From Amycolatopsis dendrobii (lineage in GTDB: Bacteria; Actinomycetota; Actinomycetes; Mycobacteriales; Pseudonocardiaceae), in contig NZ_JACGZW010000010.1 of assembly GCF_014145675.1 (NCBI RefSeq), forward strand, positions 62,001 through 126,000: a stretch of 64,000 bases of DNA, in the 5' to 3' direction. Below the pieces are notes generated by a model that did not search any database, was not told the DNA's origin, and saw nothing but the letters and a program-made list of their open reading frames with translations. Positions 1 through 64,000 of this stretch are shown here, piece by piece (the first letter of the stretch is position 1; each line of letters starts with the position of its first letter). Both the position numbers and the translations under genes were made by a program.

Positions 1-116
1 TGATAGACGGTGATGGTCTGGTCGGTGAAGCCGGCCCGCACGTCACGGCGCGGGGCGTTTGGCCGGGCGCCGGGGCGGTTCGCCGGGGGCAGGTTGGGGG
101 CGAGCTGGTCGGACAC
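1..116 (-). CDS. DUF4291 family protein (5' end only, runs off the window)
   Basis: The first 38 codons of a minus-strand gene are present. A GTG start at 116 follows a GGAGG ribosome site by 7 bases (GGAGGAAACCACGTG). The peptide opens with a proline-rich stretch and then reads RAGFTDQTITVYQ, which resembles the start of the DUF4291 domain, whose members have an acidic residue, then T-I-x-V-Y-Q near the N terminus. The function of DUF4291 is unknown. The rest of the gene lies outside the window, so the call rests on about a dozen residues. Confidence 0.55.
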   Translation of the reverse strand, partial: MSDQLAPNLPPANRPGARPNAPRRDVRAGFTDQTITVY

Positions 117-255
117 GTGGTTTCCTCCATGCTTGTGAAGCTGATTGTGCCTGCTCGCAATGGTTGTGTCGCTTGCTTTTCGGCTCCGGAGCGCACTGCT
201 GTGTGTAACGGATTCTCCGCGGCGACGACCTGTTGTTGTCGGAAGAGGAGGTTCG

Positions 256-963
256 ATGACGGATGCGGTGACTGACGAAGCCGCGGCGAGTGATGCTGCG
301 GCGTTCCAAGTTCCCGGAACTGCGGTGCTCGCCATGGGCGGGGGAGACGACGGTGCGGAGTCGCTTGCCGTGTGGCATGTCAGCGTGGCGGGTGCGCTGA
401 CGGGAGCTTGGGTCACGCCGGTCGCGGAGGTGTTCGGGGCTCGCGCGGCGGCGCGGCGTGTTCTGGCGTTTCTCGAACGCCGCGCTGTCGCCGCCGTGTA
501 CCCGGAGAAGGTGCCGGGCTGGCTGGAGCAGTTGACCGGGGCAGCGGACCTTCCGGAGCGGAATGGCTGGTGGAAACGCCAGGAGTTCTCGCCGGCCGAA
601 GCGTTCGGGGAGATCGTCGAGCGCCGGCGGCGGTACGCGGACACCGTCGAAGAGGAACGCGCGCGGAACAAGGCGATCACCGAGCTGGAGTGGGTGCACG
701 AACTCTCGGACAGCGTTGAGATCGGCTGCTTCGAGGATCTGCGGCGGGTCGCCGGGGTTCGTCCCGCGGTGGGGAACCCGGTCGTGTCGGAGGCGCTGAC
801 GATCGCGCGGACGTTGAGGTGGGTGGTGTCTGTGTGGGCCGAGACTGAGAAGGTCAAGAACCGCCGTCGTTACGTGCGGGAAGCGCACGGCGAGGCGGAA
901 CCCTTGCCGCCGAGCTGGCTGAGTGCGGTGCAGGTCGCCAGCGAGACGAGGTTGCCGCTGTGA
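256..963 (+). CDS. hypothetical protein, first gene of a three-gene cluster
   Basis: 235 aa, not recognised. The ATG at 256 is chosen because GAGGAGG lies 5 bases upstream; the open frame reaches back to 145 without a comparable ribosome site. The N-terminal third is Ala/Gly rich with a short hydrophobic run (GTAVLAMGG) and an AVWHVSVAGALTGAW segment. The middle has a charged helical stretch, probably coiled (EIVERRRRYADTVEEERARN). There is no signal peptide or clear membrane segment. Its stop overlaps the GTG of the exonuclease gene by 4 bases (GTGA), so the two are probably translationally coupled. Function unknown. Confidence 0.7.
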   Translation: MTDAVTDEAAASDAAAFQVPGTAVLAMGGGDDGAESLAVWHVSVAGALTGAWVTPVAEVFGARAAARRVLAFLERRAVAAVYPEKVPGWLEQLTGAADLPERNGWWKRQEFSPAEAFGEIVERRRRYADTVEEERARNKAITELEWVHELSDSVEIGCFEDLRRVAGVRPAVGNPVVSEALTIARTLRWVVSVWAETEKVKNRRRYVREAHGEAEPLPPSWLSAVQVASETRLPL

Positions 964-2240
964 AGGCCGTGCACGGTTACGCCGTCATCGACACCGAGAC
1001 CACCGGAATCCTCACCGGCGGATGGCGGCACCGGATCGCGGAGATCGCCGTCGTCCACGTCAGCCCGGACGGCACGATCACCGGCGAGTGGTCGACCTTG
1101 GTCAATCCGGAGCGTGATCTGGGGCCGCAGAACGTGCACGGCATCCGCGCCGTCGACGCGCGGCGAGCCCCGTTGTTCGGCGAACTGGCCGGCGACCTCG
1201 TCGCGCGGTTGCGCGGACGAGTGCCGGTCGCGCACAACTGGTCGTTCGACGCCAGGCACCTCCGATCCGAGTTCGAACGCCTCGGCATCGAGACGCCGTT
1301 CGACGCTTCGTCGGGCGTGTGCACGATGCGCGCGGCAGGCCGGATCCACCTGGGTTCGCGACGTTCTCTGGCCGACTGCTGCGCGGCGGCAGGCGTGCCC
1401 GAACGTTCCTGGCACAGCGCGCGGGACGACGCGCTGGCGGCGGCCGAACTGCTGGCGTACTTCATTCGCAACGCGCCGGAGGCGGTGACGCTCACCGAAG
1501 CACAGGTGGGTGCCGCGTTCTGGGACTGGCCGCGGATTCCAGCCGGCACCGCAACGGCCGTGCGGCGCAGCGAACCAGGACGAGCGGAACCGCATTTTCT
1601 CGCCCGGCTGGTCGAACGGATGCCGCGTGACGAGGAACCTGTCGCCGACGCGTATCTGGCCATGCTCGACGCGGCGCTGCTCGACCGGGACATCTCGTCG
1701 ACCGAGGGGGACCTGCTCGTCGACCTCGCGCATGATCTCGGCCTGGGCCGGAACGAATTGACCGCGCTGCATTTGAGCTATGTGCGCGATCTTGCCCGCG
1801 AGGCATGGGCCGACGAGGTCGTCACCGACGAGGAACGACACGACTTGCTCACCGTCGCGAAGCTTCTGGCGCTCGATCACGCGGTGGTGGACCAAATCCT
1901 CGACGAGGAACGCACGGCGGCCTCTCCCGCAGCGCCTTCCGGTGGCAAACTCGGCGGGCTCGCGCTGAGACCAGGCGACAAGGTGGTGCTGACCGGGAGC
2001 ATGGCGCGGGGACGCGAAGAGATCGTCGAGCAGGCAGCGTCCGCCGGTGTCCGGGTGACCGGGAGCGTCAGCGGGCAGACTCGCGTGGTGGTGGCCGCGG
2101 ACCCGGATTCGCTGTCAGGCAAGGCCCGCAAGGCACGTGAGCTCGGGGTCCCGGTGGTGTCGGAAGATGCTTTCCTGGCGGTCCTCGACCGGTTGGCGGA
2201 CCTGTCTTACGGGGTTCTGCGACGGGCTGCTGATGCTTGA
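960..2240 (+). CDS. DEDDh 3'-5' exonuclease with TerB-like middle and C-terminal BRCT domain
   Basis: 426 aa. The N-terminal 170 residues form a DnaQ-type exonuclease: exo I VIDTETTG near residue 8, exo II around AHNWSFDARHL, and exo III HSARDDALAAAELL, with the His-x4-Asp of the DEDDh class. The centre (about 215-310) is an acidic helical region resembling TerB-like domains. The last 90 residues (VVLTGSMARGREE to VVSEDAFLAVL) look like the BRCT domain of NAD-dependent ligases, which binds DNA ends or phosphopeptides. The arrangement suits a repair or proofreading-type nuclease rather than the replicative epsilon subunit. The GTG start overlaps the previous stop. Confidence 0.88.
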   Translation: MKAVHGYAVIDTETTGILTGGWRHRIAEIAVVHVSPDGTITGEWSTLVNPERDLGPQNVHGIRAVDARRAPLFGELAGDLVARLRGRVPVAHNWSFDARHLRSEFERLGIETPFDASSGVCTMRAAGRIHLGSRRSLADCCAAAGVPERSWHSARDDALAAAELLAYFIRNAPEAVTLTEAQVGAAFWDWPRIPAGTATAVRRSEPGRAEPHFLARLVERMPRDEEPVADAYLAMLDAALLDRDISSTEGDLLVDLAHDLGLGRNELTALHLSYVRDLAREAWADEVVTDEERHDLLTVAKLLALDHAVVDQILDEERTAASPAAPSGGKLGGLALRPGDKVVLTGSMARGREEIVEQAASAGVRVTGSVSGQTRVVVAADPDSLSGKARKARELGVPVVSEDAFLAVLDRLADLSYGVLRRAADA

Positions 2241-2718
2241 AGAGGGATTTGTGCGCGATCTGCGAAACTTGGCGCGCGAGCTGGAGATAAAGGTTGATTC
2301 ATTCGAAAGCGGGCACGTGCGCTGGCACCTCTATTCCAGGGCGATTCGGGTATCGGTCGGGATTGATCGGCTGATCCCGTTGCTGAGCTGTGAGCCGGAC
2401 CTGACGATTGCTGCTTCGGTTGCCTTGCAGTGCCTGGAGGAAGTCCCAGAGCCGCTCCGGGCAAGTGTGGTAAATGCGCTTCCTGCCGGTGGTTCACAGG
2501 ACCTCGCAAGGGCGAGAATGGCGGATCTCTCGGTTCTCGACGCTCTCGCTTCGCGGCCGAGCGAGCCTCCCGGAGCGACTTCGATGGCAGGCTGGTCGCA
2601 ATGGCTGCAGTTGCGCGCCGCGAAACTCTCTTCGCATCGGCAAGTGCTCGAGTATTTAGCGTCCTCCGGTGCCACGAAACGAATCAGGCGGGAGGCGCTG
2701 GCTCGCGCACGCGACTGA
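2233..2718 (+). CDS. hypothetical helical protein
   Basis: 161 aa from ATG 2233, which overlaps the exonuclease stop by 8 bases. It is not recognised. The sequence is largely helical with no membrane segment, opening with an acidic/basic helix (LEEGFVRDLRNLARELEIK). Leucine-rich stretches such as LIPLLSCEPDLTIAASVAL suggest a small alpha-helical-repeat fold, which is inference. Third-position GC is visibly lower than in the neighbouring genes, hinting at a different history. GTG 2251 is an alternative start. Confidence 0.6.
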   Translation: MLEEGFVRDLRNLARELEIKVDSFESGHVRWHLYSRAIRVSVGIDRLIPLLSCEPDLTIAASVALQCLEEVPEPLRASVVNALPAGGSQDLARARMADLSVLDALASRPSEPPGATSMAGWSQWLQLRAAKLSSHRQVLEYLASSGATKRIRREALARARD

Positions 2719-2751
2719 ATCCGGTATTGCCATATTGTCCGAAGGGCGAGG

Positions 2752-3732
2752 TCATCGGTCCAGTGCGATTTCGACGCCGAGCCCCTTGCTCACCGCACGC
2801 CGCAGCACCAGCGCCGCCGTCGCGATGTCCTGGACCGCCACTCCGACCGAGTTGAACAGGGTGATCTCGCTTTCGCCGGTGCGCCCGGGGCAGATTCCCG
2901 CGAGAACTTCGCCCAGTTCGGTCGCCAGGTGCTGCTCGCTGATCACACCCTCGTGCAGTGCGGAGAGCGTGGCGCCGGACTCGGTCAGCGCGGTATGCCT
3001 GCTGTCCACGACGACGCGGGCGCGTCGCAGGCATTCCGCGTCGATTTCGCGGTGGCGGGGACGGGGCGGCGCGCCGACCACGTTCAGATGCTGGCCTGCT
3101 CGCAGCCATGTTCCGTGCACGATCGGATCCACCGCCGGGGTGAGCGTGCACACCACGTCGGCGGCCTGGACTGCTTCGGCAGGAGTGTCCGCCAAACGGA
3201 TTTCGCACCCGGAGCCGGCTGCCTCTTCCCGGAACGCCTGTGCTGTCGCGGGATTGCGGCTCCAGACCACTGCCGTCCTGATCGGACGGACACAGGAGAC
3301 AGCCGCCAGGTGCGCCCGCGCCAGCGCACCGGCCCCGATCAGGCCGAGCACCGAGCTGTCCGGATTGGACAGTGCTCTGGTCGCCACCGCGGATGCCGCC
3401 GCTGTGCGGTAACGGGTGATGACCGCACCGTCCACCAGGGCTTCGGCACGGCCGGTCGCGCTGTCGACCAGAGTGATCGTCGACTGCTGGCGCGGCCTGC
3501 CTGCCTCCGGATTTCCCGGCAGGTCGGCCAGCAGCTTGACGCCTCCGGCACCGTCCACTGTGGCGGTCATCGGAACGAGAAGCCCGTCGTTGCCGGGGAT
3601 CGGCGCGCAGGCGCGGCCGGGCTGGGTGGCTCCGCCGAGCACGAGCTGCCGGTGTGCGTGCTCGACGGCGTCGATCACCTCGCGGAGGTCGAGGACTTCC
3701 TCGACCTCCGAACGCGTCACGATGCGAACCAT
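2752..3732 (-). CDS. ornithine cyclodeaminase / mu-crystallin family protein
   Basis: 326 aa. The fold is that of the OCD/mu-crystallin family, NAD(P)-dependent enzymes such as ornithine cyclodeaminase, alanine dehydrogenase and ketimine reductase. Visible features are the substrate-side segment GGVKLLADLPGNP with its conserved Lys, RTAAASAVATRALS, the dinucleotide-binding LGLIGAGALARAHLAA and the late DIATAALVLRRA. ATG 3732 lies 1 base after the stop of the upstream transporter, so it is the third gene of the DUF3311-symporter operon. The pairing suggests the transporter imports the substrate, perhaps an amino or imino acid. Exact substrate unknown. Confidence 0.85.
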   Translation of the reverse strand: MVRIVTRSEVEEVLDLREVIDAVEHAHRQLVLGGATQPGRACAPIPGNDGLLVPMTATVDGAGGVKLLADLPGNPEAGRPRQQSTITLVDSATGRAEALVDGAVITRYRTAAASAVATRALSNPDSSVLGLIGAGALARAHLAAVSCVRPIRTAVVWSRNPATAQAFREEAAGSGCEIRLADTPAEAVQAADVVCTLTPAVDPIVHGTWLRAGQHLNVVGAPPRPRHREIDAECLRRARVVVDSRHTALTESGATLSALHEGVISEQHLATELGEVLAGICPGRTGESEITLFNSVGVAVQDIATAALVLRRAVSKGLGVEIALDR

Positions 3733-3733
3733 G

Positions 3734-5215
3734 TCAGCTTCGCCCTTCGCCGGTCGCCGGGACGCTCTCCGGCTGGACTGTCTTCCTGGCCGGCGAAAGG
3801 ATTTCGCGGGCCCGGCGGACGATCGGGATCTCGTGGTCGACCGGTTTGCCCGCATACAGGGCGGACATGCCCGCCGCGACCGCCGCGTTCACCGCGGCCG
3901 CGATCAGACCGCTGTTGACCACTCCGCCGACCGCGGCATGGCTGAAGTACAAGAACGCCACGGTGGTGCAACCCGCGATCAGCCCGACGGCCAGCGGGAC
4001 TGCTCGCAGCTTGCGGAAGAACAGCACGCCGAGCCAGGCCGGCACCAGTTGAGCCGTCAGCGACAGCGCCAGGTTGAGGAACGTCAGCATGATCGAGGAC
4101 GCGAACGTCGTCAGCGCCGCGGTGCCGACCAGGAACGCCGCCATGATCGGCTTGAGCCTGCTCTGCGCGGCCGCTTGCGAGCGCTTCGGCAGGATGTTGC
4201 GGGTGAGCACGCCGCTGAACATCAGCGCGTTGCCTGCCAGGACCAGGACTCCGGCCAGCCCCGCGCCCGCCGCCACGAGACCCACGATCCAGTCCGGCGC
4301 GAGTTCGCGGGTCACCTCGAGAAAGACCGAATCGGCGTTGTGCAGGCCTGGCCTGGTCTGCAGGCCGTAGTAGGCGGCGAAGACCAGCAGCGGGTACATC
4401 AGCATGTAGAGCGGCATCCAGATCACGGACTTCTTCACCCCGGCCTCGGACCGCGCGGAGAACAGGAACTGTGCGGGCAGCGTGAGGTAGAACTGCAAGG
4501 ACTGCAGGAAAATCGTGGTCATCGCGAAGACCAGCCCGGCTCCGCTGACGGTGGCCAGGCGCGGCGTCGTTTCGACCACGGCGAAAACACCGGGAACACC
4601 CTTCGCCGCGATCACCGCCGCGATGCCGGCGAGCATGATGCCCAGCAGCATGAACACGTCTTTGACGATCGCGACGAAAGCGGTCGAGCGCATGCCCGAC
4701 GCGGCGACGTAGACGAACGCGATGACTCCGGCCCCGACGATCGCCTCCAGCCGGGTGACCGGGATGCCGAGTCCGGTGAGGACTGTCTGCAGTCCGATGA
4801 ACTGGAAGATCGCCCACGGCACCAATGCCAGCACGAACGAGACCGCGGTGAGCCGTTCCAGCAGCCGGTTGCGGTAGTGGCCGTACATGACGTCGGCGAC
4901 GGTGACCGCGTCGTACGCCTTGCCCGCGCGCCACACGAGCGGCGCGAGGAAATAGCCGAGGACGTAGCCCGCCAGGATGTAGCCGATGAACCAGATCCCG
5001 TAGGAGGCGCCTTTGGCGTAGATGCCGCCCGGGAAGCCGAGCATGGTGCCGATGCTGTAGATCTCTCCCACGGCGAGGAAGAAGATCAAGCGGCTCGGCA
5101 GCGCCCGCCCGGCGACCAGCGTGGCGACCGCGCCCTTGCCGGTTCCGCCCCGGCGAGCGGCCAGCGCCACTCCGATCGACAAAGCCATGACGACGGCGAA
5201 TACCGTTGCGATCAT
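3734..5215 (-). CDS. sodium:solute symporter family permease
   Basis: 493 aa with about a dozen hydrophobic segments, typical of the SSS family of Na+-coupled permeases. The family-typical early region is present (EIYSIGTMLGFPGGIYAKGA). ATG 5215 overlaps the stop of the upstream DUF3311 gene by 4 bases (ATGA). SSS permeases with a small DUF3311 partner are known from monocarboxylate and amino-acid uptake loci such as rhizobial MctP. With the cyclodeaminase-like enzyme downstream, uptake of an amino-acid-type substrate is plausible but not shown. Confidence 0.9.
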   Translation of the reverse strand: MIATVFAVVMALSIGVALAARRGGTGKGAVATLVAGRALPSRLIFFLAVGEIYSIGTMLGFPGGIYAKGASYGIWFIGYILAGYVLGYFLAPLVWRAGKAYDAVTVADVMYGHYRNRLLERLTAVSFVLALVPWAIFQFIGLQTVLTGLGIPVTRLEAIVGAGVIAFVYVAASGMRSTAFVAIVKDVFMLLGIMLAGIAAVIAAKGVPGVFAVVETTPRLATVSGAGLVFAMTTIFLQSLQFYLTLPAQFLFSARSEAGVKKSVIWMPLYMLMYPLLVFAAYYGLQTRPGLHNADSVFLEVTRELAPDWIVGLVAAGAGLAGVLVLAGNALMFSGVLTRNILPKRSQAAAQSRLKPIMAAFLVGTAALTTFASSIMLTFLNLALSLTAQLVPAWLGVLFFRKLRAVPLAVGLIAGCTTVAFLYFSHAAVGGVVNSGLIAAAVNAAVAAGMSALYAGKPVDHEIPIVRRAREILSPARKTVQPESVPATGEGRS

Positions 5216-5436
5216 TCTTCGCCGCCTTCCACTCGCCGGTACTGCGCACGATCGAAGAACCGCCACGACGCCCACAGGCAGAGCGTGGTCAGCGGGAGCC
5301 AAGCGAACAGCCACGCGAACACCAGTGGTATGCCGAACACGGTGGCGGTGCTCTGACTGCAGAGCGGCACGCCGACGAAGATCGCCAAGCCGGGCAGGCC
5401 GAGTGCGATCAAGACGGACCAGCGACTTCCGAGCAT
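5212..5436 (-). CDS. DUF3311 family small membrane protein
   Basis: 74 aa with two hydrophobic helices (around WSVLIALGLPGLAIFVGVPL and IPLVFAWLFAWLPLTTLCL), matching DUF3311 proteins that precede SSS symporters and probably act as accessory subunits. ATG 5436 follows AGGAGG by 5 bases. It is first in the three-gene operon and is translationally coupled to the symporter. Confidence 0.82.
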   Translation of the reverse strand: MLGSRWSVLIALGLPGLAIFVGVPLCSQSTATVFGIPLVFAWLFAWLPLTTLCLWASWRFFDRAQYRRVEGGEE

Positions 5437-5811
5437 GGGACCTCCTGAAGCCTGGAAAGGCGGCTGCCGGGGCGACGGTGGCCGGGCCAGTTTCCCGGCA
5501 CCGGCGCGATACTCCGGCGGCATTTTGGTATACCAGAACTACGGTAGGAGGCCGGCGCGGTTTTCCGACAGGTCCAGTTGTGAGCCAGATCTCAGTGCCA
5601 GTTGGTCGGCCTGGCTGAGCGTTCGGGGCAGGCGACTGTCCCTCGCGGGTCTCCTGGCCGGAAACAAGGGCGGGCACGATATCGCTGGTGATCACGGAGA
5701 TTGTCCCTCGCCGCAAAGGAGCCCGGGCCCCAGCCGCGCAGCACCGGAGCTGGGCGGAGCAAGATAGCCGCGACCAGATGAACCAGCAGGCAAAGGGAGT
5801 CTGAGCACCAG
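5437..5811. other. divergent intergenic region
   Basis: This 375-bp gap separates the DUF3311 operon (minus) and the DUF3558 lipoprotein gene (plus). Apart from the palindrome at 5523-5538 I see no coding sequence. Open frames crossing it have no ribosome site and no protein-like composition. Confidence 0.6.
5523..5538. promoter_or_regulatory. palindromic operator, GntR-like (TGGTATACCA core)
   Basis: TTTTGGTATACCAGAA has a perfect 10-bp palindrome TGGTATACCA at 5526-5535 and near-symmetric flanks. It lies 87 bp upstream of the DUF3311 start. FadR/FCD-type GntR regulators bind short palindromes of this general kind. No GntR gene is in the window, so a trans-acting regulator would be needed. 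Confidence 0.5.
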
Positions 5812-6426
5812 ATGCCGCACCGCACCGTCCGACTCGCCACCGCTGCCGTCGCCGCCATCGGCTTGCTCGCCGCCTCCGCCTGCGGCGGTGACATCGACGG
5901 GACCGGAGGAACTGCTCAGCCGCCGGGCAGCGCGGGCTCAAGCGCGCCGGCCGACGGCAGCGGCTCGGGACCCAAGGTTCCGTCCCCGCTGCCCACCAAG
6001 GACTTGATCGCCAACCCGTGCAGCGTGCTCAACGCCTCGGAAGCGGAGCAGGTCGGCCTCAAGTACCCCGGCGAGAAAAGCACCGGCGTGCTGAACGGGT
6101 GCCGGTGGACCTCCTCCGGAAGCAACCTGAACTTCGTCAACGACACGCCGATCGAGCAGAACAAGCGCGGAATCAGCGACATCTACGACCAGAAGGCCAA
6201 GCAGGCTTACTTCGAGCCCACCGCGGTCAACGGCTACCCGGCCGTTTTCGCGGGCGCCGAGGACAGCCGCGCGAACGGCATCTGCACCCTCTGGGTCGGC
6301 GTCACCGACCAGCTCGCCGTCTCGGTCCTCCCGAACATCAGCATGGGGTCGAACAAGAAGGACCCCTGCGGCATCGCGAAGAAGTTCGCCACCGCGATGA
6401 TCGGACATCTCCAGGGGGCGTCGTGA
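5812..6426 (+). CDS. DUF3558 family lipoprotein
   Basis: 204 aa. The N-terminal signal peptide ends in the lipobox LAASAC, so Cys24 would be lipidated and the protein anchored outside the membrane. A 35-residue Gly/Ser/Pro linker follows, then a domain starting near ANPCSVLNASEAEQVG with CRWTS and a later Cys pair (GICTLWVG, DPCGIAKKF), the hallmarks of DUF3558. The family is abundant in Pseudonocardiaceae and has no established function. Confidence 0.85.
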   Translation: MPHRTVRLATAAVAAIGLLAASACGGDIDGTGGTAQPPGSAGSSAPADGSGSGPKVPSPLPTKDLIANPCSVLNASEAEQVGLKYPGEKSTGVLNGCRWTSSGSNLNFVNDTPIEQNKRGISDIYDQKAKQAYFEPTAVNGYPAVFAGAEDSRANGICTLWVGVTDQLAVSVLPNISMGSNKKDPCGIAKKFATAMIGHLQGAS

Positions 6427-6550
6427 TCGTCACCCGACCTCCGCGCGGGCTCAAGCGGGAAGCTCAGCGTGTCTTGCCCGGGCCGAAGAGGTCCGAACGG
6501 CTCCGCCTCCCGCTCGGCGGCGTGCGCCTTCTGGTCGCCCCGGTTCGCTG

Positions 6551-6660
6551 ATCCGCGTTCGACGAAAACACCGGCCCGATTGTCAATTTAGCCCCATTAC
6601 GCGGTGCCGCCGCACGCTTCTGCCGCCGTGCCTGAGCTGGGCGGCTGCCTGCGGGTGGCT
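6551..6660. repeat. imperfect direct repeat, copy 1
   Basis: Opens with a 25-bp block (cgttcgacgaaaacaccggc continuing to ccgat) that recurs exactly near 7184. It is followed by GC-rich sequence aligning to the second copy with scattered mismatches (gccgccgcacgcttctgccg against gccgccggacgcttccgccg). Confidence 0.6.
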
Positions 6661-7179
6661 GTCCGACGCTCAGCTGATCCGTCGATCGAACCGGGCTCCG
6701 GTCACAGAGGCAGCCAGGGGCGGTCGCGCGATATCGGGTGCTGGCGACCACAGGCAGTCCGATCGTCAGCCCGACGAGCACTGTCGCTCTCGGCAAATAC
6801 ACAGCCAACTAGTCCGGCGAGACGCTAGCCAGCGCGGCAACCGCAATCGTGAGGAATCGAATTGCGACCTCGAGTGCCAACGGTGTCGCGCCAGATCCTG
6901 CATCGCGTCGCGTTGCTCGGCACTAACGCGATAGCGGCCAGCGCACGTTCAGCTCTGGATAGAGCACCGGATTGCGGAAGATTCATTTGTTGAGAGCTTG
7001 CGACACGCGACCTACGCGACAGTGCATCCACTCCGGCGGTGCCGGCGTCGCCATTTCACGCGGCCAACCGTCGCCCCGCCCCGCCTGCCGACGCGCACTC
7101 AATCGCAGGTACGGAAAGGTTGCGAGGACTCATCTCAACGAGCCCGCCACGCGCTGGCCGCCCCCCGCGGCGACGGAAT

Positions 7180-7285
7180 GGATCACGTTCGACGAAAACA
7201 CCGGCCCGATAACCGAAATCCTGTCGTGCTAAGCGATGCCGCCGGACGCTTCCGCCGCCGTGAATGCGCTAGGCGGCTTCGCATA
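7180..7285. repeat. imperfect direct repeat, copy 2
   Basis: Second copy of the element at 6551-6660, about 630 bp downstream and in the same orientation. The first 25 bp are identical and the following 70-80 bp are clearly related but diverged. Confidence 0.6.
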
Positions 7286-7391
7286 CGAGGAGCGCGGACA
7301 CCTCCTTTCCCCGCTGCTGACGCGAGCGCGGGCAAGGCTATGGCGCACTGGCTCTTGTCGCCGGAGCGCGATCGACCAATGTGGTTGGCGG

Positions 7392-7706
7392 CTAGGCAGC
7401 TTCCTCCGATGCGGTGGTCTTTGTGGACGGTCGGCGCGGCGGCGTTGCGGGCCGGTGGGCGAGTTCGATGCCAAGGCTGAGCTGCCCGGGCGACCGGCAG
7501 GCTCTGGTCGGCTGGGTCACCACGCCGGTGCCGGGCAGGTTCGCGGTTGGTCGCGGCGCGCTCGCTGTCGGTGAGCGCGGGTGCCGGGCGAGGTAGTGGA
7601 GTCTGCGGAGATGCCGCTGGACGAGCCCGGCGCGGCGTGCTTGCTCGAAGAGAACTCGGGCAGCCTCGTTTCGGGTCCGTCGGCTGGGACTGGGACGGTC
7701 GGACAT
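7392..7706 (-). CDS. hypothetical protein, doubtful
   Basis: 104 aa from ATG 7706, with a weak AGGAA site upstream. The N-terminal half reads like a real helical protein (SRRTRNEAARVLFEQARRAG, then LVQRHLRRLHYLARH). The C-terminal half is low-complexity Pro/Thr/Arg. It lies in gene-poor DNA, so it may be a remnant or a false frame. No family recognised. Confidence 0.35.
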   Translation of the reverse strand: MSDRPSPSRRTRNEAARVLFEQARRAGLVQRHLRRLHYLARHPRSPTASAPRPTANLPGTGVVTQPTRACRSPGQLSLGIELAHRPATPPRRPSTKTTASEEAA

Positions 7707-7903
7707 AGGGGTTCCTGGCGTGGTCGAGCTGGCTGAGGGCAAGATCACGAATGCGTTTCGGCCTGGTTGAGGCGTCGTGATGGCGGCGTGCTTCTGGACG
7801 GCACGCGTGCCGACTCGGGGCAATGCCTTGCAAGGGGGATGCCGGGTGCGGCTCGGCCGAGTCCGGCAACAGTGTGCGCCGGCCGGCTTCCGGCCCTCGG
7901 CCG

Positions 7904-7933
7904 GGCCTGGCCAGGGGTTCCCCTGACCAGGCC
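7904..7933 (-). terminator. hairpin downstream of tRNA-Arg
   Basis: A 14-bp stem with one mismatch (arms 7904-7917 and 7920-7933) and a 2-base loop lies 5 bases beyond the 3' end of tRNA-Arg. No strong T tract follows. It fits a terminator for the minus-strand tRNA. Confidence 0.6.
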
Positions 7934-7938
7934 GTTTG

Positions 7939-8012
7939 TGCCCCCGGCAGGACTCGAACCTGCGACCTAGAGATTAGAAGGCTCTTGCTCTATCCAGCTG
8001 AGCTACGAGGGC
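7939..8012 (-). tRNA. tRNA-Arg (anticodon TCT)
   Basis: The minus strand folds as a cloverleaf: acceptor arms GCCCTCG and CGGGGGC, D-arm GCTC/GAGC, anticodon loop CTTCTAA giving anticodon TCT, and T-arm GCAGG-TTCGAGT-CCTGC. One mismatch closes the anticodon stem. CCA is not encoded. This tRNA reads AGA, a rare codon in high-GC genomes. Confidence 0.95.
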
Positions 8013-8846
8013 CCGGGTGGCTGACAGCTGCTGACCTCCAGCATGGGCAGCTTAGTCATCGCCAATCTCTCGATCGTTCGACACCGTCGAATCGTTTCAG
8101 CTTCCGTTCGTCGGATTTGCGGGTGCCCGGAGGCGGAATGCCACAGCGCGCGACGGTTCCGGTACGCACTGCGCGGGAAAGCGGCCTGGCCTGGCTGGCG
8201 GGCGACGGTTTGTGCAGCTTGGGCACCTGGATCTCCTGGCTGGGGCGGTGGGCGGGACGGGGTTCGAGGCTGTTCTGCTGGAAAGACTGTGGCGATCTTG
8301 TGATGTAAGGCTTCTGGCCTGGCGATGACAGTTGGTCGGTTCGGCGGTTGCGGTACGGCGGAAAGGTGTCAGGCCGGACCGCCGGTGGCCCGCCGGCATC
8401 GGACCCGCGCTCAAGCCTGGCGCGATGCCGGTGTGACTAAGCGGACGCGGACTGGGAGCCCGCCCCGAGCCAGTCGCGCCGCAGGGGCCGGGCCTGCGGA
8501 CAGTCGGGCTCGCCCCGAGGCTGCCGGCTCGCAGCCGTGGCCGGGGCGCACCTGCCGCGAGCCAGGTGCCGGTCCGCGGCGGCCACGTCAGAGCAGACCG
8601 CACCCGAATGGCGCCGAACCGCCTGAGCTGCGGTGGAGCGCAAACCCGGGCCTCGCCTCCCGCTCCCGGGGCGGGGCCGGGAACGGGAAGCGAGGGGCAG
8701 GGGCCCGTGGGCGCGGATCTTCCGGGCTGCGCGCCCACGGGCCTAGGGGCCGCTCGGGGGTGCGGCCCCCGGGCTGGCGAACTGGGGCGGCGAGTCGACT
8801 CGGCCGGAGCTGCCTCGTTCGCCTGGCCCGGTCTCAGGGGCAGGGG
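8013..8846. other. gene-poor region between tRNA-Arg and the protease inhibitor gene
   Basis: 834 bp, extremely GC-rich in its second half. Long open frames exist on both strands only because stops are rare at this composition; their translations are Arg/Gly/Pro-rich without family features. I see no RNA gene, repeat or credible gene. Confidence 0.5.
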
Positions 8847-9278
8847 CTATTCCCACACTTTCAGGGCACGCACCGCGAACGGGGACTGCGGAACGTACGT
8901 GCCACCGCCCGGATAGGTGATGAAATCGCCCTCGGTGGAACAGTCCGCTCCTTGGTAGATGGTGACGTCACGCGTCATCCGGTTGACGAAGGAATGGCCT
9001 TGGAATCCCTCGGGCAGGGGAATGCAATCACCCGGATTCGCCGTGCGCAGGTCATAACTCTGCACGCCGCCGGAATAGGTTTCGGTGTCCCACAGGCAGA
9101 ACTCGCCCGCACCGCAGGCGGGAGCGGGCGGAACGGACGGCGCGGCTTGGGCCAGGCCGGAGGCGGTCAGCAGACCGGCGGTGACCAGCAGCAGTACGCC
9201 GGGCAGGCGGGCCGGGGCGGAGGCGGGCCACGAGCGGCGGCCGGGGAAAGGCAGGGACGGCAGAAGACGGCGGAACAT
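8847..9278 (-). CDS. secreted peptidase inhibitor family I36-like protein
   Basis: 143 aa. The basic N terminus and hydrophobic run (LPGVLLLVTAGLLTASGLAQA) form a signal peptide with cleavage expected near AQAA. The mature part, GEFCLWDTETYSGGVQSY to TYVPQSPFAVRALKVW, has the pattern of the I36 family (Streptomyces metalloproteinase inhibitor SMPI and beta/gamma-crystallin-like relatives) with four cysteines that could pair. It probably acts outside the cell on metalloproteases, by family analogy. Confidence 0.8.
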   Translation of the reverse strand: MFRRLLPSLPFPGRRSWPASAPARLPGVLLLVTAGLLTASGLAQAAPSVPPAPACGAGEFCLWDTETYSGGVQSYDLRTANPGDCIPLPEGFQGHSFVNRMTRDVTIYQGADCSTEGDFITYPGGGTYVPQSPFAVRALKVWE

Positions 9279-9399
9279 CGTGGGAACTCCCCCTCAATCG
9301 AAGCGATGCCGGGCGAAGAGGCCGGCGGGTATCCCGGGAAACCCGGTGTGATCTCCACCTTGGCGGGTTCCGTGCGATTTGTCTGCCCGCATTCCTACG

Positions 9400-9451
9400 T
9401 CTGTGGACAAGTAGTTTCCCGTCACCCGGACGAGACCTAGTTGTCCACAGA
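9400..9451. promoter_or_regulatory. inverted pair of perfect DnaA-box-like sites
   Basis: TCTGTGGACAA (9400-9410) and its exact reverse complement TTGTCCACAGA (9441-9451) are 30 bp apart. Each contains TTGTCCACA, the preferred actinobacterial DnaA box. They lie upstream of the inhibitor gene and just beyond the 3' end of the LacI-type gene. They may be DnaA sites, a regulator operator or an RNA hairpin. Confidence 0.55.
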
Positions 9452-9467
9452 TCGCCGAACGGTCTTG

Positions 9468-10514
9468 CTAAATCGCCGCGGTGCTTTCGCGGACGGCGAG
9501 CGACACCGGGAGTTCGACCGGCGGCGGGACCGGTTCCCCCGCCAGCAGGTCCATCACCAGTTCCCCCGCGACGCGGCCCTTGCCCGCCAGGTCCTGCCGC
9601 ACGGTGGTGAGCGGTGGTTCAGACCACGCGGCCTGCGGGGTGTCGTCGAAGCCGACGATCGAAACGTCGGCGGGAACCCGCAGGCCCAGCCGATGGGCGG
9701 CGGCGATCGCGGCGAAGGCCAGCTGGTCGGACATGCACAGCAAGGCCGTCGGACGCACGGAAGCGGTGAGCAGGTCCGTCGCGGCGGCGCGGGCGGTCGA
9801 AGCCGACAGCCAGGGGGCTTCGGTGATGGTGATGTCGCTGATCCCGGCGGCGGCCAGCGTGTCGAGGTATCCGGCGAGGCGTTCGCGGGTGCCGTGGAAG
9901 GCGCTGGAAACCGCGGCGCCGGAAAGGCGCGGGGCGGCGAGGATTCCGAAGCGGCGATGGCCAAGCTCGACTAAATGGCGTGCGGCCAACGAGGCGCCGC
10001 CGCGGTCGTCGCAGCCGACTCGGGCCGTGTCCGGGAGGGGCGGCTGGTCGATGACTACGAGCGGCAAACCCCGTGCCCGCACGGCTTCCAGCGCGGGAGT
10101 GCCGTCGGCGAGGGAGTACGCCACGGCGATATCCGCTTGTGCGGCCAGGACTCGCGACGCCGGCGGGCCTTCCTGGGCTTCGCGGCCGGGCAGCAGCAAC
10201 AGCGCGTTGCCGGTGGGTTCCACGGTTTTCGCGAGCGCGTCGAGGGTGATCGACAGCGCGGGATCGGAGAAGGCCGCCGACAGCGACGAATCGAGCAGGA
10301 AAGCGATCGCGCCGGTGCGGCTCGTGGCGAGGCTGCGGGCGGTCGGGTTCGGACCGGGGTAACCGAGTTCACCCGCCACGCGCAGAATCTGTTCCCGCAG
10401 CTGCGCGGACAGCTGGTCAGGCCGGTTGTAGGCGTTCGACACAGTGGCGCGCGACACCCCGACCGCCTCCGCGACGTCGTCCAGCGTCGGGCGGCGGCGA
10501 CGGCTGCTGGTCAT
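9468..10514 (-). CDS. LacI family transcriptional regulator
   Basis: 348 aa. The N-terminal helix-turn-helix is the LacI type (TLDDVAEAVGVSRATVSNAY) with the usual hinge (NPTARSLATSRTGAIAFLL). A periplasmic-binding-protein-like effector domain follows, ending with the characteristic SIVGFDDTPQAAWSEPPLTT and RESTA. ATG 10514 is chosen because the HTH begins about 9 residues in. It is divergent from the CopD-CtaG gene, but no sugar genes are adjacent, so its regulon is unknown. Confidence 0.9.
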   Translation of the reverse strand: MTSSRRRRPTLDDVAEAVGVSRATVSNAYNRPDQLSAQLREQILRVAGELGYPGPNPTARSLATSRTGAIAFLLDSSLSAAFSDPALSITLDALAKTVEPTGNALLLLPGREAQEGPPASRVLAAQADIAVAYSLADGTPALEAVRARGLPLVVIDQPPLPDTARVGCDDRGGASLAARHLVELGHRRFGILAAPRLSGAAVSSAFHGTRERLAGYLDTLAAAGISDITITEAPWLSASTARAAATDLLTASVRPTALLCMSDQLAFAAIAAAHRLGLRVPADVSIVGFDDTPQAAWSEPPLTTVRQDLAGKGRVAGELVMDLLAGEPVPPPVELPVSLAVRESTAAI

Positions 10515-10669
10515 CGGCGGAGCATAGAGGAAAGCCTTGCCGTGCACCGGATTCCGTCCAGGAACCCGGCTCGACCAGCGCAAACATCGCAAGCGAGCGA
10601 TCCGTCGCGAAACCCGGCGGGCGGCCGACCCCCGTGCCGCCGCCCGCGCGACCGGCCTAGTCTCGTACC

Positions 10670-12688
10670 GTGAGCTCGGAACCTGTGACGAAACCCGCCC
10701 CGAACCGCGGACGCAAGACGAGTGTGCTCCCGCTGCTTTCGGTCGGAGTGGTGCTCGGCGCAGTCGTCGCGGTCGGGCTCGTCGCGCTCACCGGCGGCGC
10801 GGGCTACGTCATCGCCGGGCTGCCGGACCCCGGGCTCGTCACGCGTTACGGCGTCACGGTGGTCCGCGTGCTCGCCGAAGCGGCGTCGGTCGTGTGCGTC
10901 GGTGGCTTGCTGCTGGCCGCTTTCCTCGTGCCGCCCCAGAAATCCGGCACGCTCGCCCCCGAGGGGTACGCCGCGGTCCGCACTGCGGGAATCGCCGCGT
11001 GGGTGTGGTTCGCCGCCTCGATCCTGTCCGTCGCCTTCACCGCCGCGGACAGCGCGGGCAAACCGTTCGGCGACGTCCTTTCCCCGGACACCCTGCTGAG
11101 CCTCGTCGGCGCGATCGAACAGCCCAAGGCGTGGCTGTGGACGGCGCTGATCGCGATCCTGCTCGCCCTCGGCTGCCGCCTGGTGCTCAGCTGGGGCTGG
11201 ACGGCGGTGCTGTTCTTCCTGTCCGTCGCCGGGCTCGTCCCGGTCGCGGTCACCGGGCACTCGGCCAGCGGCGGTTCGCACGACCTCGCCACCAACAGCC
11301 TGCTGTTCCACCTCGTCGCGGCCGCGCTGTGGGTCGGCGGCCTGCTGGCCGTGCTCGCGCTCGGCTGGCGCCGGGGCAAGAACCTCAGCCTCGCCGCGCA
11401 GCGGTTCTCCAAGCTCGCGCTGGTGTGCTGGGTCGTGATGGCGGTGTCCGGCATCGTCAACGCGCTGGTCCGGATCAACCTCGGCGACCTCTTCACCACC
11501 GACTACGGCCTGCTCGTCGTCGCCAAGATCGTCGCGCTGCTGCTGCTCGGCGTCTTCGGCCAGCAGCAGCGCAGCCGCGGCGTCGCGAACCTCGTGGACG
11601 GCAAGGGCGGCAGCCAATTGCTGCGGCTCGCCGCGGTCGAGGTGCTGATCATGTTCGTCACCATCGGCATCGCGTCCGGCCTCGCCCGCACGCCGCCGCC
11701 GCCGGACGCGGTCACCCAGCCGGGCACCGTCGAACTCCTCATCGGCTACGACCTCCAGGGCCCGCCGACGTTCTGGCGGCTGCTCACCGACTGGCGGTTC
11801 GACCTGATCTACGGCACCCTCGCGATCGTTCTCGCCGGCCTCTACCTGCTCGGCGTGCGGCGGCTGCGCAAGCGCGGCGACGCCTGGCCGGTCGGCCGGA
11901 CCGTCGCGTGGCTCGCCGGCTGCCTGGTGATCCTGCTGGCCACCTCGTCGGGCATCGGCCGGTACGCGCCCGCGATGTTCAGCGTGCACATGGGCACCCA
12001 CATGCTGATGTCGATGGTCGCGCCGGTCCTGCTGGTGCTCGGCGGCCCGGTCACGCTCGCCCTGCGCGCGCTCCCGCCCGCCGGCCGCGACGCCCCTCCC
12101 GGCCCGCGCGAATGGCTGCTGGCCGCCGTGCACTCGCCGGTTTCGCGGTTCCTGACGAACCCGATCGTCGCGCTGCTGCTGTTCGTCGGATCCTTCTACG
12201 CGCTGTACTTCTCCGGCCTCTTCGACAACGCGCTCAACTACCACTGGGCGCACCTGGCGATGAACGCGCACTTCCTGCTCGTCGGCTATGTCTTCTACTG
12301 GCCGGTGATCGGCGTCGACCCGGCGCCGCGGCGGCTGCCTCCGGTCGGGAAGCTCGGGATGATGTTCGGCGCCATGCCGTTCCACGCGTTCTTCGGCGTG
12401 ATCCTGATGAACATGCAGACCGTGATCGGCCGCGAGTTCTACACGTCGCTGAAGCTGCCGTGGGTCGGCGACCTGCTGACCGACCAGCGCCTCGGCGGCG
12501 GCATCGCGTGGGCCTCGGGCGAGGTGCCGGTGCTGCTCGTGCTGATCGCGCTGCTGGTGCAGTGGGCGCGCCAGGACGAGCGCGAGGCGAAGCGGCGCGA
12601 CCGGCGCGAGGAGACCACCGGCGGCGAGGAACTCGCCGCCTACAACGCGATGCTGAAGAATCTCGCCGAGGGCAAACGGGCGGAGTGA
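10670..12688 (+). CDS. CopD / CtaG-type fused membrane protein (copper import and cytochrome oxidase assembly)
   Basis: 672 aa, strongly hydrophobic. Residues about 20-330 are a CopD-like copper-resistance domain with VPVAVTGHSASGGSHDLAT and HLVAAALWVGGLLAVLAL, including His residues expected to handle copper. Residues about 345-640 are a CtaG/caa3 assembly domain, with FSVHMGTHMLMSMVAPVLLV and HWAHLAMNAHFLLVGYVFYW. Such fusions are common in actinobacteria and supply copper to the aa3 oxidase. The start is GTG 10670. A Lys/Arg/Glu-rich tail ends the protein in the cytoplasm. It is likely an integral membrane protein acting in respiration. Confidence 0.9.
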   Translation: MSSEPVTKPAPNRGRKTSVLPLLSVGVVLGAVVAVGLVALTGGAGYVIAGLPDPGLVTRYGVTVVRVLAEAASVVCVGGLLLAAFLVPPQKSGTLAPEGYAAVRTAGIAAWVWFAASILSVAFTAADSAGKPFGDVLSPDTLLSLVGAIEQPKAWLWTALIAILLALGCRLVLSWGWTAVLFFLSVAGLVPVAVTGHSASGGSHDLATNSLLFHLVAAALWVGGLLAVLALGWRRGKNLSLAAQRFSKLALVCWVVMAVSGIVNALVRINLGDLFTTDYGLLVVAKIVALLLLGVFGQQQRSRGVANLVDGKGGSQLLRLAAVEVLIMFVTIGIASGLARTPPPPDAVTQPGTVELLIGYDLQGPPTFWRLLTDWRFDLIYGTLAIVLAGLYLLGVRRLRKRGDAWPVGRTVAWLAGCLVILLATSSGIGRYAPAMFSVHMGTHMLMSMVAPVLLVLGGPVTLALRALPPAGRDAPPGPREWLLAAVHSPVSRFLTNPIVALLLFVGSFYALYFSGLFDNALNYHWAHLAMNAHFLLVGYVFYWPVIGVDPAPRRLPPVGKLGMMFGAMPFHAFFGVILMNMQTVIGREFYTSLKLPWVGDLLTDQRLGGGIAWASGEVPVLLVLIALLVQWARQDEREAKRRDRREETTGGEELAAYNAMLKNLAEGKRAE

Positions 12689-12790
12689 CTGCCCGGATTT
12701 GATATCGCCGGAGTGAGGACGACCTGACCCTCGGTAGCGCGGTGGTGACCGCCGTCAGGCCGCCGGAGGAGCCACTCTACGATCGATGGC

Positions 12791-14467
<1,677 letters not shown>

Positions 14468-14485
14468 CCGGCGCGGGGGTCCCGA

Positions 14486-17071
14486 GTGGAAACCAGCAGG
14501 CACAACCGGCCCAGCCCGTCCGCGACCGCGGACGGGCGGCCCGCCGTTGCCAGTGGCGGGACCCTCGCCGACCTCGGTCGGCTCATCGACCGGGCGGAAT
14601 CGCTGCGCTTCCGCGCGCCCGAGCTGTCGCTGGTCCTCGGCGAACGCTCGGCCGCGCTCGCGGAGACGGCGGGCGCGGACGGGCACTGGATCCGGGCGGA
14701 AGCGCTCGTGGTGTCCGCTCGCGTGCGGACCGGGGCGCGGACGTCCACGGTCGGCCGCGCGGTCGCGGCCTTGCGCGCGGCTGAGCACGCCGGGTACGCC
14801 ACGACGGCGGCGCGGCTGCGCGTCGACCTGGCGATCTGCGCGCGCAGTCTCGGCGTTCCGCTGATGGGGCTGGCCGCGCTGCGGCCGGTGCTGTCGGAGG
14901 ACGTGCCGCCGTCGCTGCGCGCGGAAGCGCTGTGCCATCTCGTCGGATGCCTCGCCCAGTTCGGCCGGAAGGCGGAACTGGACCGGGTGCTCGTCGAGGC
15001 GGACCGGCTGCTGGTGGCCGACGATTCGCTCGACGCGGACGACCGGCTGCTGATGCGGGCGCTGCTGCGCAACGGAACCGCGGCGCACCGGCGCAGGCAC
15101 GGCGACCTCACCGCGGCCGCGGACGCCGCGCGCACCGGACTCGGGTTCCTGGAGAAGATGGACCGTCCCGGCGACGACGGCGGTCTCGTCCGGATCCGGC
15201 TCGTGCTGCAACTGGTCAGCACGCTGCTCGACCGCGGCGACGCGGACATGGCTTACGACATCGCCGAGCCCGTGCTGCGGGAACCGGTCCGTGCCGCCGG
15301 GGTCGCGCCCGCGGCGTGGCTGCGGCTGGCGGTGGCGACGCGCATCCACTTGCCCTCCGGCGCCGGCGACGCCGCTGCCGAGCTGGTGGGGGAGGCCGTC
15401 GCGGCCACCGACCGGCACGGGCTCGCGGCGGTCACCGCGCGGTTGTGGCTGGAGCTGGCGCAGATCGAGGAACGGTTCGGCAGCGCGGAAGAGGCCATCG
15501 GATGCCTGCACCGGGCGCGGGCCGCCGAACACGTGCACGCGCGGGCCCGGCGCCAGGCCTGCGGGCTGATCGCGGGCGAACTGGGCGCCGAGTCGGTCGC
15601 GTCGATGGACCTCGACGACGTCCTCGCCGCGTCCGCCCCGCGCGACGGGCGCCCGGTGTCGATGGAGGTCGAGCCGCGGGTCGCGGCCGAGGAGACCTCG
15701 GTGATGCCGGCGATCCGCGACGTCCCCGCCGAGCGGCCGGACCCGGTCGCGGCTCCGCTGCCGGTCGTCCCGGCGCAGGTAGAGGTGCCTGCGGCGCCGG
15801 TTTCGGCCGCGGCCTTGATCGAGACGGCGGACAAGAAGCCCGCGTGGTCGTTCCGGCGGGCCGCGGCGGAGGCGGAGGTCGAGCAGACCTCAGTGCTTCC
15901 GGCGATCCGGGAAGAGGCCGAGGAGACTCCGCGGACCGGCGGACGGCGGCGGGCTGAGGACCGCAAGCCGCCGGTGCTGCCGGGATGGGCGCGGCCGTTC
16001 GGGCGGAAGAGCGCCGACGCGCCTGCGCCGCGGAAGCGGGCGGCTGTGGAGCCGGTCAGCCGGACGGAGGCCTCGCGGGCCGCGTCGGAACGTCCGGCAC
16101 CGGTCGCGGAGAGTGCTGCGGTGCAGCGAACGAACGACGCGGAGAGCGTTGCGGCGGTGCGTCGGACGGAGGCTGCGGAGAGCGCTGCCGGGGCGCGGGC
16201 CGCCAAGGACGTTTCGGTGCCGAGCCCGGTCGCTGAGGCCGCGCCGGGTCGTCGCCGGGCGCAGCCTGCTGAGGAAACGTCGGTCCGCTGGCCGGAGAAG
16301 CCGCCGGCCGCGCGGCGGTCGGCTGAGGACGCGCCCGCCCGTCGGGAAGAGAAGACGAAGCCTGAGGAGACGCCGGTCCGTCCGTCGCGGGCGGCTGACG
16401 AAGCGCAGGCCCCGGCCGAGGAGGCGCCGCGGTTCTCGCTGCGGATGCCGGATCTGTCGGACATCCTGCCGGAGCTCCCGCTCGCCCCGGCTCCCGCGGA
16501 CGAGCCCGCCGCGCCGTTGTGGGAAAGCGCCGAGTGGGCGCAGGAGGAAGCGGCCCGCCGCGACGCCCGCGGACGCAAGACCCGGCACGACGCCGAACAC
16601 GGGTCGGTCGCCGCGAAGTCCGTGCTGGACCGGCTGGGCATCACCGCCAGCGGCGGAGGCGGCGGACGGCGCCGGGCCGACGAGCCCGGACGTTCCGAAA
16701 CCGCCGCACCGGAAACCGCCGCCAAGGACAAGCCGGAGCTGGCTCCCGCGCCGCGGCCGGAGGAACCGGAGCCGGCCGAGGAGCCCTGGCTGCCGCGCTT
16801 GCGGATGCCGCCCGCCCTGGACCCGCTGTCCGACGTCGACGCGTGGACGCCGTCGGAGCAGCCGTTCCCGGAGGGCTACGCGCGAGCCATCGCGGAGGAC
16901 GAACCGCCGCCGGACGCCGGTCTCGCCGAACTGCTCGCCCGCGCCCTCGCCGAACACCAGGCGGGCACCGCGAGCGCGGCCGCGCTGGTGAAACGCCTCG
17001 GCCCGAACGACGAACCGAAGCCGATCAACGGCCGCGCGACCGCCGACCGCCACCACAACAACGGCGACTGA
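14486..17071 (+). CDS. TPR-like helical protein with long disordered tail carrying repeated E-[EQ]-T-S-V motifs
   Basis: 861 aa, GTG start. Residues 25-385 are a tetratricopeptide-like helical array (e.g. AALRAAEHAGYATTAARLRV). From about 390 onward the sequence is disordered, rich in Ala, Glu, Pro and Arg. The tail carries acidic-TSV motifs: EETSVMPAIR (Thr404), EQTSVLPAIR (Thr468), EETSVRWPEK (Thr598) and a variant EETPVRP (Thr629). No signal peptide or membrane helix. It sits between ettA and gdh. The motif resembles the phosphorylated ETTSV of GarA, the FHA protein that inhibits NAD-GDH in mycobacteria; a link is inference only. Confidence 0.75.
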   Translation: METSRHNRPSPSATADGRPAVASGGTLADLGRLIDRAESLRFRAPELSLVLGERSAALAETAGADGHWIRAEALVVSARVRTGARTSTVGRAVAALRAAEHAGYATTAARLRVDLAICARSLGVPLMGLAALRPVLSEDVPPSLRAEALCHLVGCLAQFGRKAELDRVLVEADRLLVADDSLDADDRLLMRALLRNGTAAHRRRHGDLTAAADAARTGLGFLEKMDRPGDDGGLVRIRLVLQLVSTLLDRGDADMAYDIAEPVLREPVRAAGVAPAAWLRLAVATRIHLPSGAGDAAAELVGEAVAATDRHGLAAVTARLWLELAQIEERFGSAEEAIGCLHRARAAEHVHARARRQACGLIAGELGAESVASMDLDDVLAASAPRDGRPVSMEVEPRVAAEETSVMPAIRDVPAERPDPVAAPLPVVPAQVEVPAAPVSAAALIETADKKPAWSFRRAAAEAEVEQTSVLPAIREEAEETPRTGGRRRAEDRKPPVLPGWARPFGRKSADAPAPRKRAAVEPVSRTEASRAASERPAPVAESAAVQRTNDAESVAAVRRTEAAESAAGARAAKDVSVPSPVAEAAPGRRRAQPAEETSVRWPEKPPAARRSAEDAPARREEKTKPEETPVRPSRAADEAQAPAEEAPRFSLRMPDLSDILPELPLAPAPADEPAAPLWESAEWAQEEAARRDARGRKTRHDAEHGSVAAKSVLDRLGITASGGGGGRRRADEPGRSETAAPETAAKDKPELAPAPRPEEPEPAEEPWLPRLRMPPALDPLSDVDAWTPSEQPFPEGYARAIAEDEPPPDAGLAELLARALAEHQAGTASAAALVKRLGPNDEPKPINGRATADRHHNNGD

Positions 17072-18003
17072 CGCGCGCCGGAAAGTTCTTGCGCCGCAGG
17101 GGAAATGCTGGCTGTACCGGGCAGATTCCGCGGCGGGGGCAGGGGATCGCGCATCGATTCGGACTCGGCTTTGGGCTCGAGTGGTCGGTGAAGGGCCCTT
17201 CACGGGCCACTGCGGGAGTGCGGCCACGCGGTTCGCGCTGCTGGCGGGAAACCTCGTCGGCGCGGGGGCCTGCGGCTTTGTCCCCCAGAGGTTTATGAGG
17301 GTTTCCCTCACGGACTTTTGCGGAAGTGCACCGGCGCGGCCTGCGCTGCTTGTGCGGGAGCCTCGTCGACGGGGAGAGTCCTGCGGCTTCGGCTCCGAGT
17401 GGTCCGTGAGGGGAACCCTCACGGAATCTGATTCCCTCAGAGGCCCTTCACGGACTTCCGCGGTAGCGGAGCGGAAGCAACTCCAGCCGATCCCCCCGTT
17501 TTCCCGCCGCCCCAAGCGATTTTCCCAGTCACTGGCAGAACGCGCCGAGATCATGCAGCAAGAAACCACCCGGCCCGCCGATCTGCGCGCACCCCTCGCT
17601 TGCCCCATCCTGAAACCCAGGCTGCTCCGCCCGGCGCACCCGGCTCCCTCCGCCGCAACGGAAGAATTAGCCCGTACGGGTGGGAATTCTCGCAGGGGAG
17701 GGAGGCAACCTTTTCCGTTCTCGCCGCGGGCGATACAGACGCTGAACCGATCCCGAAGCGGCCGCCGCATCCGGGAAACCGGCGCTCCGGCCTCGTGCCA
17801 AGCCTTTTGCCGGGAACCGCCCGCGTCGAACCCGCCGGTAGCTGAACCGATCCCGCGCGAGCGCGTCGTCAGGGACCCCGGAAACGAACCTTAAGTCTTT
17901 CCCAGCCGCGCACAGGGGCCGTCGAGAGCGGATTAGGGTGAGGGAAGTCCGGCACGTTGTGGTGACGGACGCATCTCGGTCTCGCACACTGGAGAGTTGC
18001 TCA
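17072..18003. other. 932-bp leader region upstream of gdh
   Basis: No credible gene. It contains the three-unit palindrome repeat (17180-17470) and, further down, a 15-bp direct repeat gctgaaccgatcccg at 17741 and 17843, 102 bp apart. The promoter and any leader RNA of gdh must lie here. I could not recognise a known riboswitch. Confidence 0.55.
17180..17470. repeat. three degenerate ~110-bp tandem units, each with a GTGA-type palindrome
   Basis: Units begin near 17180, 17290 and 17399. Each starts with a palindrome (GTGAAGGGCCCTTCAC at 17188-17203; TGAGGG-TTT-CCCTCA at 17296-17310; GTGAGGGGAACCCTCAC near 17407). In the first two a GC-rich block follows, with cctcgtcg and tgcggctt in matching positions; the third keeps mainly the palindrome end. 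The same palindrome ends recur in other intergenic gaps. Confidence 0.6.
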
Positions 18004-21000
18004 ATGAGCTCGACGGGAGTCTCGTCCCCGCCCGATGTCGGCACCGAAGCCGGCGCCGCCCGCCGCACGACGGCCAGCCCGGAGCAGATCCGGGACGAGC
18101 TGATCGACACCGCCGCGGCGCAGGCGCCGGAGATCGCGGACCTGATCCGCTTGTACTACCGGCACATCCCGGCCGACGAGATCGTCGGCGACGATCCGGC
18201 CGCGCTCGTCGGCGCGGTGCGCTCGCACCTGCAGCTGGCGGAGCAGCGCATGCCCGGACGCCCGGCGGTCCGGCTGCTGAACCCGACCACCGCCGAGGAC
18301 GGCTGGACGCGCGACGCGACCGTCGTGCAGGTCGTCACTGACGACATGCCTTACCTCGTGGACAGCGTCACCGCGGAATTCGCCCGCGACGGCGTGCAGG
18401 TGCAGCGCATCGTGCACCCGATCGTCGTGGTGAGCCGCGGCCTGACCGGCGAGCTGGAGGGCCTGCACCTCGACGCCGACCCGGCCGATCCGCCCGCCGG
18501 CGCGTCCGCGGAATCGTGGATGCTGGTGGAAATCGACCTCGTCACCGACCCGCAGCGGGCGCGCGAGCTGGACAACCGGCTGACGTCGGTGCTCGGCGAC
18601 GTGCGCGAGGTCGTCGAGGACGCCGAGAAGATGGCGCAGACGGCCTGCTCGCTCGCGGAAACGCTGGAGCAGCACCCGCCGAAGCTGCCCAGCACCGACG
18701 AGGTCACCGAGGGCGCGCGCCTGCTGCGCTGGCTCGCCGACGGCCACTTCACCTTCCTCGGCTACCGCAAGTACGAGCTGGTCGACAGCCCGCAGCCGGA
18801 CAGCGACGAGCCCGCCCTGCGCGCGGTTCTCGCGTCCGGGCTCGGCGTGCTGCGCCAGGACAGCCTCGCCGCGCGCAGCCTCACCGCGGGGCCGGACAGT
18901 TCGGTCGACGCGCTCGCGCCGTCGCTGCTCGTGCTCACCCAGGCCAGCGCGCCGAGCACGGTGCACCGTCCGGTTTATCCGTATTACGTCGGCGTGAAGA
19001 CGTTCGACGAGAACGGCAAGGTGACCGGCGAGCACCGGTTCCTCGGCATGTTCACCACCACCGCGCTGCACGAGAACGTGCTCGACATCCCGGTGGTCGG
19101 CCAGCGCGTGCGCGAGGTGATCCACCGCGCCGGGTTCCCGATGGAGTCGTTCTCCGGGCAGCGGATGCTGGAGGTCCTGCAGAACTGGCCGCGCGCGGAC
19201 CTGTTCTCCGCGGACACCGATTCGCTCTTCTACACCACCACTGGCGCGATCACGCTGTCCGACCGCCGCCGGCTGCGGCTGTTCCTCCGCCGCGACCCGT
19301 ACGGCCGCTTCTACTCCTGCCTCGTCTACCTCCCGCGCGACCGCTACACCACGCGTTCGCGGCTGGCGATGCAGGAAGTGCTGCTGGAAGAACTCGAAGG
19401 CACACAGCTGGAGTACAGCGCGCGCGTCGGCGAAACGCTGCTGGCGCAGGTGCACTTCATGGTGCACACCGACCCGTCGAACGCGGTCGAACCGGACACG
19501 CTGCGGATCCAGGAACGCCTGAACACTGTCGTGCGCAGCTGGGACGACCGGCTTGTCGAGGCGATCATCGCCGAACGCCGCGAGCGCGTCGGCGACGGCG
19601 GTCCGATCGGCATGATGGGCGAGGAGTCCGTGGTCGACCGGGGACAGCGCTTCGGCGCGGTGTTCCCCGAGGCCTACAAAGAGGACTTCACCGCCGAGGA
19701 CGCGCTGGCCGACCTGGCCAAGCTCGACACCCTCGCGGACGAGGGCGACCTCGCGCTGTCGTTCTACCTGCCCGCCGACGCCGAACCCGGCGAGCGGCGG
19801 TTCAAGCTCTACCTGCGCGGCGAGGGCGTCACCCTGTCCAAGGTGCTGCCGGTGCTGCAGGCGATGGGCGTCGAGGTGGTGGACGAGCGGCCGTACGAGC
19901 TGTTCCGCGAGGACGGCGGGGCCAGCTGGATCTACGACTTCGGCCTGCGCGTCGACAAGAAGGGCCTCGAAGAAGCCGACGAGGCCGCGGCGGTCGAGGT
20001 GCGCGAGCGGTTCCAGGACGCCTTCCACGCGGCGTGGCACGGCGACGCGGAGGTCGACGGCCTCAACGGGCTCGTCCTGCGCGCCGGGCTCACCTGGCGC
20101 CAGGCCGCCGTGCTGCGGGCCTACTCGCGCTACCTGCAGCAGGCGCGCAGCCCGTTCTCCCAGTCCTACATCCAGAACACGGTCGTCAAGCACACCGAGG
20201 TCGCGACGAAACTGGTGCGGCTCTTCGAAACCCGCTGCGATCCGCAACTGTCCGATGTGGACCGCAAGACGCACGCGGAATCGCTGACCGCCGAGATCTC
20301 CTCGATGGTCGACGAGGTCACCAGCCTCGACGAGGACCGGATCCTGCGCAGGCTGCTCGCGGTCATCAACGCGACCCTGCGCACGAACTACCACGTGCGC
20401 GACGCCGACGGGAACCCGCGGCCGTACCTGGCGCTCAAACTCGACCCGAGCGGCGTGCCGGAGCTGCCCGAGCCGCACCCGAAGTACGAGATCTTCGTGT
20501 ACTCGCCGCGGGTGGAGGGCGTGCACCTGCGGTTCGGCGAGGTCGCCCGAGGCGGCCTGCGCTGGTCGGACCGGCGGGAGGACTTCCGCACCGAGATCCT
20601 GGGCCTGGTCAAGGCGCAGGCGGTGAAGAACGCGGTGATCGTGCCGGTCGGCGCGAAGGGCGGCTTCGTGGTGAAGCGTCCGCCGGCGCCCACCGGCGAC
20701 GCCGGGGTCGACCGCGACGCCCAGCTCACCGAAGGCATTTCCTGCTACCGGATGTTCATCTCCGGCCTGCTGGACCTCACCGACAACCGCGTCGAGGGCG
20801 AAACCGTGCCCGCGCCGAACGTGGTGCGCCACGACGCCGACGACAGCTACCTGGTCGTCGCGGCGGACAAGGGCACCGCGAAGTTCTCCGACATCGCCAA
20901 CGAAGTCTCGGCGCAGTACGGCTTCTGGCTCGGCGACGCGTTCGCCTCCGGCGGTTCGGTCGGCTACGACCACAAGGCCATGGGCATCACCGCCAAGGGC

Positions 21001-22986
21001 GCCTGGGAGAGCGTGAAGCGGCACTTCCGCGAGCTGGGCAAGGACACCCAGACCGAGGACTTCACCGTCGTCGGCATCGGCGACATGATGGGCGACGTCT
21101 TCGGCAACGGCATGCTGCTGTCCGAGCACATCCGGCTGGTCGCGGCGTTCAACCACATGCACGTCTTCCTCGACCCGAACCCGGACGCCGCGTCGTCGTA
21201 CGCGGAACGGCGGCGGCTGTTCGACCTGCCGCGCAGCTCGTGGGACGACTACGACCGTTCGCTGATCAGCGAGGGCGGCGGGATCTACCCGCGCTCGGCC
21301 AAGACCATCCCGATCACCCCGCAGGTCCGCGAGGCGCTCGGCCTCGAAGAGGGCGTCACGAAGCTCGCGCCGATGGACCTGATCCAGGCGATCCTGCTGG
21401 CCCCGGTCGAACTGCTGTGGAACGGCGGCATCGGCACCTACGTCAAGGCCGAGAGCGAAAGCCAGGCCGCGGCGGGCGACAAGGCCAACGACGCGATCCG
21501 CGTCAACGGCAACCAGCTGCGCGTGAAGGTCGTCGGCGAGGGCGGCAACCTGGGCCTGACCCAGCTCGGCCGCATCGAATTCGCCCGCGCCGGCGGCAAG
21601 ATCAACACCGACGCGCTCGACAACTCCGCGGGCGTCGACTGCTCCGACCACGAGGTCAACATCAAGATCCTGCTGGATCACCTGGTGGCCGGCGGCGAAC
21701 TGGAGCACGCGCGGCGCAACGAGCTGCTCGGCGAGATGACCGACGAGGTCGGCTCGCTCGTGCTCGCGGACAACTACCGGCAGAACGCGGTGCTCGGCGT
21801 CAGCCGGGCGCACGCCGGGCCGATGGTGTCGGTGCACGCGCGGCAGGTGTCCGCGCTGGTCGCGAAGGGCGCGTTCGACCGCAAGCTGGAGGCGCTGCCG
21901 ACCCCGTCGCAGTTCCGCGCGCTGGAGAAGGCGGGCGAGGGCCTGACCTCGCCGGAGCTGGCGACGCTGCTCGCGCACGTGAAGCTCGACCTCAAGGACG
22001 AGCTGCTCGCCTCCGACCTGCCCGAGTCCGAGGTGTTCACCCGGAGGCTGCCGGAGTACTTCCCGGCCCCGTTGCGGGAGCGCTTCGCCGCGGCGATCGC
22101 GCAGCACCCGCTGCGCCGTCAGATCATCACCACGCTCATCACCAACGAGCTGGTCGACGGCGGCGGCATCTCGTTCGTCTACCGCCTGATGGAGGAGATG
22201 AACGCGACCGCCACCGACGCGGTGCGCGCGTACGCGGTGGTCACGCACGTCTACGACCTGCCGAAGCTGTGGGCCGAGATCGACGCGCTGGACAACGTGG
22301 TGCCGACCGCGGTCGCGGACCGGATGGTGCTGGAGACGCGCCGGCTGCTCGACCGGGCCGCGCGCTGGTTCCTCACCAACCGCCCGCAGCCGCTCGCGCC
22401 GCTGGCCGAGATCAACCGGTTCGGCCCGGTGCTCGCGGAACTCGGCCCGAAGCTGGGCGAGCTGCTGCGCGGACGCGAACTGGAGTCGGTGGAGCAGGAC
22501 GCGGCCGGGATGGTCGAGGAAGGCGTGCCCGCCGAACTCGCCCGCCAGGTGGCGCTGCTGCTGCACAGCTACGGCCTGCTCGACGTGGTCGAGGTGGCGG
22601 AGCTGGCCGAGCAGCAGGTCGGGCTCGACGCGACGCACACCCCGGCCGACACCGCCGAGCTGTACTACGCGCTGTCGGACCACCTGGACATCGACAAGAT
22701 GCTCACCGAGATCAGCGCGCTGGAACGCGGCAACCGCTGGCACGCCCTCGCCCGGCTCTCGCTGCGCGACGACGTGTACGGTTCCCTGCGCGCGATCGCG
22801 CTCGACGCACTGCGGCACAGCGACCAGGACCTGTCCGTCGACGAGCAGATCGAGCAATGGGAGAAGGCCAACGCGTCGCGGCTTTCGCGGGCGCGCGTGG
22901 CGCTGGACGAGATCACCCGTTCCGGGCGGCTCGACCTCGCGACGCTGTCCGTGGCCGCGCGCCAGATCCGGAGCACGGTGCGGTGA
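18004..22986 (+). CDS. gdh: NAD-specific glutamate dehydrogenase, 180-kDa class
   Basis: 1660 aa, the length of the large (L_180) class, which converts glutamate and NAD+ to 2-oxoglutarate, ammonium and NADH in the cytoplasm. ATG 18004 has GGAGAG upstream. The N-terminal half holds the regulatory ACT-like segments. The catalytic core includes RGGLRWSDRREDFRTE, GAKGGFVVKRPP (catalytic Lys region near 884), VVAADKGTAKFSD, and the dinucleotide region FTVVGIGDMMGDVFGNGML. In mycobacteria this enzyme (Rv2476c) is inhibited by unphosphorylated GarA. Its stop overlaps the next GTG by 4 bases, giving a three-gene operon. Confidence 0.97.
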   Translation: MSSTGVSSPPDVGTEAGAARRTTASPEQIRDELIDTAAAQAPEIADLIRLYYRHIPADEIVGDDPAALVGAVRSHLQLAEQRMPGRPAVRLLNPTTAEDGWTRDATVVQVVTDDMPYLVDSVTAEFARDGVQVQRIVHPIVVVSRGLTGELEGLHLDADPADPPAGASAESWMLVEIDLVTDPQRARELDNRLTSVLGDVREVVEDAEKMAQTACSLAETLEQHPPKLPSTDEVTEGARLLRWLADGHFTFLGYRKYELVDSPQPDSDEPALRAVLASGLGVLRQDSLAARSLTAGPDSSVDALAPSLLVLTQASAPSTVHRPVYPYYVGVKTFDENGKVTGEHRFLGMFTTTALHENVLDIPVVGQRVREVIHRAGFPMESFSGQRMLEVLQNWPRADLFSADTDSLFYTTTGAITLSDRRRLRLFLRRDPYGRFYSCLVYLPRDRYTTRSRLAMQEVLLEELEGTQLEYSARVGETLLAQVHFMVHTDPSNAVEPDTLRIQERLNTVVRSWDDRLVEAIIAERRERVGDGGPIGMMGEESVVDRGQRFGAVFPEAYKEDFTAEDALADLAKLDTLADEGDLALSFYLPADAEPGERRFKLYLRGEGVTLSKVLPVLQAMGVEVVDERPYELFREDGGASWIYDFGLRVDKKGLEEADEAAAVEVRERFQDAFHAAWHGDAEVDGLNGLVLRAGLTWRQAAVLRAYSRYLQQARSPFSQSYIQNTVVKHTEVATKLVRLFETRCDPQLSDVDRKTHAESLTAEISSMVDEVTSLDEDRILRRLLAVINATLRTNYHVRDADGNPRPYLALKLDPSGVPELPEPHPKYEIFVYSPRVEGVHLRFGEVARGGLRWSDRREDFRTEILGLVKAQAVKNAVIVPVGAKGGFVVKRPPAPTGDAGVDRDAQLTEGISCYRMFISGLLDLTDNRVEGETVPAPNVVRHDADDSYLVVAADKGTAKFSDIANEVSAQYGFWLGDAFASGGSVGYDHKAMGITAKGAWESVKRHFRELGKDTQTEDFTVVGIGDMMGDVFGNGMLLSEHIRLVAAFNHMHVFLDPNPDAASSYAERRRLFDLPRSSWDDYDRSLISEGGGIYPRSAKTIPITPQVREALGLEEGVTKLAPMDLIQAILLAPVELLWNGGIGTYVKAESESQAAAGDKANDAIRVNGNQLRVKVVGEGGNLGLTQLGRIEFARAGGKINTDALDNSAGVDCSDHEVNIKILLDHLVAGGELEHARRNELLGEMTDEVGSLVLADNYRQNAVLGVSRAHAGPMVSVHARQVSALVAKGAFDRKLEALPTPSQFRALEKAGEGLTSPELATLLAHVKLDLKDELLASDLPESEVFTRRLPEYFPAPLRERFAAAIAQHPLRRQIITTLITNELVDGGGISFVYRLMEEMNATATDAVRAYAVVTHVYDLPKLWAEIDALDNVVPTAVADRMVLETRRLLDRAARWFLTNRPQPLAPLAEINRFGPVLAELGPKLGELLRGRELESVEQDAAGMVEEGVPAELARQVALLLHSYGLLDVVEVAELAEQQVGLDATHTPADTAELYYALSDHLDIDKMLTEISALERGNRWHALARLSLRDDVYGSLRAIALDALRHSDQDLSVDEQIEQWEKANASRLSRARVALDEITRSGRLDLATLSVAARQIRSTVR

Positions 22987-23405
22987 CATTCGTTTCCCAC
23001 GTCCAGCCGCGATGGTCGGACATGGACGTGTACGGGCACGTCAACCACGCGAACGTGGTGACGCTGCTCGAAGAGGCCCGAGTGCCCGTGCTGTTCGGCG
23101 AAGCCGAGCGCGCGGGGCTCACCGAGCTGCCGAAAGGCGTCGTGGTCGTGAAGCTCGGCGTGCATTACCGCGCGCCGATCGTCGCGGCGCCCGGCCGCTC
23201 GGTGCGCGTGGAGATCACGCTCACCGAGCTGAAGGCCTCGACGGTGACGCTCGGGTACGTCGTGCGGACCGGTCCGGACGCGACCGATCCGGTCGCGGTC
23301 ACCGCCGAGACCGTGCTGGCCCCGTACGACACGGCCAACCTCCGGCCGCGCCGGCTCAGCGACGAGGAATCCGAATTCCTCAAGCGGGTGCTGGCCGATG
23401 CCTGA
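22983..23405 (+). CDS. acyl-CoA thioesterase, hotdog fold (4HBT-like)
   Basis: 140 aa. The opening RWSDMDVYGHVNHANV is the classic 4-hydroxybenzoyl-CoA thioesterase active-site segment, with the catalytic Asp in DMDVYGHVN and LLEEARV on the following helix. Hotdog thioesterases hydrolyse acyl-CoA in the cytoplasm; the acyl group here is unknown. The GTG start overlaps the gdh stop (GTGA). The mycobacterial counterpart at this position is Rv2475c. Confidence 0.88.
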   Translation: MTFVSHVQPRWSDMDVYGHVNHANVVTLLEEARVPVLFGEAERAGLTELPKGVVVVKLGVHYRAPIVAAPGRSVRVEITLTELKASTVTLGYVVRTGPDATDPVAVTAETVLAPYDTANLRPRRLSDEESEFLKRVLADA

Positions 23406-24033
23406 GCTGCGGATTCCCGATCCGGGCGACCGGGAGACGCTCAGCGCGTTCGTGGCCCGCGCGGTGCGGCTGGACGGCACGACCGCCGTCCGGCTGCGCC
23501 GCCGGGGCGACGACGTCGTCGAGGCGTGGACGGCCACGCCGTTCGAGGTCCTCGCGACCCGCGCGGTCGCGGGGACGGTGACCCCGGCGGACGTCACGGT
23601 GTCCGGCAACGAACTGCTCGCGGCGCTCGCCGTCGCGGGCGGCGAGGTGATGGACCCGGGTCCGGCGCGCGATCTGCTGTGGCACGCCGAGCTGCCGGTG
23701 TCCGACCGGTGGCAGAAGGTCGACGAGCTGCCGGTCGGCGTGGTGTCGGATCTCGCTGACCGCGGCGTCGCGCTCGCCCGCGACAACGCCGGGCCGCACG
23801 GCACGCCGCCCGCCTCGCTGATGGACCAGGCGGTGCTGACCGTCACCGGGGGAGACCTCGAGGTCAAGGTCCAGATGCGGTGCCTGTTCGCGCTGTCCGG
23901 GATGGGGTTGTTCGACTCGTCGATCGACGGCGACGTGGTGCGCGTGACCGCCACCGATTCGTGGCTGCGCCTCGACGCCCGTTACGGCGCGGTGCTGAAG
24001 CGGCGCCAAGCGTTGCTGCCGCTGCTGTTCTGA
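23398..24033 (+). CDS. conserved actinobacterial hypothetical protein (Rv2474c-like position)
   Basis: 211 aa, ATG overlapping the thioesterase stop by 8 bases. It is a soluble mixed alpha/beta protein without recognisable catalytic motif; segments such as LLWHAELPVSDRWQKVDELP and RDNAGPHGTPPASLMDQAVL are distinctive. It ends in KRRQALLPLLF. Gene order gdh-thioesterase-this gene matches M. tuberculosis Rv2476c-Rv2475c-Rv2474c, suggesting a conserved functional link to GDH, but its role is unknown. Confidence 0.8.
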   Translation: MPELRIPDPGDRETLSAFVARAVRLDGTTAVRLRRRGDDVVEAWTATPFEVLATRAVAGTVTPADVTVSGNELLAALAVAGGEVMDPGPARDLLWHAELPVSDRWQKVDELPVGVVSDLADRGVALARDNAGPHGTPPASLMDQAVLTVTGGDLEVKVQMRCLFALSGMGLFDSSIDGDVVRVTATDSWLRLDARYGAVLKRRQALLPLLF

Positions 24034-24078
24034 GCCGATCTGCTGGCGGGAGCGCTCCGCTGGTGTCATCGTGAACGG

Positions 24079-24336
24079 ATGACCGAACCCGACGGCGACC
24101 CGACCGCGGACTTCCTCGCCGAGGTCCGGGCCGAGGAGACGCCGTGGCGCACCGACCGGCCCGCGGACGCCGAACCCGCTCCGGAAGCCGAACCCGCCCC
24201 GGGACGCGCGCGGTCGGTGGTGCGTGCGGTGGGCGAGGCCGCGCCGTATGTGCAGGCGGGGTTGTTCGCCGCGTGGGTGGCGACGTCGATCGCGGAGTCG
24301 GGGGACGGTGGCGATTTCGGCGGCCAATCGGGGTGA
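24079..24336 (+). CDS. small hypothetical protein with C-terminal hydrophobic segment
   Basis: 85 aa. The N-terminal half is acidic and Pro/Ala rich (ADAEPAPEAEPAPGRAR). A moderately hydrophobic stretch (AAPYVQAGLFAAWVATSIAE) could be a membrane or amphipathic helix, followed by a Gly/Asp tail. It starts 45 bp after the gdh-operon gene. No family recognised. Confidence 0.55.
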   Translation: MTEPDGDPTADFLAEVRAEETPWRTDRPADAEPAPEAEPAPGRARSVVRAVGEAAPYVQAGLFAAWVATSIAESGDGGDFGGQSG

Positions 24337-24627
24337 GCGTGGTGCCGGCTGCGGTTTCCGCGGCTGTCCTCATAGGATTCTTTGCCGGGCGGATCGGCAC
24401 GTCGAGCGCCGATTTCGCTGACGGAGGCGGCCGATCGAGCGATTTCGGCGGCGGCCAGACGGGTTGATCTCGGCTGCGGGCTTGTCCCAGCGGGTAGAGT
24501 CGGAGTCCGGTCCAGCTGCCGGATGCCCGATCCGGTGCGACCCCGATCATCGCGACCGCCGGCCTTCGCGTGCCTCGACGACCCCGGTTTCCGCGCGAAG
24601 CGGACGCGGCGGCGGAAGAGGAGACCC

Positions 24628-25074
24628 ATGCTCCTGTCCGGTCCGGAACGCCCGATGTCCCTGCCCACCGCCGACGATCCGCAGGTGCTGCGGCAGGCGC
24701 TGGCCGCGTACGTGCGCGAGGTCGCCGCCGCGGTCGGGGTGTCGGTGGAGTGCACGTCGTGCGAGGTCACCGACACGATCACCGCGTACGTCGCGCTGAG
24801 CGGCCGGTCCCCGCGGTTTCCCGGCCGGGATCTGATGCTGTTGTGGACCATGCGGCAGGGCTGGTCGGTGGCGGTGGAGACGACGCCCGCCGAATCCCCG
24901 CAGCCGGTGGCCCAGCTGGGCGGCGACGTGACGCCCGCGCCGGAACGGGTGCGGCGGTTCGTCGCGGACGTCGTGAGTTCGGCCGAGACGGCCGCGAACC
25001 CGGGGCCGGTGCTGGCGGTGTCCAGCCACGGCGACCTGCGGACCCGGCTCGAGGAGCGGGTCCGCAGAGCCTGA
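24628..25074 (+). CDS. DUF6292 family protein
   Basis: 148 aa. ATG 24628 follows GAGGAG by 4 bases. The core (LRQALAAYVREVAAAVGVSV, CEVTDTITAYVAL, FPGRDLMLLWTMRQGWSVAV) matches what I recall of DUF6292, an actinobacterial family. The RFVADVV segment follows. It is a small soluble protein of unknown function. The gap upstream (24337-24627) is about 290 bp with no gene. Confidence 0.75.
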   Translation: MLLSGPERPMSLPTADDPQVLRQALAAYVREVAAAVGVSVECTSCEVTDTITAYVALSGRSPRFPGRDLMLLWTMRQGWSVAVETTPAESPQPVAQLGGDVTPAPERVRRFVADVVSSAETAANPGPVLAVSSHGDLRTRLEERVRRA

Positions 25075-25103
25075 GGCGTCGCCGGCTGACCCGGTCTTGA
25101 CGC

Positions 25104-25154
25104 CCGTGAGGGCCACCTTGAGGGACGCAGAGTCCCTCAAGGTGGCCCTCACGG
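25104..25154. terminator. perfect 23-bp hairpin between convergent genes
   Basis: Arms 25104-25126 and 25132-25154 are exact reverse complements, with a 5-base loop. The ends carry CCGTGAGGG/CCCTCACGG. It lies between the stops of the DUF6292 gene (plus) and the desaturase (minus) and should act in both directions. Confidence 0.8.
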
Positions 25155-25168
25155 ACGGCGAACGGGGC

Positions 25169-26065
25169 TCAGGCGGCCTTGAGCTTGCGGGCGAGGCGTT
25201 CCGGCCGGGGCCAGCGCACGTGCGAGGCCCAGCGGAACTTCTCGAACATCCAGATCAGCCGCGCGGAGATGTCGAGCTGGCCGCGGCCGACGCCGTGCCG
25301 GGCTCCGGTCGGGTCGGCGTGGTGCGAGTTGTGCCAGGACTCGCCGAACGACGCGATCGCCAGCGGCCAGAAGTTCGCCGAACGGTCGCGCGCCTCGAAC
25401 GGGCGCTCGCCGATCAGGTGGCACAGCGAGTTGACCGACCAGGTCACGTGGTGCAGCGCGGCGACCCGGACCAGCCCGGCCCAGAAGAACGCGGTCAGCG
25501 CACCCCACCAGGTCATCGTGATGAGCCCGCCCAGCAGCGCGGGACCGAGCAGCGTCACGAGGGTCAGCACCGGGAAGAGCCGGTCGATCCGCTTCAGGTC
25601 GGCGTCGTCGAGCAGGTCGGGGGCGAACCGGCGCGGGTTGGTGCGGTCGCGGCCGAACAGCCAGCCCATGTGCGCGTGCCAGAAACCCTTCGCGAGCGCG
25701 GCGGGCGACGTGCCGAAGCGCCACGGCGAATGCGGGTCGCCGTCGCGGTCGGAGTACGCGTGGTGGCGGCGGTGGTCGGCGACCCAGTCGATCACCGGTC
25801 CCTGCATGGCCATGCTGCCCGCGACGGCGAGCGCGATCCGCAGCCCGCGGCGGGCGCGGAAGGCGCCGTGGGTGAAGTACCGGTGGAAGCCGACGGTGAT
25901 GCCGAGGCCGCTGACGCAGTAGAACGCGGCGGCGAGGCCGACGTCCAGCCAGCTCAGGCCCCAGCCCCAGGCCAGCGGCACCGCGACGGCGACCGCGAGG
26001 AGGGGGACGACGGCGAAGAGCTTCACCAGGAAGGCCTCGGTGCCGGTCTTGCGGCCGGCGAGCAT
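25169..26065 (-). CDS. acyl-CoA / fatty-acid delta-9-type desaturase
   Basis: 298 aa integral membrane enzyme. The three diiron histidine boxes are present: HRYFTH, HRRHH (in VADHRRHHAYSDRDGDPHSP) and HNSHH (ESWHNSHH). Hydrophobic pairs flank the boxes as in DesA3/Ole1-type acyl-CoA desaturases, which insert a double bond using O2 and an electron donor. The usual start is unclear: ATG 26065 is the only start codon close to the domain, although the frame stays open for 63 codons upstream. Adjacent cspA suggests, without proof, a cold-related setting. Confidence 0.9.
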   Translation of the reverse strand: MLAGRKTGTEAFLVKLFAVVPLLAVAVAVPLAWGWGLSWLDVGLAAAFYCVSGLGITVGFHRYFTHGAFRARRGLRIALAVAGSMAMQGPVIDWVADHRRHHAYSDRDGDPHSPWRFGTSPAALAKGFWHAHMGWLFGRDRTNPRRFAPDLLDDADLKRIDRLFPVLTLVTLLGPALLGGLITMTWWGALTAFFWAGLVRVAALHHVTWSVNSLCHLIGERPFEARDRSANFWPLAIASFGESWHNSHHADPTGARHGVGRGQLDISARLIWMFEKFRWASHVRWPRPERLARKLKAA

Positions 26066-26408
26066 GGGCTGCGGCGATTTCGGGGGACGCTGGACGGTGC
26101 TCTGGGTGTCGATGGGTAACGCTCCTACTCGAGCTGGTCCGGCCGCCGCGCTCTGCGGGGCCGAGGCCGATGCCGCGGCGCGGGCAAGGCGGAGGGGGCC
26201 GCCTCGGGGGATGCGCCGTGCGTTGCGTACTGGCCAGGCAGGGGAGGGCCTCAAGGCCAGTCGCGACCTGCTCTGGTCAACGGGTGATCTCGCGTCCGGG
26301 TTCCCGGGACGCGGAAGACCTTGTGCGGCCGGGAAAATTCACCGGGCCGCACCGGGGTGCCGAGCCGTTTCGGCTGCCGTGGGCGGAAAAGTCCGCTTCG
26401 GCGCGGGT
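26066..26408. other. intergenic region upstream of the desaturase
   Basis: 343 bp between the desaturase start and the cspA terminator. No gene, RNA or repeat recognised. The frame upstream of the desaturase is open but has no start codon with a ribosome site. Confidence 0.45.
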
Positions 26409-26440
26409 CCCCTGGTGCGAAAAGCTTTTCGCACCAGGGG
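26409..26440 (-). terminator. 32-bp perfect palindrome, cspA terminator
   Basis: A 32-base uninterrupted palindrome centred on AAGCTT, with CCCCTGGTGCG/CGCACCAGGGG arms, starts 15 bp beyond the cspA stop. The A/T-rich centre gives a loop and the GC-rich stem a strong hairpin. Confidence 0.8.
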
Positions 26441-26455
26441 AAACACCGGGGAAAC

Positions 26456-26659
26456 TCAGATGGCGCGAACGCCGGTGGCCTGCGGGCCCTTCTGGCCCTG
26501 GCCGACCTCGAACTCGACGCGCGCGTTCTCCTCAAGGCTGCGGAACCCGTTGCCCTGGATCTCGGAGTAGTGCACGAAGACGTCGGCGCTGCCGTCGTCC
26601 GGGCTGATGAACCCGAAGCCCTTTTCGGCGTTGAACCACTTCACGGTGCCTTGCGTCAT
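26456..26659 (-). CDS. cspA: cold-shock protein, CspA family
   Basis: 67 aa, a single cold-shock domain. [20 protein letters not shown] carries RNP1 (KGFGFI) and the next strand carries RNP2 (VFVHY), the aromatic patches that bind single-stranded RNA/DNA. ATG 26659 has GGAG about 10 bases upstream; the frame extends further but the domain begins at this Met. It acts as a nucleic-acid chaperone. A perfect palindrome terminator follows. Confidence 0.95.
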
Positions 26660-27048
26660 AAAAACGATCTCCATCGGACTCACAACAGATGCCACCTCGG
26701 CATCCGGGCCTGGCAACCGACGGTGTGCCTTCCGAAAAGAGAAACACCACGCCCGCTACATCTTGCGAGCGTGGCTGCGGGACGTACCCACCGCACGAAC
26801 ACAAAACACGACCGTCGTCAGTAAAGCACGCCCGGGCCGGTCTCACCAGGGCTGCCGCCCGAACGGTCCACTGTGGACGCCGCGACGCGCACGGCGGGAC
26901 GCGCGAGCGGGCAGGTCGGGGGCGGGGAGTAGCGTCAGCACCGTCGAGAAGTCCCATCGTGCGCCGGCGCTCGAGCCGGCGTCGTCCCCGGCGGGTCTGC
27001 CTCATGCGGGAGCCGCCGGTGGCCCCTTCCACCTCGACGAGGAGCGAC
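26660..27048. other. divergent gap upstream of cspA
   Basis: 389 bp that must hold the cspA promoter and leader and the promoter of the small gene at 27049. I see no gene. The cspA-proximal part is relatively A-rich, as expected for a promoter and 5' leader, but no specific element is clear. Confidence 0.45.
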
Positions 27049-27237
27049 ATGCGCTCGGAACGACGTCCGCTGTCCGCCGAAACCAGTGAATTCGCCCGTG
27101 CCCGGGTGTCCGCCGAACAAGACCTGCGCGTCCAGCAGGAGCATGCCGCCCGCACCGTCGCCGAGCACGCGCGCGACGCCGATGACCTGCGGGGACTGCT
27201 CGCGATGCTCGGGCTGGAGGCGGGTGCCCGCGTCTGA
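27049..27237 (+). CDS. small hypothetical helical protein
   Basis: 62 aa. ATG 27049 follows GAGGAG by 4 bases. The sequence is highly charged and helical (EFARARVSAEQDLRVQQEHA, then ARTVAEHARDADDLRGLLAML) with a coiled-coil look and no Cys or membrane segment. Function unknown. It converges on the alpha-glucosidase gene. Confidence 0.6.
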   Translation: MRSERRPLSAETSEFARARVSAEQDLRVQQEHAARTVAEHARDADDLRGLLAMLGLEAGARV

Positions 27238-27304
27238 CCCGGCCGGGCCGGGCCGCCGGCCTCGGCGCTGACGGCCCGGCTCGCTCAGGCAGGCCGCGAA
27301 TGCG

Positions 27305-28894
27305 CTACCCGAGCCAGGCGGCCGAGTCCGGGGCGAGCCTGCCGTCCACCAGCGGGCTGCTGGTGAGCAGCACCTCTCCCGGCGGCAGGGCGATCGAGCT
27401 GGCCGAGGTGTTCAGCGCGCAGATCAGGCCGCCCCGGCCGCGGCGGAACGCGAAGCAGCCCGCGGGCGCGCCGAACCACTGCAACTCGTCGCCGCCGCGG
27501 AACGCCGGATGCTGTTTCCGCAGCTCTATCGCGCGCCGGTACAGCGACAGCGTCGATTCCGGCTCCTCAAGCTGCCGCTCCACGGTCAGCGACGCCCAGT
27601 CCGCGGGCATCGGCAGCCAGGTCTGCGCGGTGCGCGAAAACCCGTACGGCGGGAGCGTGCCCTCCCAGGGCAGCGGCACGCGCTCGCCGTCGCGGCTGAA
27701 CTCCGGGCCCTGCGAACGGGCGCGCGGGTCGGTCATCGCCTCAAGCGGCAGGTCGGCGTTCGGCAGGCCCAGCTCTTCGCCCTGGTACAGGTAGACCGCG
27801 CCGGGCAGGGCGAGCTCCACCAGCGCCATCGCGCGTGCCCGGCGGACCCCGGTCTCGCCGCCGCCGTAGCGGCTCGCCGCGCGCCAGACGTCGTGGTTGG
27901 ACAGCGTCCAGGCCGCCGGAGCGGCCGCCGAACGCGGCACGGCCAGCGAACGCTCGATCGACGTGCGCATCGCGTCCGCGTCGAAATGGGTGAGCACCAG
28001 TCGGAAGTTGAACGCCAGATGAAGTTCGTCCGGCCGCAGGTAGCGGGCCAGCCGCTCCTCGTCCTGCACCCAGATCTCGCCGACGGCCATCGCGTCCGGG
28101 TACTCGTCGAGCACCTTGCGGATCAACTGGTGCACCTCGTGCACGCCGTCGTCGTCGAAGCGCGGATCGCCGGGCGCGCCGCCGCCGTGCGCGGGCGTGT
28201 CCGGGTCCATGTCGGGCAGCCCGGCGGGTTTGGCCATTCCGTGCGCGACGTCGATCCGGAAGCCGTCCACGCCCCGGTCGAGCCAGAACCGCAGGGTGCG
28301 CTCGAGATCGGCGCGGACGTCCGGATTGGCCCAGTTCAGGTCCGGCTGCTGCGGCGCGAACAGGTGCAGGTACCACTGCCCGTCCGGCACCCGCGTCCAC
28401 GCCGGGCCGCCGAACACGCTGACCCAGTTGTTGGGCGGCTCCGCTCCGCCCGGGCCGCGGCCGTCGCGGAAGTGGTAGCGCTCCCGTTCCGGGCTGCCCG
28501 GCCCGGCGGCCAGCGCGGACTTGAACCACGCGTGCCGGTTGCTCGTGTGGTTCGGCACGACGTCCACGGTGACCCGGATGCCGCGCCGGTGCGCCTCGGT
28601 GAGCAGCACGTCGAAGTCGCCGAGGGTGCCGAACATCGGGTCGACGCCGCGCGGATCCGCGACGTCGTAGCCGTGGTCGGCCATCGGCGACGGGTAGAAC
28701 GGCGTCAGCCACAGCGCGTCGACGCCCAGCAGCTCCAGGTAGCCGAGCTTGCTGCGGATGCCCTCCAGATCGCCGATGCCGTCCTCGCCCGAATCGGCGA
28801 AGGACCGCACGTAGATCTCGTAGAACACCGCGTCCGACCACCACGACGGCCGCGGAAGGCGGTCCGGCCGCCGCCGGCCGGCCCTGCGTCTCAT
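27305..28894 (-). CDS. aglA: alpha-glucosidase, glycoside hydrolase family 13
   Basis: 529 aa, cytoplasmic. The GH13 conserved regions are present: DVVPNHTS, the nucleophile region DGFRIDVAHG, the acid/base AVGEIWV and the third acid LSNHDVWR, in a TIM barrel starting WWSDAVFYEIYVRSFADSG. It should hydrolyse alpha-1,4 or alpha-1,6 glucosides such as maltose or isomaltose. ATG 28894 overlaps the globin stop by one base. The glbO-aglA pairing matches Rv2470/Rv2471. Confidence 0.92.
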   Translation of the reverse strand: MRRRAGRRRPDRLPRPSWWSDAVFYEIYVRSFADSGEDGIGDLEGIRSKLGYLELLGVDALWLTPFYPSPMADHGYDVADPRGVDPMFGTLGDFDVLLTEAHRRGIRVTVDVVPNHTSNRHAWFKSALAAGPGSPERERYHFRDGRGPGGAEPPNNWVSVFGGPAWTRVPDGQWYLHLFAPQQPDLNWANPDVRADLERTLRFWLDRGVDGFRIDVAHGMAKPAGLPDMDPDTPAHGGGAPGDPRFDDDGVHEVHQLIRKVLDEYPDAMAVGEIWVQDEERLARYLRPDELHLAFNFRLVLTHFDADAMRTSIERSLAVPRSAAAPAAWTLSNHDVWRAASRYGGGETGVRRARAMALVELALPGAVYLYQGEELGLPNADLPLEAMTDPRARSQGPEFSRDGERVPLPWEGTLPPYGFSRTAQTWLPMPADWASLTVERQLEEPESTLSLYRRAIELRKQHPAFRGGDELQWFGAPAGCFAFRRGRGGLICALNTSASSIALPPGEVLLTSSPLVDGRLAPDSAAWLG

Positions 28895-29292
28895 CAGACG
28901 AAGCTGTTCATCATGCTGTGCGCGGCCATTTCCAGGTACGCCCACAGCTGGCTGAGGTACGGCTCGGGCAGGTTCTCCTCGTCGATCGCGATCCGGATGC
29001 AGCGCAGCCACGCGTCGCGTTCGATCGGGCCGATCTTGAACGGCGCGTGCCGCATCCGCAGCCGGGGGTGGCCGCGCTGGTCGGAGTAGGTGTGCGGACC
29101 GCCCCAGTACTGGATGAGAAACAGCCGGAACCGCTCCTCCGCCGGGCCGAGGTCCTCCTCCGGGTAGAGCGGGCGCAGCACCTCGTCGCGGGCCACTTCC
29201 TCGTAGAACCGCTTGATGATCCGGCGGAAGGTCGGTTCGCCGCCCACCGCCTCGTACAGGTTCGCCGGTTCCGGCTCGCTCACAGTCGACAC
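28894..29292 (-). CDS. glbO: truncated hemoglobin, group II (trHbO)
   Basis: 132 aa. The 2/2 globin fold is evident: [63 protein letters not shown] with the proximal His on helix F, and [11 protein letters not shown]. The CD1 Tyr and Trp G8 of group II globins are visible ([15 protein letters not shown]). GlbO proteins bind O2 tightly and are tied to membrane respiration or oxidative stress. It is co-transcribed with the alpha-glucosidase. Confidence 0.93.
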
Positions 29293-29311
29293 ACCTCCAT
29301 CTTGCCCTGCC

Positions 29312-30313
29312 TCAGCTGCGCTGCGCGCCCGACTGCTTGTCCTGCATGGACGACAGCAACCGGCCGAGCGGCGGTTCGAAACCGGCCTCCTCGAGCGCGC
29401 CGAGCAGCTGCCCGCGCAGCTTCCGCTGCACCGCCCACTGCTTGCCCGGTCGCACCTTGACCGTCAGGCGCAACACGATGCCCTCCGGCGTGACCTGTTC
29501 GACGCCGAGCATTTCCGGCGGCTCCAGCACGTTCGCCGAGAGCGCGTCCGTTTCGACCGCCTTCGTGGCCGCGCCGCTGAGCACCTCGGTGGCCTTGTCG
29601 ACGTCCGCGGAGTAGCTCAGCGGGACGTCCACCACGGCGTAGGCGAAGCCCTGGCTCGAGTTGCCGACGCGCAGCACCTCGCCGTTGCGGACGTACCAGA
29701 CGGTGCCCTTCAGGTCGCGCAGCGTGGTGATGCGCAGGCCGACCGCCTCGACGGTCCCGGTGGCCTCGCCGATGTCCACGACGTCGCCGACGCCGTACTG
29801 GTCCTCGATCATCATGAACATCCCGGAAAGGAAGTCCTTGACCAGATTCTGCGCGCCGAACCCGAGCGCGACGCCGACGATCCCGGCCGAGGCGATGATC
29901 GGGGCCAGGTCGATGCCCAGTTCGCCCAGCACGAGGATGAACGCGAGGCCGTAGATCAGGAACGTCGCCATCGACTTCAGCACCGAGCCGATCGTCTTGG
30001 CGCGCTGCCTGCGGCGTTCCACCACGGCGCTGCCGAGCATCTCCGGCGCGCGTTCGCGCAGCGGTCTCAACAGCGACGGGATCTTGCCGTTGCTGCCCGA
30101 GGCCGGGAGCGTGGTGACCCGCTCGATCAGCCGCTTGGTGAGATAGCGCACCACGAACGCGATGACGAGGATCATGATGATCTTCAGCGGCTTGGTGACG
30201 AGCCAGCCCGCCGACGCGGCGAGCCACTCGTTGTGCGTGACCGAGTAGACCTGGGCGCACCACGACCCGGTCTCGGAGATGCAGCTGGGCGGAGCGCTGA
30301 GCACGGCATTCAC
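29312..30313 (-). CDS. MscS family mechanosensitive channel
   Basis: 333 aa. Hydrophobic helices near residues 40-60, 115-140 and 140-165 precede the pore-lining and beta-domain signature ([20 protein letters not shown] followed by [20 protein letters not shown]). This is the MscS/YnaI-like core that opens under membrane tension. The C-terminal alpha/beta domain runs to residue 310. It ends 20 bp upstream of the globin start on the same strand and may be co-transcribed with it. Confidence 0.92.
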
Positions 30314-30469
30314 TGGCTGGGAAAGTCCCTTCTCGCTTTGCTGGCCCCGCGACGCGCAAGCGGCCGCGGGGTGGCCGCCGGGTCGCGGGTATGTGACACG
30401 TCACAGAACACGCGTGCGCGGGGGCCCTGATGTGTGGTCGACTATGCCTGCACCGGTGGAGGTGGTCGA

Positions 30470-31177
30470 GTGCCAGACCGACAACCCGTCCCCCTCGGCG
30501 GCGCCGGCCAAGCCATGGCCGAGCTGCCGCCGGAGGCGATCCTGCGTGCCTGCCCGGGAGGGTCCGCATCCGGCGGCTCCGTCCCGTCCGGGCCGGGGAC
30601 CCGTCCAGGGGGAGCATCCCGTCCGCCCGGACAGCGTAGAGCCCGCGATCCGGTCGCCCCGGCGTGGGGGCGGCGCCGGGTCCTCCTGCTCAACGCCACT
30701 TTCGAGCCGCTGACCGCGGTGCCCATGCGGCGCGCGGTGGTGCTCGTCATGTGCGGCAAGGCGGAGGTCGTCCACGGCGATCCGGGCGGCGTCGAACTGC
30801 ACGCCGCGACGGTGTCGCTGCCCGTGCCCTCGGTGATCCGGCTCAGCACGTACGTGCGGGTGCCCTACCGGGCGCAGGTGCCGTTGACCAGGGCCGGGCT
30901 GATGCACCGCGACCGGCACCGCTGCGCGTACTGCGGCGGGCGCGCGGAAACCATCGACCACGTCGTCCCGCGCAGCAAGGGCGGTCCGCACAGCTGGACC
31001 AATTGCGTCGCCTGCTGCGCGAAGTGCAACCACCGCAAGGCCGACCGGCTCCTGTCGGAGATCGGCTGGAGGCTGCGCGTGGTGCCCCGCGCCCCGCACG
31101 GCCCGCACTGGCGGCTGCTGGCGCATTCCAAAGAGGCCGATCCGCTGTGGCGGCCGTATCTCGGGTCGGCGGCCTAG
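30470..31177 (+). CDS. HNH endonuclease family protein
   Basis: 235 aa from GTG 30470, chosen for GGAGGTG 7 bases upstream; GTG 30434 and ATG 30515 are alternatives. The first 65 residues are low-complexity. The conserved part begins RVLLLNATFEPL. The nuclease core has two zinc knuckles (CAYCGG and CAKCN) around the HNH motif TIDHVVPRSKGG to NHRKADRLL. The same gene (Rv2469c by synteny) is conserved next to glbO in mycobacteria. The substrate is unknown; a repair or housekeeping nuclease is more likely than a mobile one given the conserved position. Confidence 0.88.
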   Translation: MPDRQPVPLGGAGQAMAELPPEAILRACPGGSASGGSVPSGPGTRPGGASRPPGQRRARDPVAPAWGRRRVLLLNATFEPLTAVPMRRAVVLVMCGKAEVVHGDPGGVELHAATVSLPVPSVIRLSTYVRVPYRAQVPLTRAGLMHRDRHRCAYCGGRAETIDHVVPRSKGGPHSWTNCVACCAKCNHRKADRLLSEIGWRLRVVPRAPHGPHWRLLAHSKEADPLWRPYLGSAA

Positions 31178-31192
31178 CCCCGCACACGTCGG

Positions 31193-31223
31193 CGCCCCGG
31201 CTGCCAGTACGGCGGCCGGGGCG
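31193..31223. terminator. 13-bp hairpin between convergent genes
   Basis: Arms 31193-31205 and 31211-31223 pair over 13 bases with one G-T wobble and a 5-base loop. It lies between the HNH gene stop (plus) and the repeat-protein gene stop (minus) and could terminate both. Confidence 0.65.
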
Positions 31224-31256
31224 AGCCGGTGGACCTGCTCGACGTGGCGCTTTCGC

Positions 31257-31736
31257 TCAGGCGGCGAGGCTGTAGTCGGCCTGGCAGGTGACGCGCGTGC
31301 CCATCGTGACCCGGGTGCCGCGCGTGACGCGCGTGCCGCGGGTGACACGGGTGCCCATCGTGACGCGGGTTCCGGCGGTGACCCTGGTGCCGCGGGTGAC
31401 GCGCGTGCCCATCGTGACCCGCGTGCCCATCGTGACCCGCGTGCCGCAGGTGACGCGGGTGCCTGCCGTGACCCGGGTGCCGCGCGTGACGCGGGTGCCC
31501 ATCGTGACGCGGGTCCCGCGGGTAACGCGGGTTCCCCTGGTGACTCGAGTTCCCATGGTGACCCGGGTACCCATCGTCACGCGCGTGCCCGCGGTGACCC
31601 GGGTTCCGCGGGTGACCCGAGTGCCCCGCGTAACCCTGGTGCCGGACGTGACCCGCGTTCCGGGCACGAATCCGGTCTCGCTGGGTGACGAAATGGTCTC
31701 GGTGATCGCCTGAGCGGGGGTCTGGACGCTCTGCAT
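31257..31736 (-). CDS. GTRVT hexapeptide-repeat protein, function unknown
   Basis: 159 aa: a 24-residue leader (MQSVQTPAQAITETISSPSE, then TGFV), 21 tandem hexapeptides x-G-T-R-V-T, and the tail CQADYSLAA. Within the repeats G, T, R, V and T never vary; x is Arg, Met or Ala, with Pro, Ser and Cys once each. ATG 31736 follows AGGAGG by 7 bases. Synonymous codons differ between repeats (ACC/ACG; CGC, CGG, CGT and AGG), so the protein sequence is being kept constant. There is no signal peptide or membrane segment. A regular beta-solenoid with 7 turns of 18 residues is possible. It is inserted between the HNH and ctaJ genes of a conserved block. No family recognised. Confidence 0.85.
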   Translation of the reverse strand: MQSVQTPAQAITETISSPSETGFVPGTRVTSGTRVTRGTRVTRGTRVTAGTRVTMGTRVTMGTRVTRGTRVTRGTRVTMGTRVTRGTRVTAGTRVTCGTRVTMGTRVTMGTRVTRGTRVTAGTRVTMGTRVTRGTRVTRGTRVTMGTRVTCQADYSLAA

Positions 31737-32022
31737 GAGGTGTCCTCCTGGGACCGGTGCGTGACGGGCTGGGGCTGGGGAGGCGGGCGCAAGGCCCGTA
31801 CAGGTGAAAAAGCTACGAGGATTTCAAGGTTCGGACAAGCCGGTATCGCCCGGTACGGCCGCCTGTACGGCGAGTTGCCATCTTTCGGCCCGCAGCCCTT
31901 CGCCCCAACGTTCCAGCGGGGGCGGGCCAAGCGGCGGACGGCGCCTCAGCGGCGACGAACGGTCGCCCCCGGACGCCGGTGTCGCGCGGTGGCTCCGGGA
32001 GGCATCCGATACGCTCACCGGC

Positions 32023-32277
32023 GTGAACGTTGTCGAGACGATCCTGGTCTACGCGGTCATCCCCGGGGCCATTTACTTCGTGGTCGGCGCCGCGACCTTG
32101 CGGAAGAAGTTCTCGGGGACGCCGCGGTACCGGCCGGGGCAGCCGTGGGAATACCCCGCGATGTGGTGGACCGCCAACCCGGACGGCGTGGGAGCCGCCC
32201 ACGGCCCGGCGGTTGACGTGAATGCGGCGCCCGCGGGCGCTTCGACGGCCGCAGGAGGCGCTCGTGGCAAGTGGTGA
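32023..32277 (+). CDS. ctaJ: CtaJ-like small subunit of the aa3 cytochrome oxidase
   Basis: 84 aa. One N-terminal membrane helix (VETILVYAVIPGAIYFVVGA) is followed by a basic segment and RYRPGQPWEYPAMWWTANP, the pattern I associate with CtaJ, an actinobacterial accessory subunit in the bcc-aa3 supercomplex. GTG 32023 is the likely start, though its ribosome site is poor. It overlaps the DUF5130 gene by 14 bp. The identification is from memory of the family. Confidence 0.65.
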   Translation: MNVVETILVYAVIPGAIYFVVGAATLRKKFSGTPRYRPGQPWEYPAMWWTANPDGVGAAHGPAVDVNAAPAGASTAAGGARGKW

Positions 32278-32746
32278 AGTGACCCAGACCGCGGTCGCGG
32301 AAAAGGACCTGGCCTTCGGCGAGGTCATCACCAACAGCGGCAGGCTGTCCGCGGCGAAAATGTACGAGCCCGCCGCGCCGACGAGCCCGTTCACGGTGCA
32401 GCAGCTGGCCCGCCTCGACGAGGCCCTGACCTTCGCGACGCGCGAAACCGGTCTCGGCTTCAGCATCTACCTGGGCGACCTCGGCGAAGACACCCGCGCC
32501 GGCGCGGAAAAGCTGCACGCCGCCACCGACGACCCCTCGAACGCGGTGCTGCTCGGCGTTTCCCCCGCCCAGCGCGCCATCGAGATCGTCACCGGCGAGC
32601 GCGCCCACTCCCGCCTGCCCGACCGAGGCGCGAACCTGGCCGTGGCGAGCATGGTGGCCTCCTTCAAGGAAGGCGACCTGACCGGCGGCTTGGTCAACGC
32701 CCTGCGCATGCTGAGCGACCAGGCAGGCCCCGCCCCGAAGCACTGA
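32264..32746 (+). CDS. DUF5130 family protein
   Basis: 160 aa. GTG 32264 has a strong AGGAGG site 5 bases upstream, inside the end of the ctaJ-like gene, so the pair is coupled. The protein has a TPM-like look (LDEALTFATRETGLGFSIYL, IEIVTGERAHSRLPDR), as in actinobacterial DUF5130 proteins at the Rv2468c position. It has no signal peptide or clear membrane helix. The role is unknown; the coupling suggests a link to the respiratory supercomplex. Confidence 0.75.
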   Translation: MASGEVTQTAVAEKDLAFGEVITNSGRLSAAKMYEPAAPTSPFTVQQLARLDEALTFATRETGLGFSIYLGDLGEDTRAGAEKLHAATDDPSNAVLLGVSPAQRAIEIVTGERAHSRLPDRGANLAVASMVASFKEGDLTGGLVNALRMLSDQAGPAPKH

Positions 32747-32762
32747 TACTCCCGCAAACGCC

Positions 32763-32797
32763 AGAGCCGTCCCGCACCCAGCGGGACGGCTCTTTTA
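32763..32797 (+). terminator. rho-independent terminator after DUF5130
   Basis: A perfect 13-bp stem (32763-32775 with 32781-32793), loop ACCCA and a run of T residues at 32793-32796 form a textbook intrinsic terminator 17 bp after the stop codon. Confidence 0.9.
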
Positions 32798-32926
32798 CGT
32801 TCTGCCACCGCCGTTCGTGCGGGCCACCCTCATTGACCCTGATTCCGTCAGGGTTCCCCTCACGACCAGCCGCTGGTCCTCGAGGGGCCTTTCACGGCTC
32901 ACCCGCCGCCGCGAGGGTTGCGCCCC

Positions 32927-33005
32927 AACGCCGCATTGGGTGCATGCGACGCACCGAACGCCACATTGGGTGCGTGGGACGCACCCAATGCCACATTGGG
33001 GCGCT
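32927..33005. repeat. 30-bp tandem repeat, about 2.6 units
   Basis: Units at 32927, 32957 and 32987 share aacgccacattgggtgcgtg and then gacgcacc. Each full unit contains an inner palindrome (GGTGC...GCACC). It lies between the stops of DUF5130 and pepN. The remainder of the 491-bp gap (32747-33237) holds the two hairpins listed and no gene. Confidence 0.7.
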
Positions 33006-33091
33006 AGCCCCGCCGCCTACGACACCGCAGCCGGTGCACCCGACCATCGAGGCACCCAGCCCCTCCCCAACCCCGATACGAAGCCTCCCTG

Positions 33092-33148
33092 CGGTTCGGG
33101 GGTGCTTGTCAAGGCATCTTTCCCGCCTTGACAAGCACCCCCGAACCG
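33092..33148. terminator. perfect 24-bp hairpin downstream of pepN
   Basis: Arms 33092-33115 and 33125-33148 are exact reverse complements with a 9-base loop. It lies 90 bp beyond the pepN stop, in the gap between convergent genes. Confidence 0.75.
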
Positions 33149-33237
33149 TCAGCACAATCAACCTTCGGGGTGCCCCACGCAACCCAAGACCGGGCGCAAT
33201 GTCGCCGCCAGGCGACGAGCCGAACAGCCGAACAGCC

Positions 33238-35805
33238 TCAGGCCTGACTGTCAAAGTCCCGAGCAGCCAACGCCCGGACAATCCCAGCCCGCCCCTCGGA
33301 AACCAGCCGCCGCAACGCCGCCGGATGATCCCCTTCGAGCCACTCGTCCGAAGCATTCACCGTCGCAGGCTCAACCGCCCAAGACGGATACAACCCGATC
33401 GCCGTCGGCTGAGCCCGCTCACTGGACCGCCGAGCCCACACATCGTCGATAACCTCGAAGTACCGCTCGATGTACTCCCCGAGCAGATGCTTCTGCCCCG
33501 GGTGCGAGAACCCGGAAATCAACGCATCACTCACCGCGTTCGGAATCTCGTCGTCGTAGATCGCCCGCTGCCAAGTATCAGCCTTGGCCTCAGCCGTAGG
33601 CTGCAACGCCCGCGACCGCTCAGCGTGCCGCCGGCCAGCAGCGGTGTCATCCCGCTCCTGCTCGGCATTGATCTCGTCCGCGCCGGCCTTCCCGTGCGCG
33701 ACCAACGCCTGCAGCAACCGCCACCGAAGATCCGTGTCCACAGTGAGGCCCGGCAGCGGCGCGGAGCCGTCGAGCCAGCCAGCGATCGCGGACAGGATCT
33801 CCTCGCTCAACACACCCCCGGCCAGCGAATTCACAAACGCCAGCTGGTGATCCGACCCAGCCTCCGCGGTACGGGCCAGCTCCAGCAGCCGTCCGCTCAA
33901 CGCAGGCCACCCCTCCGCGGCAGCCCACTTCTGGTCCGCGTAAGAGTTCAACGCCGTCTGCGCCTGCAACAGCAACCGCTGCACCACGCCGACCTCGCTC
34001 TCGGCGTGAATCCCGCGCGCCACGAGCGTCACGAAGTCGCGAGCCTTCAACTCGGCCTCGCGCGTCATCTCCCAAGCAGCCGACCAGCACAGCGTGCGCG
34101 GCAGCGATTCGGTGATGTCGCCGATCCGGTCGATCAGCGTGGTCAGCGACGCCGGGTCGAGGCGCATCCGGCAGTAGGTCAGGTCGTCGTCGTTGACCAG
34201 CACGAGCTTGCCCGCCGCCTGGCCGACGAGGTCCGGGACCTCGGTGCGCTCGCCGGTGACGTCCAGTTCGACGCGGCGGGTGCGGACGATCTTGCCGTCG
34301 CGGTCCTCGTCGTAGACGCCGACCGCGACGCGATGCGTGCGCAGTTCGCCGGCGCCCGGCTTCGCGCCGGTCTGCACGACGGCGAAGGACGCGAAGGTGC
34401 CGTCGGCGGCGATCTCATAGCGCGGGCTGAGCGAGTTGAGGCCGGTGGTCTCCAGCCATTCCGCGCTCCACCACGACAGATCGCGGCCGGACGCTTCTTC
34501 CAGCGCCGCCAGCAGGTCGGCGAGGGTGGCGTTGCCCCACGCGTGCTTGCCGAAATACACCTTGAGGCCGTCGAGGAAGTGCTCGATGCCCACGTAGGAC
34601 ACCAGCTGCTTCAGCACGCTCGCGCCCTTGGCGTAGGTGATGCCGTCGAAGTTGACCTCGACCGCGTGCAGGTCGACGATGTCGGCCGCGATCGGGTGCG
34701 TCGAGGGCAGCTGGTCCTGGCGGTAGGCCCAGGACTTCTCGATGTTCGCGAAGCTGGTCCAGGCGTTCTTGTACTCGGTCGCCTCGGCCTGGGCGAACAC
34801 GCTGGCGAAGGTCGCGAACGACTCGTTCAGCCACAGGTCGTCCCACCAGCGCATGGTGACCAGGTCGCCGAACCACATGTGCGCCATCTCGTGCAGCAGC
34901 GTCTCGGCGCGCCGCTCGTAGGCGTAGCGGGTGACGCGGCTGCGGAAGACGTAGTCCTCGAGGAAGGTGACCGCGCCGGCGTTCTCCATCGCGCCCGCGT
35001 TGAACTCCGGCACGAACAGCTGGTCGTACTTGGAGAACGGGTACGGGGTGCCGAATTTCTCGTGGTAGAAGGCGAAACCCTGTTTGGTTTCGACGAACAG
35101 CCGCTCGGCGTCCATGTGCTCGGCGAGCGACGCGCGGCAGTAGATGCCGAGCGGGATGGTGCGGTGCTCGTCGCGGAACTCGTCGGTCCACTCCGCGTAC
35201 GGGCCGGCGACGAGCGCCACCAGATAGGTGGAAATGCGCTCGGATTCGGCGAACTGCGTGCGGCGCGCGCCGTCCTCGGTGTCTTCGGCGCTTTCGACCA
35301 GCGCGTTGGACACGACCTTCCAGGCGCGCGGGGCGTGCACCGCGAGCCGGTAGACGGACTTGAGGTCCGGCTGGTCGAAGCAGGCGAACATGCGCTTCGC
35401 GTCGGCGGTCTCGAACTGGGTGTAGAGGTAGACGCCGTCGTCGACCGGGTCGACGAACCGGTGCAGGCCCTCGCCGGTGTTCATGTAGCGGCAGTCCGCG
35501 GTGACGACGAGTTCGTTCTCCGCGGCAAGGCCGGGCAGCGCGATGCCCTTTTCCTCGGCGTAGCCGCTGACATCGAGCTCGGTGCCGTTCAGCACGGCGG
35601 AGCGGACGCCTTCGGCGACGAGGTCGATCCACGACGCTTCGCCGGGACGGCTGCTGGAGAACCGCACCGTGGTGGTGGAGCGGAAGGTCTTCTCCCCGGG
35701 ACGGCCGTTGCCGTCGGTGAGGTCCAGCTCGATGTCGTAGGACGACACGTCCAGCAGGCCGGAGCGCTGCTTGGCTTCGTCACGCGTCAGGTTGGGGGCG
35801 GGCAC
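33238..35805 (-). CDS. pepN: aminopeptidase N (M1 metallopeptidase)
   Basis: 855 aa, the usual size of actinobacterial PepN. The GAMENAGA exopeptidase motif and the zinc site HEMAHMWFGDLV with the downstream Glu in LNESFA are intact; a catalytic Tyr is expected after them. N-terminal beta domain (SSYDIELDLTDGNG) and C-terminal helical ERAP1-like domain are complete. The start is taken as GTG 35805 with AGAGG upstream; GTG 35811 is also possible. It removes N-terminal residues from peptides in the cytoplasm. Counterpart: Rv2467. Confidence 0.95.
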   Translation of the reverse strand: MPAPNLTRDEAKQRSGLLDVSSYDIELDLTDGNGRPGEKTFRSTTTVRFSSSRPGEASWIDLVAEGVRSAVLNGTELDVSGYAEEKGIALPGLAAENELVVTADCRYMNTGEGLHRFVDPVDDGVYLYTQFETADAKRMFACFDQPDLKSVYRLAVHAPRAWKVVSNALVESAEDTEDGARRTQFAESERISTYLVALVAGPYAEWTDEFRDEHRTIPLGIYCRASLAEHMDAERLFVETKQGFAFYHEKFGTPYPFSKYDQLFVPEFNAGAMENAGAVTFLEDYVFRSRVTRYAYERRAETLLHEMAHMWFGDLVTMRWWDDLWLNESFATFASVFAQAEATEYKNAWTSFANIEKSWAYRQDQLPSTHPIAADIVDLHAVEVNFDGITYAKGASVLKQLVSYVGIEHFLDGLKVYFGKHAWGNATLADLLAALEEASGRDLSWWSAEWLETTGLNSLSPRYEIAADGTFASFAVVQTGAKPGAGELRTHRVAVGVYDEDRDGKIVRTRRVELDVTGERTEVPDLVGQAAGKLVLVNDDDLTYCRMRLDPASLTTLIDRIGDITESLPRTLCWSAAWEMTREAELKARDFVTLVARGIHAESEVGVVQRLLLQAQTALNSYADQKWAAAEGWPALSGRLLELARTAEAGSDHQLAFVNSLAGGVLSEEILSAIAGWLDGSAPLPGLTVDTDLRWRLLQALVAHGKAGADEINAEQERDDTAAGRRHAERSRALQPTAEAKADTWQRAIYDDEIPNAVSDALISGFSHPGQKHLLGEYIERYFEVIDDVWARRSSERAQPTAIGLYPSWAVEPATVNASDEWLEGDHPAALRRLVSEGRAGIVRALAARDFDSQA

Positions 35806-35982
35806 GGGCACCTCTGGTCTTCGGATCCGGTGGGCACGACGTTCAGCATCCAATCATGACGCGCCCGGAAGGGGCGACCAGGGAACAATGCGGAGGGGCC
35901 GCCGCGTTGCCTCGCAGTGCGGGGGTTCGCCCCGCCCTCGGCGAGCGCCGGGGAGCAGCCTCGCCGAGGAGCCCGTGAAAAA

Positions 35983-36603
35983 ATGACTGACTCGTCCCAG
36001 CCCACCACGGTGGACTTCTACTTCGACCCGATCTGCCCGTTCGCGTGGATCTCGTCGCGGTGGATCCTCGAAGTCGAGAAGCACCGCGAGCTGGACCTGA
36101 CCTTCCGGGTGATGAGCCTTTCGGTGCTGAACGAAGGCCGCGAAGACCTGCCCGAGCGGTACAAGGAACTGCTGAGCGAGGGCTGGGCCCCGGTCCGCGT
36201 CGCGACCGCGCTGGCGCAGACCCAGGGCCAGCAGGCCGTGCGCGACTTCTACACCGAGTTCGGCACCCGCTACCACAACCAGCACAACGAGGACCGCAAG
36301 CTCGTCATCAAGGAGGCGCTGGCCGCGATCGGCGCCCCGGCCGAACTCGCCGAGGCGGGCGAATCGACCGAATACGACGAGGCGCTGCGCAAGAGCCACC
36401 ACGAGGGCATGGACCCGGTCGGCATGGATGTCGGCACGCCGACCATCCACGTCAACGGGAGCGCGTTCTTCGGCCCGGTGCTGTCGTCGATCCCGCGGGG
36501 CGAGGACGCGCTGAAGGTGTTCGACGGCGCGGTCGCGCTGGCCAGCTACCCGGACTTCTTCGAACTGAAGCGCACCCGGACCGGGGACCTGAACTTCGAC
36601 TGA
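35983..36603 (+). CDS. Rv2466c-like thioredoxin-fold (DsbA family) protein with altered CPxx motif
   Basis: 206 aa. The whole length resembles mycothiol-dependent reductase Rv2466c: the DFYFDP[17 protein letters not shown] opening, [26 protein letters not shown] and GTPTIHVNG...[13 protein letters not shown]. Rv2466c has CPWC (Cys19, Cys22); here the motif is C18-P-F-A21, so the second Cys is replaced by Ala while the attacking Cys remains. The enzyme may work by a monothiol mechanism with mycothiol. Gene order pepN-this-rpiB-nei matches mycobacteria. ATG 35983 is the first Met before the domain. Confidence 0.88.
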
Positions 36604-36609
36604 CGCCGT

Positions 36610-36651
36610 CGTGAGTGTTTATGCCGGTTCTAACCGGCATAAACACTCACG
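36610..36651. terminator. perfect 20-bp hairpin between convergent genes
   Basis: Arms 36610-36629 and 36632-36651 are exact reverse complements with a 2-base loop, beginning 6 bp after the stop of the Rv2466c-like gene. The minus-strand MBL stop codon (36647-36649) lies inside the stem. The ends read CGTGAGTG/CACTCACG. Confidence 0.85.
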
Positions 36652-37438
36652 AGAACCCGAGCGCCGCCTTGGTGACGTCCTCCGGATACGGCGAGCCCTT
36701 CAGCGCCTCTTCGCGCGACGCCTTGGTCGCCTTCAGTTCGTGCAGCCGCAGCAGCCCGTCGCGATGCGTCCGCACGAACGCCGCATCCACCGGGTCGCCG
36801 TGCCCAGGCACGACGACGCGAGGTTCGAGCGCGAGCAGCGCGTCCATCGCTGCGGCCCACGCGTCGAGTTGGTCGTCCGGCCCGAACGAGTACGCGGTGA
36901 AGCCGTGCGGGCCGTGTTCCACGACGTCTCCGGCGAAGACGACGTCCGCGTCCGGCACGTGGACCAGCAGGTCGTGGTCGGTGTGCGCGGGGCCGGGGTG
37001 CACGAGCGCGGCTGTGCGGCCGCCGAGGTCGAGTTCGGCGCGGTCGGGCACGAGGCGGTCCGGCGGCATGAGCCCGGTTCGTTCGATGGCGTCGGCGATC
37101 TCCGGCTTGCCCTCTTCGCGGTAGTGCGCGGCCCAGGTTTGTTTGTCAGCTTCGCCGTTTTCCAGCATGGCTCGCAGGCACCCGGGGTGGGCCCAGACGT
37201 CGCACGGCAGGAACGGCGTGGTGCCGAAGGCGTGGTCGAAATGCGCGTGCGTGTAGACGACCGACCACGGCAGTTCGGTCAGCTCCCGGATCGCGGCGGC
37301 GAATTCGGCGCCCTGGTCGACGTCGCCGCGGGTGTCGATCACCAGGCATCGCTCCTGGCCGAGCACGAGGCCGGTCGTCAGGTCCAGTTCGTCGTACCGG
37401 CGGGCGAAAACCCGGTCGGCCACCTCGGTCCAGCTCAT
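36647..37438 (-). CDS. MBL-fold metallo-hydrolase
   Basis: 263 aa. The metallo-beta-lactamase zinc motif is YTHAHFDHAFG, followed by PGPAHTDHDLLVHVP (third metal ligand), VFAGDVVEHGP (bridging Asp) and VVPGHGDPVD. This is the general hydrolase branch; the substrate is not evident. The start overlaps the ComB-like gene stop by 4 bases (ATGA), so the two are a coupled pair. No signal peptide. Confidence 0.9.
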   Translation of the reverse strand: MSWTEVADRVFARRYDELDLTTGLVLGQERCLVIDTRGDVDQGAEFAAAIRELTELPWSVVYTHAHFDHAFGTTPFLPCDVWAHPGCLRAMLENGEADKQTWAAHYREEGKPEIADAIERTGLMPPDRLVPDRAELDLGGRTAALVHPGPAHTDHDLLVHVPDADVVFAGDVVEHGPHGFTAYSFGPDDQLDAWAAAMDALLALEPRVVVPGHGDPVDAAFVRTHRDGLLRLHELKATKASREEALKGSPYPEDVTKAALGFS

Positions 37439-38172
37439 CGCCCCTCCAGGATTCCGTGTGCCAGGCTCGCCACGCTAGCGCTGACGTCCTGCTGGGCCGC
37501 GAGGACGACGTCGTTGCCGTGGCCGGTCGCGGCGAGTTCCCGGCCGGAGCTGCAGGCGCGCAGCGCGGCTGGCACGTCGGTGCCCGCGTAGGCAGCGGCG
37601 GCGAGCGCGGCTTCGGCGGACCACGAGCCGGGCAGCGCGCTGACGATCGCGCCCGCGCCCAGCTGGTCCTCGACGCACGGCCGCAGCGGACCGGATTCCG
37701 CTCCTTCCCCGAACAGGTCGACGCCCCACCGTTCCCCGGCGGGAATGACGCCGATCGGCCGCCCGCCGGCGATTTCCCTGGCTTTCGCCGCGGTCGCCGA
37801 CGCATTCCGCAGGCAACCGGCCAATACGTGCGCGCCGGTTTTCGCCGCGGCCGCACAGAGCGTCGCACCATTGGGGGAGGGGAGCGCGAGCAGCGTGCCG
37901 GACGGGATCTCCGTCACAGAAGACGGCCGGAGCGTCCATTCCTCTTCTCCGGCGACCACCGCTCCCGCTCCGCGCGCCTCGGCGACCCCGCGTTCGTCGC
38001 GCCATCGCACCGGCAGCACGCGGCCGCCGCGGCTGACGACGAGATCCGTTGTGGTGCTGAAGGAAAGCACGTCCACGATGATCAGCACGGCGCATTCCCG
38101 GCCGAGGACGGCGACGCCTTCGCCGCCCCATTCGAGCCGGACGTCCGTGCCGCGCTGCGCTGCGATGTCCAC
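37435..38172 (-). CDS. comB: ComB-like 2-phosphosulfolactate phosphatase
   Basis: 245 aa. It matches the ComB family: VLIIVDVLSFSTTTDLVV near the N terminus, LLALPSPNGATLCAAA, and VIPAGERWGVDLFGEGAESG to PCVEDQLGAGAIV. ComB removes phosphate from 2-phosphosulfolactate in the coenzyme M / sulfolactate route, using Mg2+. No other gene of that route is present, so the physiological substrate may differ. GTG 38172 is the start. Coupled to the MBL hydrolase. Confidence 0.82.
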   Translation of the reverse strand: MDIAAQRGTDVRLEWGGEGVAVLGRECAVLIIVDVLSFSTTTDLVVSRGGRVLPVRWRDERGVAEARGAGAVVAGEEEWTLRPSSVTEIPSGTLLALPSPNGATLCAAAAKTGAHVLAGCLRNASATAAKAREIAGGRPIGVIPAGERWGVDLFGEGAESGPLRPCVEDQLGAGAIVSALPGSWSAEAALAAAAYAGTDVPAALRACSSGRELAATGHGNDVVLAAQQDVSASVASLAHGILEGR

Positions 38173-38216
38173 CCCCGGAGCATGCCGGGCAGGCGGCGAG
38201 ATGGCACACTCCCGCT

Positions 38217-38690
38217 GTGCGTGTCTACTTGGGATCCGACCATGCCGGTTTCGAGCTGAAGAACCACCTTGTCCGCCACCTCGGCGAACAGGGGCACGAG
38301 GTGACCGACATCGGTCCGTTCGTCTACGACGCGGCGGACGACTACCCGGCGTTCTGCGTCGAAACCGCGCGCCGCGTGGCCGCCGACGAGGGCAGCCTCG
38401 GGATCGTCATCGGCGGGTCCGGCAACGGCGAGCAGATCGCCGCGAACAAGGTGCCGGGCATCCGCGCCGGGCTGGGCTGGAGCGTCGAAACCGCGCAGCT
38501 GACCCGGCAGCACAACCACGCCCAGGTGCTGGGCGTCGGCGCCCGGATGCACACCGAGGAGCAGGCGACCGAGATCGTCGACGCGTTCCTCGCCACGCCG
38601 GTGGACCCGGCCGAGCGCCACACGCGGCGCGTGCAGCAGCTGCTCGACTACGAGCGCACCGGCACTCCGCCCGCCCTGCCGGAGGCCTGA
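38217..38690 (+). CDS. rpiB: ribose-5-phosphate isomerase B
   Basis: 157 aa, GTG start. RpiB features are clear: VYLGSDHAGFELK, HEVTDIGPF, ADDYPAFCVETAR, IGGSGNGEQIAANK with the mycobacterial-type Ser-Gly-Asn-Gly loop (no active-site Cys, as in Rv2465c), and NHAQVLGVGARM. It interconverts ribose-5-phosphate and ribulose-5-phosphate in the pentose phosphate pathway. Its stop overlaps the next ATG by 1 base. Confidence 0.95.
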   Translation: MRVYLGSDHAGFELKNHLVRHLGEQGHEVTDIGPFVYDAADDYPAFCVETARRVAADEGSLGIVIGGSGNGEQIAANKVPGIRAGLGWSVETAQLTRQHNHAQVLGVGARMHTEEQATEIVDAFLATPVDPAERHTRRVQQLLDYERTGTPPALPEA

Positions 38691-39499
38691 TGCCCGAGGG
38701 GCACACGCTCCATCGGCTGGCCCGTCTCCACAAACGCCGCTACGCCGGCGGACCGGTCGGCCTCAGCAGTCCGCAGGGCCGGTTCGCCGCGGAGGCGGGG
38801 AAACTCGACGGGCAGGTGCTCGTTTCCGCCGAGGCGTACGGGAAGCACCTGTTCCACAACTACGGTCCGTTGGGGACAGTCCATGTCCACTTAGGTCTGT
38901 ACGGCACTTTTGCCGAGACGCCGTTGCCGGAGACCGCGCCGGTCGGCCAGGTGCGGATGCGGCTGGTCGGCCGCACTCACTGGACCGATTTGCGCGGCCC
39001 GACCCGGTGCGAACTGCTGGATCCGGCGCAGGTCGACGCGATCAAGGCCAGGCTCGGCCCGGACCCGCTGCGCCGCGACGCCAAGCCGGATCGCGCGTGG
39101 GAGCGGATTTCCCGGTCTCGTACGACGATCGCCGCGTTGCTGATGGACCAGGCTGTACTGGCCGGGGTCGGAAACGTTTATCGCGCGGAAGTGCTGTTCC
39201 GGCACGGGATTTCGCCGATGATCCCGGGCCGTTCGCTGGACCGCGCGCAGTGGGAGGGCATGTGGGCGGATCTGGTGACGCTGATGCGCGCCGGGGTCCG
39301 CGTCGGGCGGATCGACACGGTCGCGCCGGAGCATCTGCCCGCGGCGATGGGGCGCGCTCCCCGGGAGGATCGGCACGGGGGCGAGGTTTACGTGTACCGG
39401 CGGGCCGGGATGCCGTGTTTGATCTGCGGGACGCCGGTGGCGCAGAAGGAATTGGCTGCGCGGAATCTTTATTGGTGTCCCACCTGCCAGCCCGCTTGA
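38690..39499 (+). CDS. nei: Fpg/Nei family DNA glycosylase (endonuclease VIII-like)
   Basis: 269 aa. After Met removal, Pro2-Glu3 (MPEGHTLHRLARLHK) are the catalytic residues of the Nei branch. GKHLFHNYG, the H2TH region DQAVLAGVGNVYRAEVLFRH and the C-terminal zinc finger CLICG...CPTCQ are present. It excises oxidised bases and cuts the abasic site. ATG 38690 overlaps the rpiB stop (TGATG). Counterpart: Rv2464c. Confidence 0.93.
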   Translation: MPEGHTLHRLARLHKRRYAGGPVGLSSPQGRFAAEAGKLDGQVLVSAEAYGKHLFHNYGPLGTVHVHLGLYGTFAETPLPETAPVGQVRMRLVGRTHWTDLRGPTRCELLDPAQVDAIKARLGPDPLRRDAKPDRAWERISRSRTTIAALLMDQAVLAGVGNVYRAEVLFRHGISPMIPGRSLDRAQWEGMWADLVTLMRAGVRVGRIDTVAPEHLPAAMGRAPREDRHGGEVYVYRRAGMPCLICGTPVAQKELAARNLYWCPTCQPA

Positions 39500-39603
39500 G
39501 GCGATTTCCGACGCGGTGTGCTGGCTGCGGGACGCCGCGGCGCTGCCCGGTCAACCATGACCAGCCGCGCAGCAGCCTCTAGCCGCGGGACAGGGAGACG
39601 ACG

Positions 39604-39635
39604 AAGGCCCCGCGGCAAATCTGCCGCGGGGCCTT
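39604..39635. terminator. perfect 14-bp hairpin between convergent genes
   Basis: Arms 39604-39617 (AAGGCCCCGCGGCA) and 39622-39635 pair exactly with a 4-base loop. It lies between the stops of nei (plus) and the membrane protein (minus). The A-rich left and T-rich right ends suit bidirectional termination. The rest of the 150-bp gap shows nothing. Confidence 0.85.
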
Positions 39636-39651
39636 CAGCCGGATCACCGGG

Positions 39652-40455
39652 TCAGAAGTCGAAGCCTCCGCCGTCAAACCCGCCGCCGTCGAAGCCGCCT
39701 CCGTCGAAACCTCCGCCGAAGTCCTGGCTTCCGTCGAAACCGCCGCCGTCAAAGCCTCCGCCGTCGAAGCCGCCGTCCATGCCGCCGGCGTCCAGGGCGT
39801 CCGCCTGGCCCGCGTCGTAGCCGGATTCCCAGGCCGAGGCGCTGGCGATGCCGCTCATGCCGGAGAACATGGCGCTGAACAGGAACATCGAGCCGAGGCC
39901 CCACGCGCCCGCCACGAGCGCGGGCTTCCACCACGGTTCGCTGTACCAGCCCTGCGGCACCGGGCGTCCCGCGACGCGGCCGCCGGGGTAGTAGTACGGC
40001 GTGTCCTGGCCGGGGTCGGGCGAGGCGGCGTAGCGCTGGCCTTCGACGTCCACCTCGCGGTGTTCGGTGACCTTGCCCGCGCGTTCGCGCTCGGCCTCGT
40101 CCGGCAGTGCGGGGCCGGGGTCCATGCCCATCGCCGTGCGCGCGGCGCGGACGTAGTACAGGCCTTCGATGGCGGTTTCCTTCACCAGCCGGGCCTGTTC
40201 GACGGTCTTGGCCTGCTCCAGTTGCGAACCGGCGGCGTTGTAGCGCTCGCTCGCGTCGGCCATCGCCTGCTGGGAGGCGGTGTCGGTGCCGGTGATGTTG
40301 AGGACCTGGCCGCCGAGGCGCTCGACGAGGCGGCGCGCGTCGGCCTTCGCGTCGTCGAGCTGGCTCTGCCTGGTCGCGGCCTGCTTCCTGGCCAGGTACA
40401 ACCCGCCTCCGACGATGACGACGACCAGCACGATCAGGAGGATCGCGGTGCCCAT
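39652..40455 (-). CDS. membrane protein with Gly-Gly-Gly-Phe-Asp repeat tail
   Basis: 267 aa. An N-terminal membrane helix (AILLIVLVVVIVGGGLYLAR) is followed by a helical, probably coiled region (residues 25-110). A PYYYPGG/PWWKPALVAGAW segment has a second hydrophobic stretch near residues 175-200. The last 45 residues are repeats of GGFDGG/GGGFDG ending in GFDF. Many actinobacterial membrane proteins end in Gly-rich tails, but the function of this one is unknown. Confidence 0.7.
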   Translation of the reverse strand: MGTAILLIVLVVVIVGGGLYLARKQAATRQSQLDDAKADARRLVERLGGQVLNITGTDTASQQAMADASERYNAAGSQLEQAKTVEQARLVKETAIEGLYYVRAARTAMGMDPGPALPDEAERERAGKVTEHREVDVEGQRYAASPDPGQDTPYYYPGGRVAGRPVPQGWYSEPWWKPALVAGAWGLGSMFLFSAMFSGMSGIASASAWESGYDAGQADALDAGGMDGGFDGGGFDGGGFDGSQDFGGGFDGGGFDGGGFDGGGFDF

Positions 40456-40572
40456 GGGTCACTCCGTGTCTCGATCTGACGCGACGGCCGGGCAGCCGTC
40501 CCTGAAACGGACAACGCGGACCGTGCGCGGAGAGTTCCCGGCGGCGCCGCCGATCGGGCGGTGGCCGACAAA

Positions 40573-40590
40573 ACTAGAACACGTTATAGT
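40573..40590. promoter_or_regulatory. KstR-type operator in front of the LLM oxidoreductase
   Basis: ACTAGAACACGTTATAGT fits TnnAACnnGTTnnA (40575-40588) exactly, the core of the KstR box that controls sterol catabolism in mycolic-acid actinobacteria. It ends 7 bp before ATG 40598, so a bound repressor would block the transcript start. No KstR gene is in the window. Confidence 0.6.
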
Positions 40591-40597
40591 CCGCGGC

Positions 40598-41473
40598 ATG
40601 AAGTTCTCCTTGTCGATCGCGATGAGCCCGCTCGACCAGCTGACCGGTCTGGCCCGCGCCGCCGAGGAGGCCGGGTTCTCCTCGATCGTGCTGCCCGATT
40701 CGCTCTTCTACTCCGAGAAAGTGTCCGCCGACTATCCCTACACCCCCGACGGCAGCCGGTTCTGGGACGAGAACACGCCCTGGGCCGATCCGCTGGTCGC
40801 GACCGCTTCGATGGGCGCGGTGACCGAGCGGATCCGGTTCTACACCTCGGTGCTGAAACTCGGTTCGCGCAATCCGGTGCTGCTCGCCCGGCAGGTCAAC
40901 TCGGTCGCCGCGCTGACCGGCGGGCGCTTCGGCCTAGGGCTGGGGATCGGCTGGTCGCCGGAGGAATTCGAATGGTGCGGCGCGCCGTACGCGCGCCGCG
41001 GCAAGCGGTTCGACGAGGCGATCGAGGTGCTGCGGCTGATCCTCGGCGGCGACATGGTCGAGTTCCACGGCGAGTTCTTCGACTTCGACAAGCTCAAGAT
41101 GAGCCCGGCGCCGCCGTCGCGGGTGCCGTTCTACATCGGCGGGCACACCGACGTCGCGCTGCGCCGGGCCGCGCGCGTGGCGGACGGCTGGTCGTCGGCG
41201 ATGATGACGCTCGACCAGCTGCGCGAGACCATCGGCAAGCTGAAGGGCCTGCTCGCCGAGCGCGGGCGCGCTGAGGACCCGTTCGAGTTCCAGGCGGTGT
41301 GCGTCGACCGGTTCGGGCTCGACGGGTTCCGCGAACAGGCCGAGGCGGGCGTCACCGACGCGATCACCATGCCGTGGGTGTTCGAGGGCCACGGATTCGA
41401 CGCGGACCTCGGCCCGAAGGTCGACGCGATCCGCAAGTTCGGCGACGAGATCATCGCGAAAATCGAGGAGTGA
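40598..41473 (+). CDS. LLM-class (F420-type) flavin-dependent oxidoreductase
   Basis: 291 aa TIM-barrel protein of the luciferase-like monooxygenase family. Visible features are GLARAAEEAGFSSIVLPDS, RFYTSVLKLGSRNPVLLARQ, LTGGRFGLGLGIGWSPEEFE and PFYIGGHTDVALRRAARVAD. Many actinobacterial members use F420 rather than FMN. ATG 40598 follows the KstR-like box directly. It is 1 bp from the ketosteroid-isomerase-like gene, so the two form an operon, probably for a steroid-like or hydrophobic substrate. Confidence 0.9.
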   Translation: MKFSLSIAMSPLDQLTGLARAAEEAGFSSIVLPDSLFYSEKVSADYPYTPDGSRFWDENTPWADPLVATASMGAVTERIRFYTSVLKLGSRNPVLLARQVNSVAALTGGRFGLGLGIGWSPEEFEWCGAPYARRGKRFDEAIEVLRLILGGDMVEFHGEFFDFDKLKMSPAPPSRVPFYIGGHTDVALRRAARVADGWSSAMMTLDQLRETIGKLKGLLAERGRAEDPFEFQAVCVDRFGLDGFREQAEAGVTDAITMPWVFEGHGFDADLGPKVDAIRKFGDEIIAKIEE

Positions 41474-41474
41474 C

Positions 41475-41915
41475 ATGGGAGTCGAGGTCTGCTGGGACCC
41501 CGCGGCGAAGCAGCCGCCCGCGCGGGAAGCGGCGTTCAAGTCGATGACGGCGGCGACCGCGGGGGACAAGGACGGCTGGCTCGCGCTGTTCGCCCCGGAC
41601 GCGGTCGTCGAGGACCCGGTCGGCCCGTCGATGTTCGACGAGGAGGGCAAGGGCCACCACGGCCGCGACGGTCTTTCCGCCTTCTGGGACAAGACGATCG
41701 GGAACGTCGAGAAGTTCGAGTTCGTGATCCGCGATTCGCACGCGGCGGGCTCGGAGGTCGCGAACGTCGGCACCATCACGACGTACCTGCCCGGCGGCTA
41801 CCGCGTCGACACCGACGGGGTGTTCGTGTACCGGGTGAACGAGGACGGGCTGGTCGTTTCGATGCGTGCGTTCTGGGAGACGGAGCGGGCGATGGCGACC
41901 GCGCGGCAGGTTTGA
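41475..41915 (+). CDS. SnoaL/NTF2-fold ketosteroid isomerase-like protein
   Basis: 146 aa. The cone-shaped NTF2-like fold is suggested by LALFAPDAVVEDPVGPS, a pattern found in ketosteroid isomerases and relatives, and by FWDKTIGN, VANVGTITTYLPGGYRVDTD and VVSMRAFWE. Delta5-3-ketosteroid isomerase or a polyketide-cyclase-like role is possible. It is the second gene of the KstR-box operon, which supports a steroid-type substrate but does not prove it. Confidence 0.8.
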   Translation: MGVEVCWDPAAKQPPAREAAFKSMTAATAGDKDGWLALFAPDAVVEDPVGPSMFDEEGKGHHGRDGLSAFWDKTIGNVEKFEFVIRDSHAAGSEVANVGTITTYLPGGYRVDTDGVFVYRVNEDGLVVSMRAFWETERAMATARQV

Positions 41916-41917
41916 CG

Positions 41918-42778
41918 TCAGGTCCGGTCTGCTTCGACGAAGTCGAGAACGTGCGTGGTGACGAGTTCGGGTTGCTGAAGCGTTAGCGCGTGCGTTGTTC
42001 TCGGTACGATTTCCGTGCGGATACGGGGATTCAGCTTCGCGACCCGGGCGGCGACTTCGCGCGCGCGGTGGATGTGGCTGCGTGCGCCGAGGACCAACTG
42101 GACGGGGACGTCGATCGCGCGGAGTTCGTCGTCGGCGAAGACGCGCTGCGGCGGCAGCTGTGCTTTGTACTTGAAGGTGGCGAACAGCAGGGGCCGCAGG
42201 GTGCGCCGCACGGCCGGGTCGCCGTCGATGATCCGGCGCTGGATCGCGGCGGGCAGCAGCCAGGGGAAGATCTCTTTCATGCTCCAAAGGATGAATTTCG
42301 GGACGCTGAGCTCCGCGAATCCGGCCGGTTCCAGCCCGATGACGCCCGCGATCCGGTCGGTGGAACGGGTCGCGAGGTTGAGCGCCAGGTAGCCGCCGCG
42401 CGAAACCCCGGCCAGGTACGCCTTCTCCTGGTCGAGGGCGGCGAGGACTTCGGAAAGCCATTCGGCGAGGTCGTCGTCGGTGCTCGCGGGCTCGGTCTCG
42501 ACCGAGTGGCCCGGTTCGCCGATCGAATCGACGGCGTAGACCGGGTGCCGGGCGGCGAGTTCGGCGAGGTGCGGGTACCAGGACAGCGACGAGCCCATGA
42601 TGCCGTGCAGCAACACGATCGGCGTGCCGTGTCCGGGGCCGCTGCGCCGGACGCGCGTGGGGCCGAACTTCGTGGGAATGTCCAGTTCCTCGGCCGGAAC
42701 CGGCCACTTTCGCAGGACTTCCGCGTAGACGGCGAAGTAGCGTTCTTGTGCTTTGCGGTCGGTGAAAGCTCCCGGCAT
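41918..42778 (-). CDS. alpha/beta hydrolase
   Basis: 286 aa. The fold is clear: oxyanion LLHGIMGSSLSW, nucleophile elbow LAGVSRGGYLAL (Ser), acid region PVQLVLGARSH and catalytic His near PRTTHALTLQQPE. ATG 42778 follows GGGAGGG closely and is preferred to the upstream ATG. It converges on the ketosteroid-isomerase-like gene with only 2 bp between stops. The substrate is unknown. Confidence 0.88.
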   Translation of the reverse strand: MPGAFTDRKAQERYFAVYAEVLRKWPVPAEELDIPTKFGPTRVRRSGPGHGTPIVLLHGIMGSSLSWYPHLAELAARHPVYAVDSIGEPGHSVETEPASTDDDLAEWLSEVLAALDQEKAYLAGVSRGGYLALNLATRSTDRIAGVIGLEPAGFAELSVPKFILWSMKEIFPWLLPAAIQRRIIDGDPAVRRTLRPLLFATFKYKAQLPPQRVFADDELRAIDVPVQLVLGARSHIHRAREVAARVAKLNPRIRTEIVPRTTHALTLQQPELVTTHVLDFVEADRT

Positions 42779-42833
42779 CGTCCCTCCCCGAGACAGGTGC
42801 GCTTCCACCGTAGCAGCCCGGCGAGCGGCCTGG

Positions 42834-43301
42834 TCAGGAATTGTCCAGGCGCAGCAAGGTGTTCAGCAGGCTTCCGCCCGGCAGCCCCTCGTCGCCGAAG
42901 ATCCGGTGCTGCACCTCGATCACGAGCGGCATCGCGGCGCGCAGGGCGGCTCCGCCGGAGTCGGTGACCTCGACGCGTTTGGCGCGCACGTCGTCGGCAC
43001 TGCGGGCGCGGGCGACGAATCCCTTGCGCTCCAGCGTTTTGAGGATCTGCGACACTTGCATCGGATGGATGTCGCCGGACGTCGCGAGACCGGATTGGGT
43101 CACCGGGCCGCCGGTGCGGTTCAGCCAGCCGGCGAGCGCGAGCGTCTGGAACTGCAGGTGCGTCAGGTCGAGCGGGGCGAGGGCCTGGTCGACCTCGCGG
43201 ACGTAGCGGTGCACGACGCGCCACATCACGAACCCCACCGCGTTCTCGGGGGCGCCGAGCGAGGCGGTGGCGAAGAGTTCGGCGAGTGCGTCCTTGTCCA
43301 T
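42834..43301 (-). CDS. MarR family transcriptional regulator
   Basis: 155 aa winged-helix protein: an N-terminal dimerisation helix (ENAVGFVMWRVVHRYVREVD), DLTHLQFQTLALAGWLNR, the recognition helix region HPMQVSQILKTLERKGFV and the wing RSADDVRAKRVEVTDSG. It is divergent from the solute-binding/decarboxylase-like gene. A near-perfect palindrome (43331-43348) lies between them, the expected operator for autoregulation. Confidence 0.9.
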   Translation of the reverse strand: MDKDALAELFATASLGAPENAVGFVMWRVVHRYVREVDQALAPLDLTHLQFQTLALAGWLNRTGGPVTQSGLATSGDIHPMQVSQILKTLERKGFVARARSADDVRAKRVEVTDSGGAALRAAMPLVIEVQHRIFGDEGLPGGSLLNTLLRLDNS

Positions 43302-43330
43302 CGGGAGGCATCGTAGCGGTTGCCCGCAGA

Positions 43331-43348
43331 TAGTAAACGCGTTTAGTA
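43331..43348. promoter_or_regulatory. MarR operator candidate
   Basis: TAGTAAACGCGTTTAGTA is a palindrome with 8 of 9 pairs matching, centred between the divergent MarR start (43301) and the plus-strand gene start (43375). AT-rich arms around GCGC suit MarR binding. Confidence 0.6.
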
Positions 43349-43374
43349 TTAGAAGGGACGGAGAGGGGCATGTG

Positions 43375-44382
43375 ATGACTGACCTGCGGCTGGACGTCGG
43401 CCTGTACCGCTACGACAACACCCGCCCGCTGTTCGACGGCCGGGTCCGCTTCGAAGGCGTCGAGGCGACCCTGCACACCGCCGACGTCGTCTCGGACCTG
43501 TTCGAGCGGATGGTGCGGGGCAGGGAGTTCGCTGTCGCCGAGCTCGGGCTCACGTTCTACCTGCGCACCCTTGACCTGCCGGATCCGCCGTTCGTCGCCC
43601 TGCCGGTGTTCCCGAACCGGCAGTTCCGGCATTCGGCGATCTACGTCAACGCCCGCAGCGGGATCCGGGCGCCGCGCGACTTGATCGGCAAGACGATCGG
43701 CGAGTTCGCGACTTACGGGCACGACGCGGGCGTGGTCGCGAAAGGCGTGCTGTCGGACGAATACGGCGTGCGGCCGGAGCAAAGCCGGTGGGTGATCGGC
43801 GGATTCGACTGGCCGATGGAGTGGTTCGATTTCGTTCCGCGCCTGCATCCCGCGGAAGTGGAGGCGCGGCAGGCCCCGGCGGGGAAAGCGCTCGGGCCGA
43901 TGCTGGAAAGCGGGGAGATCGACGCGTTGATCACCGCGGATCCGCCGCGCGGGATCCGGGAGGATTCGCCCGAGGTGGCACAGTTGTTCCCGGATTACGT
44001 GCAGGTGGAGCGCGAGTATTACCGGCGCACCGGGATCCGGCCGATCATGCACACAGTGGTGGTCCGGCGGGATCTGCTGGCGGAGCAGCCCGGGTTGGCG
44101 GAGCGGCTGTATCGGGGGTTCGTCGAGGCGAAGGAAGTCGCGATGGCGGATTACCGGCGTGGCCGCGTCGTCAATCACATGGGCGACGCCGGGATGGTGC
44201 CGTGGTTCAGTGCGCTGTACGACGAGAACCGCCGGTTGTTCGGGGAGGATTGGTGGCCGTACGGGATTGAGCGGAACCGGTTGTCGCTGGAAGCGTTCTT
44301 GCGGTGGCATTTCGAGCAGGGATTGTCGAAGAGGCCGATGAAGGCGGAAGATCTTTTCGTGCCGGAATTGCTGGGCACTTAG
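43375..44382 (+). CDS. 4,5-dihydroxyphthalate decarboxylase / solute-binding-like protein
   Basis: 335 aa. The periplasmic-binding-protein fold without a signal peptide resembles the family annotated as 4,5-dihydroxyphthalate decarboxylase (Pht5) and NMT1/THI5-like proteins: LDVGLYRYDNTRPLFDGRV, FERMVRGREFAVAELGLTFY, LPVFPNRQFRHSAIYVN, LIGKTIGEFATYGHDAGVVA. It may decarboxylate an aromatic acid, or be a cytoplasmic binding protein. ATG 43375 is 3 bases after an in-frame alternative. Control by the adjacent MarR is likely. Confidence 0.78.
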   Translation: MTDLRLDVGLYRYDNTRPLFDGRVRFEGVEATLHTADVVSDLFERMVRGREFAVAELGLTFYLRTLDLPDPPFVALPVFPNRQFRHSAIYVNARSGIRAPRDLIGKTIGEFATYGHDAGVVAKGVLSDEYGVRPEQSRWVIGGFDWPMEWFDFVPRLHPAEVEARQAPAGKALGPMLESGEIDALITADPPRGIREDSPEVAQLFPDYVQVEREYYRRTGIRPIMHTVVVRRDLLAEQPGLAERLYRGFVEAKEVAMADYRRGRVVNHMGDAGMVPWFSALYDENRRLFGEDWWPYGIERNRLSLEAFLRWHFEQGLSKRPMKAEDLFVPELLGT

Positions 44383-44408
44383 CCGTTCCGCTGGCATGCT
44401 TCCTGACT

Positions 44409-44966
44409 GTGGCGGACGAATGGTTCGAGTACGGCGGGGACCTCGGCGAGACCGAACGCCGCTTTGTCGAGGCGCTGCGGATTCGCGCGGCTCAGTGGCG
44501 CGCAAGTCCGCTCGACAGCCGAGCTGACCCGCCCGGCGCGGAGCTTCCGCTGGTAGCTTCCCTGGACCTGTCCGATCCCGTCGCCGGATGCGTTCTCTTG
44601 ACCCTCGGGGTGCATCTGGACGGCCGGACTCTGCGCGGCGACCAGGTGGTGCACGACCAGTTGTTCACGCTCCCGGACGAGCCCACCGGCCTCGCGTTCG
44701 CGGCGACCGGCGATCCGGAAGAACTGGCGGCCCGGGCGGCGGACTGGTTCGAGGCCGTTCTGCGGCGCCCGGTCGTGCGTTGCGAATGGACGCTCACGCG
44801 GTACGTCTATCTGTTCGCGGACACCGGGAAGATCGTCGGGGGCGGGGGCAGGTTCTGTTCGCCTGGCCAGCTTGACCGGGTGGCCGCCACCGGCCGCCTC
44901 GACGGCGGGCGCTGGGTCGACGCCCGGGGATTCCGGCAGCCGGACGCCGTAGTTCGGGTCAGGTGA
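44409..44966 (+). CDS. hypothetical protein
   Basis: 185 aa from GTG 44409, 26 bp after the previous gene. The sequence is soluble and acidic, with a tryptophan-rich opening (DEWFEYGGDLGETERRFVEA) and a domain-like core (GLAFAATGDPEELAARAADW, LRRPVVRCEWTLTRYVYLFA). It overlaps the 3' end of the ArsR-type gene by 8 bp on the other strand. No family recognised. Confidence 0.65.
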   Translation: MADEWFEYGGDLGETERRFVEALRIRAAQWRASPLDSRADPPGAELPLVASLDLSDPVAGCVLLTLGVHLDGRTLRGDQVVHDQLFTLPDEPTGLAFAATGDPEELAARAADWFEAVLRRPVVRCEWTLTRYVYLFADTGKIVGGGGRFCSPGQLDRVAATGRLDGGRWVDARGFRQPDAVVRVR

Positions 44967-45279
44967 GCTTGGCGGCGCGGCGTTCCGCGGTCAGCAGGGC
45001 GAGCAGTCCGGGGAGGCGGCGGTCGATCTCGGCCCGGCGCAACCGGATTCCCTTGCGGTTGCCGTAGTTGATCTCGTGGATCAGCCCGGCCTCGCGCAGC
45101 ACCCGGAAGTGGTGCGTCTGTGTCTGCTTGGACACCGGGAGATCGAACGAGTTGCAGGTGCGCTCGCTGTCGCCCTCGTCCGCCGCCAGTTCGGCGATCA
45201 CGGTGCGGCGGTGCTCGTCGGCGAGCGCGCGGAACACCGTGCCCAGGTCGGCGTCTCCGGCCGGATGTGACTCGCTCAT
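44959..45279 (-). CDS. ArsR-type helix-turn-helix regulator
   Basis: 106 aa. FRALADEHRRTVIAELA is the ArsR first helix pair and VSKQTQTHHFRVLREAGLIH the recognition helix and its neighbour; a wing with YGNRKGIRLRR follows. ATG 45279 has GAGGTGAGG upstream. No metal-binding Cys motif (ELCVCDL) is present; the two Cys-lacking helices suggest a non-metal sensor. It is divergent from the monooxygenase gene, with two clear operators between. Confidence 0.9.
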   Translation of the reverse strand: MSESHPAGDADLGTVFRALADEHRRTVIAELAADEGDSERTCNSFDLPVSKQTQTHHFRVLREAGLIHEINYGNRKGIRLRRAEIDRRLPGLLALLTAERRAAKLT

Positions 45280-45291
45280 CGCCTCACCTCT

Positions 45292-45359
45292 TTCAGGTAC
45301 GTCTTGCATCGTACCTGAAGGGCGTGTTTGACTTGCAGGTACGACGAGTGGCGTACCTG
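45292..45359. promoter_or_regulatory. double ArsR operator, CAGGTACG-N8-CGTACCTG twice
   Basis: Site 1 is TTCAGGTACG (45292-45301) - 8 bases - CGTACCTGAA (45310-45319), perfect over 10 bp arms. Site 2 is CAGGTACG (45336-45343) - 8 bases - CGTACCTG (45352-45359). Their centres are 42 bp apart, about four helical turns. Both lie between the ArsR and monooxygenase starts. Confidence 0.85.
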
Positions 45360-45429
45360 AGAACCCGCGCCCGGGCTTCGAAGCCTGCTCGCGGCGCTCG
45401 TCGCTTCCCTCTTCGGAAAGGTTGCGGCT

Positions 45430-46572
45430 ATGGCGCCTTCGCGCGTCCTGATCCACGGTGCCGGCATCGCCGGTCCGGCTCTCGCGTATTGGCTGGCCCG
45501 GCACGGGTATCGGCCGACGGTCGTCGAGCAGGCCAAAGAGCTGCGGTCCGGCGGGAGCGCCGTCGTCGTCAAGCAGCCGGCGTTGACCGTCGCGAGGAGC
45601 ATGGGCATCCTCCCGCGGTTGCGCGAGGTCGCTACCGGGGCGAGCGCCCTTTCGCTGCTCGGTCCGGACGGGCGGCAGCTTCTCCGGGTCCCGACGGCTT
45701 CTCCGCAGTCGATCGAGGTAACCCGGGCTGACCTGTCCGCGGTGCTGCACCGGGCAGCGCGGGACGACGCGGAGTTCCTCTTCGCCGAAACGATCACCAG
45801 CCTCCGGCAGGACCGGTCGGGCGTCGCGGTCACCTTCCGCCGGTCGCCGCCGCGCCGTTTCGACCTGGTCGTCGGCACGGACGGCATCCATTCCCCGGTA
45901 CGCCGCATGGTTTTCGGCCCTGCGGAGCAGTTCACGACCAGCCTGGGCCTGTACAGCGCGACGGTGCCGGTGGAGCCCAGTGCCCTCGACGACCCGGAGA
46001 CGGCGGTGATGTTCACTGCGCCCGGCCGGATGCTCACCCTCCGTCCGTCCCAGGGAAAACCGCTCGCGATGTTCACCTTCCGCAGCGGGCGAGTGCCCGG
46101 CTACGACCGTCACGACATCGCGCTGCACAAGCGCATGGTGGCCGAGGCGTACGCGGGAATCGGCTGGCGAAGCCCCGAACTGGTCGAGGCGTACCAGAAG
46201 CACCCCACACCGTTCTTCGATCCGCTCGCCAACGTGCGGATGGACCAGTGGTGGCGCGGCCGCGTGGCGTTGCTCGGCGACGCGGCGTCCGCGGTAGCGC
46301 TGCTCGGCGACGGGTCGAGCATGGCGATGGCAGGCGCGCACACGCTGGCCGAAGCGCTCGCAGCGCATCCTGGCGATCATGCGCGAGCTTTTCAGGTCTA
46401 CGAGGCGAAACAACGGCGGCAGGTGGATCCGAGGCGTCGGCGTGTCAGCCTCGTCGCCACGCTGCTTGTTCCGCGAACTCGGTACGGGCTGGCGCTGCGC
46501 AATACCGTCGGCCGAGCTGTTGGCCTCGCCACTCGGAACACCTTGCCTGCCAAGGAGAACAGCCTGGTCTGA
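45430..46572 (+). CDS. FAD-dependent monooxygenase (aromatic-ring hydroxylase family)
   Basis: 380 aa. Group A flavin monooxygenase motifs: VLIHGAGIAGPALAYWLARH (FAD GxGxxG), LVVGTDGIHSPVRR (DG motif) and RVALLGDAASAV (GD motif). It should hydroxylate an aromatic or similar small molecule with NAD(P)H and O2; PHBH/TetX relatives are the closest type. It is divergently paired with the ArsR regulator. The substrate is unknown. Rifamycin-type and tetracycline-type inactivating enzymes belong to the same superfamily. Confidence 0.9.
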   Translation: MAPSRVLIHGAGIAGPALAYWLARHGYRPTVVEQAKELRSGGSAVVVKQPALTVARSMGILPRLREVATGASALSLLGPDGRQLLRVPTASPQSIEVTRADLSAVLHRAARDDAEFLFAETITSLRQDRSGVAVTFRRSPPRRFDLVVGTDGIHSPVRRMVFGPAEQFTTSLGLYSATVPVEPSALDDPETAVMFTAPGRMLTLRPSQGKPLAMFTFRSGRVPGYDRHDIALHKRMVAEAYAGIGWRSPELVEAYQKHPTPFFDPLANVRMDQWWRGRVALLGDAASAVALLGDGSSMAMAGAHTLAEALAAHPGDHARAFQVYEAKQRRQVDPRRRRVSLVATLLVPRTRYGLALRNTVGRAVGLATRNTLPAKENSLV

Positions 46573-46588
46573 GCGGCTGAGGCCGCTG

Positions 46589-47467
46589 TCAGCCGAGCCC
46601 TAGTTCCTCGCGCAGGCCTTCGAGTGCGATGACGTCGTCCTCGTTCCCGGTGTGCGGCGCGGAAAACCAGTCCGCGTACTCGCGCAGTTCGGAGAGCCGC
46701 CAGTCGAGGGCGAACAGTTCGGTCATTTCCGGGTCCAGGCCCGGGGTGCCGGGCAGGTCGGCGTAATCGCGTTCGCGCGGGGCGACGGCGAGGGTTTCCC
46801 AGTCGACCAGGCGCAGGCCGTCGGGCGTGACGACCTGGTTGTCGTTGTGGGGTTCGCCGTGGGTCGGGACCCAGGAGCCGCGCCGGGAGGCGGCTAGCGC
46901 GGCCAGCTCGAGGTAGCGGTCGTTCCAGCGTTTGATCGCGTCGCCGCGGGAAGCGAGGGCGGTGCGGGCATCTTCGGCCAGCGGGCCGGATGTCCATGGC
47001 ACGGCGGTGCGGGCGCGCAGCTCGTCGGCGAAGCCGGGGCCGGCCTGCGGTGCCCACTCGCGCAGTCCGGCGGGCGGCGGGGTGCGGTGCAGGGCGTCGA
47101 GCGCGGCGAGGATTGCCGGTTTGTCGACTTCGTCTTCCGCGGGGCTGCGGCCGTCCAGCATCGGGGTGACGCTGAGCGCGCCGACTCCGGTGCCGACGGT
47201 GAACCGGCCGGAACGTGTCGGCACCGGGGCGCAGACGAACGCCAGCCCGGCGGCGGCCAGTTCGGCGGTGCTCGCGTAAGTGCTTTCCAGCGACGCCGCG
47301 GTGTGCCGGGGTTCGAGCTGGTCCAGCGTGACGAACAGGGAGCCGGCGCGCCAGTGGTGCGCGCCGAAACCCCAAGGCAGGTAAGCGATCTCGGAGACGG
47401 GCTGCCAATGCTCGGCGAGTGCGCGGATGATGGTTTCGTCGGTGAGGAAAGAGGGGCGAGATCGCAC
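46589..47467 (-). CDS. APH-family phosphotransferase
   Basis: 292 aa kinase-like protein. The catalytic loop is PTHGEPHNDNQVVTPDG (Brenner HxxxN type) and the metal-binding region is LRLVDWETLAVAPRERD. The N-lobe LPWGFGAHHWRAG is spectinomycin/aminoglycoside-phosphotransferase-like. It may phosphorylate an aminoglycoside or a metabolite such as an amino alcohol; which cannot be told. GTG 47467 is the start. Confidence 0.85.
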   Translation of the reverse strand: MRSRPSFLTDETIIRALAEHWQPVSEIAYLPWGFGAHHWRAGSLFVTLDQLEPRHTAASLESTYASTAELAAAGLAFVCAPVPTRSGRFTVGTGVGALSVTPMLDGRSPAEDEVDKPAILAALDALHRTPPPAGLREWAPQAGPGFADELRARTAVPWTSGPLAEDARTALASRGDAIKRWNDRYLELAALAASRRGSWVPTHGEPHNDNQVVTPDGLRLVDWETLAVAPRERDYADLPGTPGLDPEMTELFALDWRLSELREYADWFSAPHTGNEDDVIALEGLREELGLG

Positions 47468-47512
47468 AAAACGGATACTAGGCAGAGCTTCGTGGCGGGA
47501 GCAACGGAGTTT

Positions 47513-48175
47513 CTAGAACAGCTCGGTCCGGTAGTTTTCCTCGACCACGTCGTAGAGGCCGCCGTTGACGAGATCGCCGAGGCTGTTGTTGATTTTCTGC
47601 GCCTGTTCGGCGATGGAGAGCGTGTAGAAATCGCCGCCGAGGGTCGCCGCTTCGGCGAGCCCGCGCGTGTCGCCCTCCCACAGTTTCGCCCGGATGACGG
47701 CTTTTCCGCATTGCCCGAACACTTCGCGCACCCGGACGACCGTCGCGAGCACCGCGGGTTTGCTGTCCGCACTGAGCATGCCCAGCAGTTCCGGGTCGTC
47801 GGTGACGAAGGCGTCGCCGTTGACCCGGATCACCTCGCGCAGGCCGGGCACGAAGAAGACGAGCCCGATCGACGAAGTCGCGGTGACGTTTTCGAAGGTG
47901 TCGGCGAGTTTGTTGCCGGGCCGGTCGGGGATGGCGAGCGTCCACGGGTCGAGGATCCGCACCGAACCGGGCGGGTCGCCCTTCGGGCTGACGTCCATCA
48001 GGCCGTCCGCGCCGAAGGTGGCGGCGCAGAAGAACGGGCTGTGCGCGATGAACCGCATGGCGAACTCGCCGAGCCGCGGTTCCTTCTTCTCCGCGATGAA
48101 CTGGTCCGGGAACCCGATGATCTCCCGGATGCGCGCCATGGTGATCGGGGTGTAGGCGTCGGCCGCGGTGGTCAT
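47513..48175 (-). CDS. pyridoxamine-5'-phosphate-oxidase-like flavoprotein
   Basis: 220 aa. The split-barrel FMN-binding fold of the PPOX family is suggested by MRFIAHSPFFCAATFGADG, MDVSPKGDPPGSVRILDPWT, NVTATSSIGLVFFVPGL and VNGDAFVTDDP. Length and pattern match the MSMEG-type PPOX proteins that use FMN or F420. ATG 48175 has GGGAGAG upstream and lies 11 bp after the reductase gene, so they form an operon. Confidence 0.83.
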   Translation of the reverse strand: MTTAADAYTPITMARIREIIGFPDQFIAEKKEPRLGEFAMRFIAHSPFFCAATFGADGLMDVSPKGDPPGSVRILDPWTLAIPDRPGNKLADTFENVTATSSIGLVFFVPGLREVIRVNGDAFVTDDPELLGMLSADSKPAVLATVVRVREVFGQCGKAVIRAKLWEGDTRGLAEAATLGGDFYTLSIAEQAQKINNSLGDLVNGGLYDVVEENYRTELF

Positions 48176-48186
48176 GATCTCTCCCG

Positions 48187-49146
48187 TCACAGGTAGAGGA
48201 CGAGGCGTGGGGTGCGGGCGCGGGACACGCAGACGAACATCCGGTCGCCCGCCGCTTGTTCGCTCGCGGAAAGGATGCCGTCGCGGTGGTCGGGGACGCC
48301 GTCGAGCACCTTGGTCTCGCACGAGCCGCAGATTCCGGACCGGCATGAGGTCGCCGGGCGGATGCCGGCCTTTTCGAGTGCGCTCACGATGCTTTCGCCG
48401 GCGCCGACGGACACGGTCTTCTTCGAGGCCGCGCATTCGACTTCGATCGGCTTGTTCTCCGCGGGGGCGGCCTGCGGGGCTTTGAAGCGTTCCAAGCGCA
48501 GTGCTTCGGCGGGCCAGTTCTCCGCTGCGGTGTCCAAATCGGACAGCAGGGAAGCCGGGCCGCAGGCGTAGACCTTCGCGCCCGCTTCGACGGGCTTTTC
48601 CAATGCGGACAACGAAATCCGGCCGATGGTGTCCGACGGGTGGCAGTGCACGCGCTCGCCGTAGCCGCGGAGTTCGCCGAGGAACGGCATCGACGTGCTG
48701 GTGCGGCCGCCGAAGTACAGCTGCCAGTCGGCTCCCTGGGAGGCCGCGACGCGGACCATCGGAAGGATCGGGGTGATGCCGATGCCGCCCGCCACGAAGA
48801 CGTACGACTGGGCGGGGTGGAAACCGAAATTGTTCCGCGGGCCTTTGATCGCGAGACGCTGGCCGGGGCGGAGAAACGCGTGCACGTATTCCGAACCGCC
48901 GCGGCTCGCGCGTTCCCGGCGGACGCCGATCCGGTAGTACGAGCGTTCGCCGGGCGGACCGCAGAGCGAGTACTGCCGCTCGACGCCGTTCGGCAGCACG
49001 AGATCGATGTGCGCGCCGGGCTCCCAGCTCGGCAGCGGTTTCCCGGCGGTGGCCGCCAGGTCGAGCGAGACGACGCCGTCGGCTTCCCAGCGCAGCTGCC
49101 GGACGAAGACGTCCAGCTGCCCGGCGGTTCCGGCATTCGGGGGCAT
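48187..49146 (-). CDS. PDR/VanB-type oxidoreductase with C-terminal 2Fe-2S ferredoxin domain
   Basis: 319 aa. A flavin-binding barrel (ERQYSLCGPPGERSYYRIGV) leads to an NAD-binding domain (VFVAGGIGITPILPMVR, YACGPASLLSDL) and a plant-type ferredoxin domain with CRSGICGSC and a later Cys (MFVCVSR). This is the class IA reductase layout of phthalate dioxygenase reductase and VanB, which feed electrons to Rieske oxygenases. No oxygenase is adjacent; its partner may be elsewhere. Operon with the PPOX-like gene, divergent from a TetR gene. Confidence 0.92.
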   Translation of the reverse strand: MPPNAGTAGQLDVFVRQLRWEADGVVSLDLAATAGKPLPSWEPGAHIDLVLPNGVERQYSLCGPPGERSYYRIGVRRERASRGGSEYVHAFLRPGQRLAIKGPRNNFGFHPAQSYVFVAGGIGITPILPMVRVAASQGADWQLYFGGRTSTSMPFLGELRGYGERVHCHPSDTIGRISLSALEKPVEAGAKVYACGPASLLSDLDTAAENWPAEALRLERFKAPQAAPAENKPIEVECAASKKTVSVGAGESIVSALEKAGIRPATSCRSGICGSCETKVLDGVPDHRDGILSASEQAAGDRMFVCVSRARTPRLVLYL

Positions 49147-49162
49147 CGGCTTCCCTTCCTTT

Positions 49163-49213
49163 GTTAACGTTGTTACTTGCCGCCTCGGCGAGAGTATTGG
49201 TAACATCGTTAAC
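49163..49213. promoter_or_regulatory. TetR operator candidate (paired GTTAAC inverted repeats)
   Basis: GTTAACGTTGTTAC (49163-49176) and GTAACATCGTTAAC (49200-49213) form a large inverted repeat, 12 of 14 pairs matching, with a 23-bp spacer. The second arm abuts the TetR ATG and the first is 16 bp upstream of the reductase start. Confidence 0.7.
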
Positions 49214-49885
49214 ATGTCAACCGGCACGAAACGGGCGGGAATCGCGGCGACGCGCGCCGAGCGGGCGGTGGCCGAGGCGCTGGACCTGGTCGACGCGGGC
49301 GGGCTGGAGGCGCTCACCATGCGCCAGCTGGCCGACCGGATGGGGCTGCACCTGCCCGCGATCTACCGCCTGTTCGACGGCAAGGACGCGCTGATCGACG
49401 AGATGGCCGAGGCGATCCTCGCCGGCGCGGTCGCGAAGCTGCCCGCGGAGGACGGCGATTGGAAGGGCCGCGTGCGGAGCATGGCCGCCGGATTGCGCAC
49501 GGCGCTGCTCGCGCACCGGGACGGGGCGCGGATCGTCGGCGGGAACTACGCGGCGAAGCGCAGCAATCTGACCTTTGTGGACAGTCTGCTCGGGGGTCTG
49601 CTGGCGTCCGGGTTGCCGCGGAAGCGGGCGATCTGGGCGACGAGCGCGGTTTTTTGCTACGTGCTCGGCGAAACGCTCGAGGAGCAGGGCGCGACCGGGG
49701 ACGAGGTCGAGGTGCTGAAGGGCGTGCTGGGGGCGCGGAAGTACGTGCACCTGGAGGCGGGGCCGGTGGAGTCCATGCTCGATTTCGAGGAGCGGTTCCA
49801 GTTCGGGCTGGAGTTGCTGCTCGCCGGGATCGACGCTTGGGCTGGGCGGCCTCAGTCCAGAGCGCGGATTCCGTCCAGGAGGTAG
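49214..49885 (+). CDS. TetR family regulator
   Basis: 223 aa. The HTH is LEALTMRQLADRMGLHLPAI followed by YRLFDGKDALIDEMAE. The C-terminal ligand domain resembles TetR_C of the TetR class (MAAGLRTALLAHRDGARIVG). It is divergent from the PDR/PPOX operon with an inverted-repeat operator. The last 34 bp overlap the 3' end of the next, opposing TetR gene. Confidence 0.9.
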   Translation: MSTGTKRAGIAATRAERAVAEALDLVDAGGLEALTMRQLADRMGLHLPAIYRLFDGKDALIDEMAEAILAGAVAKLPAEDGDWKGRVRSMAAGLRTALLAHRDGARIVGGNYAAKRSNLTFVDSLLGGLLASGLPRKRAIWATSAVFCYVLGETLEEQGATGDEVEVLKGVLGARKYVHLEAGPVESMLDFEERFQFGLELLLAGIDAWAGRPQSRARIPSRR

Positions 49886-50424
49886 GCGGTGCGGCGGTCG
49901 TAGGCGTCCCGGGCGGGCAGTTCCCCGTGTTTGAGGGCGAGGGCGTTGTCGACGACGAGCGCATGGAGGTCGTCTGCCGTGAACTCGGGCCGCACCACGC
50001 CCGCGGTCCGCGCTGCCGCGACGAGTTCTTCGTTGGCTTCGCCGCCGACGCGGCAGATCTCCATGAGCTGCGGCGAATCCGGATAGATCTGCAGCAGGAC
50101 GTCGTTGACGGCGGGTTGGCGGTACTGGAGGTCGCGCAGCGCGGCGAGGTAGTACGCGACCTGCTCGCCGACGTCGTCGATGGTCCGCATGCGGTCGATG
50201 ACGGCGAACAGTTCCGTCGCGACGACCTCTTCGATCACGGCCTCGATGAGTCCGATCCGGCCGCCGAACCGGTTGAAGATCGTGGCCTTGCTGACCCCCG
50301 CCGCTCGCGCGACCTCCTCCAGCGGAACCGTCAGGCCGCGGCCCTGGAAGGCGCCGATCGCGGCGGAGCGGATCTGCTCGGAATTGCGCCTGGCGTCGGC
50401 GCGCAGCCGGGATTCCGGAGACAC
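49852..50424 (-). CDS. TetR family regulator, partner of the first NmrA-like gene
   Basis: 190 aa. HTH region VPLEEVARAAGVSKATIFNR followed by FGGRIGLIEAVIEE. GTG 50424 has AGGAG 6 bases upstream. Divergent from the NmrA-like gene at 50542, with two matching inverted repeats in the 117-bp gap, so repression of both genes by this protein is likely. Confidence 0.9.
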   Translation of the reverse strand: MSPESRLRADARRNSEQIRSAAIGAFQGRGLTVPLEEVARAAGVSKATIFNRFGGRIGLIEAVIEEVVATELFAVIDRMRTIDDVGEQVAYYLAALRDLQYRQPAVNDVLLQIYPDSPQLMEICRVGGEANEELVAAARTAGVVRPEFTADDLHALVVDNALALKHGELPARDAYDRRTAYLLDGIRALD

Positions 50425-50454
50425 CGTGCTCCTCTCGCCGTCGTCCCGCGACCT

Positions 50455-50521
50455 AAGTTGACTAGCTTGGTCAGCTTACCTAAAGTCGAGCGGAGGAGAA
50501 GTTGACCAGTGGGGTCAACTT
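50455..50521. promoter_or_regulatory. double TetR operator, AAGTTGACY-N5-GGTCARCTT
   Basis: Site 1 spans 50455-50477 (AAGTTGACT-N5-GGTCAGCTT). Site 2 spans 50499-50521 (AAGTTGACC-N5-GGTCAACTT, perfect). They are 44 bp apart, about four helical turns, between the divergent TetR and NmrA-like starts. Confidence 0.85.
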
Positions 50522-50541
50522 ATGACTCGGGCAGGGAAGAG

Positions 50542-51402
50542 ATGATCGTTGTCACCGGCGCGACCGGAGGGCTGGGCGGCGCCGTCGTCGAGCACCTCCT
50601 CCAGCGCCTGCCGGCCGGCCAGATCGGCGTCAGCGTCCGCGATACCGCCAAGGCGCGGCATTTCGCCGACCTCGGCGTGCGCGTGCGGCGCGGTTCCTAC
50701 GAGGATCCGGCCGCGCTGCGCGACTCCTTCGCCGGCGCCGAGCAGGTCCTGCTGATCTCCGGGAACGACCCGGCTGCCGACCTGGTCAGCCTGCACCGCA
50801 GCGCGATCGACGCGGCTGTCGCGGCCGGCGTCCGGCGGATCGTCTACACGAGCCAGCACGGCGCTGCTCCGGGCAACCCGTACCGGCCGTCGGATTTCCA
50901 TCTCGCCACCGAGGCGATTCTCGCCGGCTCCGGGGTTGCTTGGACCGCACTGCGCAACGGTGCTTACGGCTCGCTTGACCAGGTGCTCGGCCCGTGGCAG
51001 CGGACCGGCGAGATCGCGCAGCCGGAAGACGGGCCCGTTCCGTACACCGACCGTGCCGACATCGCCGAGGCCACTGCGGTCGTCCTGGCCGGCGCCCGGG
51101 CGGTCGACGGTCCCGTCGCGCTCGCCGCTCCGGCCGCGGTCGCTTTCGACGATCTTGCCGAGATCGCTTCGAGTCTCACGGGCCGGAGCGTCAAACGGCT
51201 TGTCGTCGATGACGAACAGTGGGTTGCCGACCAGGTCGCGACCGGCTGGCCGGAGCAGGCGGCCCGGCTGATGCTGAGCTGGTACCAGGCCGCCCGGGCC
51301 GGTTATTTCGCCGAATCCAGTACCTTGCTGGCCGAACTTCTCGGGCGCGAGCCGCGCACGGTCGCCGACCGGCTTGCCGCGGCGATCAGCGCTGTGGGCT
51401 GA
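50542..51402 (+). CDS. NAD(P)H-binding NmrA-like oxidoreductase
   Basis: 286 aa. The Rossmann start is MIVVTGATGGLGGAVVEHLL, followed by RDTAKARHFADLGVRVRRGS and QVLLISGNDP, features of atypical SDR NmrA/QOR2-type proteins. These act as quinone reductases or NADP-sensing proteins. ATG 50542 has GGGAAGAG upstream. The frame is open from 50509 but that part is operator sequence. It converges on the next TetR gene with 17 bp of overlap. Confidence 0.87.
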   Translation: MIVVTGATGGLGGAVVEHLLQRLPAGQIGVSVRDTAKARHFADLGVRVRRGSYEDPAALRDSFAGAEQVLLISGNDPAADLVSLHRSAIDAAVAAGVRRIVYTSQHGAAPGNPYRPSDFHLATEAILAGSGVAWTALRNGAYGSLDQVLGPWQRTGEIAQPEDGPVPYTDRADIAEATAVVLAGARAVDGPVALAAPAAVAFDDLAEIASSLTGRSVKRLVVDDEQWVADQVATGWPEQAARLMLSWYQAARAGYFAESSTLLAELLGREPRTVADRLAAAISAVG

Positions 51403-51946
51403 TTCCCGCCACCGCGATCCGGAACAGCCGACTGGCTTCGGCGGCTGGTTCCGGATGGCGTTCGGTCGTCAGGGTGACGCCGACGATCAACGCGATCAGG
51501 TCGCCGACCGTCACCTCCGGCGAAACGGCCCCGTCGCGAGCGGCTCGGGCCACTAGCGGCGCCGCGGATTCCTCCAGGGTTGTCGAGCAGGAGTTGCCGT
51601 GCGCCGGATCCGGCACGTCGTACGCCAGAGCCGCCGCGAGACCGCGCGCGGTTACGCAGTAGCTGACCACGTCGTCCAGCCATTCCAGGAGCGCGGCGCG
51701 GCTGTCGGCTTCGCCGGCTAGTTCCTGGGCGCGCGCGGCCAGCAGCGCGATCCGTTCCCGCGAAACGGCTTCGAGCAGGGCGTGCCGCGTGGGGAAGTGC
51801 CGTCGCACGGTCGCGGAGCCGACTCCGGCGGTGCGCGCGATCTGTTCCAGCGACGCGTTCGCGCCGTGCGCGGCGACCTCCGCCTCGGCCACTTCGAGGA
51901 TCCGTGCGTAGTTGCGTCGCGCGTCCGCGCGCTGCTGGCCGGGCAT
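51386..51946 (-). CDS. TetR family regulator, partner of the second NmrA-like gene
   Basis: 186 aa. HTH ASLEQIARTAGVGSATVRRH followed by FPTRHALLEAVSRERI. It is divergent from the second NmrA-like gene with a long inverted repeat in the 95-bp gap. ATG 51946 is used because the upstream frame would run through the operator. Confidence 0.9.
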   Translation of the reverse strand: MPGQQRADARRNYARILEVAEAEVAAHGANASLEQIARTAGVGSATVRRHFPTRHALLEAVSRERIALLAARAQELAGEADSRAALLEWLDDVVSYCVTARGLAAALAYDVPDPAHGNSCSTTLEESAAPLVARAARDGAVSPEVTVGDLIALIVGVTLTTERHPEPAAEASRLFRIAVAGISPQR

Positions 51947-51966
51947 GGCGTGACCTCCGGGTTTGC

Positions 51967-52023
51967 TAAGTGGCGGGCCCCGCCGTATCGTAGCGGACAC
52001 GAAACGGCGGGCCCCGCCACTTA
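51967..52023. promoter_or_regulatory. long inverted repeat operator
   Basis: Left arm 51967-51986 and right arm 52004-52023 match in 19 of 20 positions as reverse complements (TAAGTGGCGGG... and ...CCCGCCACTTA), with a 17-bp spacer. Each arm is itself nearly palindromic around GGGCCC. It lies between the divergent TetR and NmrA-like starts. Confidence 0.8.
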
Positions 52024-52041
52024 TCGTTCCCAGGGAGAATC

Positions 52042-52944
52042 ATGGATGAGGAAGCACCGGTACTGGTGGTCGGCGCGACGGGACGGCAGGGCGGCGCGAC
52101 GGCGCGCGAACTGCTGGCGGCAGGCGTTCCCGTCCGGGCGCTGGTCCGGGATCCGGCGTCGGACCGGGCGAAGGCGGTCGAGGCGGCGGGTGCCGAGCTC
52201 GTCGCCGGGGATTTGCTGGAGAAGAACGGGCTGGCTCGGGCGGTGAAGGGCGCGCGGGCGGTGTTCAGCGTGCAGATGCCGGACATGAGCGGGCCGGAGC
52301 CGGATTTCGCCGGGGAGGTGACCCAGGCGGTGAACCTCATCGAGGCGGCGAAAGACGCGGGCGTGCCGCAGTTCGTGCATACCTCGGTGAGCGGGGCGGG
52401 GTCGCCGGAACTGGCCGAGGAGCGCTGGGCGTTCCTGGCTCCGTCGATGGAGGCCAAGGCGGCGATCCAGGATCGGCTCCGGGCGGCGGAATTCCCGCGG
52501 TGGACGTTGCTCAAGCCGGGGTTCTTCATGGAGAACTTCCTGCCGGCCACGCAGTACGTGTTCCCGCGCGGCATCGAGGGCGGGCTGGTGACGATCCTGC
52601 GTCCGGAAACCCGGCTGTCGCTGGCCGCGACGCGCGACATCGGCCGGGCGGCCGCGGCGGCGATCGCGGAGCCGGAGCGGTTCCACCGGGTCGAACTGGA
52701 ACTGGCGAGCGACTACCGGTCGATGGCGGAGATCGCGCCGATTCTGTCGCGCGTGCTGGGCGTGCCGTTGCCGGTGCCGGACATGACCGTCGAGGAGGCG
52801 CTTGCCGCGGGCATGCCGCCGATGGGCTTTTCGCACAAGATGCTGAACGAACTCGGACAACCGGCGCGGCCCGAGTTCGCGCGGGAGCTCGGGATTCCGC
52901 TGACCTCCTTCGAGGAATGGGCTGAGACGGCTATGCGGGCCTGA
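52042..52944 (+). CDS. NmrA-like NAD(P)-binding protein
   Basis: 300 aa. VLVVGATGRQGGATARELLA is the NmrA Rossmann motif, with ALVRDPASDRAKAVEAAGAE, VHTSVSGAGSPELAEERW and LLKPGFFMENFLPA. NmrA-like proteins bind NADP and act as redox sensors or reductases. It has the same arrangement with a divergent TetR as the gene at 50542, but the two proteins are only distantly similar. Confidence 0.88.
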   Translation: MDEEAPVLVVGATGRQGGATARELLAAGVPVRALVRDPASDRAKAVEAAGAELVAGDLLEKNGLARAVKGARAVFSVQMPDMSGPEPDFAGEVTQAVNLIEAAKDAGVPQFVHTSVSGAGSPELAEERWAFLAPSMEAKAAIQDRLRAAEFPRWTLLKPGFFMENFLPATQYVFPRGIEGGLVTILRPETRLSLAATRDIGRAAAAAIAEPERFHRVELELASDYRSMAEIAPILSRVLGVPLPVPDMTVEEALAAGMPPMGFSHKMLNELGQPARPEFARELGIPLTSFEEWAETAMRA

Positions 52945-53152
52945 AAGCTTGGTGCAGCAAGGTTTCCAGGTCGCGGCGGTGCACTGGACGAGGGCTGGCG
53001 CAGGGCTCGGCCAGCACCTCGTCGGCGACCGCGGCCAGGCCGGTTTCCTTGACGCCCGACGCGGCGAGGGTGGCCGGCGCGCCGGTGTTGGCGGCCCGGA
53101 ACTGCTCCAGGCCGGCGGTGTGCGGCACGGAGAACCGCGGGAGAGCCGCCAT
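52931..53152 (-). pseudogene. remnant of an iron-containing alcohol dehydrogenase / maleylacetate reductase (C terminus only)
   Basis: 73 codons encode VPHTAGLEQF, LAASGVKETGLAAVADEVLA and SPRPVHRRDLETLLHQAF, which read like the very end of group III iron alcohol dehydrogenases, ending in NPRP-T-x-E-D-x-x-x-L-L. The rest, including the NAD- and iron-binding parts, is missing. The upstream 53153-53352 shows no further coding similarity. It ends 14 bp into the opposing NmrA-like gene. Best read as a decayed gene. Confidence 0.6.
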
Positions 53153-53352
53153 CCGCGCACTGTCTTTCCGGTCCCTGACAAGCCGGGATCGTTGCTCCGT
53201 TCGTGCCAGCCGGTTGCTGCGGGCGCGCGCTGCCGGCAGTTCTGCCCTGGTGCGAAGCGGCCGACTTGCCGATTCCGCGTCGTCCAGGGGCGAGTGTTTG
53301 TTACCTTCTGGGCTCCGTAGCCGCGGCCGCCCGGCCAGTGAGGAGCACTTCG

Positions 53353-54009
53353 ATGCCCGCTGTCCCGCCGTCCACGGGCAAACGCGACGGCAGGGCCAGG
53401 GCGCCGCGCGATCCGGACGCCACCCGGCGGGCCCTCGTCGAGGCCGCGCTCAAGCTGTTCGAAAAGGACGGGTTCCACGCCACTTCGGTGCAGAAAATCG
53501 TCGACACCGCGAAGCTCACCAAAGGCGCGTTCTACTACCACTTCGAGACCAAAGAGGACGTGCTGCACGAAATCCACGACCAGTTCATGGATTTCCAGCT
53601 GCGGCGGATCCGCGAGGTGCTCGCCGAGGGCGGCGCGCCGGAGCGGGTGCTCCGCAGGGTGATGACCGAGGTGCTGGTCGAGCCGATCGGCATCTACCGG
53701 GCCGAGATCTCGATTTTCCAGCAGGAGCGCCGGTTCCTTTCCAGCACGACGTTCGCCTCGATCGAGCGCAAGCGCGACGAGTTCGAAGCCCTGGTCACGC
53801 AGGTGGTCGAGCGCGGAATCGAAAGCGGTGCGTTCAAACCGGTCGCGACGGCGCGGGTGCTGGCGTTCGCGGTGATCGGCGTGGCCGCGTGGGCGCACAC
53901 CTGGCTCGATCCGCGCGGCGAGATGACGCCCCGGCAGATCGGCGACGCGTTCGGCGAGATCGTGGTGGCCGGTCTGCGCACCGGGTCGCTGGCGGAGAAC
54001 CGGGCCTGA
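53353..54009 (+). CDS. TetR/AcrR family regulator
   Basis: 218 aa. HTH ATSVQKIVDTAKLTKGAFYY followed by HFETKEDVLHEIHDQ. The C-terminal domain resembles those of lipid/CoA-responsive TetR proteins such as the KstR2 class. ATG 53353 has GAGGAG 7 bases upstream; the longer open frame from 53203 lacks one. It points away from the decayed dehydrogenase and lies upstream of the secreted hydrolase, 75 bp apart. Confidence 0.88.
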   Translation: MPAVPPSTGKRDGRARAPRDPDATRRALVEAALKLFEKDGFHATSVQKIVDTAKLTKGAFYYHFETKEDVLHEIHDQFMDFQLRRIREVLAEGGAPERVLRRVMTEVLVEPIGIYRAEISIFQQERRFLSSTTFASIERKRDEFEALVTQVVERGIESGAFKPVATARVLAFAVIGVAAWAHTWLDPRGEMTPRQIGDAFGEIVVAGLRTGSLAENRA

Positions 54010-54084
54010 ACTCCCGGACGCCGTTCTGGCACGGCGGGCTGCTTTCCCGGTAGAAAAGAAAGATCATCGGGGAGGGAGCACCCA

Positions 54085-56763
54085 GTGAAGGTCCTTCTGC
54101 GCAAATTTGTCCCCATCGCGGCGGCCGCGGTCATGGCGGTCACGCTGGCGCAGCCCGCGGCGGCGAGTCCGGCCGGCCCGGCGTCGCCGCCGGAGTGGCG
54201 GGTCGCCGACGGCCGGCTGGTCTGGACCGCGCCGAAACCGCTGTTCGGCGACGGTGCGGTGGAGTTCTGGTCCGGCGGCAAGCTGCTCGGCCGTGCCCAG
54301 CCACGGGCTGATCTGCGGACGTTCTCGCTGCCGGCCGGCGGGATCCGCGATCTGCGCGGGCTGGAGGCGCGCGTCGGCGGCCGTTCGCTGACCGAGCCGC
54401 CTCGCGCGACGGCGAAGCAACCGGCTGCGGCGCCGCTGCCGGAGTTGCCCGCTAATGCGGTGGATCCCGGTAAACCCGGGCAGTTCTCGACGGTCAAGGG
54501 CGAGTACTCGCTCGACCCGGTGCGGCTGCCGGGACTGGACGGGCCGATCGAGATGCAGGGCGTGGTCGTCGCGCCGAAGCACGCGCCGGGCAACCGGCCG
54601 CTGGTGGTGTTCCTGCACGGCCGGCATCAGCCGTGTTACAACCCGGCTGATCCGCGCGACTACTCGACGGCCTGGCCGTGCAAGACCGGGATGCTGCCGA
54701 TCCCGAGCTACCGCGGCTACCTGCAGACCCAGGAACTGCTGGCGTCGCAGGGATTCCTGACAGTGTCCATTTCGGCCAACGCGATCAACGCGCTCGACCA
54801 CGCGGCGGAGGACGGCGGCGCGCAGGCCCGGTCGTCGCTGGTCCGGCTGCACCTCGCGCACTGGGCGGACTGGTCCGGCAGCGCCCGCGCGACCGCCCCG
54901 CAGATAGTCCGGGACGCTCCGGCCGCGGACCTGTCGAATGTCTTGCTGGTCGGGCATTCCCGCGGCGGCGAGGGCGTGAACCGCGCGGCGACGGACAGTT
55001 TGTACCCGCCGCCGGGCGACACCGGGTTCTCCGGGCCGGTCCGCTGGAAGATCCGCGGCGACGTGCTCATCGCGCCGACCGTGTTCGGGCTCAACCCGGT
55101 GCCGGACGTCCCGTCGGTCACCTTCCTGCCTTCGTGCGACGGCGACGTCTCGGACCTCCAAGGGCAGCAATACATCGACGGGGCGCGCGGCGTCAGCCGG
55201 GACACGGCCTTGCACAGCGCGCTTTATGTCTCGGGCGCGAACCACAATTACTTCAATGCCGAATGGACTCCGGGCGTCGCGGTGGCCCCGGCAAATGACG
55301 ATTTCTCCTCCCGCGAGCCGGATCCGAACTGCTCGCCCGGCGTGCCCGCGCGGCTGACGGACGCGCAGCAGCGGGCGGTCGGCGCCACCTATGTCGCCGC
55401 GGCGGCGCAGCTGTTCCAGAAGCACGATCTGCGCATGGAGCCGCTGCTGGACGGTTCCGGCGTGCGCGCCCCGTCCGCCGATCCGGCCCGCGTGCTGTCG
55501 CACGCCCTCGGCGGCGCGCGGACGCCAGTGCTGGTCCCGGATTCGTCGACCAAGGTCGCCGGCAGCGCGGACGTCTGCCAGCAGGTCGGCCCGGATCAGC
55601 GGTGCCTCGTCAGCTCGGGCGCCTCCAAATCGCCGCATTTCGTCGGGCTGGAAGACGCGCCCGACCCGACCCGCACCGCGGTGCATGTGCGCTCGGCGGG
55701 TGCTCCGGCGCAGATCCAGTTGCCCCGCCCGGTTTCCTCCGGCGGCGCGCGGGCGCTGGCGATGCGGGTCATCGCGCCGGAGAACGCCCCGGCCGCCTCG
55801 TTCGACGTCGCGGTCGCCGATTCCCGGGGCGTGCGCACGAAACTGGGCTCGTTCACGGTGGCCGGCCTGGCCGGGACCGAACGGACGAGGTCGTTCTGGG
55901 GACAGGAAGTCCGGGTCCCGCTGCCGCCGCACCAGGAGGTGGCGAGCCTGGAGCTGACGCCGCGGACCTCGGGCAGCGAAGCGTGGCTGCTGGACGTGTA
56001 CGCGTGGCGGCCCGGCCTGCCTGATCCGGCCCCGGCTCCGCTGACGCGGGTCGATCTCGGCGCCCTGACGGTCAAGGAAGGCGATTCCGGGTCGAAGACG
56101 TACCAGATCCCGGTCACGGTGACCGGCGACGGCGGCGGTTCGCTGCGCGTCTTCCGGCCGGAGACGGTCTCGCCGATGCCGGTGAAGTGGACGTACCAGG
56201 CGGTCACGCTCGCGCCGGGCCAGCACACGCTCGACCTGCCCGCGACGGTCGTCGGGAACACCCGGTGGAGCTGGCCGTACCGGATCCTGGCCGACGTGAA
56301 GGCCACCCGCGGCACGGTGGTCGGGTCGGCGCAGGGCTCGCTGAACGTCGAGAACGACGACCCGGCCCCGAAGATCAGCGTCGGGAAGTCAGACGTGACA
56401 GCGGTCGAGGGCACCGCGCTGACGTGGCCGGTCCGGCTGTCCACAGCGGCCGATGCGGACCTCAGTGTGCTCGGGGAGGTGCGGCCGCCGAAGAACGGTC
56501 CGGAACTGATGACGTCCGATGTCGATCCGGAGTGGCTGATCGAGCACGGCGTCGATCCGGAAAAGAAGCAGCCGTTGTCAGGGGCCCGGCTGACGGTGGT
56601 GGTGCGGATTCCGGCGGGAAAGACCAGCGGCGAGCTGACGATCCCGACCGTGCGGCACGACGGTGCGGATCCGGCGAAGCAGGTGCTGCTGCATCTGACG
56701 GGCGAGCCGAAGGAGTCCGGACCGGATGTGGACGTCACGGGGACGGTGACTGACGCGGGCTGA
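54085..56763 (+). CDS. large secreted alpha/beta hydrolase with C-terminal beta-sandwich domains
   Basis: 892 aa. A signal peptide (KVLLRKFVPIAAAAVMAVTL) is cleaved near AAAS. An alpha/beta hydrolase core follows: PLVVFLHGRH (oxyanion side), nucleophile LLVGHSRGGEGVNRA (Ser near 292) and the late SGANHNYFNAEW with the likely His. Residues about 480-650 look like a jelly-roll, and 660-890 contain two Calx-beta-like segments (TVKEGDSGSKTYQIPVTV; TAVEGTALTWPVRLST). GTG 54085 has GGAGGG upstream. The substrate is unknown; lipase, esterase or polymer depolymerase are possible. Confidence 0.85.
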   Translation: MKVLLRKFVPIAAAAVMAVTLAQPAAASPAGPASPPEWRVADGRLVWTAPKPLFGDGAVEFWSGGKLLGRAQPRADLRTFSLPAGGIRDLRGLEARVGGRSLTEPPRATAKQPAAAPLPELPANAVDPGKPGQFSTVKGEYSLDPVRLPGLDGPIEMQGVVVAPKHAPGNRPLVVFLHGRHQPCYNPADPRDYSTAWPCKTGMLPIPSYRGYLQTQELLASQGFLTVSISANAINALDHAAEDGGAQARSSLVRLHLAHWADWSGSARATAPQIVRDAPAADLSNVLLVGHSRGGEGVNRAATDSLYPPPGDTGFSGPVRWKIRGDVLIAPTVFGLNPVPDVPSVTFLPSCDGDVSDLQGQQYIDGARGVSRDTALHSALYVSGANHNYFNAEWTPGVAVAPANDDFSSREPDPNCSPGVPARLTDAQQRAVGATYVAAAAQLFQKHDLRMEPLLDGSGVRAPSADPARVLSHALGGARTPVLVPDSSTKVAGSADVCQQVGPDQRCLVSSGASKSPHFVGLEDAPDPTRTAVHVRSAGAPAQIQLPRPVSSGGARALAMRVIAPENAPAASFDVAVADSRGVRTKLGSFTVAGLAGTERTRSFWGQEVRVPLPPHQEVASLELTPRTSGSEAWLLDVYAWRPGLPDPAPAPLTRVDLGALTVKEGDSGSKTYQIPVTVTGDGGGSLRVFRPETVSPMPVKWTYQAVTLAPGQHTLDLPATVVGNTRWSWPYRILADVKATRGTVVGSAQGSLNVENDDPAPKISVGKSDVTAVEGTALTWPVRLSTAADADLSVLGEVRPPKNGPELMTSDVDPEWLIEHGVDPEKKQPLSGARLTVVVRIPAGKTSGELTIPTVRHDGADPAKQVLLHLTGEPKESGPDVDVTGTVTDAG

Positions 56764-56765
56764 CG

Positions 56766-57220
56766 TCAATCCTCCTGGCCTGGGGTTCGGGCCAGGAGGA
56801 TTTTCCTTCCGTGTCGGCCGGTTTCGCGGAAACCGTGGCGCAAGCAGAACGCGTGCGCTCGGGTGTTGACCATGAGCACCTCGAGCACGAGCGGCTGTCC
56901 CCGTTCCGCCGCGACGCCGATCAGCCAGCGGATCAGCCGCCCGCCGATTCCGCGGCTTTGGTACCGCGGGTCGAGTTCGATCCGGCCGAGACAGACCTCA
57001 GCCGACCGGTACTCGACCACGAGCAGACCGGCGTCCGCTCCGTCGGCCGTGATCACCCGCCATCGGCCGGGGACGAAGGCACGGTCGTGGTACCCACGCT
57101 GGATTTCGTCGTCCCAGCCCCAGATCGCGGCGACATGCTCGCCCAACGCGGCCCGGTGCACCTGGAAACAGAAGTCGCTGTCCGCGGCCGTCGGGGGCGC
57201 AGGTCGATTTCGCTCGGCAT
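56766..57220 (-). pseudogene. GNAT acetyltransferase with an apparent -1 frameshift near the N terminus
   Basis: The acetyl-CoA motif A is intact (RIELDPRYQSRGIGGRLIRW), with the later NTRAHAFCLRHGFRETGR. The long frame has no proper start: its first start codon is GTG 57161 without a ribosome site. A well-placed ATG at 57220 with GGAGG upstream encodes MPSEIDLRP in another frame. Adding one base at the G5 run 57193-57197 (C5 on this strand) joins them into MPSEIDLRPPTAADSDFCFQ, a normal GNAT opening. Either a sequencing error or a real frameshift. Confidence 0.7.
56768..56804 (+). terminator. terminator of the secreted hydrolase gene
   Basis: A 13-bp perfect stem (56768-56780 with 56790-56802), a 9-base loop and T residues at 56801-56804 begin 5 bp after the hydrolase stop. 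The stem also encodes the last residues of the opposing GNAT gene. Confidence 0.8.
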
Positions 57221-57260
57221 CCGCGCCTCCGATGCTGCGAGAGCGCTCAGGACAGCGCCG

Positions 57261-57422
57261 CTACAGCTCCTGCTTCCGCACCCTCGGCAAAATCCGCAGC
57301 ATGGCCGTTCCCGCTGCCAGCAAAGCGAATCCCGCCAGCAGCAGCCACAGGACGTTCACTCCGGTGAACGCCAGTCCGCCGGTCACTCCCGCGGCCGAGG
57401 CCGCGCCGATTTTCTGGTACAT
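57261..57422 (-). CDS. 53-aa membrane peptide with LAFTG sorting-signal-like motif
   Basis: ATG 57422 has GGAAGAGAG upstream; stop TAG at 57261. The peptide has a short polar start (MYQKIGAASAAG), LAFTG, a hydrophobic helix (VNVLWLLLAGFALLAAGTAM) and a basic tail (RILPRVRKQEL). This is the layout of a C-terminal LPXTG sorting signal without the protein that normally precedes it. There is no signal peptide. It lies 28 bp after the glycosyltransferase gene on the same strand and is probably co-transcribed with it. Whether it is a sortase substrate is unknown. Confidence 0.7.
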   Translation of the reverse strand: MYQKIGAASAAGVTGGLAFTGVNVLWLLLAGFALLAAGTAMLRILPRVRKQEL

Positions 57423-57449
57423 GGGGTTCTCTCTTCCGGGTGCGGGTGT

Positions 57450-58547
57450 TCACCAGTTCTTGCGGGTGCGCAGGAGTGCGTCCGCGTATGCCTTGAGATG
57501 GCAGGCTTGCAGGAAATAGTCGAGCACCAGCTCGTACATCGACGTGGCGAGCAGCATCTGGCGCCAGCCGCGGTAGCGCACGGTCACGGCTCGCTCCACC
57601 ACGAAAATCGCCGAGATGCCGAGCCACCACGGGTTGAGGTGCAGGCCGCCGTGGCAGAGGGCGATCGCGAGGGCGGTCAGGTAGATGCCGCTGACCAGTA
57701 CGCCCGCGATGGTCATCAGCTGCCTGCCCCAGTACCGCCACGTGACGCGGGTCAGTCCGTATTGGACACAGTTCTCGACCGCGCCGCGCTTCCACCGCTG
57801 GCGCTGTGTCCACAGTGCACTCCAGCTCGTCATGACCTCGGTTTCCAGTGTGCAGGCACTGGGTGAGATCACCCGGTGGCCGAGGTGCAGCAGGGCGAAA
57901 GTGAGTTCGTTGTCCTCGGTGAGCACGGTGGTGTCGTAGATCCCGCCGTGACCGTCGCCCGCGGGCAGGCGTTCGGCGAGCCGCGCGGCGGAGACTTCGC
58001 GGAGGGTACGGACGCGGAACATCGCCGCGGTTCCGGTCAGTACCAGGCATTTTCCGTGGAGCCGGTGCACGTCGCGGGCGTAGCGGGCGTATTCGTTGCG
58101 CTGCAGGTGGCCGACGAAACCGCCGCCTGGGCCGCCGCGGAAGACTCCGCCTACGCCGCCGTATCCGTGGTCGAGGTGGTGCAGTGCGGTGCTGACGAAG
58201 TGCGGGTCCAAAGCGGAGTCCGCGTCTTGGACGAGGATTACGTCGTCCTCGTCCAGCCGTGGCAGCAGCCAGGCGAGCAGTTGGTTGAGGGCGCCGGCCT
58301 TCTTGTGCGTGTTGTTTGCGGACGGTCGGACTCGGGCTCCGGCGGACGAAGCCGCTGTGGCGGTGTTGTCGGTGCAGTTGTCGGTGACGACGAAGACCTC
58401 GTCAACGGTCCGGTCCTGCCCGCGCAGCGCGGCGACGGTATGCGCGATCTGGGCTTCTTCGTCGTGCGCGGGAATGACGGCGACGACGCGCACGCTGCCG
58501 GAACGGTGCCGTCCGGCTTGGGGTTCGGCGAGCGTGGGTGCGGACAT
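57450..58547 (-). CDS. family 2 glycosyltransferase, processive membrane type
   Basis: 365 aa. The GT-A domain has VAVIPAHDEEAQIAHTVAAL, ILVQDADSALDPHFV (DxD), LTEDNELTFALLH and the QxxRW motif (TQRQRWKRGAVEN). Two or three C-terminal hydrophobic segments (about 270-320) suggest membrane insertion, as in chitin/cellulose/hyaluronan-type synthases. It could make a polysaccharide from a nucleotide sugar. ATG 58547 has AGAGG upstream. It is followed by the LAFTG peptide gene. Confidence 0.88.
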   Translation of the reverse strand: MSAPTLAEPQAGRHRSGSVRVVAVIPAHDEEAQIAHTVAALRGQDRTVDEVFVVTDNCTDNTATAASSAGARVRPSANNTHKKAGALNQLLAWLLPRLDEDDVILVQDADSALDPHFVSTALHHLDHGYGGVGGVFRGGPGGGFVGHLQRNEYARYARDVHRLHGKCLVLTGTAAMFRVRTLREVSAARLAERLPAGDGHGGIYDTTVLTEDNELTFALLHLGHRVISPSACTLETEVMTSWSALWTQRQRWKRGAVENCVQYGLTRVTWRYWGRQLMTIAGVLVSGIYLTALAIALCHGGLHLNPWWLGISAIFVVERAVTVRYRGWRQMLLATSMYELVLDYFLQACHLKAYADALLRTRKNW

Positions 58548-58716
58548 GAGCGGGGTCCTCTGCGCGGAACTGCGACGTGGTGCGTCGCGCTTGACCCTTA
58601 CTCTGCCGGCGGTCACGGAATGTTACGGGCACTGTCCGGAGGCCACCCGCGCGGGGGAGAAAAACCAGGGAAAGTCCGGTGATGGCCCGAAAAACGCTGG
58701 CTACTATGCGTGCACG

Positions 58717-59985
58717 CTATGCGGACGGACGGTGCGTTCGAGGCGTCATCAGGCGGGTGATGAGCGGTGTCGAGCCGAGTCCGTGCAGGGCCACGCTGCC
58801 GAGGACGCAGACCACCGTCAGGGTCAAGACAAGGTCGCTTTCCGCTCCGGTGAGGCCGTTGATCGCGAGCAGGCCGAACACGACCGACGTCGTGCCGCGC
58901 GGGCCGAGCGCGCCGACGAGGAACCGGTCCCGGCGCGACATCCGGGTTCGGGTCAGCGACAGCATCACCGGGATGATCCGCAGGACGGTCAGCGCGAGCA
59001 GGCAGAACACGATCGGCTGCCACGGCACGCCGAAGGACACCATGACGACCGCCGCCCCGCCGACGACGAACCACATCGCCATCGTCAGGATTCCGGTGAC
59101 CTCTTCGAGCAGTCGCAGGTCTTCCGAGGGGCGGGCGAAATGCTCCCGGGCGGGGCTGTGCGCGGTGCGGAGGTGCCGTGCGGCGAAAGCGCGGTAGACG
59201 TAGCGGAAGGCGATCCCGGAGACGAAACAGGCGACGAATCCGTTGCCGTCAATGGCGACTGTCGCCGCATAAGTCAGCAGTGGAGTCGTGAGGAGGGCGA
59301 TGCGCCGTCCTTGCCCGGATGTCCAGCCGGCGCGGACGGCGAGGAACAGCAGCAAACCGATCGCCGTGCCGATGACAGCACCGGCGACAATGGCTTTGAT
59401 CGCGAACGGCAAGGCGGTCGCGAGTGCTTTCCCGGCGGTATTCGCGGTGTTGTCGCTGCGCGCGAGGATGAGCGCGAACAGGAACAGCGGCGAGACCAAT
59501 CCGTCGTTGTAGCCGCTTTCGACGTTCAGCACGCTGCGCACTTGCGGTGTCAGGGTTTTGTCCCGCACGACGCGTTCGGCGGCGGCGAAATCGCTCGGGA
59601 TCACGATGCACGCGACGATCAGCAGCAACGGCCACGACAGTTCCGGGAAGAACGCCCAGCCCGCCAGCATGGCCAGCCCGAGGCTCAGCGGCAGCGCGAG
59701 GAACAGCACCCGCGCGACGAGGCTGGGCGCGTGTCCCCACAGCCGTCCGCCGCGGACCTCGGTGGCGTCGACGAAAAGCAGCATCGCGAGAATGAGTTCG
59801 GCGACGTGCTGGGCGATTTCCGTGTCGAAGAGGTCGAGCAGTTTTCCCGGATTCGCGAACGACGCGGTCGCGACCCCGCACAGCACCATCAGCACGGGCG
59901 CGGCGATGTTCCACCGGTCGAGCTGTTTGGCCGCGAGCGCGCGCAGCAGAACCGCGGTCGACAGGACCAGCAATGCGGGAATCAT
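58717..59985 (-). CDS. cation:proton antiporter (CPA1/NhaP-like)
   Basis: 422 aa with about 12 hydrophobic segments. Conserved features are LLFVDATEV, IVIPSDFAAAERVV, SVLNVESGYNDGLVSPLF with the acidic ion-binding residues, and FLVGALGPRGTTSVVFGLLA. CPA1 antiporters exchange Na+ or K+ for H+ across the membrane. ATG 59985 begins about 210 bp upstream of a divergent membrane-protein gene. Confidence 0.92.
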   Translation of the reverse strand: MIPALLVLSTAVLLRALAAKQLDRWNIAAPVLMVLCGVATASFANPGKLLDLFDTEIAQHVAELILAMLLFVDATEVRGGRLWGHAPSLVARVLFLALPLSLGLAMLAGWAFFPELSWPLLLIVACIVIPSDFAAAERVVRDKTLTPQVRSVLNVESGYNDGLVSPLFLFALILARSDNTANTAGKALATALPFAIKAIVAGAVIGTAIGLLLFLAVRAGWTSGQGRRIALLTTPLLTYAATVAIDGNGFVACFVSGIAFRYVYRAFAARHLRTAHSPAREHFARPSEDLRLLEEVTGILTMAMWFVVGGAAVVMVSFGVPWQPIVFCLLALTVLRIIPVMLSLTRTRMSRRDRFLVGALGPRGTTSVVFGLLAINGLTGAESDLVLTLTVVCVLGSVALHGLGSTPLITRLMTPRTHRPSA

Positions 59986-60198
59986 CGTTCGTCCGGCTCC
60001 ACGGCTTTTGATCGCGCCCAGCCGTCTTCGGCCGCTGACGCTCCACAGTGTACCGGCGGAGCCGCGCCGGTCCCGGTATTCCGGGTGTACGTCACGTCCA
60101 CCCGGAATCGGTCGATGGTTGGACGATTCGCTGGGGTCCGCTCCCTAGCGTCGAGGGGGCGGGTGTTCCGGCCCGCCTGAATCCAGAAGAAGGCCGTG

Positions 60199-60726
60199 AT
60201 GACCGACGCTCTCGTCATGGGCGGGATCCTGCTCGCTCTCGTTCTTTTCACCCAGGTGGGCCGCCATCGGCACAACCTGGTCATGGGCATCATGCCGTTC
60301 GTTTCGTGCACCGTCATCGGGGTCCTGTACTTCACCGGCGGCATCTCGCTCACCGCGCCGAACCTGGTGGCCGGCCTGGCCGGGGCCGTCGTCGGGGCGA
60401 TCGCCGGGGCGGGGCTGATCGCGACCACCCGGGTGGAGCGCAGTCCGGGCACCGGGCGCGTGCAGACCTGGGCTGGCTGGCCGTACCTGCTGATCTGGCT
60501 CGCCGTGCTGGTCGGGCGGCTGGTGTTCGTGTGGGCGGTGGAGAACGTGCGCTCGTTCGCGGTGCAGGTCGGCGAATTCCTGGTCAGCACGCATCTGGAC
60601 GAGGACGGGGTGGGCTTGTTCTTCGTGTTGATGGCGCTGGCGATGGTCGCGGTGCGGGCGGGCGGGGTGCTGTGGCGATCCCGGCGGCTCGAACCCGTCC
60701 GTGACGGGCAGCCGGTGCGGGCCTGA
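60199..60726 (+). CDS. membrane protein, DUF1453/CcdC-like
   Basis: 175 aa with four or five hydrophobic segments (ALVMGGILLALVLFTQ; MPFVSCTVIGVLYFTGGI; NLVAGLAGAVVGAIAGAGLI; YLLIWLAVLVGRLVFVWAV; LFFVLMALAMVAVR). The overall pattern resembles CcdC-like/DUF1453 membrane proteins. ATG 60199 is preferred over GTG 60196. It ends 40 bp before the histidine kinase, so it may be the first gene of that operon and could be the sensed or regulated membrane partner; inference. Confidence 0.7.
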   Translation: MTDALVMGGILLALVLFTQVGRHRHNLVMGIMPFVSCTVIGVLYFTGGISLTAPNLVAGLAGAVVGAIAGAGLIATTRVERSPGTGRVQTWAGWPYLLIWLAVLVGRLVFVWAVENVRSFAVQVGEFLVSTHLDEDGVGLFFVLMALAMVAVRAGGVLWRSRRLEPVRDGQPVRA

Positions 60727-60766
60727 CTACGCTGAGCAGCGAAGACGCCCAAGGGGAGGGAATGCG

Positions 60767-61849
60767 ATGACTCGGCTGCCGCTGGTCCTGATGCGGCTGC
60801 TGACGCCGGCGGCCTTCGTCGCGATTCTCGTCACCGCGCAGCCCGCGGCGGAGTGGGAGCGGGTGCCGCTGGCCGCTTCCGCCGCGAGCGGCCTGGCGTT
60901 CGGGGCGCTGGACCTCCGCTGGCCGCGGGCGGCGGGCGTGCTGCTCTCGCTGGCCGCGCTGTTCGGCGCGGTCGTGGCGGTCGCGGACCCGAGCCTCACC
61001 GGACCGTCGCTGGTCTGCCTGTCCTTGCTCGTGTTGTCCTCGCTGGCGGCGATCACCCCGGCGGAGATCATCACCGTGGCTGTGGCCGTGGGGGTCGCGG
61101 CAACCGCCGGCGGATACCTCGCCGGGCAGCCGGGCGGGCTCGTGGCGGGAAACGCGCTCGCGGTGTCGGTCGTGGTGCTGCTCGGGCTCAACCGGCGGCA
61201 GTACCGGGTGCAGGCGCGCCACGCCCGCGACCTGCTGGACCAGACGCGGCTCACCCAGGAAGCCGTCGCCAGGGGCGCGACGCTGGAGGAACGCGCGCGG
61301 CTGGCCAGGGAGGTCCACGACATCCAGGCGCATTCGCTTTCGGCGCTGTCGCTGCACTTGCAGGCGGCGGCACGGTTGGTGGCCGAGTTGCCGTCGCCGG
61401 ACGAGAAACTCGCCGCGTGCGTGCGGAAGGCCGGGCAGTTGGCGCAGGAGGGCCTGATCGAGACGCGGCGGGCGGTGCACGCGTTGCGCGGCGATCCGAT
61501 GGCGTTGCCGGAGTTGTTCGGCTCGCTGCCGGACAACGCGTCGATCCAGGTGACCGGCGAGCCGCGCGAACTCCCCGCGGACGTCACCCTGCTGCTGTAC
61601 CGCACTGTCCAAGAAGGACTGTCCAATGCGCGCAAACACGCGGCGGGCGCGCCGGTGTCGGTCGAACTGTCCTATCTGGACGACGCGGTGACGATGACGG
61701 TCGTCAACCGGACGGGTTCCGGCAGCGGTTTGCCCGGCGCCGGGTACGGCTTGACCGGTCTGCGCGAGCGTGCGGAACTGGTCGGCGGCGAGGTGACCGC
61801 GGGCCCGGACGGCGCGGGCTGGCGATTGTCGGCGAGGATCCCGGCATGA
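60767..61849 (+). CDS. sensor histidine kinase, NarL/DesK-type (HisKA_3)
   Basis: 360 aa. Five or so N-terminal membrane segments (to about 150) precede HisKA_3: [20 protein letters not shown] with the phospho-accepting His. HATPase_c follows ([38 protein letters not shown]). ATG 60767 has GGGAGGG upstream. The stop overlaps the regulator ATG by 4 bases. The signal is unknown. Confidence 0.92.
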
Positions 61850-62481
61850 CGACCGTGCGCGTGCTCGTGGCCGAGGACCAGCCCGCGGTGCGGGAGGGTC
61901 TGGTGCTGCTGGTCGGGTTGCTGCCCGGCATCGAGGTCGTCGGACAGGCGGGCGACGGAGCCGCGGCGATCGAGGAGACCTTGCGGCTGCAGCCCGATGT
62001 GGTGCTGATGGACCTGGATCTGCCGCGCTGCGACGGGGCGGCGGCGACCCGGCGGATCGTCGCGGACCTGCCGGGCACGCGGGTCGTCGTGCTGACGACC
62101 TATGCGGACAGCGCGTCGATCGTGCGCGCCCTGGACGCGGGCGCGGTCGGCTACGTGACCAAGGCGGCGAACGGCGACGAGATCGGCCGCGCGATCCACG
62201 CGGCGGCGGCTGGGCAGACCGTGATGGACCTGTCGGTGCAGCGGACTTTGCTGGCCGCGGCCCGGCGTCCGGCCGCGCCGCCGCAGGACGGGCTGACGGC
62301 GCGGGAGGTGGACGTGCTGAAGCTGGTCGCGGCGGGCCGGGGGAACCGGGAGATCGCGCGGGAACTGCAGGTCAGCGAGGCGACGGTGAAGACGCATGTG
62401 AACCGGATCTTCGCGAAGACCGGCTGCGGGACCCGGGCGCAGGCGGTGCACTACGCACACCAACACGGCTACGCCGACTGA
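61846..62481 (+). CDS. response regulator, NarL/LuxR family
   Basis: 211 aa. The receiver domain starts [20 protein letters not shown] and has the phospho-Asp in [14 protein letters not shown], with TTYADS and the conserved Lys in [10 protein letters not shown]. The C-terminal GerE-type HTH is [20 protein letters not shown] followed by [23 protein letters not shown] 61846 overlaps the kinase stop (ATGA), so the pair is stoichiometrically coupled. Confidence 0.95.
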
Positions 62482-62500
62482 CCGATGGGCCGGTTCGCCG

Positions 62501-62543
62501 GTCCGTGAGGGAAGCAGGGTCGATGAGGGTTCCCCGCACGGAC
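62501..62543. terminator. imperfect hairpin with GTCCGTG/CACGGAC ends
   Basis: GTCCGTGAGGGAA (62501-62513) and TTCCCCGCACGGAC (62530-62543) pair with a bulge. It lies between the stops of the response regulator (plus) and the P-loop kinase (minus) and belongs to the GTGAGGG-type hairpins seen elsewhere. Confidence 0.5.
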
Positions 62544-62545
62544 GG

Positions 62546-63154
62546 TCAGCGGGCGAACCAGCCCGCGCGGAAGACCGGAGCGATGCCTGCCACGGCGCGG
62601 CGGCACCAGTCCGCGACTGCCTCGCCCGCCTCTGCCGGGCCGAGCGAAGACGTGTCGATCACCGTTGTCGCCCACTCCGGGCCCGGGGTGCGCCCGACCC
62701 AGCGGTCCCAGCGCATTTCCGGCCAGGCGTCCGTCGTGACAGCTTCCGGAAGATGACCCGGGTCGTGCGCGTGCGCACGCAGCCACGCCGCGAATGCTTG
62801 ATTCGCGGGGCTCGGCTCGCCGCGGCGGGCGAGCCGAGCCAGGTGGGCCTCGTCGCTGAGGTCGAGCAGGCAACCGGCGATGTCGATCCGGTCCGCGCTC
62901 GGCGCCGCCAGTGCTTCGCCGACCGGTATCGGATCGCCGGCCAGCAGCAGGTGCCTGTCCTCGGCTTCGAGCGCGATCGCGCGTCGCACCGCGACTTCCA
63001 CTCGCTCCTGCCGCCACGCGACGGTCGGCGCGGCCGGGATCGGGCCGAGCGTGCTCAGTTCGGCGGTCTCGTACGTTTCGCCGAGCAGATGCCGCGCGTG
63101 CAAGCGAGCGGTGGTTTTGCCGACGCAGGACGCGCCCGAGACAACCAGCAACAT
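62546..63154 (-). CDS. P-loop nucleoside/nucleotide kinase-like protein
   Basis: 202 aa. Walker A is VVSGASCVGKTTARLHARHL. The rest has an AAA_18/kinase-like pattern: LLLAGDPIPVGE and LLDLSDEAHLARLARRGEP, which resembles a lid region. It likely phosphorylates a small molecule; the substrate is unknown. It ends 3 bp from the preceding hairpin and is 18 bp after the DHFR-like gene on the same strand. Confidence 0.75.
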   Translation of the reverse strand: MLLVVSGASCVGKTTARLHARHLLGETYETAELSTLGPIPAAPTVAWRQERVEVAVRRAIALEAEDRHLLLAGDPIPVGEALAAPSADRIDIAGCLLDLSDEAHLARLARRGEPSPANQAFAAWLRAHAHDPGHLPEAVTTDAWPEMRWDRWVGRTPGPEWATTVIDTSSLGPAEAGEAVADWCRRAVAGIAPVFRAGWFAR

Positions 63155-63172
63155 GGCCCCCGACGCTACGGC

Positions 63173-63748
63173 CTAGCGCCCGGAACCATCCACCGAATTT
63201 TCGCGCACGTACCGCGAAAGCGTCGCCGCGCCAACGCGTTCAGCCGACGTGCATTCCAGATGCGCGAGCCGGGTGCCGTCCGGGAACAGGCGGGTGCCGC
63301 GGCCCAGGACGGTGGGGAAGGTCAGCAGCCGGTATTCGTCGACCAGGTCCGCTGCCATCAGCGTGTGCACGACGCTCAGGCTGCCGGTGACGACGACGTC
63401 GCGCCCTTCCCGTTTCACCGCGTCGACCAGGTCGCCCTCCAGAACCGACGAGTTCTGCCACGCGCTGGTGTCGGCGAGGGTGCTGGTGGCGACCAGCTTG
63501 GGTACGGCGTTCATCCGCCGCGAGAACGGGTCGTCGCGGTGCGGCCACAGACCGGAGAACAGCTCCCAGGTCTTGCGGCCGAGCAGCAGGACCCCGTCGT
63601 CCAGCGTGGCGCCCAGGCGGAATTTGTCGCCCGCCACGGACTCCGGGCCGTGCCGGAACGCCCAGCCGCCGTCCGGGGCGGCCGACGAGCCGTCCGGATC
63701 GGACGAGATGCCGTCGAGGGTGGTGAAGGCGATGACGATGACGCTCAT
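63173..63748 (-). CDS. dihydrofolate reductase / RibD C-terminal family protein
   Basis: 191 aa. The family pattern is VIVIAFTTLDGISSDPDGSS, GVLLLGRKTWELFSGLWP, MNAVPKLVATSTL, VVVTGSLSVVHTLMAADLVD and LLTFPTVLGRGTRLFPDGT. These NADPH-dependent reductases have largely uncharacterised substrates. It is 68 bp downstream of the partial sigma-factor gene on the same strand and could be its target. Confidence 0.88.
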   Translation of the reverse strand: MSVIVIAFTTLDGISSDPDGSSAAPDGGWAFRHGPESVAGDKFRLGATLDDGVLLLGRKTWELFSGLWPHRDDPFSRRMNAVPKLVATSTLADTSAWQNSSVLEGDLVDAVKREGRDVVVTGSLSVVHTLMAADLVDEYRLLTFPTVLGRGTRLFPDGTRLAHLECTSAERVGAATLSRYVRENSVDGSGR

Positions 63749-63816
63749 GGCGGAGTTCCCTTCAATCGGTGTCGCCAGTACTTACCGGCGGCGCCGAGCG
63801 AACTCATCGGCGAAAG

Positions 63817-64000
63817 TCAAAAAATCTTCGGCGGCAGGTCGAACGCCTTGAAAACGCGCGGATCGGCGAACACGACGTTGTGCGAAATCCGCCCGCCGGC
63901 CACGGTGAAGACTTGCAGGGTGTGCAACTGCCGGTCGGGGGTGTAGGCGGCGAGCGCGGGCTGCCCGTTGGCGGCGAGGCCGCGGACGCTCCAGCCGGCT
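63817..64000 (-). CDS. 3' end of an ECF-type sigma factor with SnoaL-like C-terminal domain (partial)
   Basis: Only the last 60 codons are present. The peptide (LAANGQPALAAYTPDRQLHT; VFTVAGGRISHNVVFADPRV; ending FKAFDLPPKIF) resembles the C-terminal SnoaL-like extension of ECF sigma factors such as SigJ/ECF41. That extension modulates sigma activity without an anti-sigma factor. A free SnoaL-like protein is an alternative; the sigma domains would lie beyond the window edge. Confidence 0.65.
   Translation of the reverse strand, partial: AGWSVRGLAANGQPALAAYTPDRQLHTLQVFTVAGGRISHNVVFADPRVFKAFDLPPKIF

Follow-up and report, generated by a model that had tools for sequence, protein, structure and literature searches.

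The question raised by this locus is what a bacterium may gain from a protein built largely of one pentapeptide repeated without change. The gene lies on the minus strand of a 64,000-nt stretch of the Amycolatopsis dendrobii genome (contig NZ_JACGZW010000010.1, positions 62,001 to 126,000; hereafter the window), at 31257..31736 including the stop codon. It starts with ATG and encodes 159 aa, comprising a leader (residues 1–25, 31662..31736), 21 GTRVT units joined by the single residues S R R A M M R R M R A C M M R A M R R M (31287..31661) and the tail CQADYSLAA (31260..31286). The array has a strict period of 6 (GTRVT plus one residue); periods of 9, 18, 36 and 54 were reported for it by Tandem Repeats Finder. 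The original prediction had described 21 consecutive x-G-T-R-V-T units, this same tail and an AGGAGG ribosome binding site; exactly 21 GTRVT were counted, the tail was read in the ORF translation, and AGGAGG was found at 31744..31749 (minus strand). The predicted leader exists, with 25 residues ahead of the first GTRVT (the 24 claimed plus the first variable residue).

The array gene stands alone between an HNH-nuclease-like gene (30434..31177, plus strand, start uncertain), which is syntenic and convergent to it, and the gene for the aa3 oxidase subunit CtaJ (32026..32277, plus strand, start approximate; NF050118 above cut-off), which is divergent from it. The HNH-like neighbour matched the NCBIfam models IscB and Cas9d, all under their curated cut-offs. 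Past ctaJ come a DUF5130 gene and pepN, between which a 30-bp tandem repeat of 2.6 copies (87% matches) occupies 32924..33000; a degenerate 15-bp tandem repeat, GTCGAAGCCGCCGCC, of ~8 copies lies at 39658..39775.

The window array spells its 21 units in 18 different 15-nt forms, and codon choice varies for each of Gly, Thr, Arg and Val (Arg codons: CGC 9, CGG 8, AGG 2, CGA 1 and CGT 1). Among units of the same array, pN/pS in the coding frame was 0.034 over 172 related arrays, and 0 to 0.14 by motif class; in the other frames of these arrays it was 5.4 and 30 (sense) and 4.9, 0.085 and 29 (antisense), the 0.085 being that of the frame reading VTRVP. Since near-identical copies differ at synonymous sites, the peptide rather than the DNA is conserved, as originally proposed, and the repeat codes for protein and is under strong purifying selection. 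In eighty named loci, exact GTRVT units numbered 1,305, spelled in 251 DNA forms, and 18 further units deviated at one residue. None of these deviants is an Arg-Lys or Val-Ile exchange, which speaks for each residue being recognised exactly. Palindromic DNA in the 80 loci was not in excess over shuffles (367 versus 366 ± 15), and an array of DNA palindromes or of protein-binding DNA sites was thereby ruled out.

The choice of strand had been argued from codon changes in the opposite frame. Codon pattern alone is weaker evidence than first claimed, because the antisense VTRVP frame is also fairly conserved, wobble positions being common to both strands, and at least one antisense frame is open through 164 of 171 arrays. 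The minus strand is decided instead by the promoter, the ribosome binding site and the fixed distance of the ATG from a conserved upstream element, so that the predicted orientation was borne out on other grounds. An antisense VTRVP protein was rejected, the constraint on that frame being weaker than on the sense frame (pN/pS 0.052 vs 0.024 in GTRVT arrays, 0.239 vs 0.068 in GVRIS arrays, 0.215 vs 0.136 in SVRIT arrays).

Absence of the repeat from related species had been named as a sign of a non-coding satellite; an orthologue match was found in 35 of 35 sampled genomes of the same genus. The 80 named array loci, taken from the best of 98 relatives, belong to Amycolatopsis, Prauserella, Saccharomonospora, Kibdelosporangium, Actinokineospora, Actinocrispum, Haloechinothrix, Qaidamihabitans and two oddly named records; an array is also carried by genome G302. 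The carrier genera include antibiotic producers, e.g. Amycolatopsis. Two loci under other names, L104 (Rhodococcus rhodnii NRRL B-16535, JOAA01000003.1) and L083 (Actinosynnema sp. ALI-1.44), hold Kibdelosporangium-type arrays, and these names look wrong because the same proteins occur in genomes placed in genus g49 (L058, L056). Of the 46 genera sampled in the family, 39 have arrays, 34 with an upstream element, through which most of the family was found, and five with a diverged or missing one. The conserved block was confirmed: 157 of 172 arrays are flanked by the HNH gene downstream and by ctaJ upstream, each on the strand opposite the array and in the same order, and in the remaining 15 one neighbour was missing in the stretch or at the search threshold, with no differing arrangement. 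No array was found near HNH in seven genera (g25, g26, g27, g50, g58, g59 and g64; 1–2 genomes each). The array locus is truly empty in g25, g26, g50, g58 and g59, since the ctaJ match there follows the HNH match by only 57–142 nt; in g27 and g64, ctaJ was not in the stretch examined.

Outside the family, inspection of 11 of the 22 genomes with matches revealed no GTRVT-like array (narrow pattern, at least 3 units). Within the family, nothing was found at the matched places in g45 and g47, and an unrelated repeat in g60; the true arrays of these genera lie elsewhere. A phage or plasmid origin was considered and set aside, tblastn having given no match in phage and plasmid collections, which is weak evidence since BLAST masks simple repeats.

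Comparison of upstream regions showed that they have in common TTGTC(C), ~17 nt, a TANNTT-like hexamer and then TTTCACCTGTACGGNCCTTGC, the hexamers being assigned by eye. In the window (minus strand) these are a probable -35 hexamer TTGTCC (31833..31838) 17 nt from a probable -10 hexamer TAGCTT (31810..31815), followed by the conserved 21-nt element TTTCACCTGTACGGGCCTTGC (31789..31809), which probably spans the transcription start. Allowing up to 2 mismatches, the element was found in 208 of 297 family genomes, representing 34 of 46 genera, once per genome save in G296, which has two; a reversed control pattern gave few scattered matches. Across the order (219 genomes) it was present in 28 of 34 genomes of the family and in none of the 185 genomes from other families. 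The ATG lies 71–75 nt past the first base of the element (73 ± 2 nt) in 165 of 172 arrays. A repeated-motif gene was downstream of the element at every one of the 50 + 23 element loci read, with 2 copies at one (L235, genus g57) and 3 at another (L228); together with L053, L166 and L174, these loci represent each of the 34 element genera at least once. An element-defined regulon was ruled out, the element being single in nearly all genomes that have it.

The element was diverged and an array present in g38 and g56 (3–4 mismatches) and in g55 (variant CACACGTACGG); in g62 it has 5 mismatches, with a short ORF holding 4 GVRIN. In g45 (locus L259, genome G081) an array of 15 GIRVT is present, the 21-nt element is missing and a promoter-like pair TTGTGCC...TAGCTT is kept. 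The element is therefore not indispensable, and the g45 locus offers a natural test of its role. The coding motif is far less well conserved than the promoter element. Between the promoter of the array and ctaJ (31820..31900), the alignment shows a further conserved stretch, GGTTGCAACTC...CGTACaGGCGGC. In the window this stretch contains CCGTACAGG, which is inverse to CCTGTACGG of the array element; the array gene and the divergent ctaJ may therefore have a common regulator. No Rfam family was found near the array gene.

Arrays detected behind the element at 231 loci were reduced to 172 distinct coding sequences, many of them from close relatives. This set omits the Prauserella-type loci with CACACGTACGG (L081, L089, L101, L102, L111, L113) as well as L135, L235 (2 copies), L259 and L264. 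Its classes are GTRVT (125), GVRIS (23), SVRIT (11), GVRVT (4), GIRVN (3), GTRIT (2), GVRIH (2), GVRVN (1) and GVRIE (1); GIRVT (g45) and GVRIN (g62) are two further classes outside these nine. Main-motif units numbered 2,908 and deviants 35, the deviant count being confined to pentamers within a loose pattern. The linked HNH gene gave a tree (159 rows, omitting L182, L269, L270 and L002) that stands in for the species tree. On it the 11 motifs are accounted for by 11 changes (14 once absence is treated as a twelfth state), where shuffles required 50; since many rows are close relatives, these counts do not represent independent events. GVRVT arose at least twice, one origin lying in g42, where the other member sampled carries GTRVT. 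Each genome keeps a uniform motif, and between lineages the motif is exchanged wholesale. The recently switched g42 GVRVT array (L276) has 12 copies in 5 DNA forms, as if re-founded from few units, and the g45 GIRVT array 7 forms among 15 copies, whereas GTRVT arrays average 0.84 forms per copy; within-array uniformity could come in part from recombinational homogenisation. Copying of the motif from one stretch of the neighbouring HNH protein was rejected, that stretch being alike in nearly all classes. In G296 each of the two elements is followed by a GVRIS array (L281, L296), the larger of them rich in deviants (GVRVS 4, SVRIS 2, GVRFS 2, GVRLS 1), perhaps through relaxation after duplication or as an effect of assembly.

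Much else in the protein is free to vary. Copy number ranges from 3 to 60 over the 172 arrays and spacer length from 1 to 35 residues; spacers are mostly 3–4 residues in SVRIT and GVRIS arrays, giving a motif every 8–9, and irregular in others. Mean net charge per residue is +0.16 in GTRVT arrays and -0.01 in SVRIT arrays. Since neither spacer length nor net charge is conserved, the function lies in neither charge nor a fixed period, and nucleic-acid binding through net positive charge was rejected on the near-neutrality of the SVRIT arrays. Residues flanking the units vary and form no constant cleavage site. The leader has no strongly hydrophobic stretch and diverges in sequence between genera; one candidate leader motif, picked by eye, occurs in 49 of 172 proteins. 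Arg spacers in GTRVT arrays came in 232 runs of one and 351 of two, with only 23 of three or more vs ~118 in shuffles, so GTRVT motifs are grouped by twos and threes, which may reflect selection or a 54-nt amplification unit. A same-genus array of 48 GTRVT (L010, genome G009) has a long higher-order repeat with the spacers A C R R N R R recurring, apparently a recent block expansion.

The tail of the window protein, which ends SLAA, resembles the end of the organism's own tmRNA tag AKANSQRDFALAA and is a putative ClpXP degron; this tag and 24 other sampled tags of the family all end LAA. Among the 172 array proteins, 102 end in AA, 73 of all in LAA, and 70 in something other than AA; an end of the form [DE][FYL]xLA[AG] occurs in 67. 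By class, LAA was found in 59 of 125 GTRVT, 9 of 11 SVRIT and 2 of 23 GVRIS proteins. The tails resemble the tmRNA tag in type and need not copy the host's own, as in g30, where the array tail is RQNDFSLAA and the tag ATSNDKRAFALAA. For the Streptomyces sigma factor SigmaAntA, a native Ala-Ala at the C-terminus has been proven to act as a ClpXP degron (PMC7142297), and by analogy the array protein would be degraded by ClpXP through its ssrA-like tail.

Family and structure searches bore out the original statement that no known family fits. No Pfam or NCBIfam model, RiPP models included, was matched over its cut-off, PADLOC (anti-phage defence) gave 0 families, and a literature search for the motif strings, the element and related ideas gave no relevant paper; the array protein matches no described family among those searched. 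As also predicted, no modifying enzyme adjoins the gene: neither such an enzyme nor a transporter, exporter or receptor was present among the window neighbours tested (HNH-like, CtaJ, DUF5130, PepN, an MscS-type channel and a globin). AlphaFold2 models scored a pLDDT of 57 (window protein, alignment of 24 rows) and 51 (an Actinokineospora orthologue, 6 rows), and Foldseek with the low-confidence model found no match at E ≤ 0.001. The window array had weak matches to left-handed beta-helix proteins (LpxD model, 2.9e-6; ferripyochelin-binding protein, 0.0018), and the top matches in those searches were other repetitive proteins (collagen-like SclB, 7.6e-8; a LIM-domain protein, 0.00095), as expected from low complexity. 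The beta-helix families stayed under cut-off (Hexapep_2, 12.7 bits vs 27; LpxD, 26.6 vs 207; NeuD, 22 vs 160.8), and their matches could fit period-6 arrays only. Regular 18-residue coils are not kept across orthologues, whose period is 6, mostly 8–9, or irregular by lineage. Given the low AlphaFold2 confidence, disorder, or order only upon binding, appears likelier than a common fold.

The explanation preferred here, to which a probability of roughly 0.4 is given, is a disordered, multivalent array of one motif that serves as scaffold or sponge for a single putative co-evolving partner. A largely disordered cytosolic protein would present a single short linear motif, [G/S]-[T/V/I]-R-[V/I]-[T/S/N/H/E], in 3–60 copies that probably serve as short extended strands, and would cluster or titrate the partner by avidity. 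Fit of the motif to a groove of the partner would keep all copies alike, unequal recombination would turn the array over so that a changed motif could take over, and rapid degradation by ClpXP would let the protein level follow the dedicated promoter. Recognition by one partner fits because identity over the five residues is exact while spacers, charge and leader are free; exact recognition, many copies and a turnover tail together are the grounds for preferring a scaffold or sponge. Against it, the strict conservation of each seemingly redundant copy exceeds what simple avidity needs, the 70 orthologue tails without AA do not fit, and within-array homogenisation could add to the uniformity. 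Purifying selection on each seemingly redundant copy is the least explained fact under every reading, and raises a testable question: why does each copy keep one sequence? Were a scaffold or receptor reading true, one partner with about eleven lineage-specific specificities would be predicted, identifiable by matching motif and partner across genomes. The fixed locus, the kept promoter element and the uniform motif exchanged between lineages form a natural experiment in motif-partner co-evolution.

Ranked after the scaffold or sponge, in this order, are a peptide-yielding polyprotein, a solenoid or fibre, and a RiPP precursor. The protein would, as a polyprotein, be a store of identical short peptides, shredded by ClpXP or another protease, that signal or regulate, and the lineage motifs would be pherotypes matched by a co-evolving receptor. 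This is unlikely, even though a near-invariant pentapeptide between variable spacers, free copy number, an indifferent leader, a motif uniform per genome with whole-array switches between related lineages, and a ClpXP-like tail all speak for it: the leader is not strongly hydrophobic, neither exporter nor receptor is among the neighbours tested, the units have no constant cleavage site around them, and many tails do not end in AA. The specific proposal of a proteolysis-tagged polyprotein that releases a pentapeptide signal particular to each lineage (GTRVT, SVRIT, GVRIS and others) for such a receptor is rather improbable. About equally doubtful is a structural repeat, in which units stack as a beta-solenoid or amyloid-like fibre with identical residues in ladders. 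Stacking would favour identical units, the motif is beta-branched and alternating, and the strict period of the window array and its beta-helix matches agree with it; the better matches to other repetitive proteins, the periods of the SVRIT and GVRIS arrays and the irregularity elsewhere, the low pLDDT and the empty Foldseek search do not, and a rapid-unfolding tag would be odd on a fibre. The originally suggested beta-solenoid of 18 residues per turn accordingly found no support as a common fold.

Multi-core RiPP precursors exist (PMC5934393), and the layout of leader, repeat and tail with lineage-specific cores would suit one whose enzyme is encoded elsewhere. This too had been put forward at the outset and found little support, in view of the neighbours tested, the unmatched RiPP models, the divergent leaders and the one candidate leader motif examined, which is not family-wide; its chance is put well below that of a polyprotein or a fibre. 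A non-coding satellite or selfish repeat devoid of protein function would explain the wide range of copy number, block expansion and the often open antisense frame. It was rejected on pN/pS, retains a negligible probability, and is further contradicted by palindromes at shuffle level, an ATG fixed relative to the element and in-frame spacers of many lengths.

Among known systems, CsoS2 and EPYC1 are disordered scaffolds with repeated short motifs. In CsoS2, such motifs bind partners multivalently, and the [IV]TG motifs touch a beta-strand of a shell protein (PMC10484944). The array protein resembles both in carrying many copies of a short motif in a chain here predicted to be disordered, at a copy number that varies between species. 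It differs in having no known sequence relation to them, in the switching of its one uniform motif from lineage to lineage, in the absence of any link seen to carboxysomes or Rubisco, and in a frequent ssrA-like C-terminal tail; by this analogy it would at most work like a CsoS2-type motif array, and is not a member of that group. The Streptomyces protein SigmaAntA likewise ends in an Ala-Ala encoded by its own gene, the pair of residues central to the ssrA degron (PMC7142297), but is a sigma factor, and the degron of the array protein is putative. With LpxD, NeuD, DapD and ferripyochelin-binding protein the window array shares a six-residue period and V-x-x-G-T-R; unlike these left-handed beta-helix proteins, it scores under the family cut-offs and has no catalytic parts, and other motif classes have other periods. 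Yeast alpha-factor and FMRFamide-type proteins are multi-copy peptide precursors. The array protein is like them in its identical short units between variable spacers and its species-specific units, and unlike them in that no secretory signal was seen and processing sites are not constant. If the array protein did yield a peptide signal, it would be a bacterial counterpart of the alpha-factor type of precursor, with pherotypes that switch by re-founding of the array.
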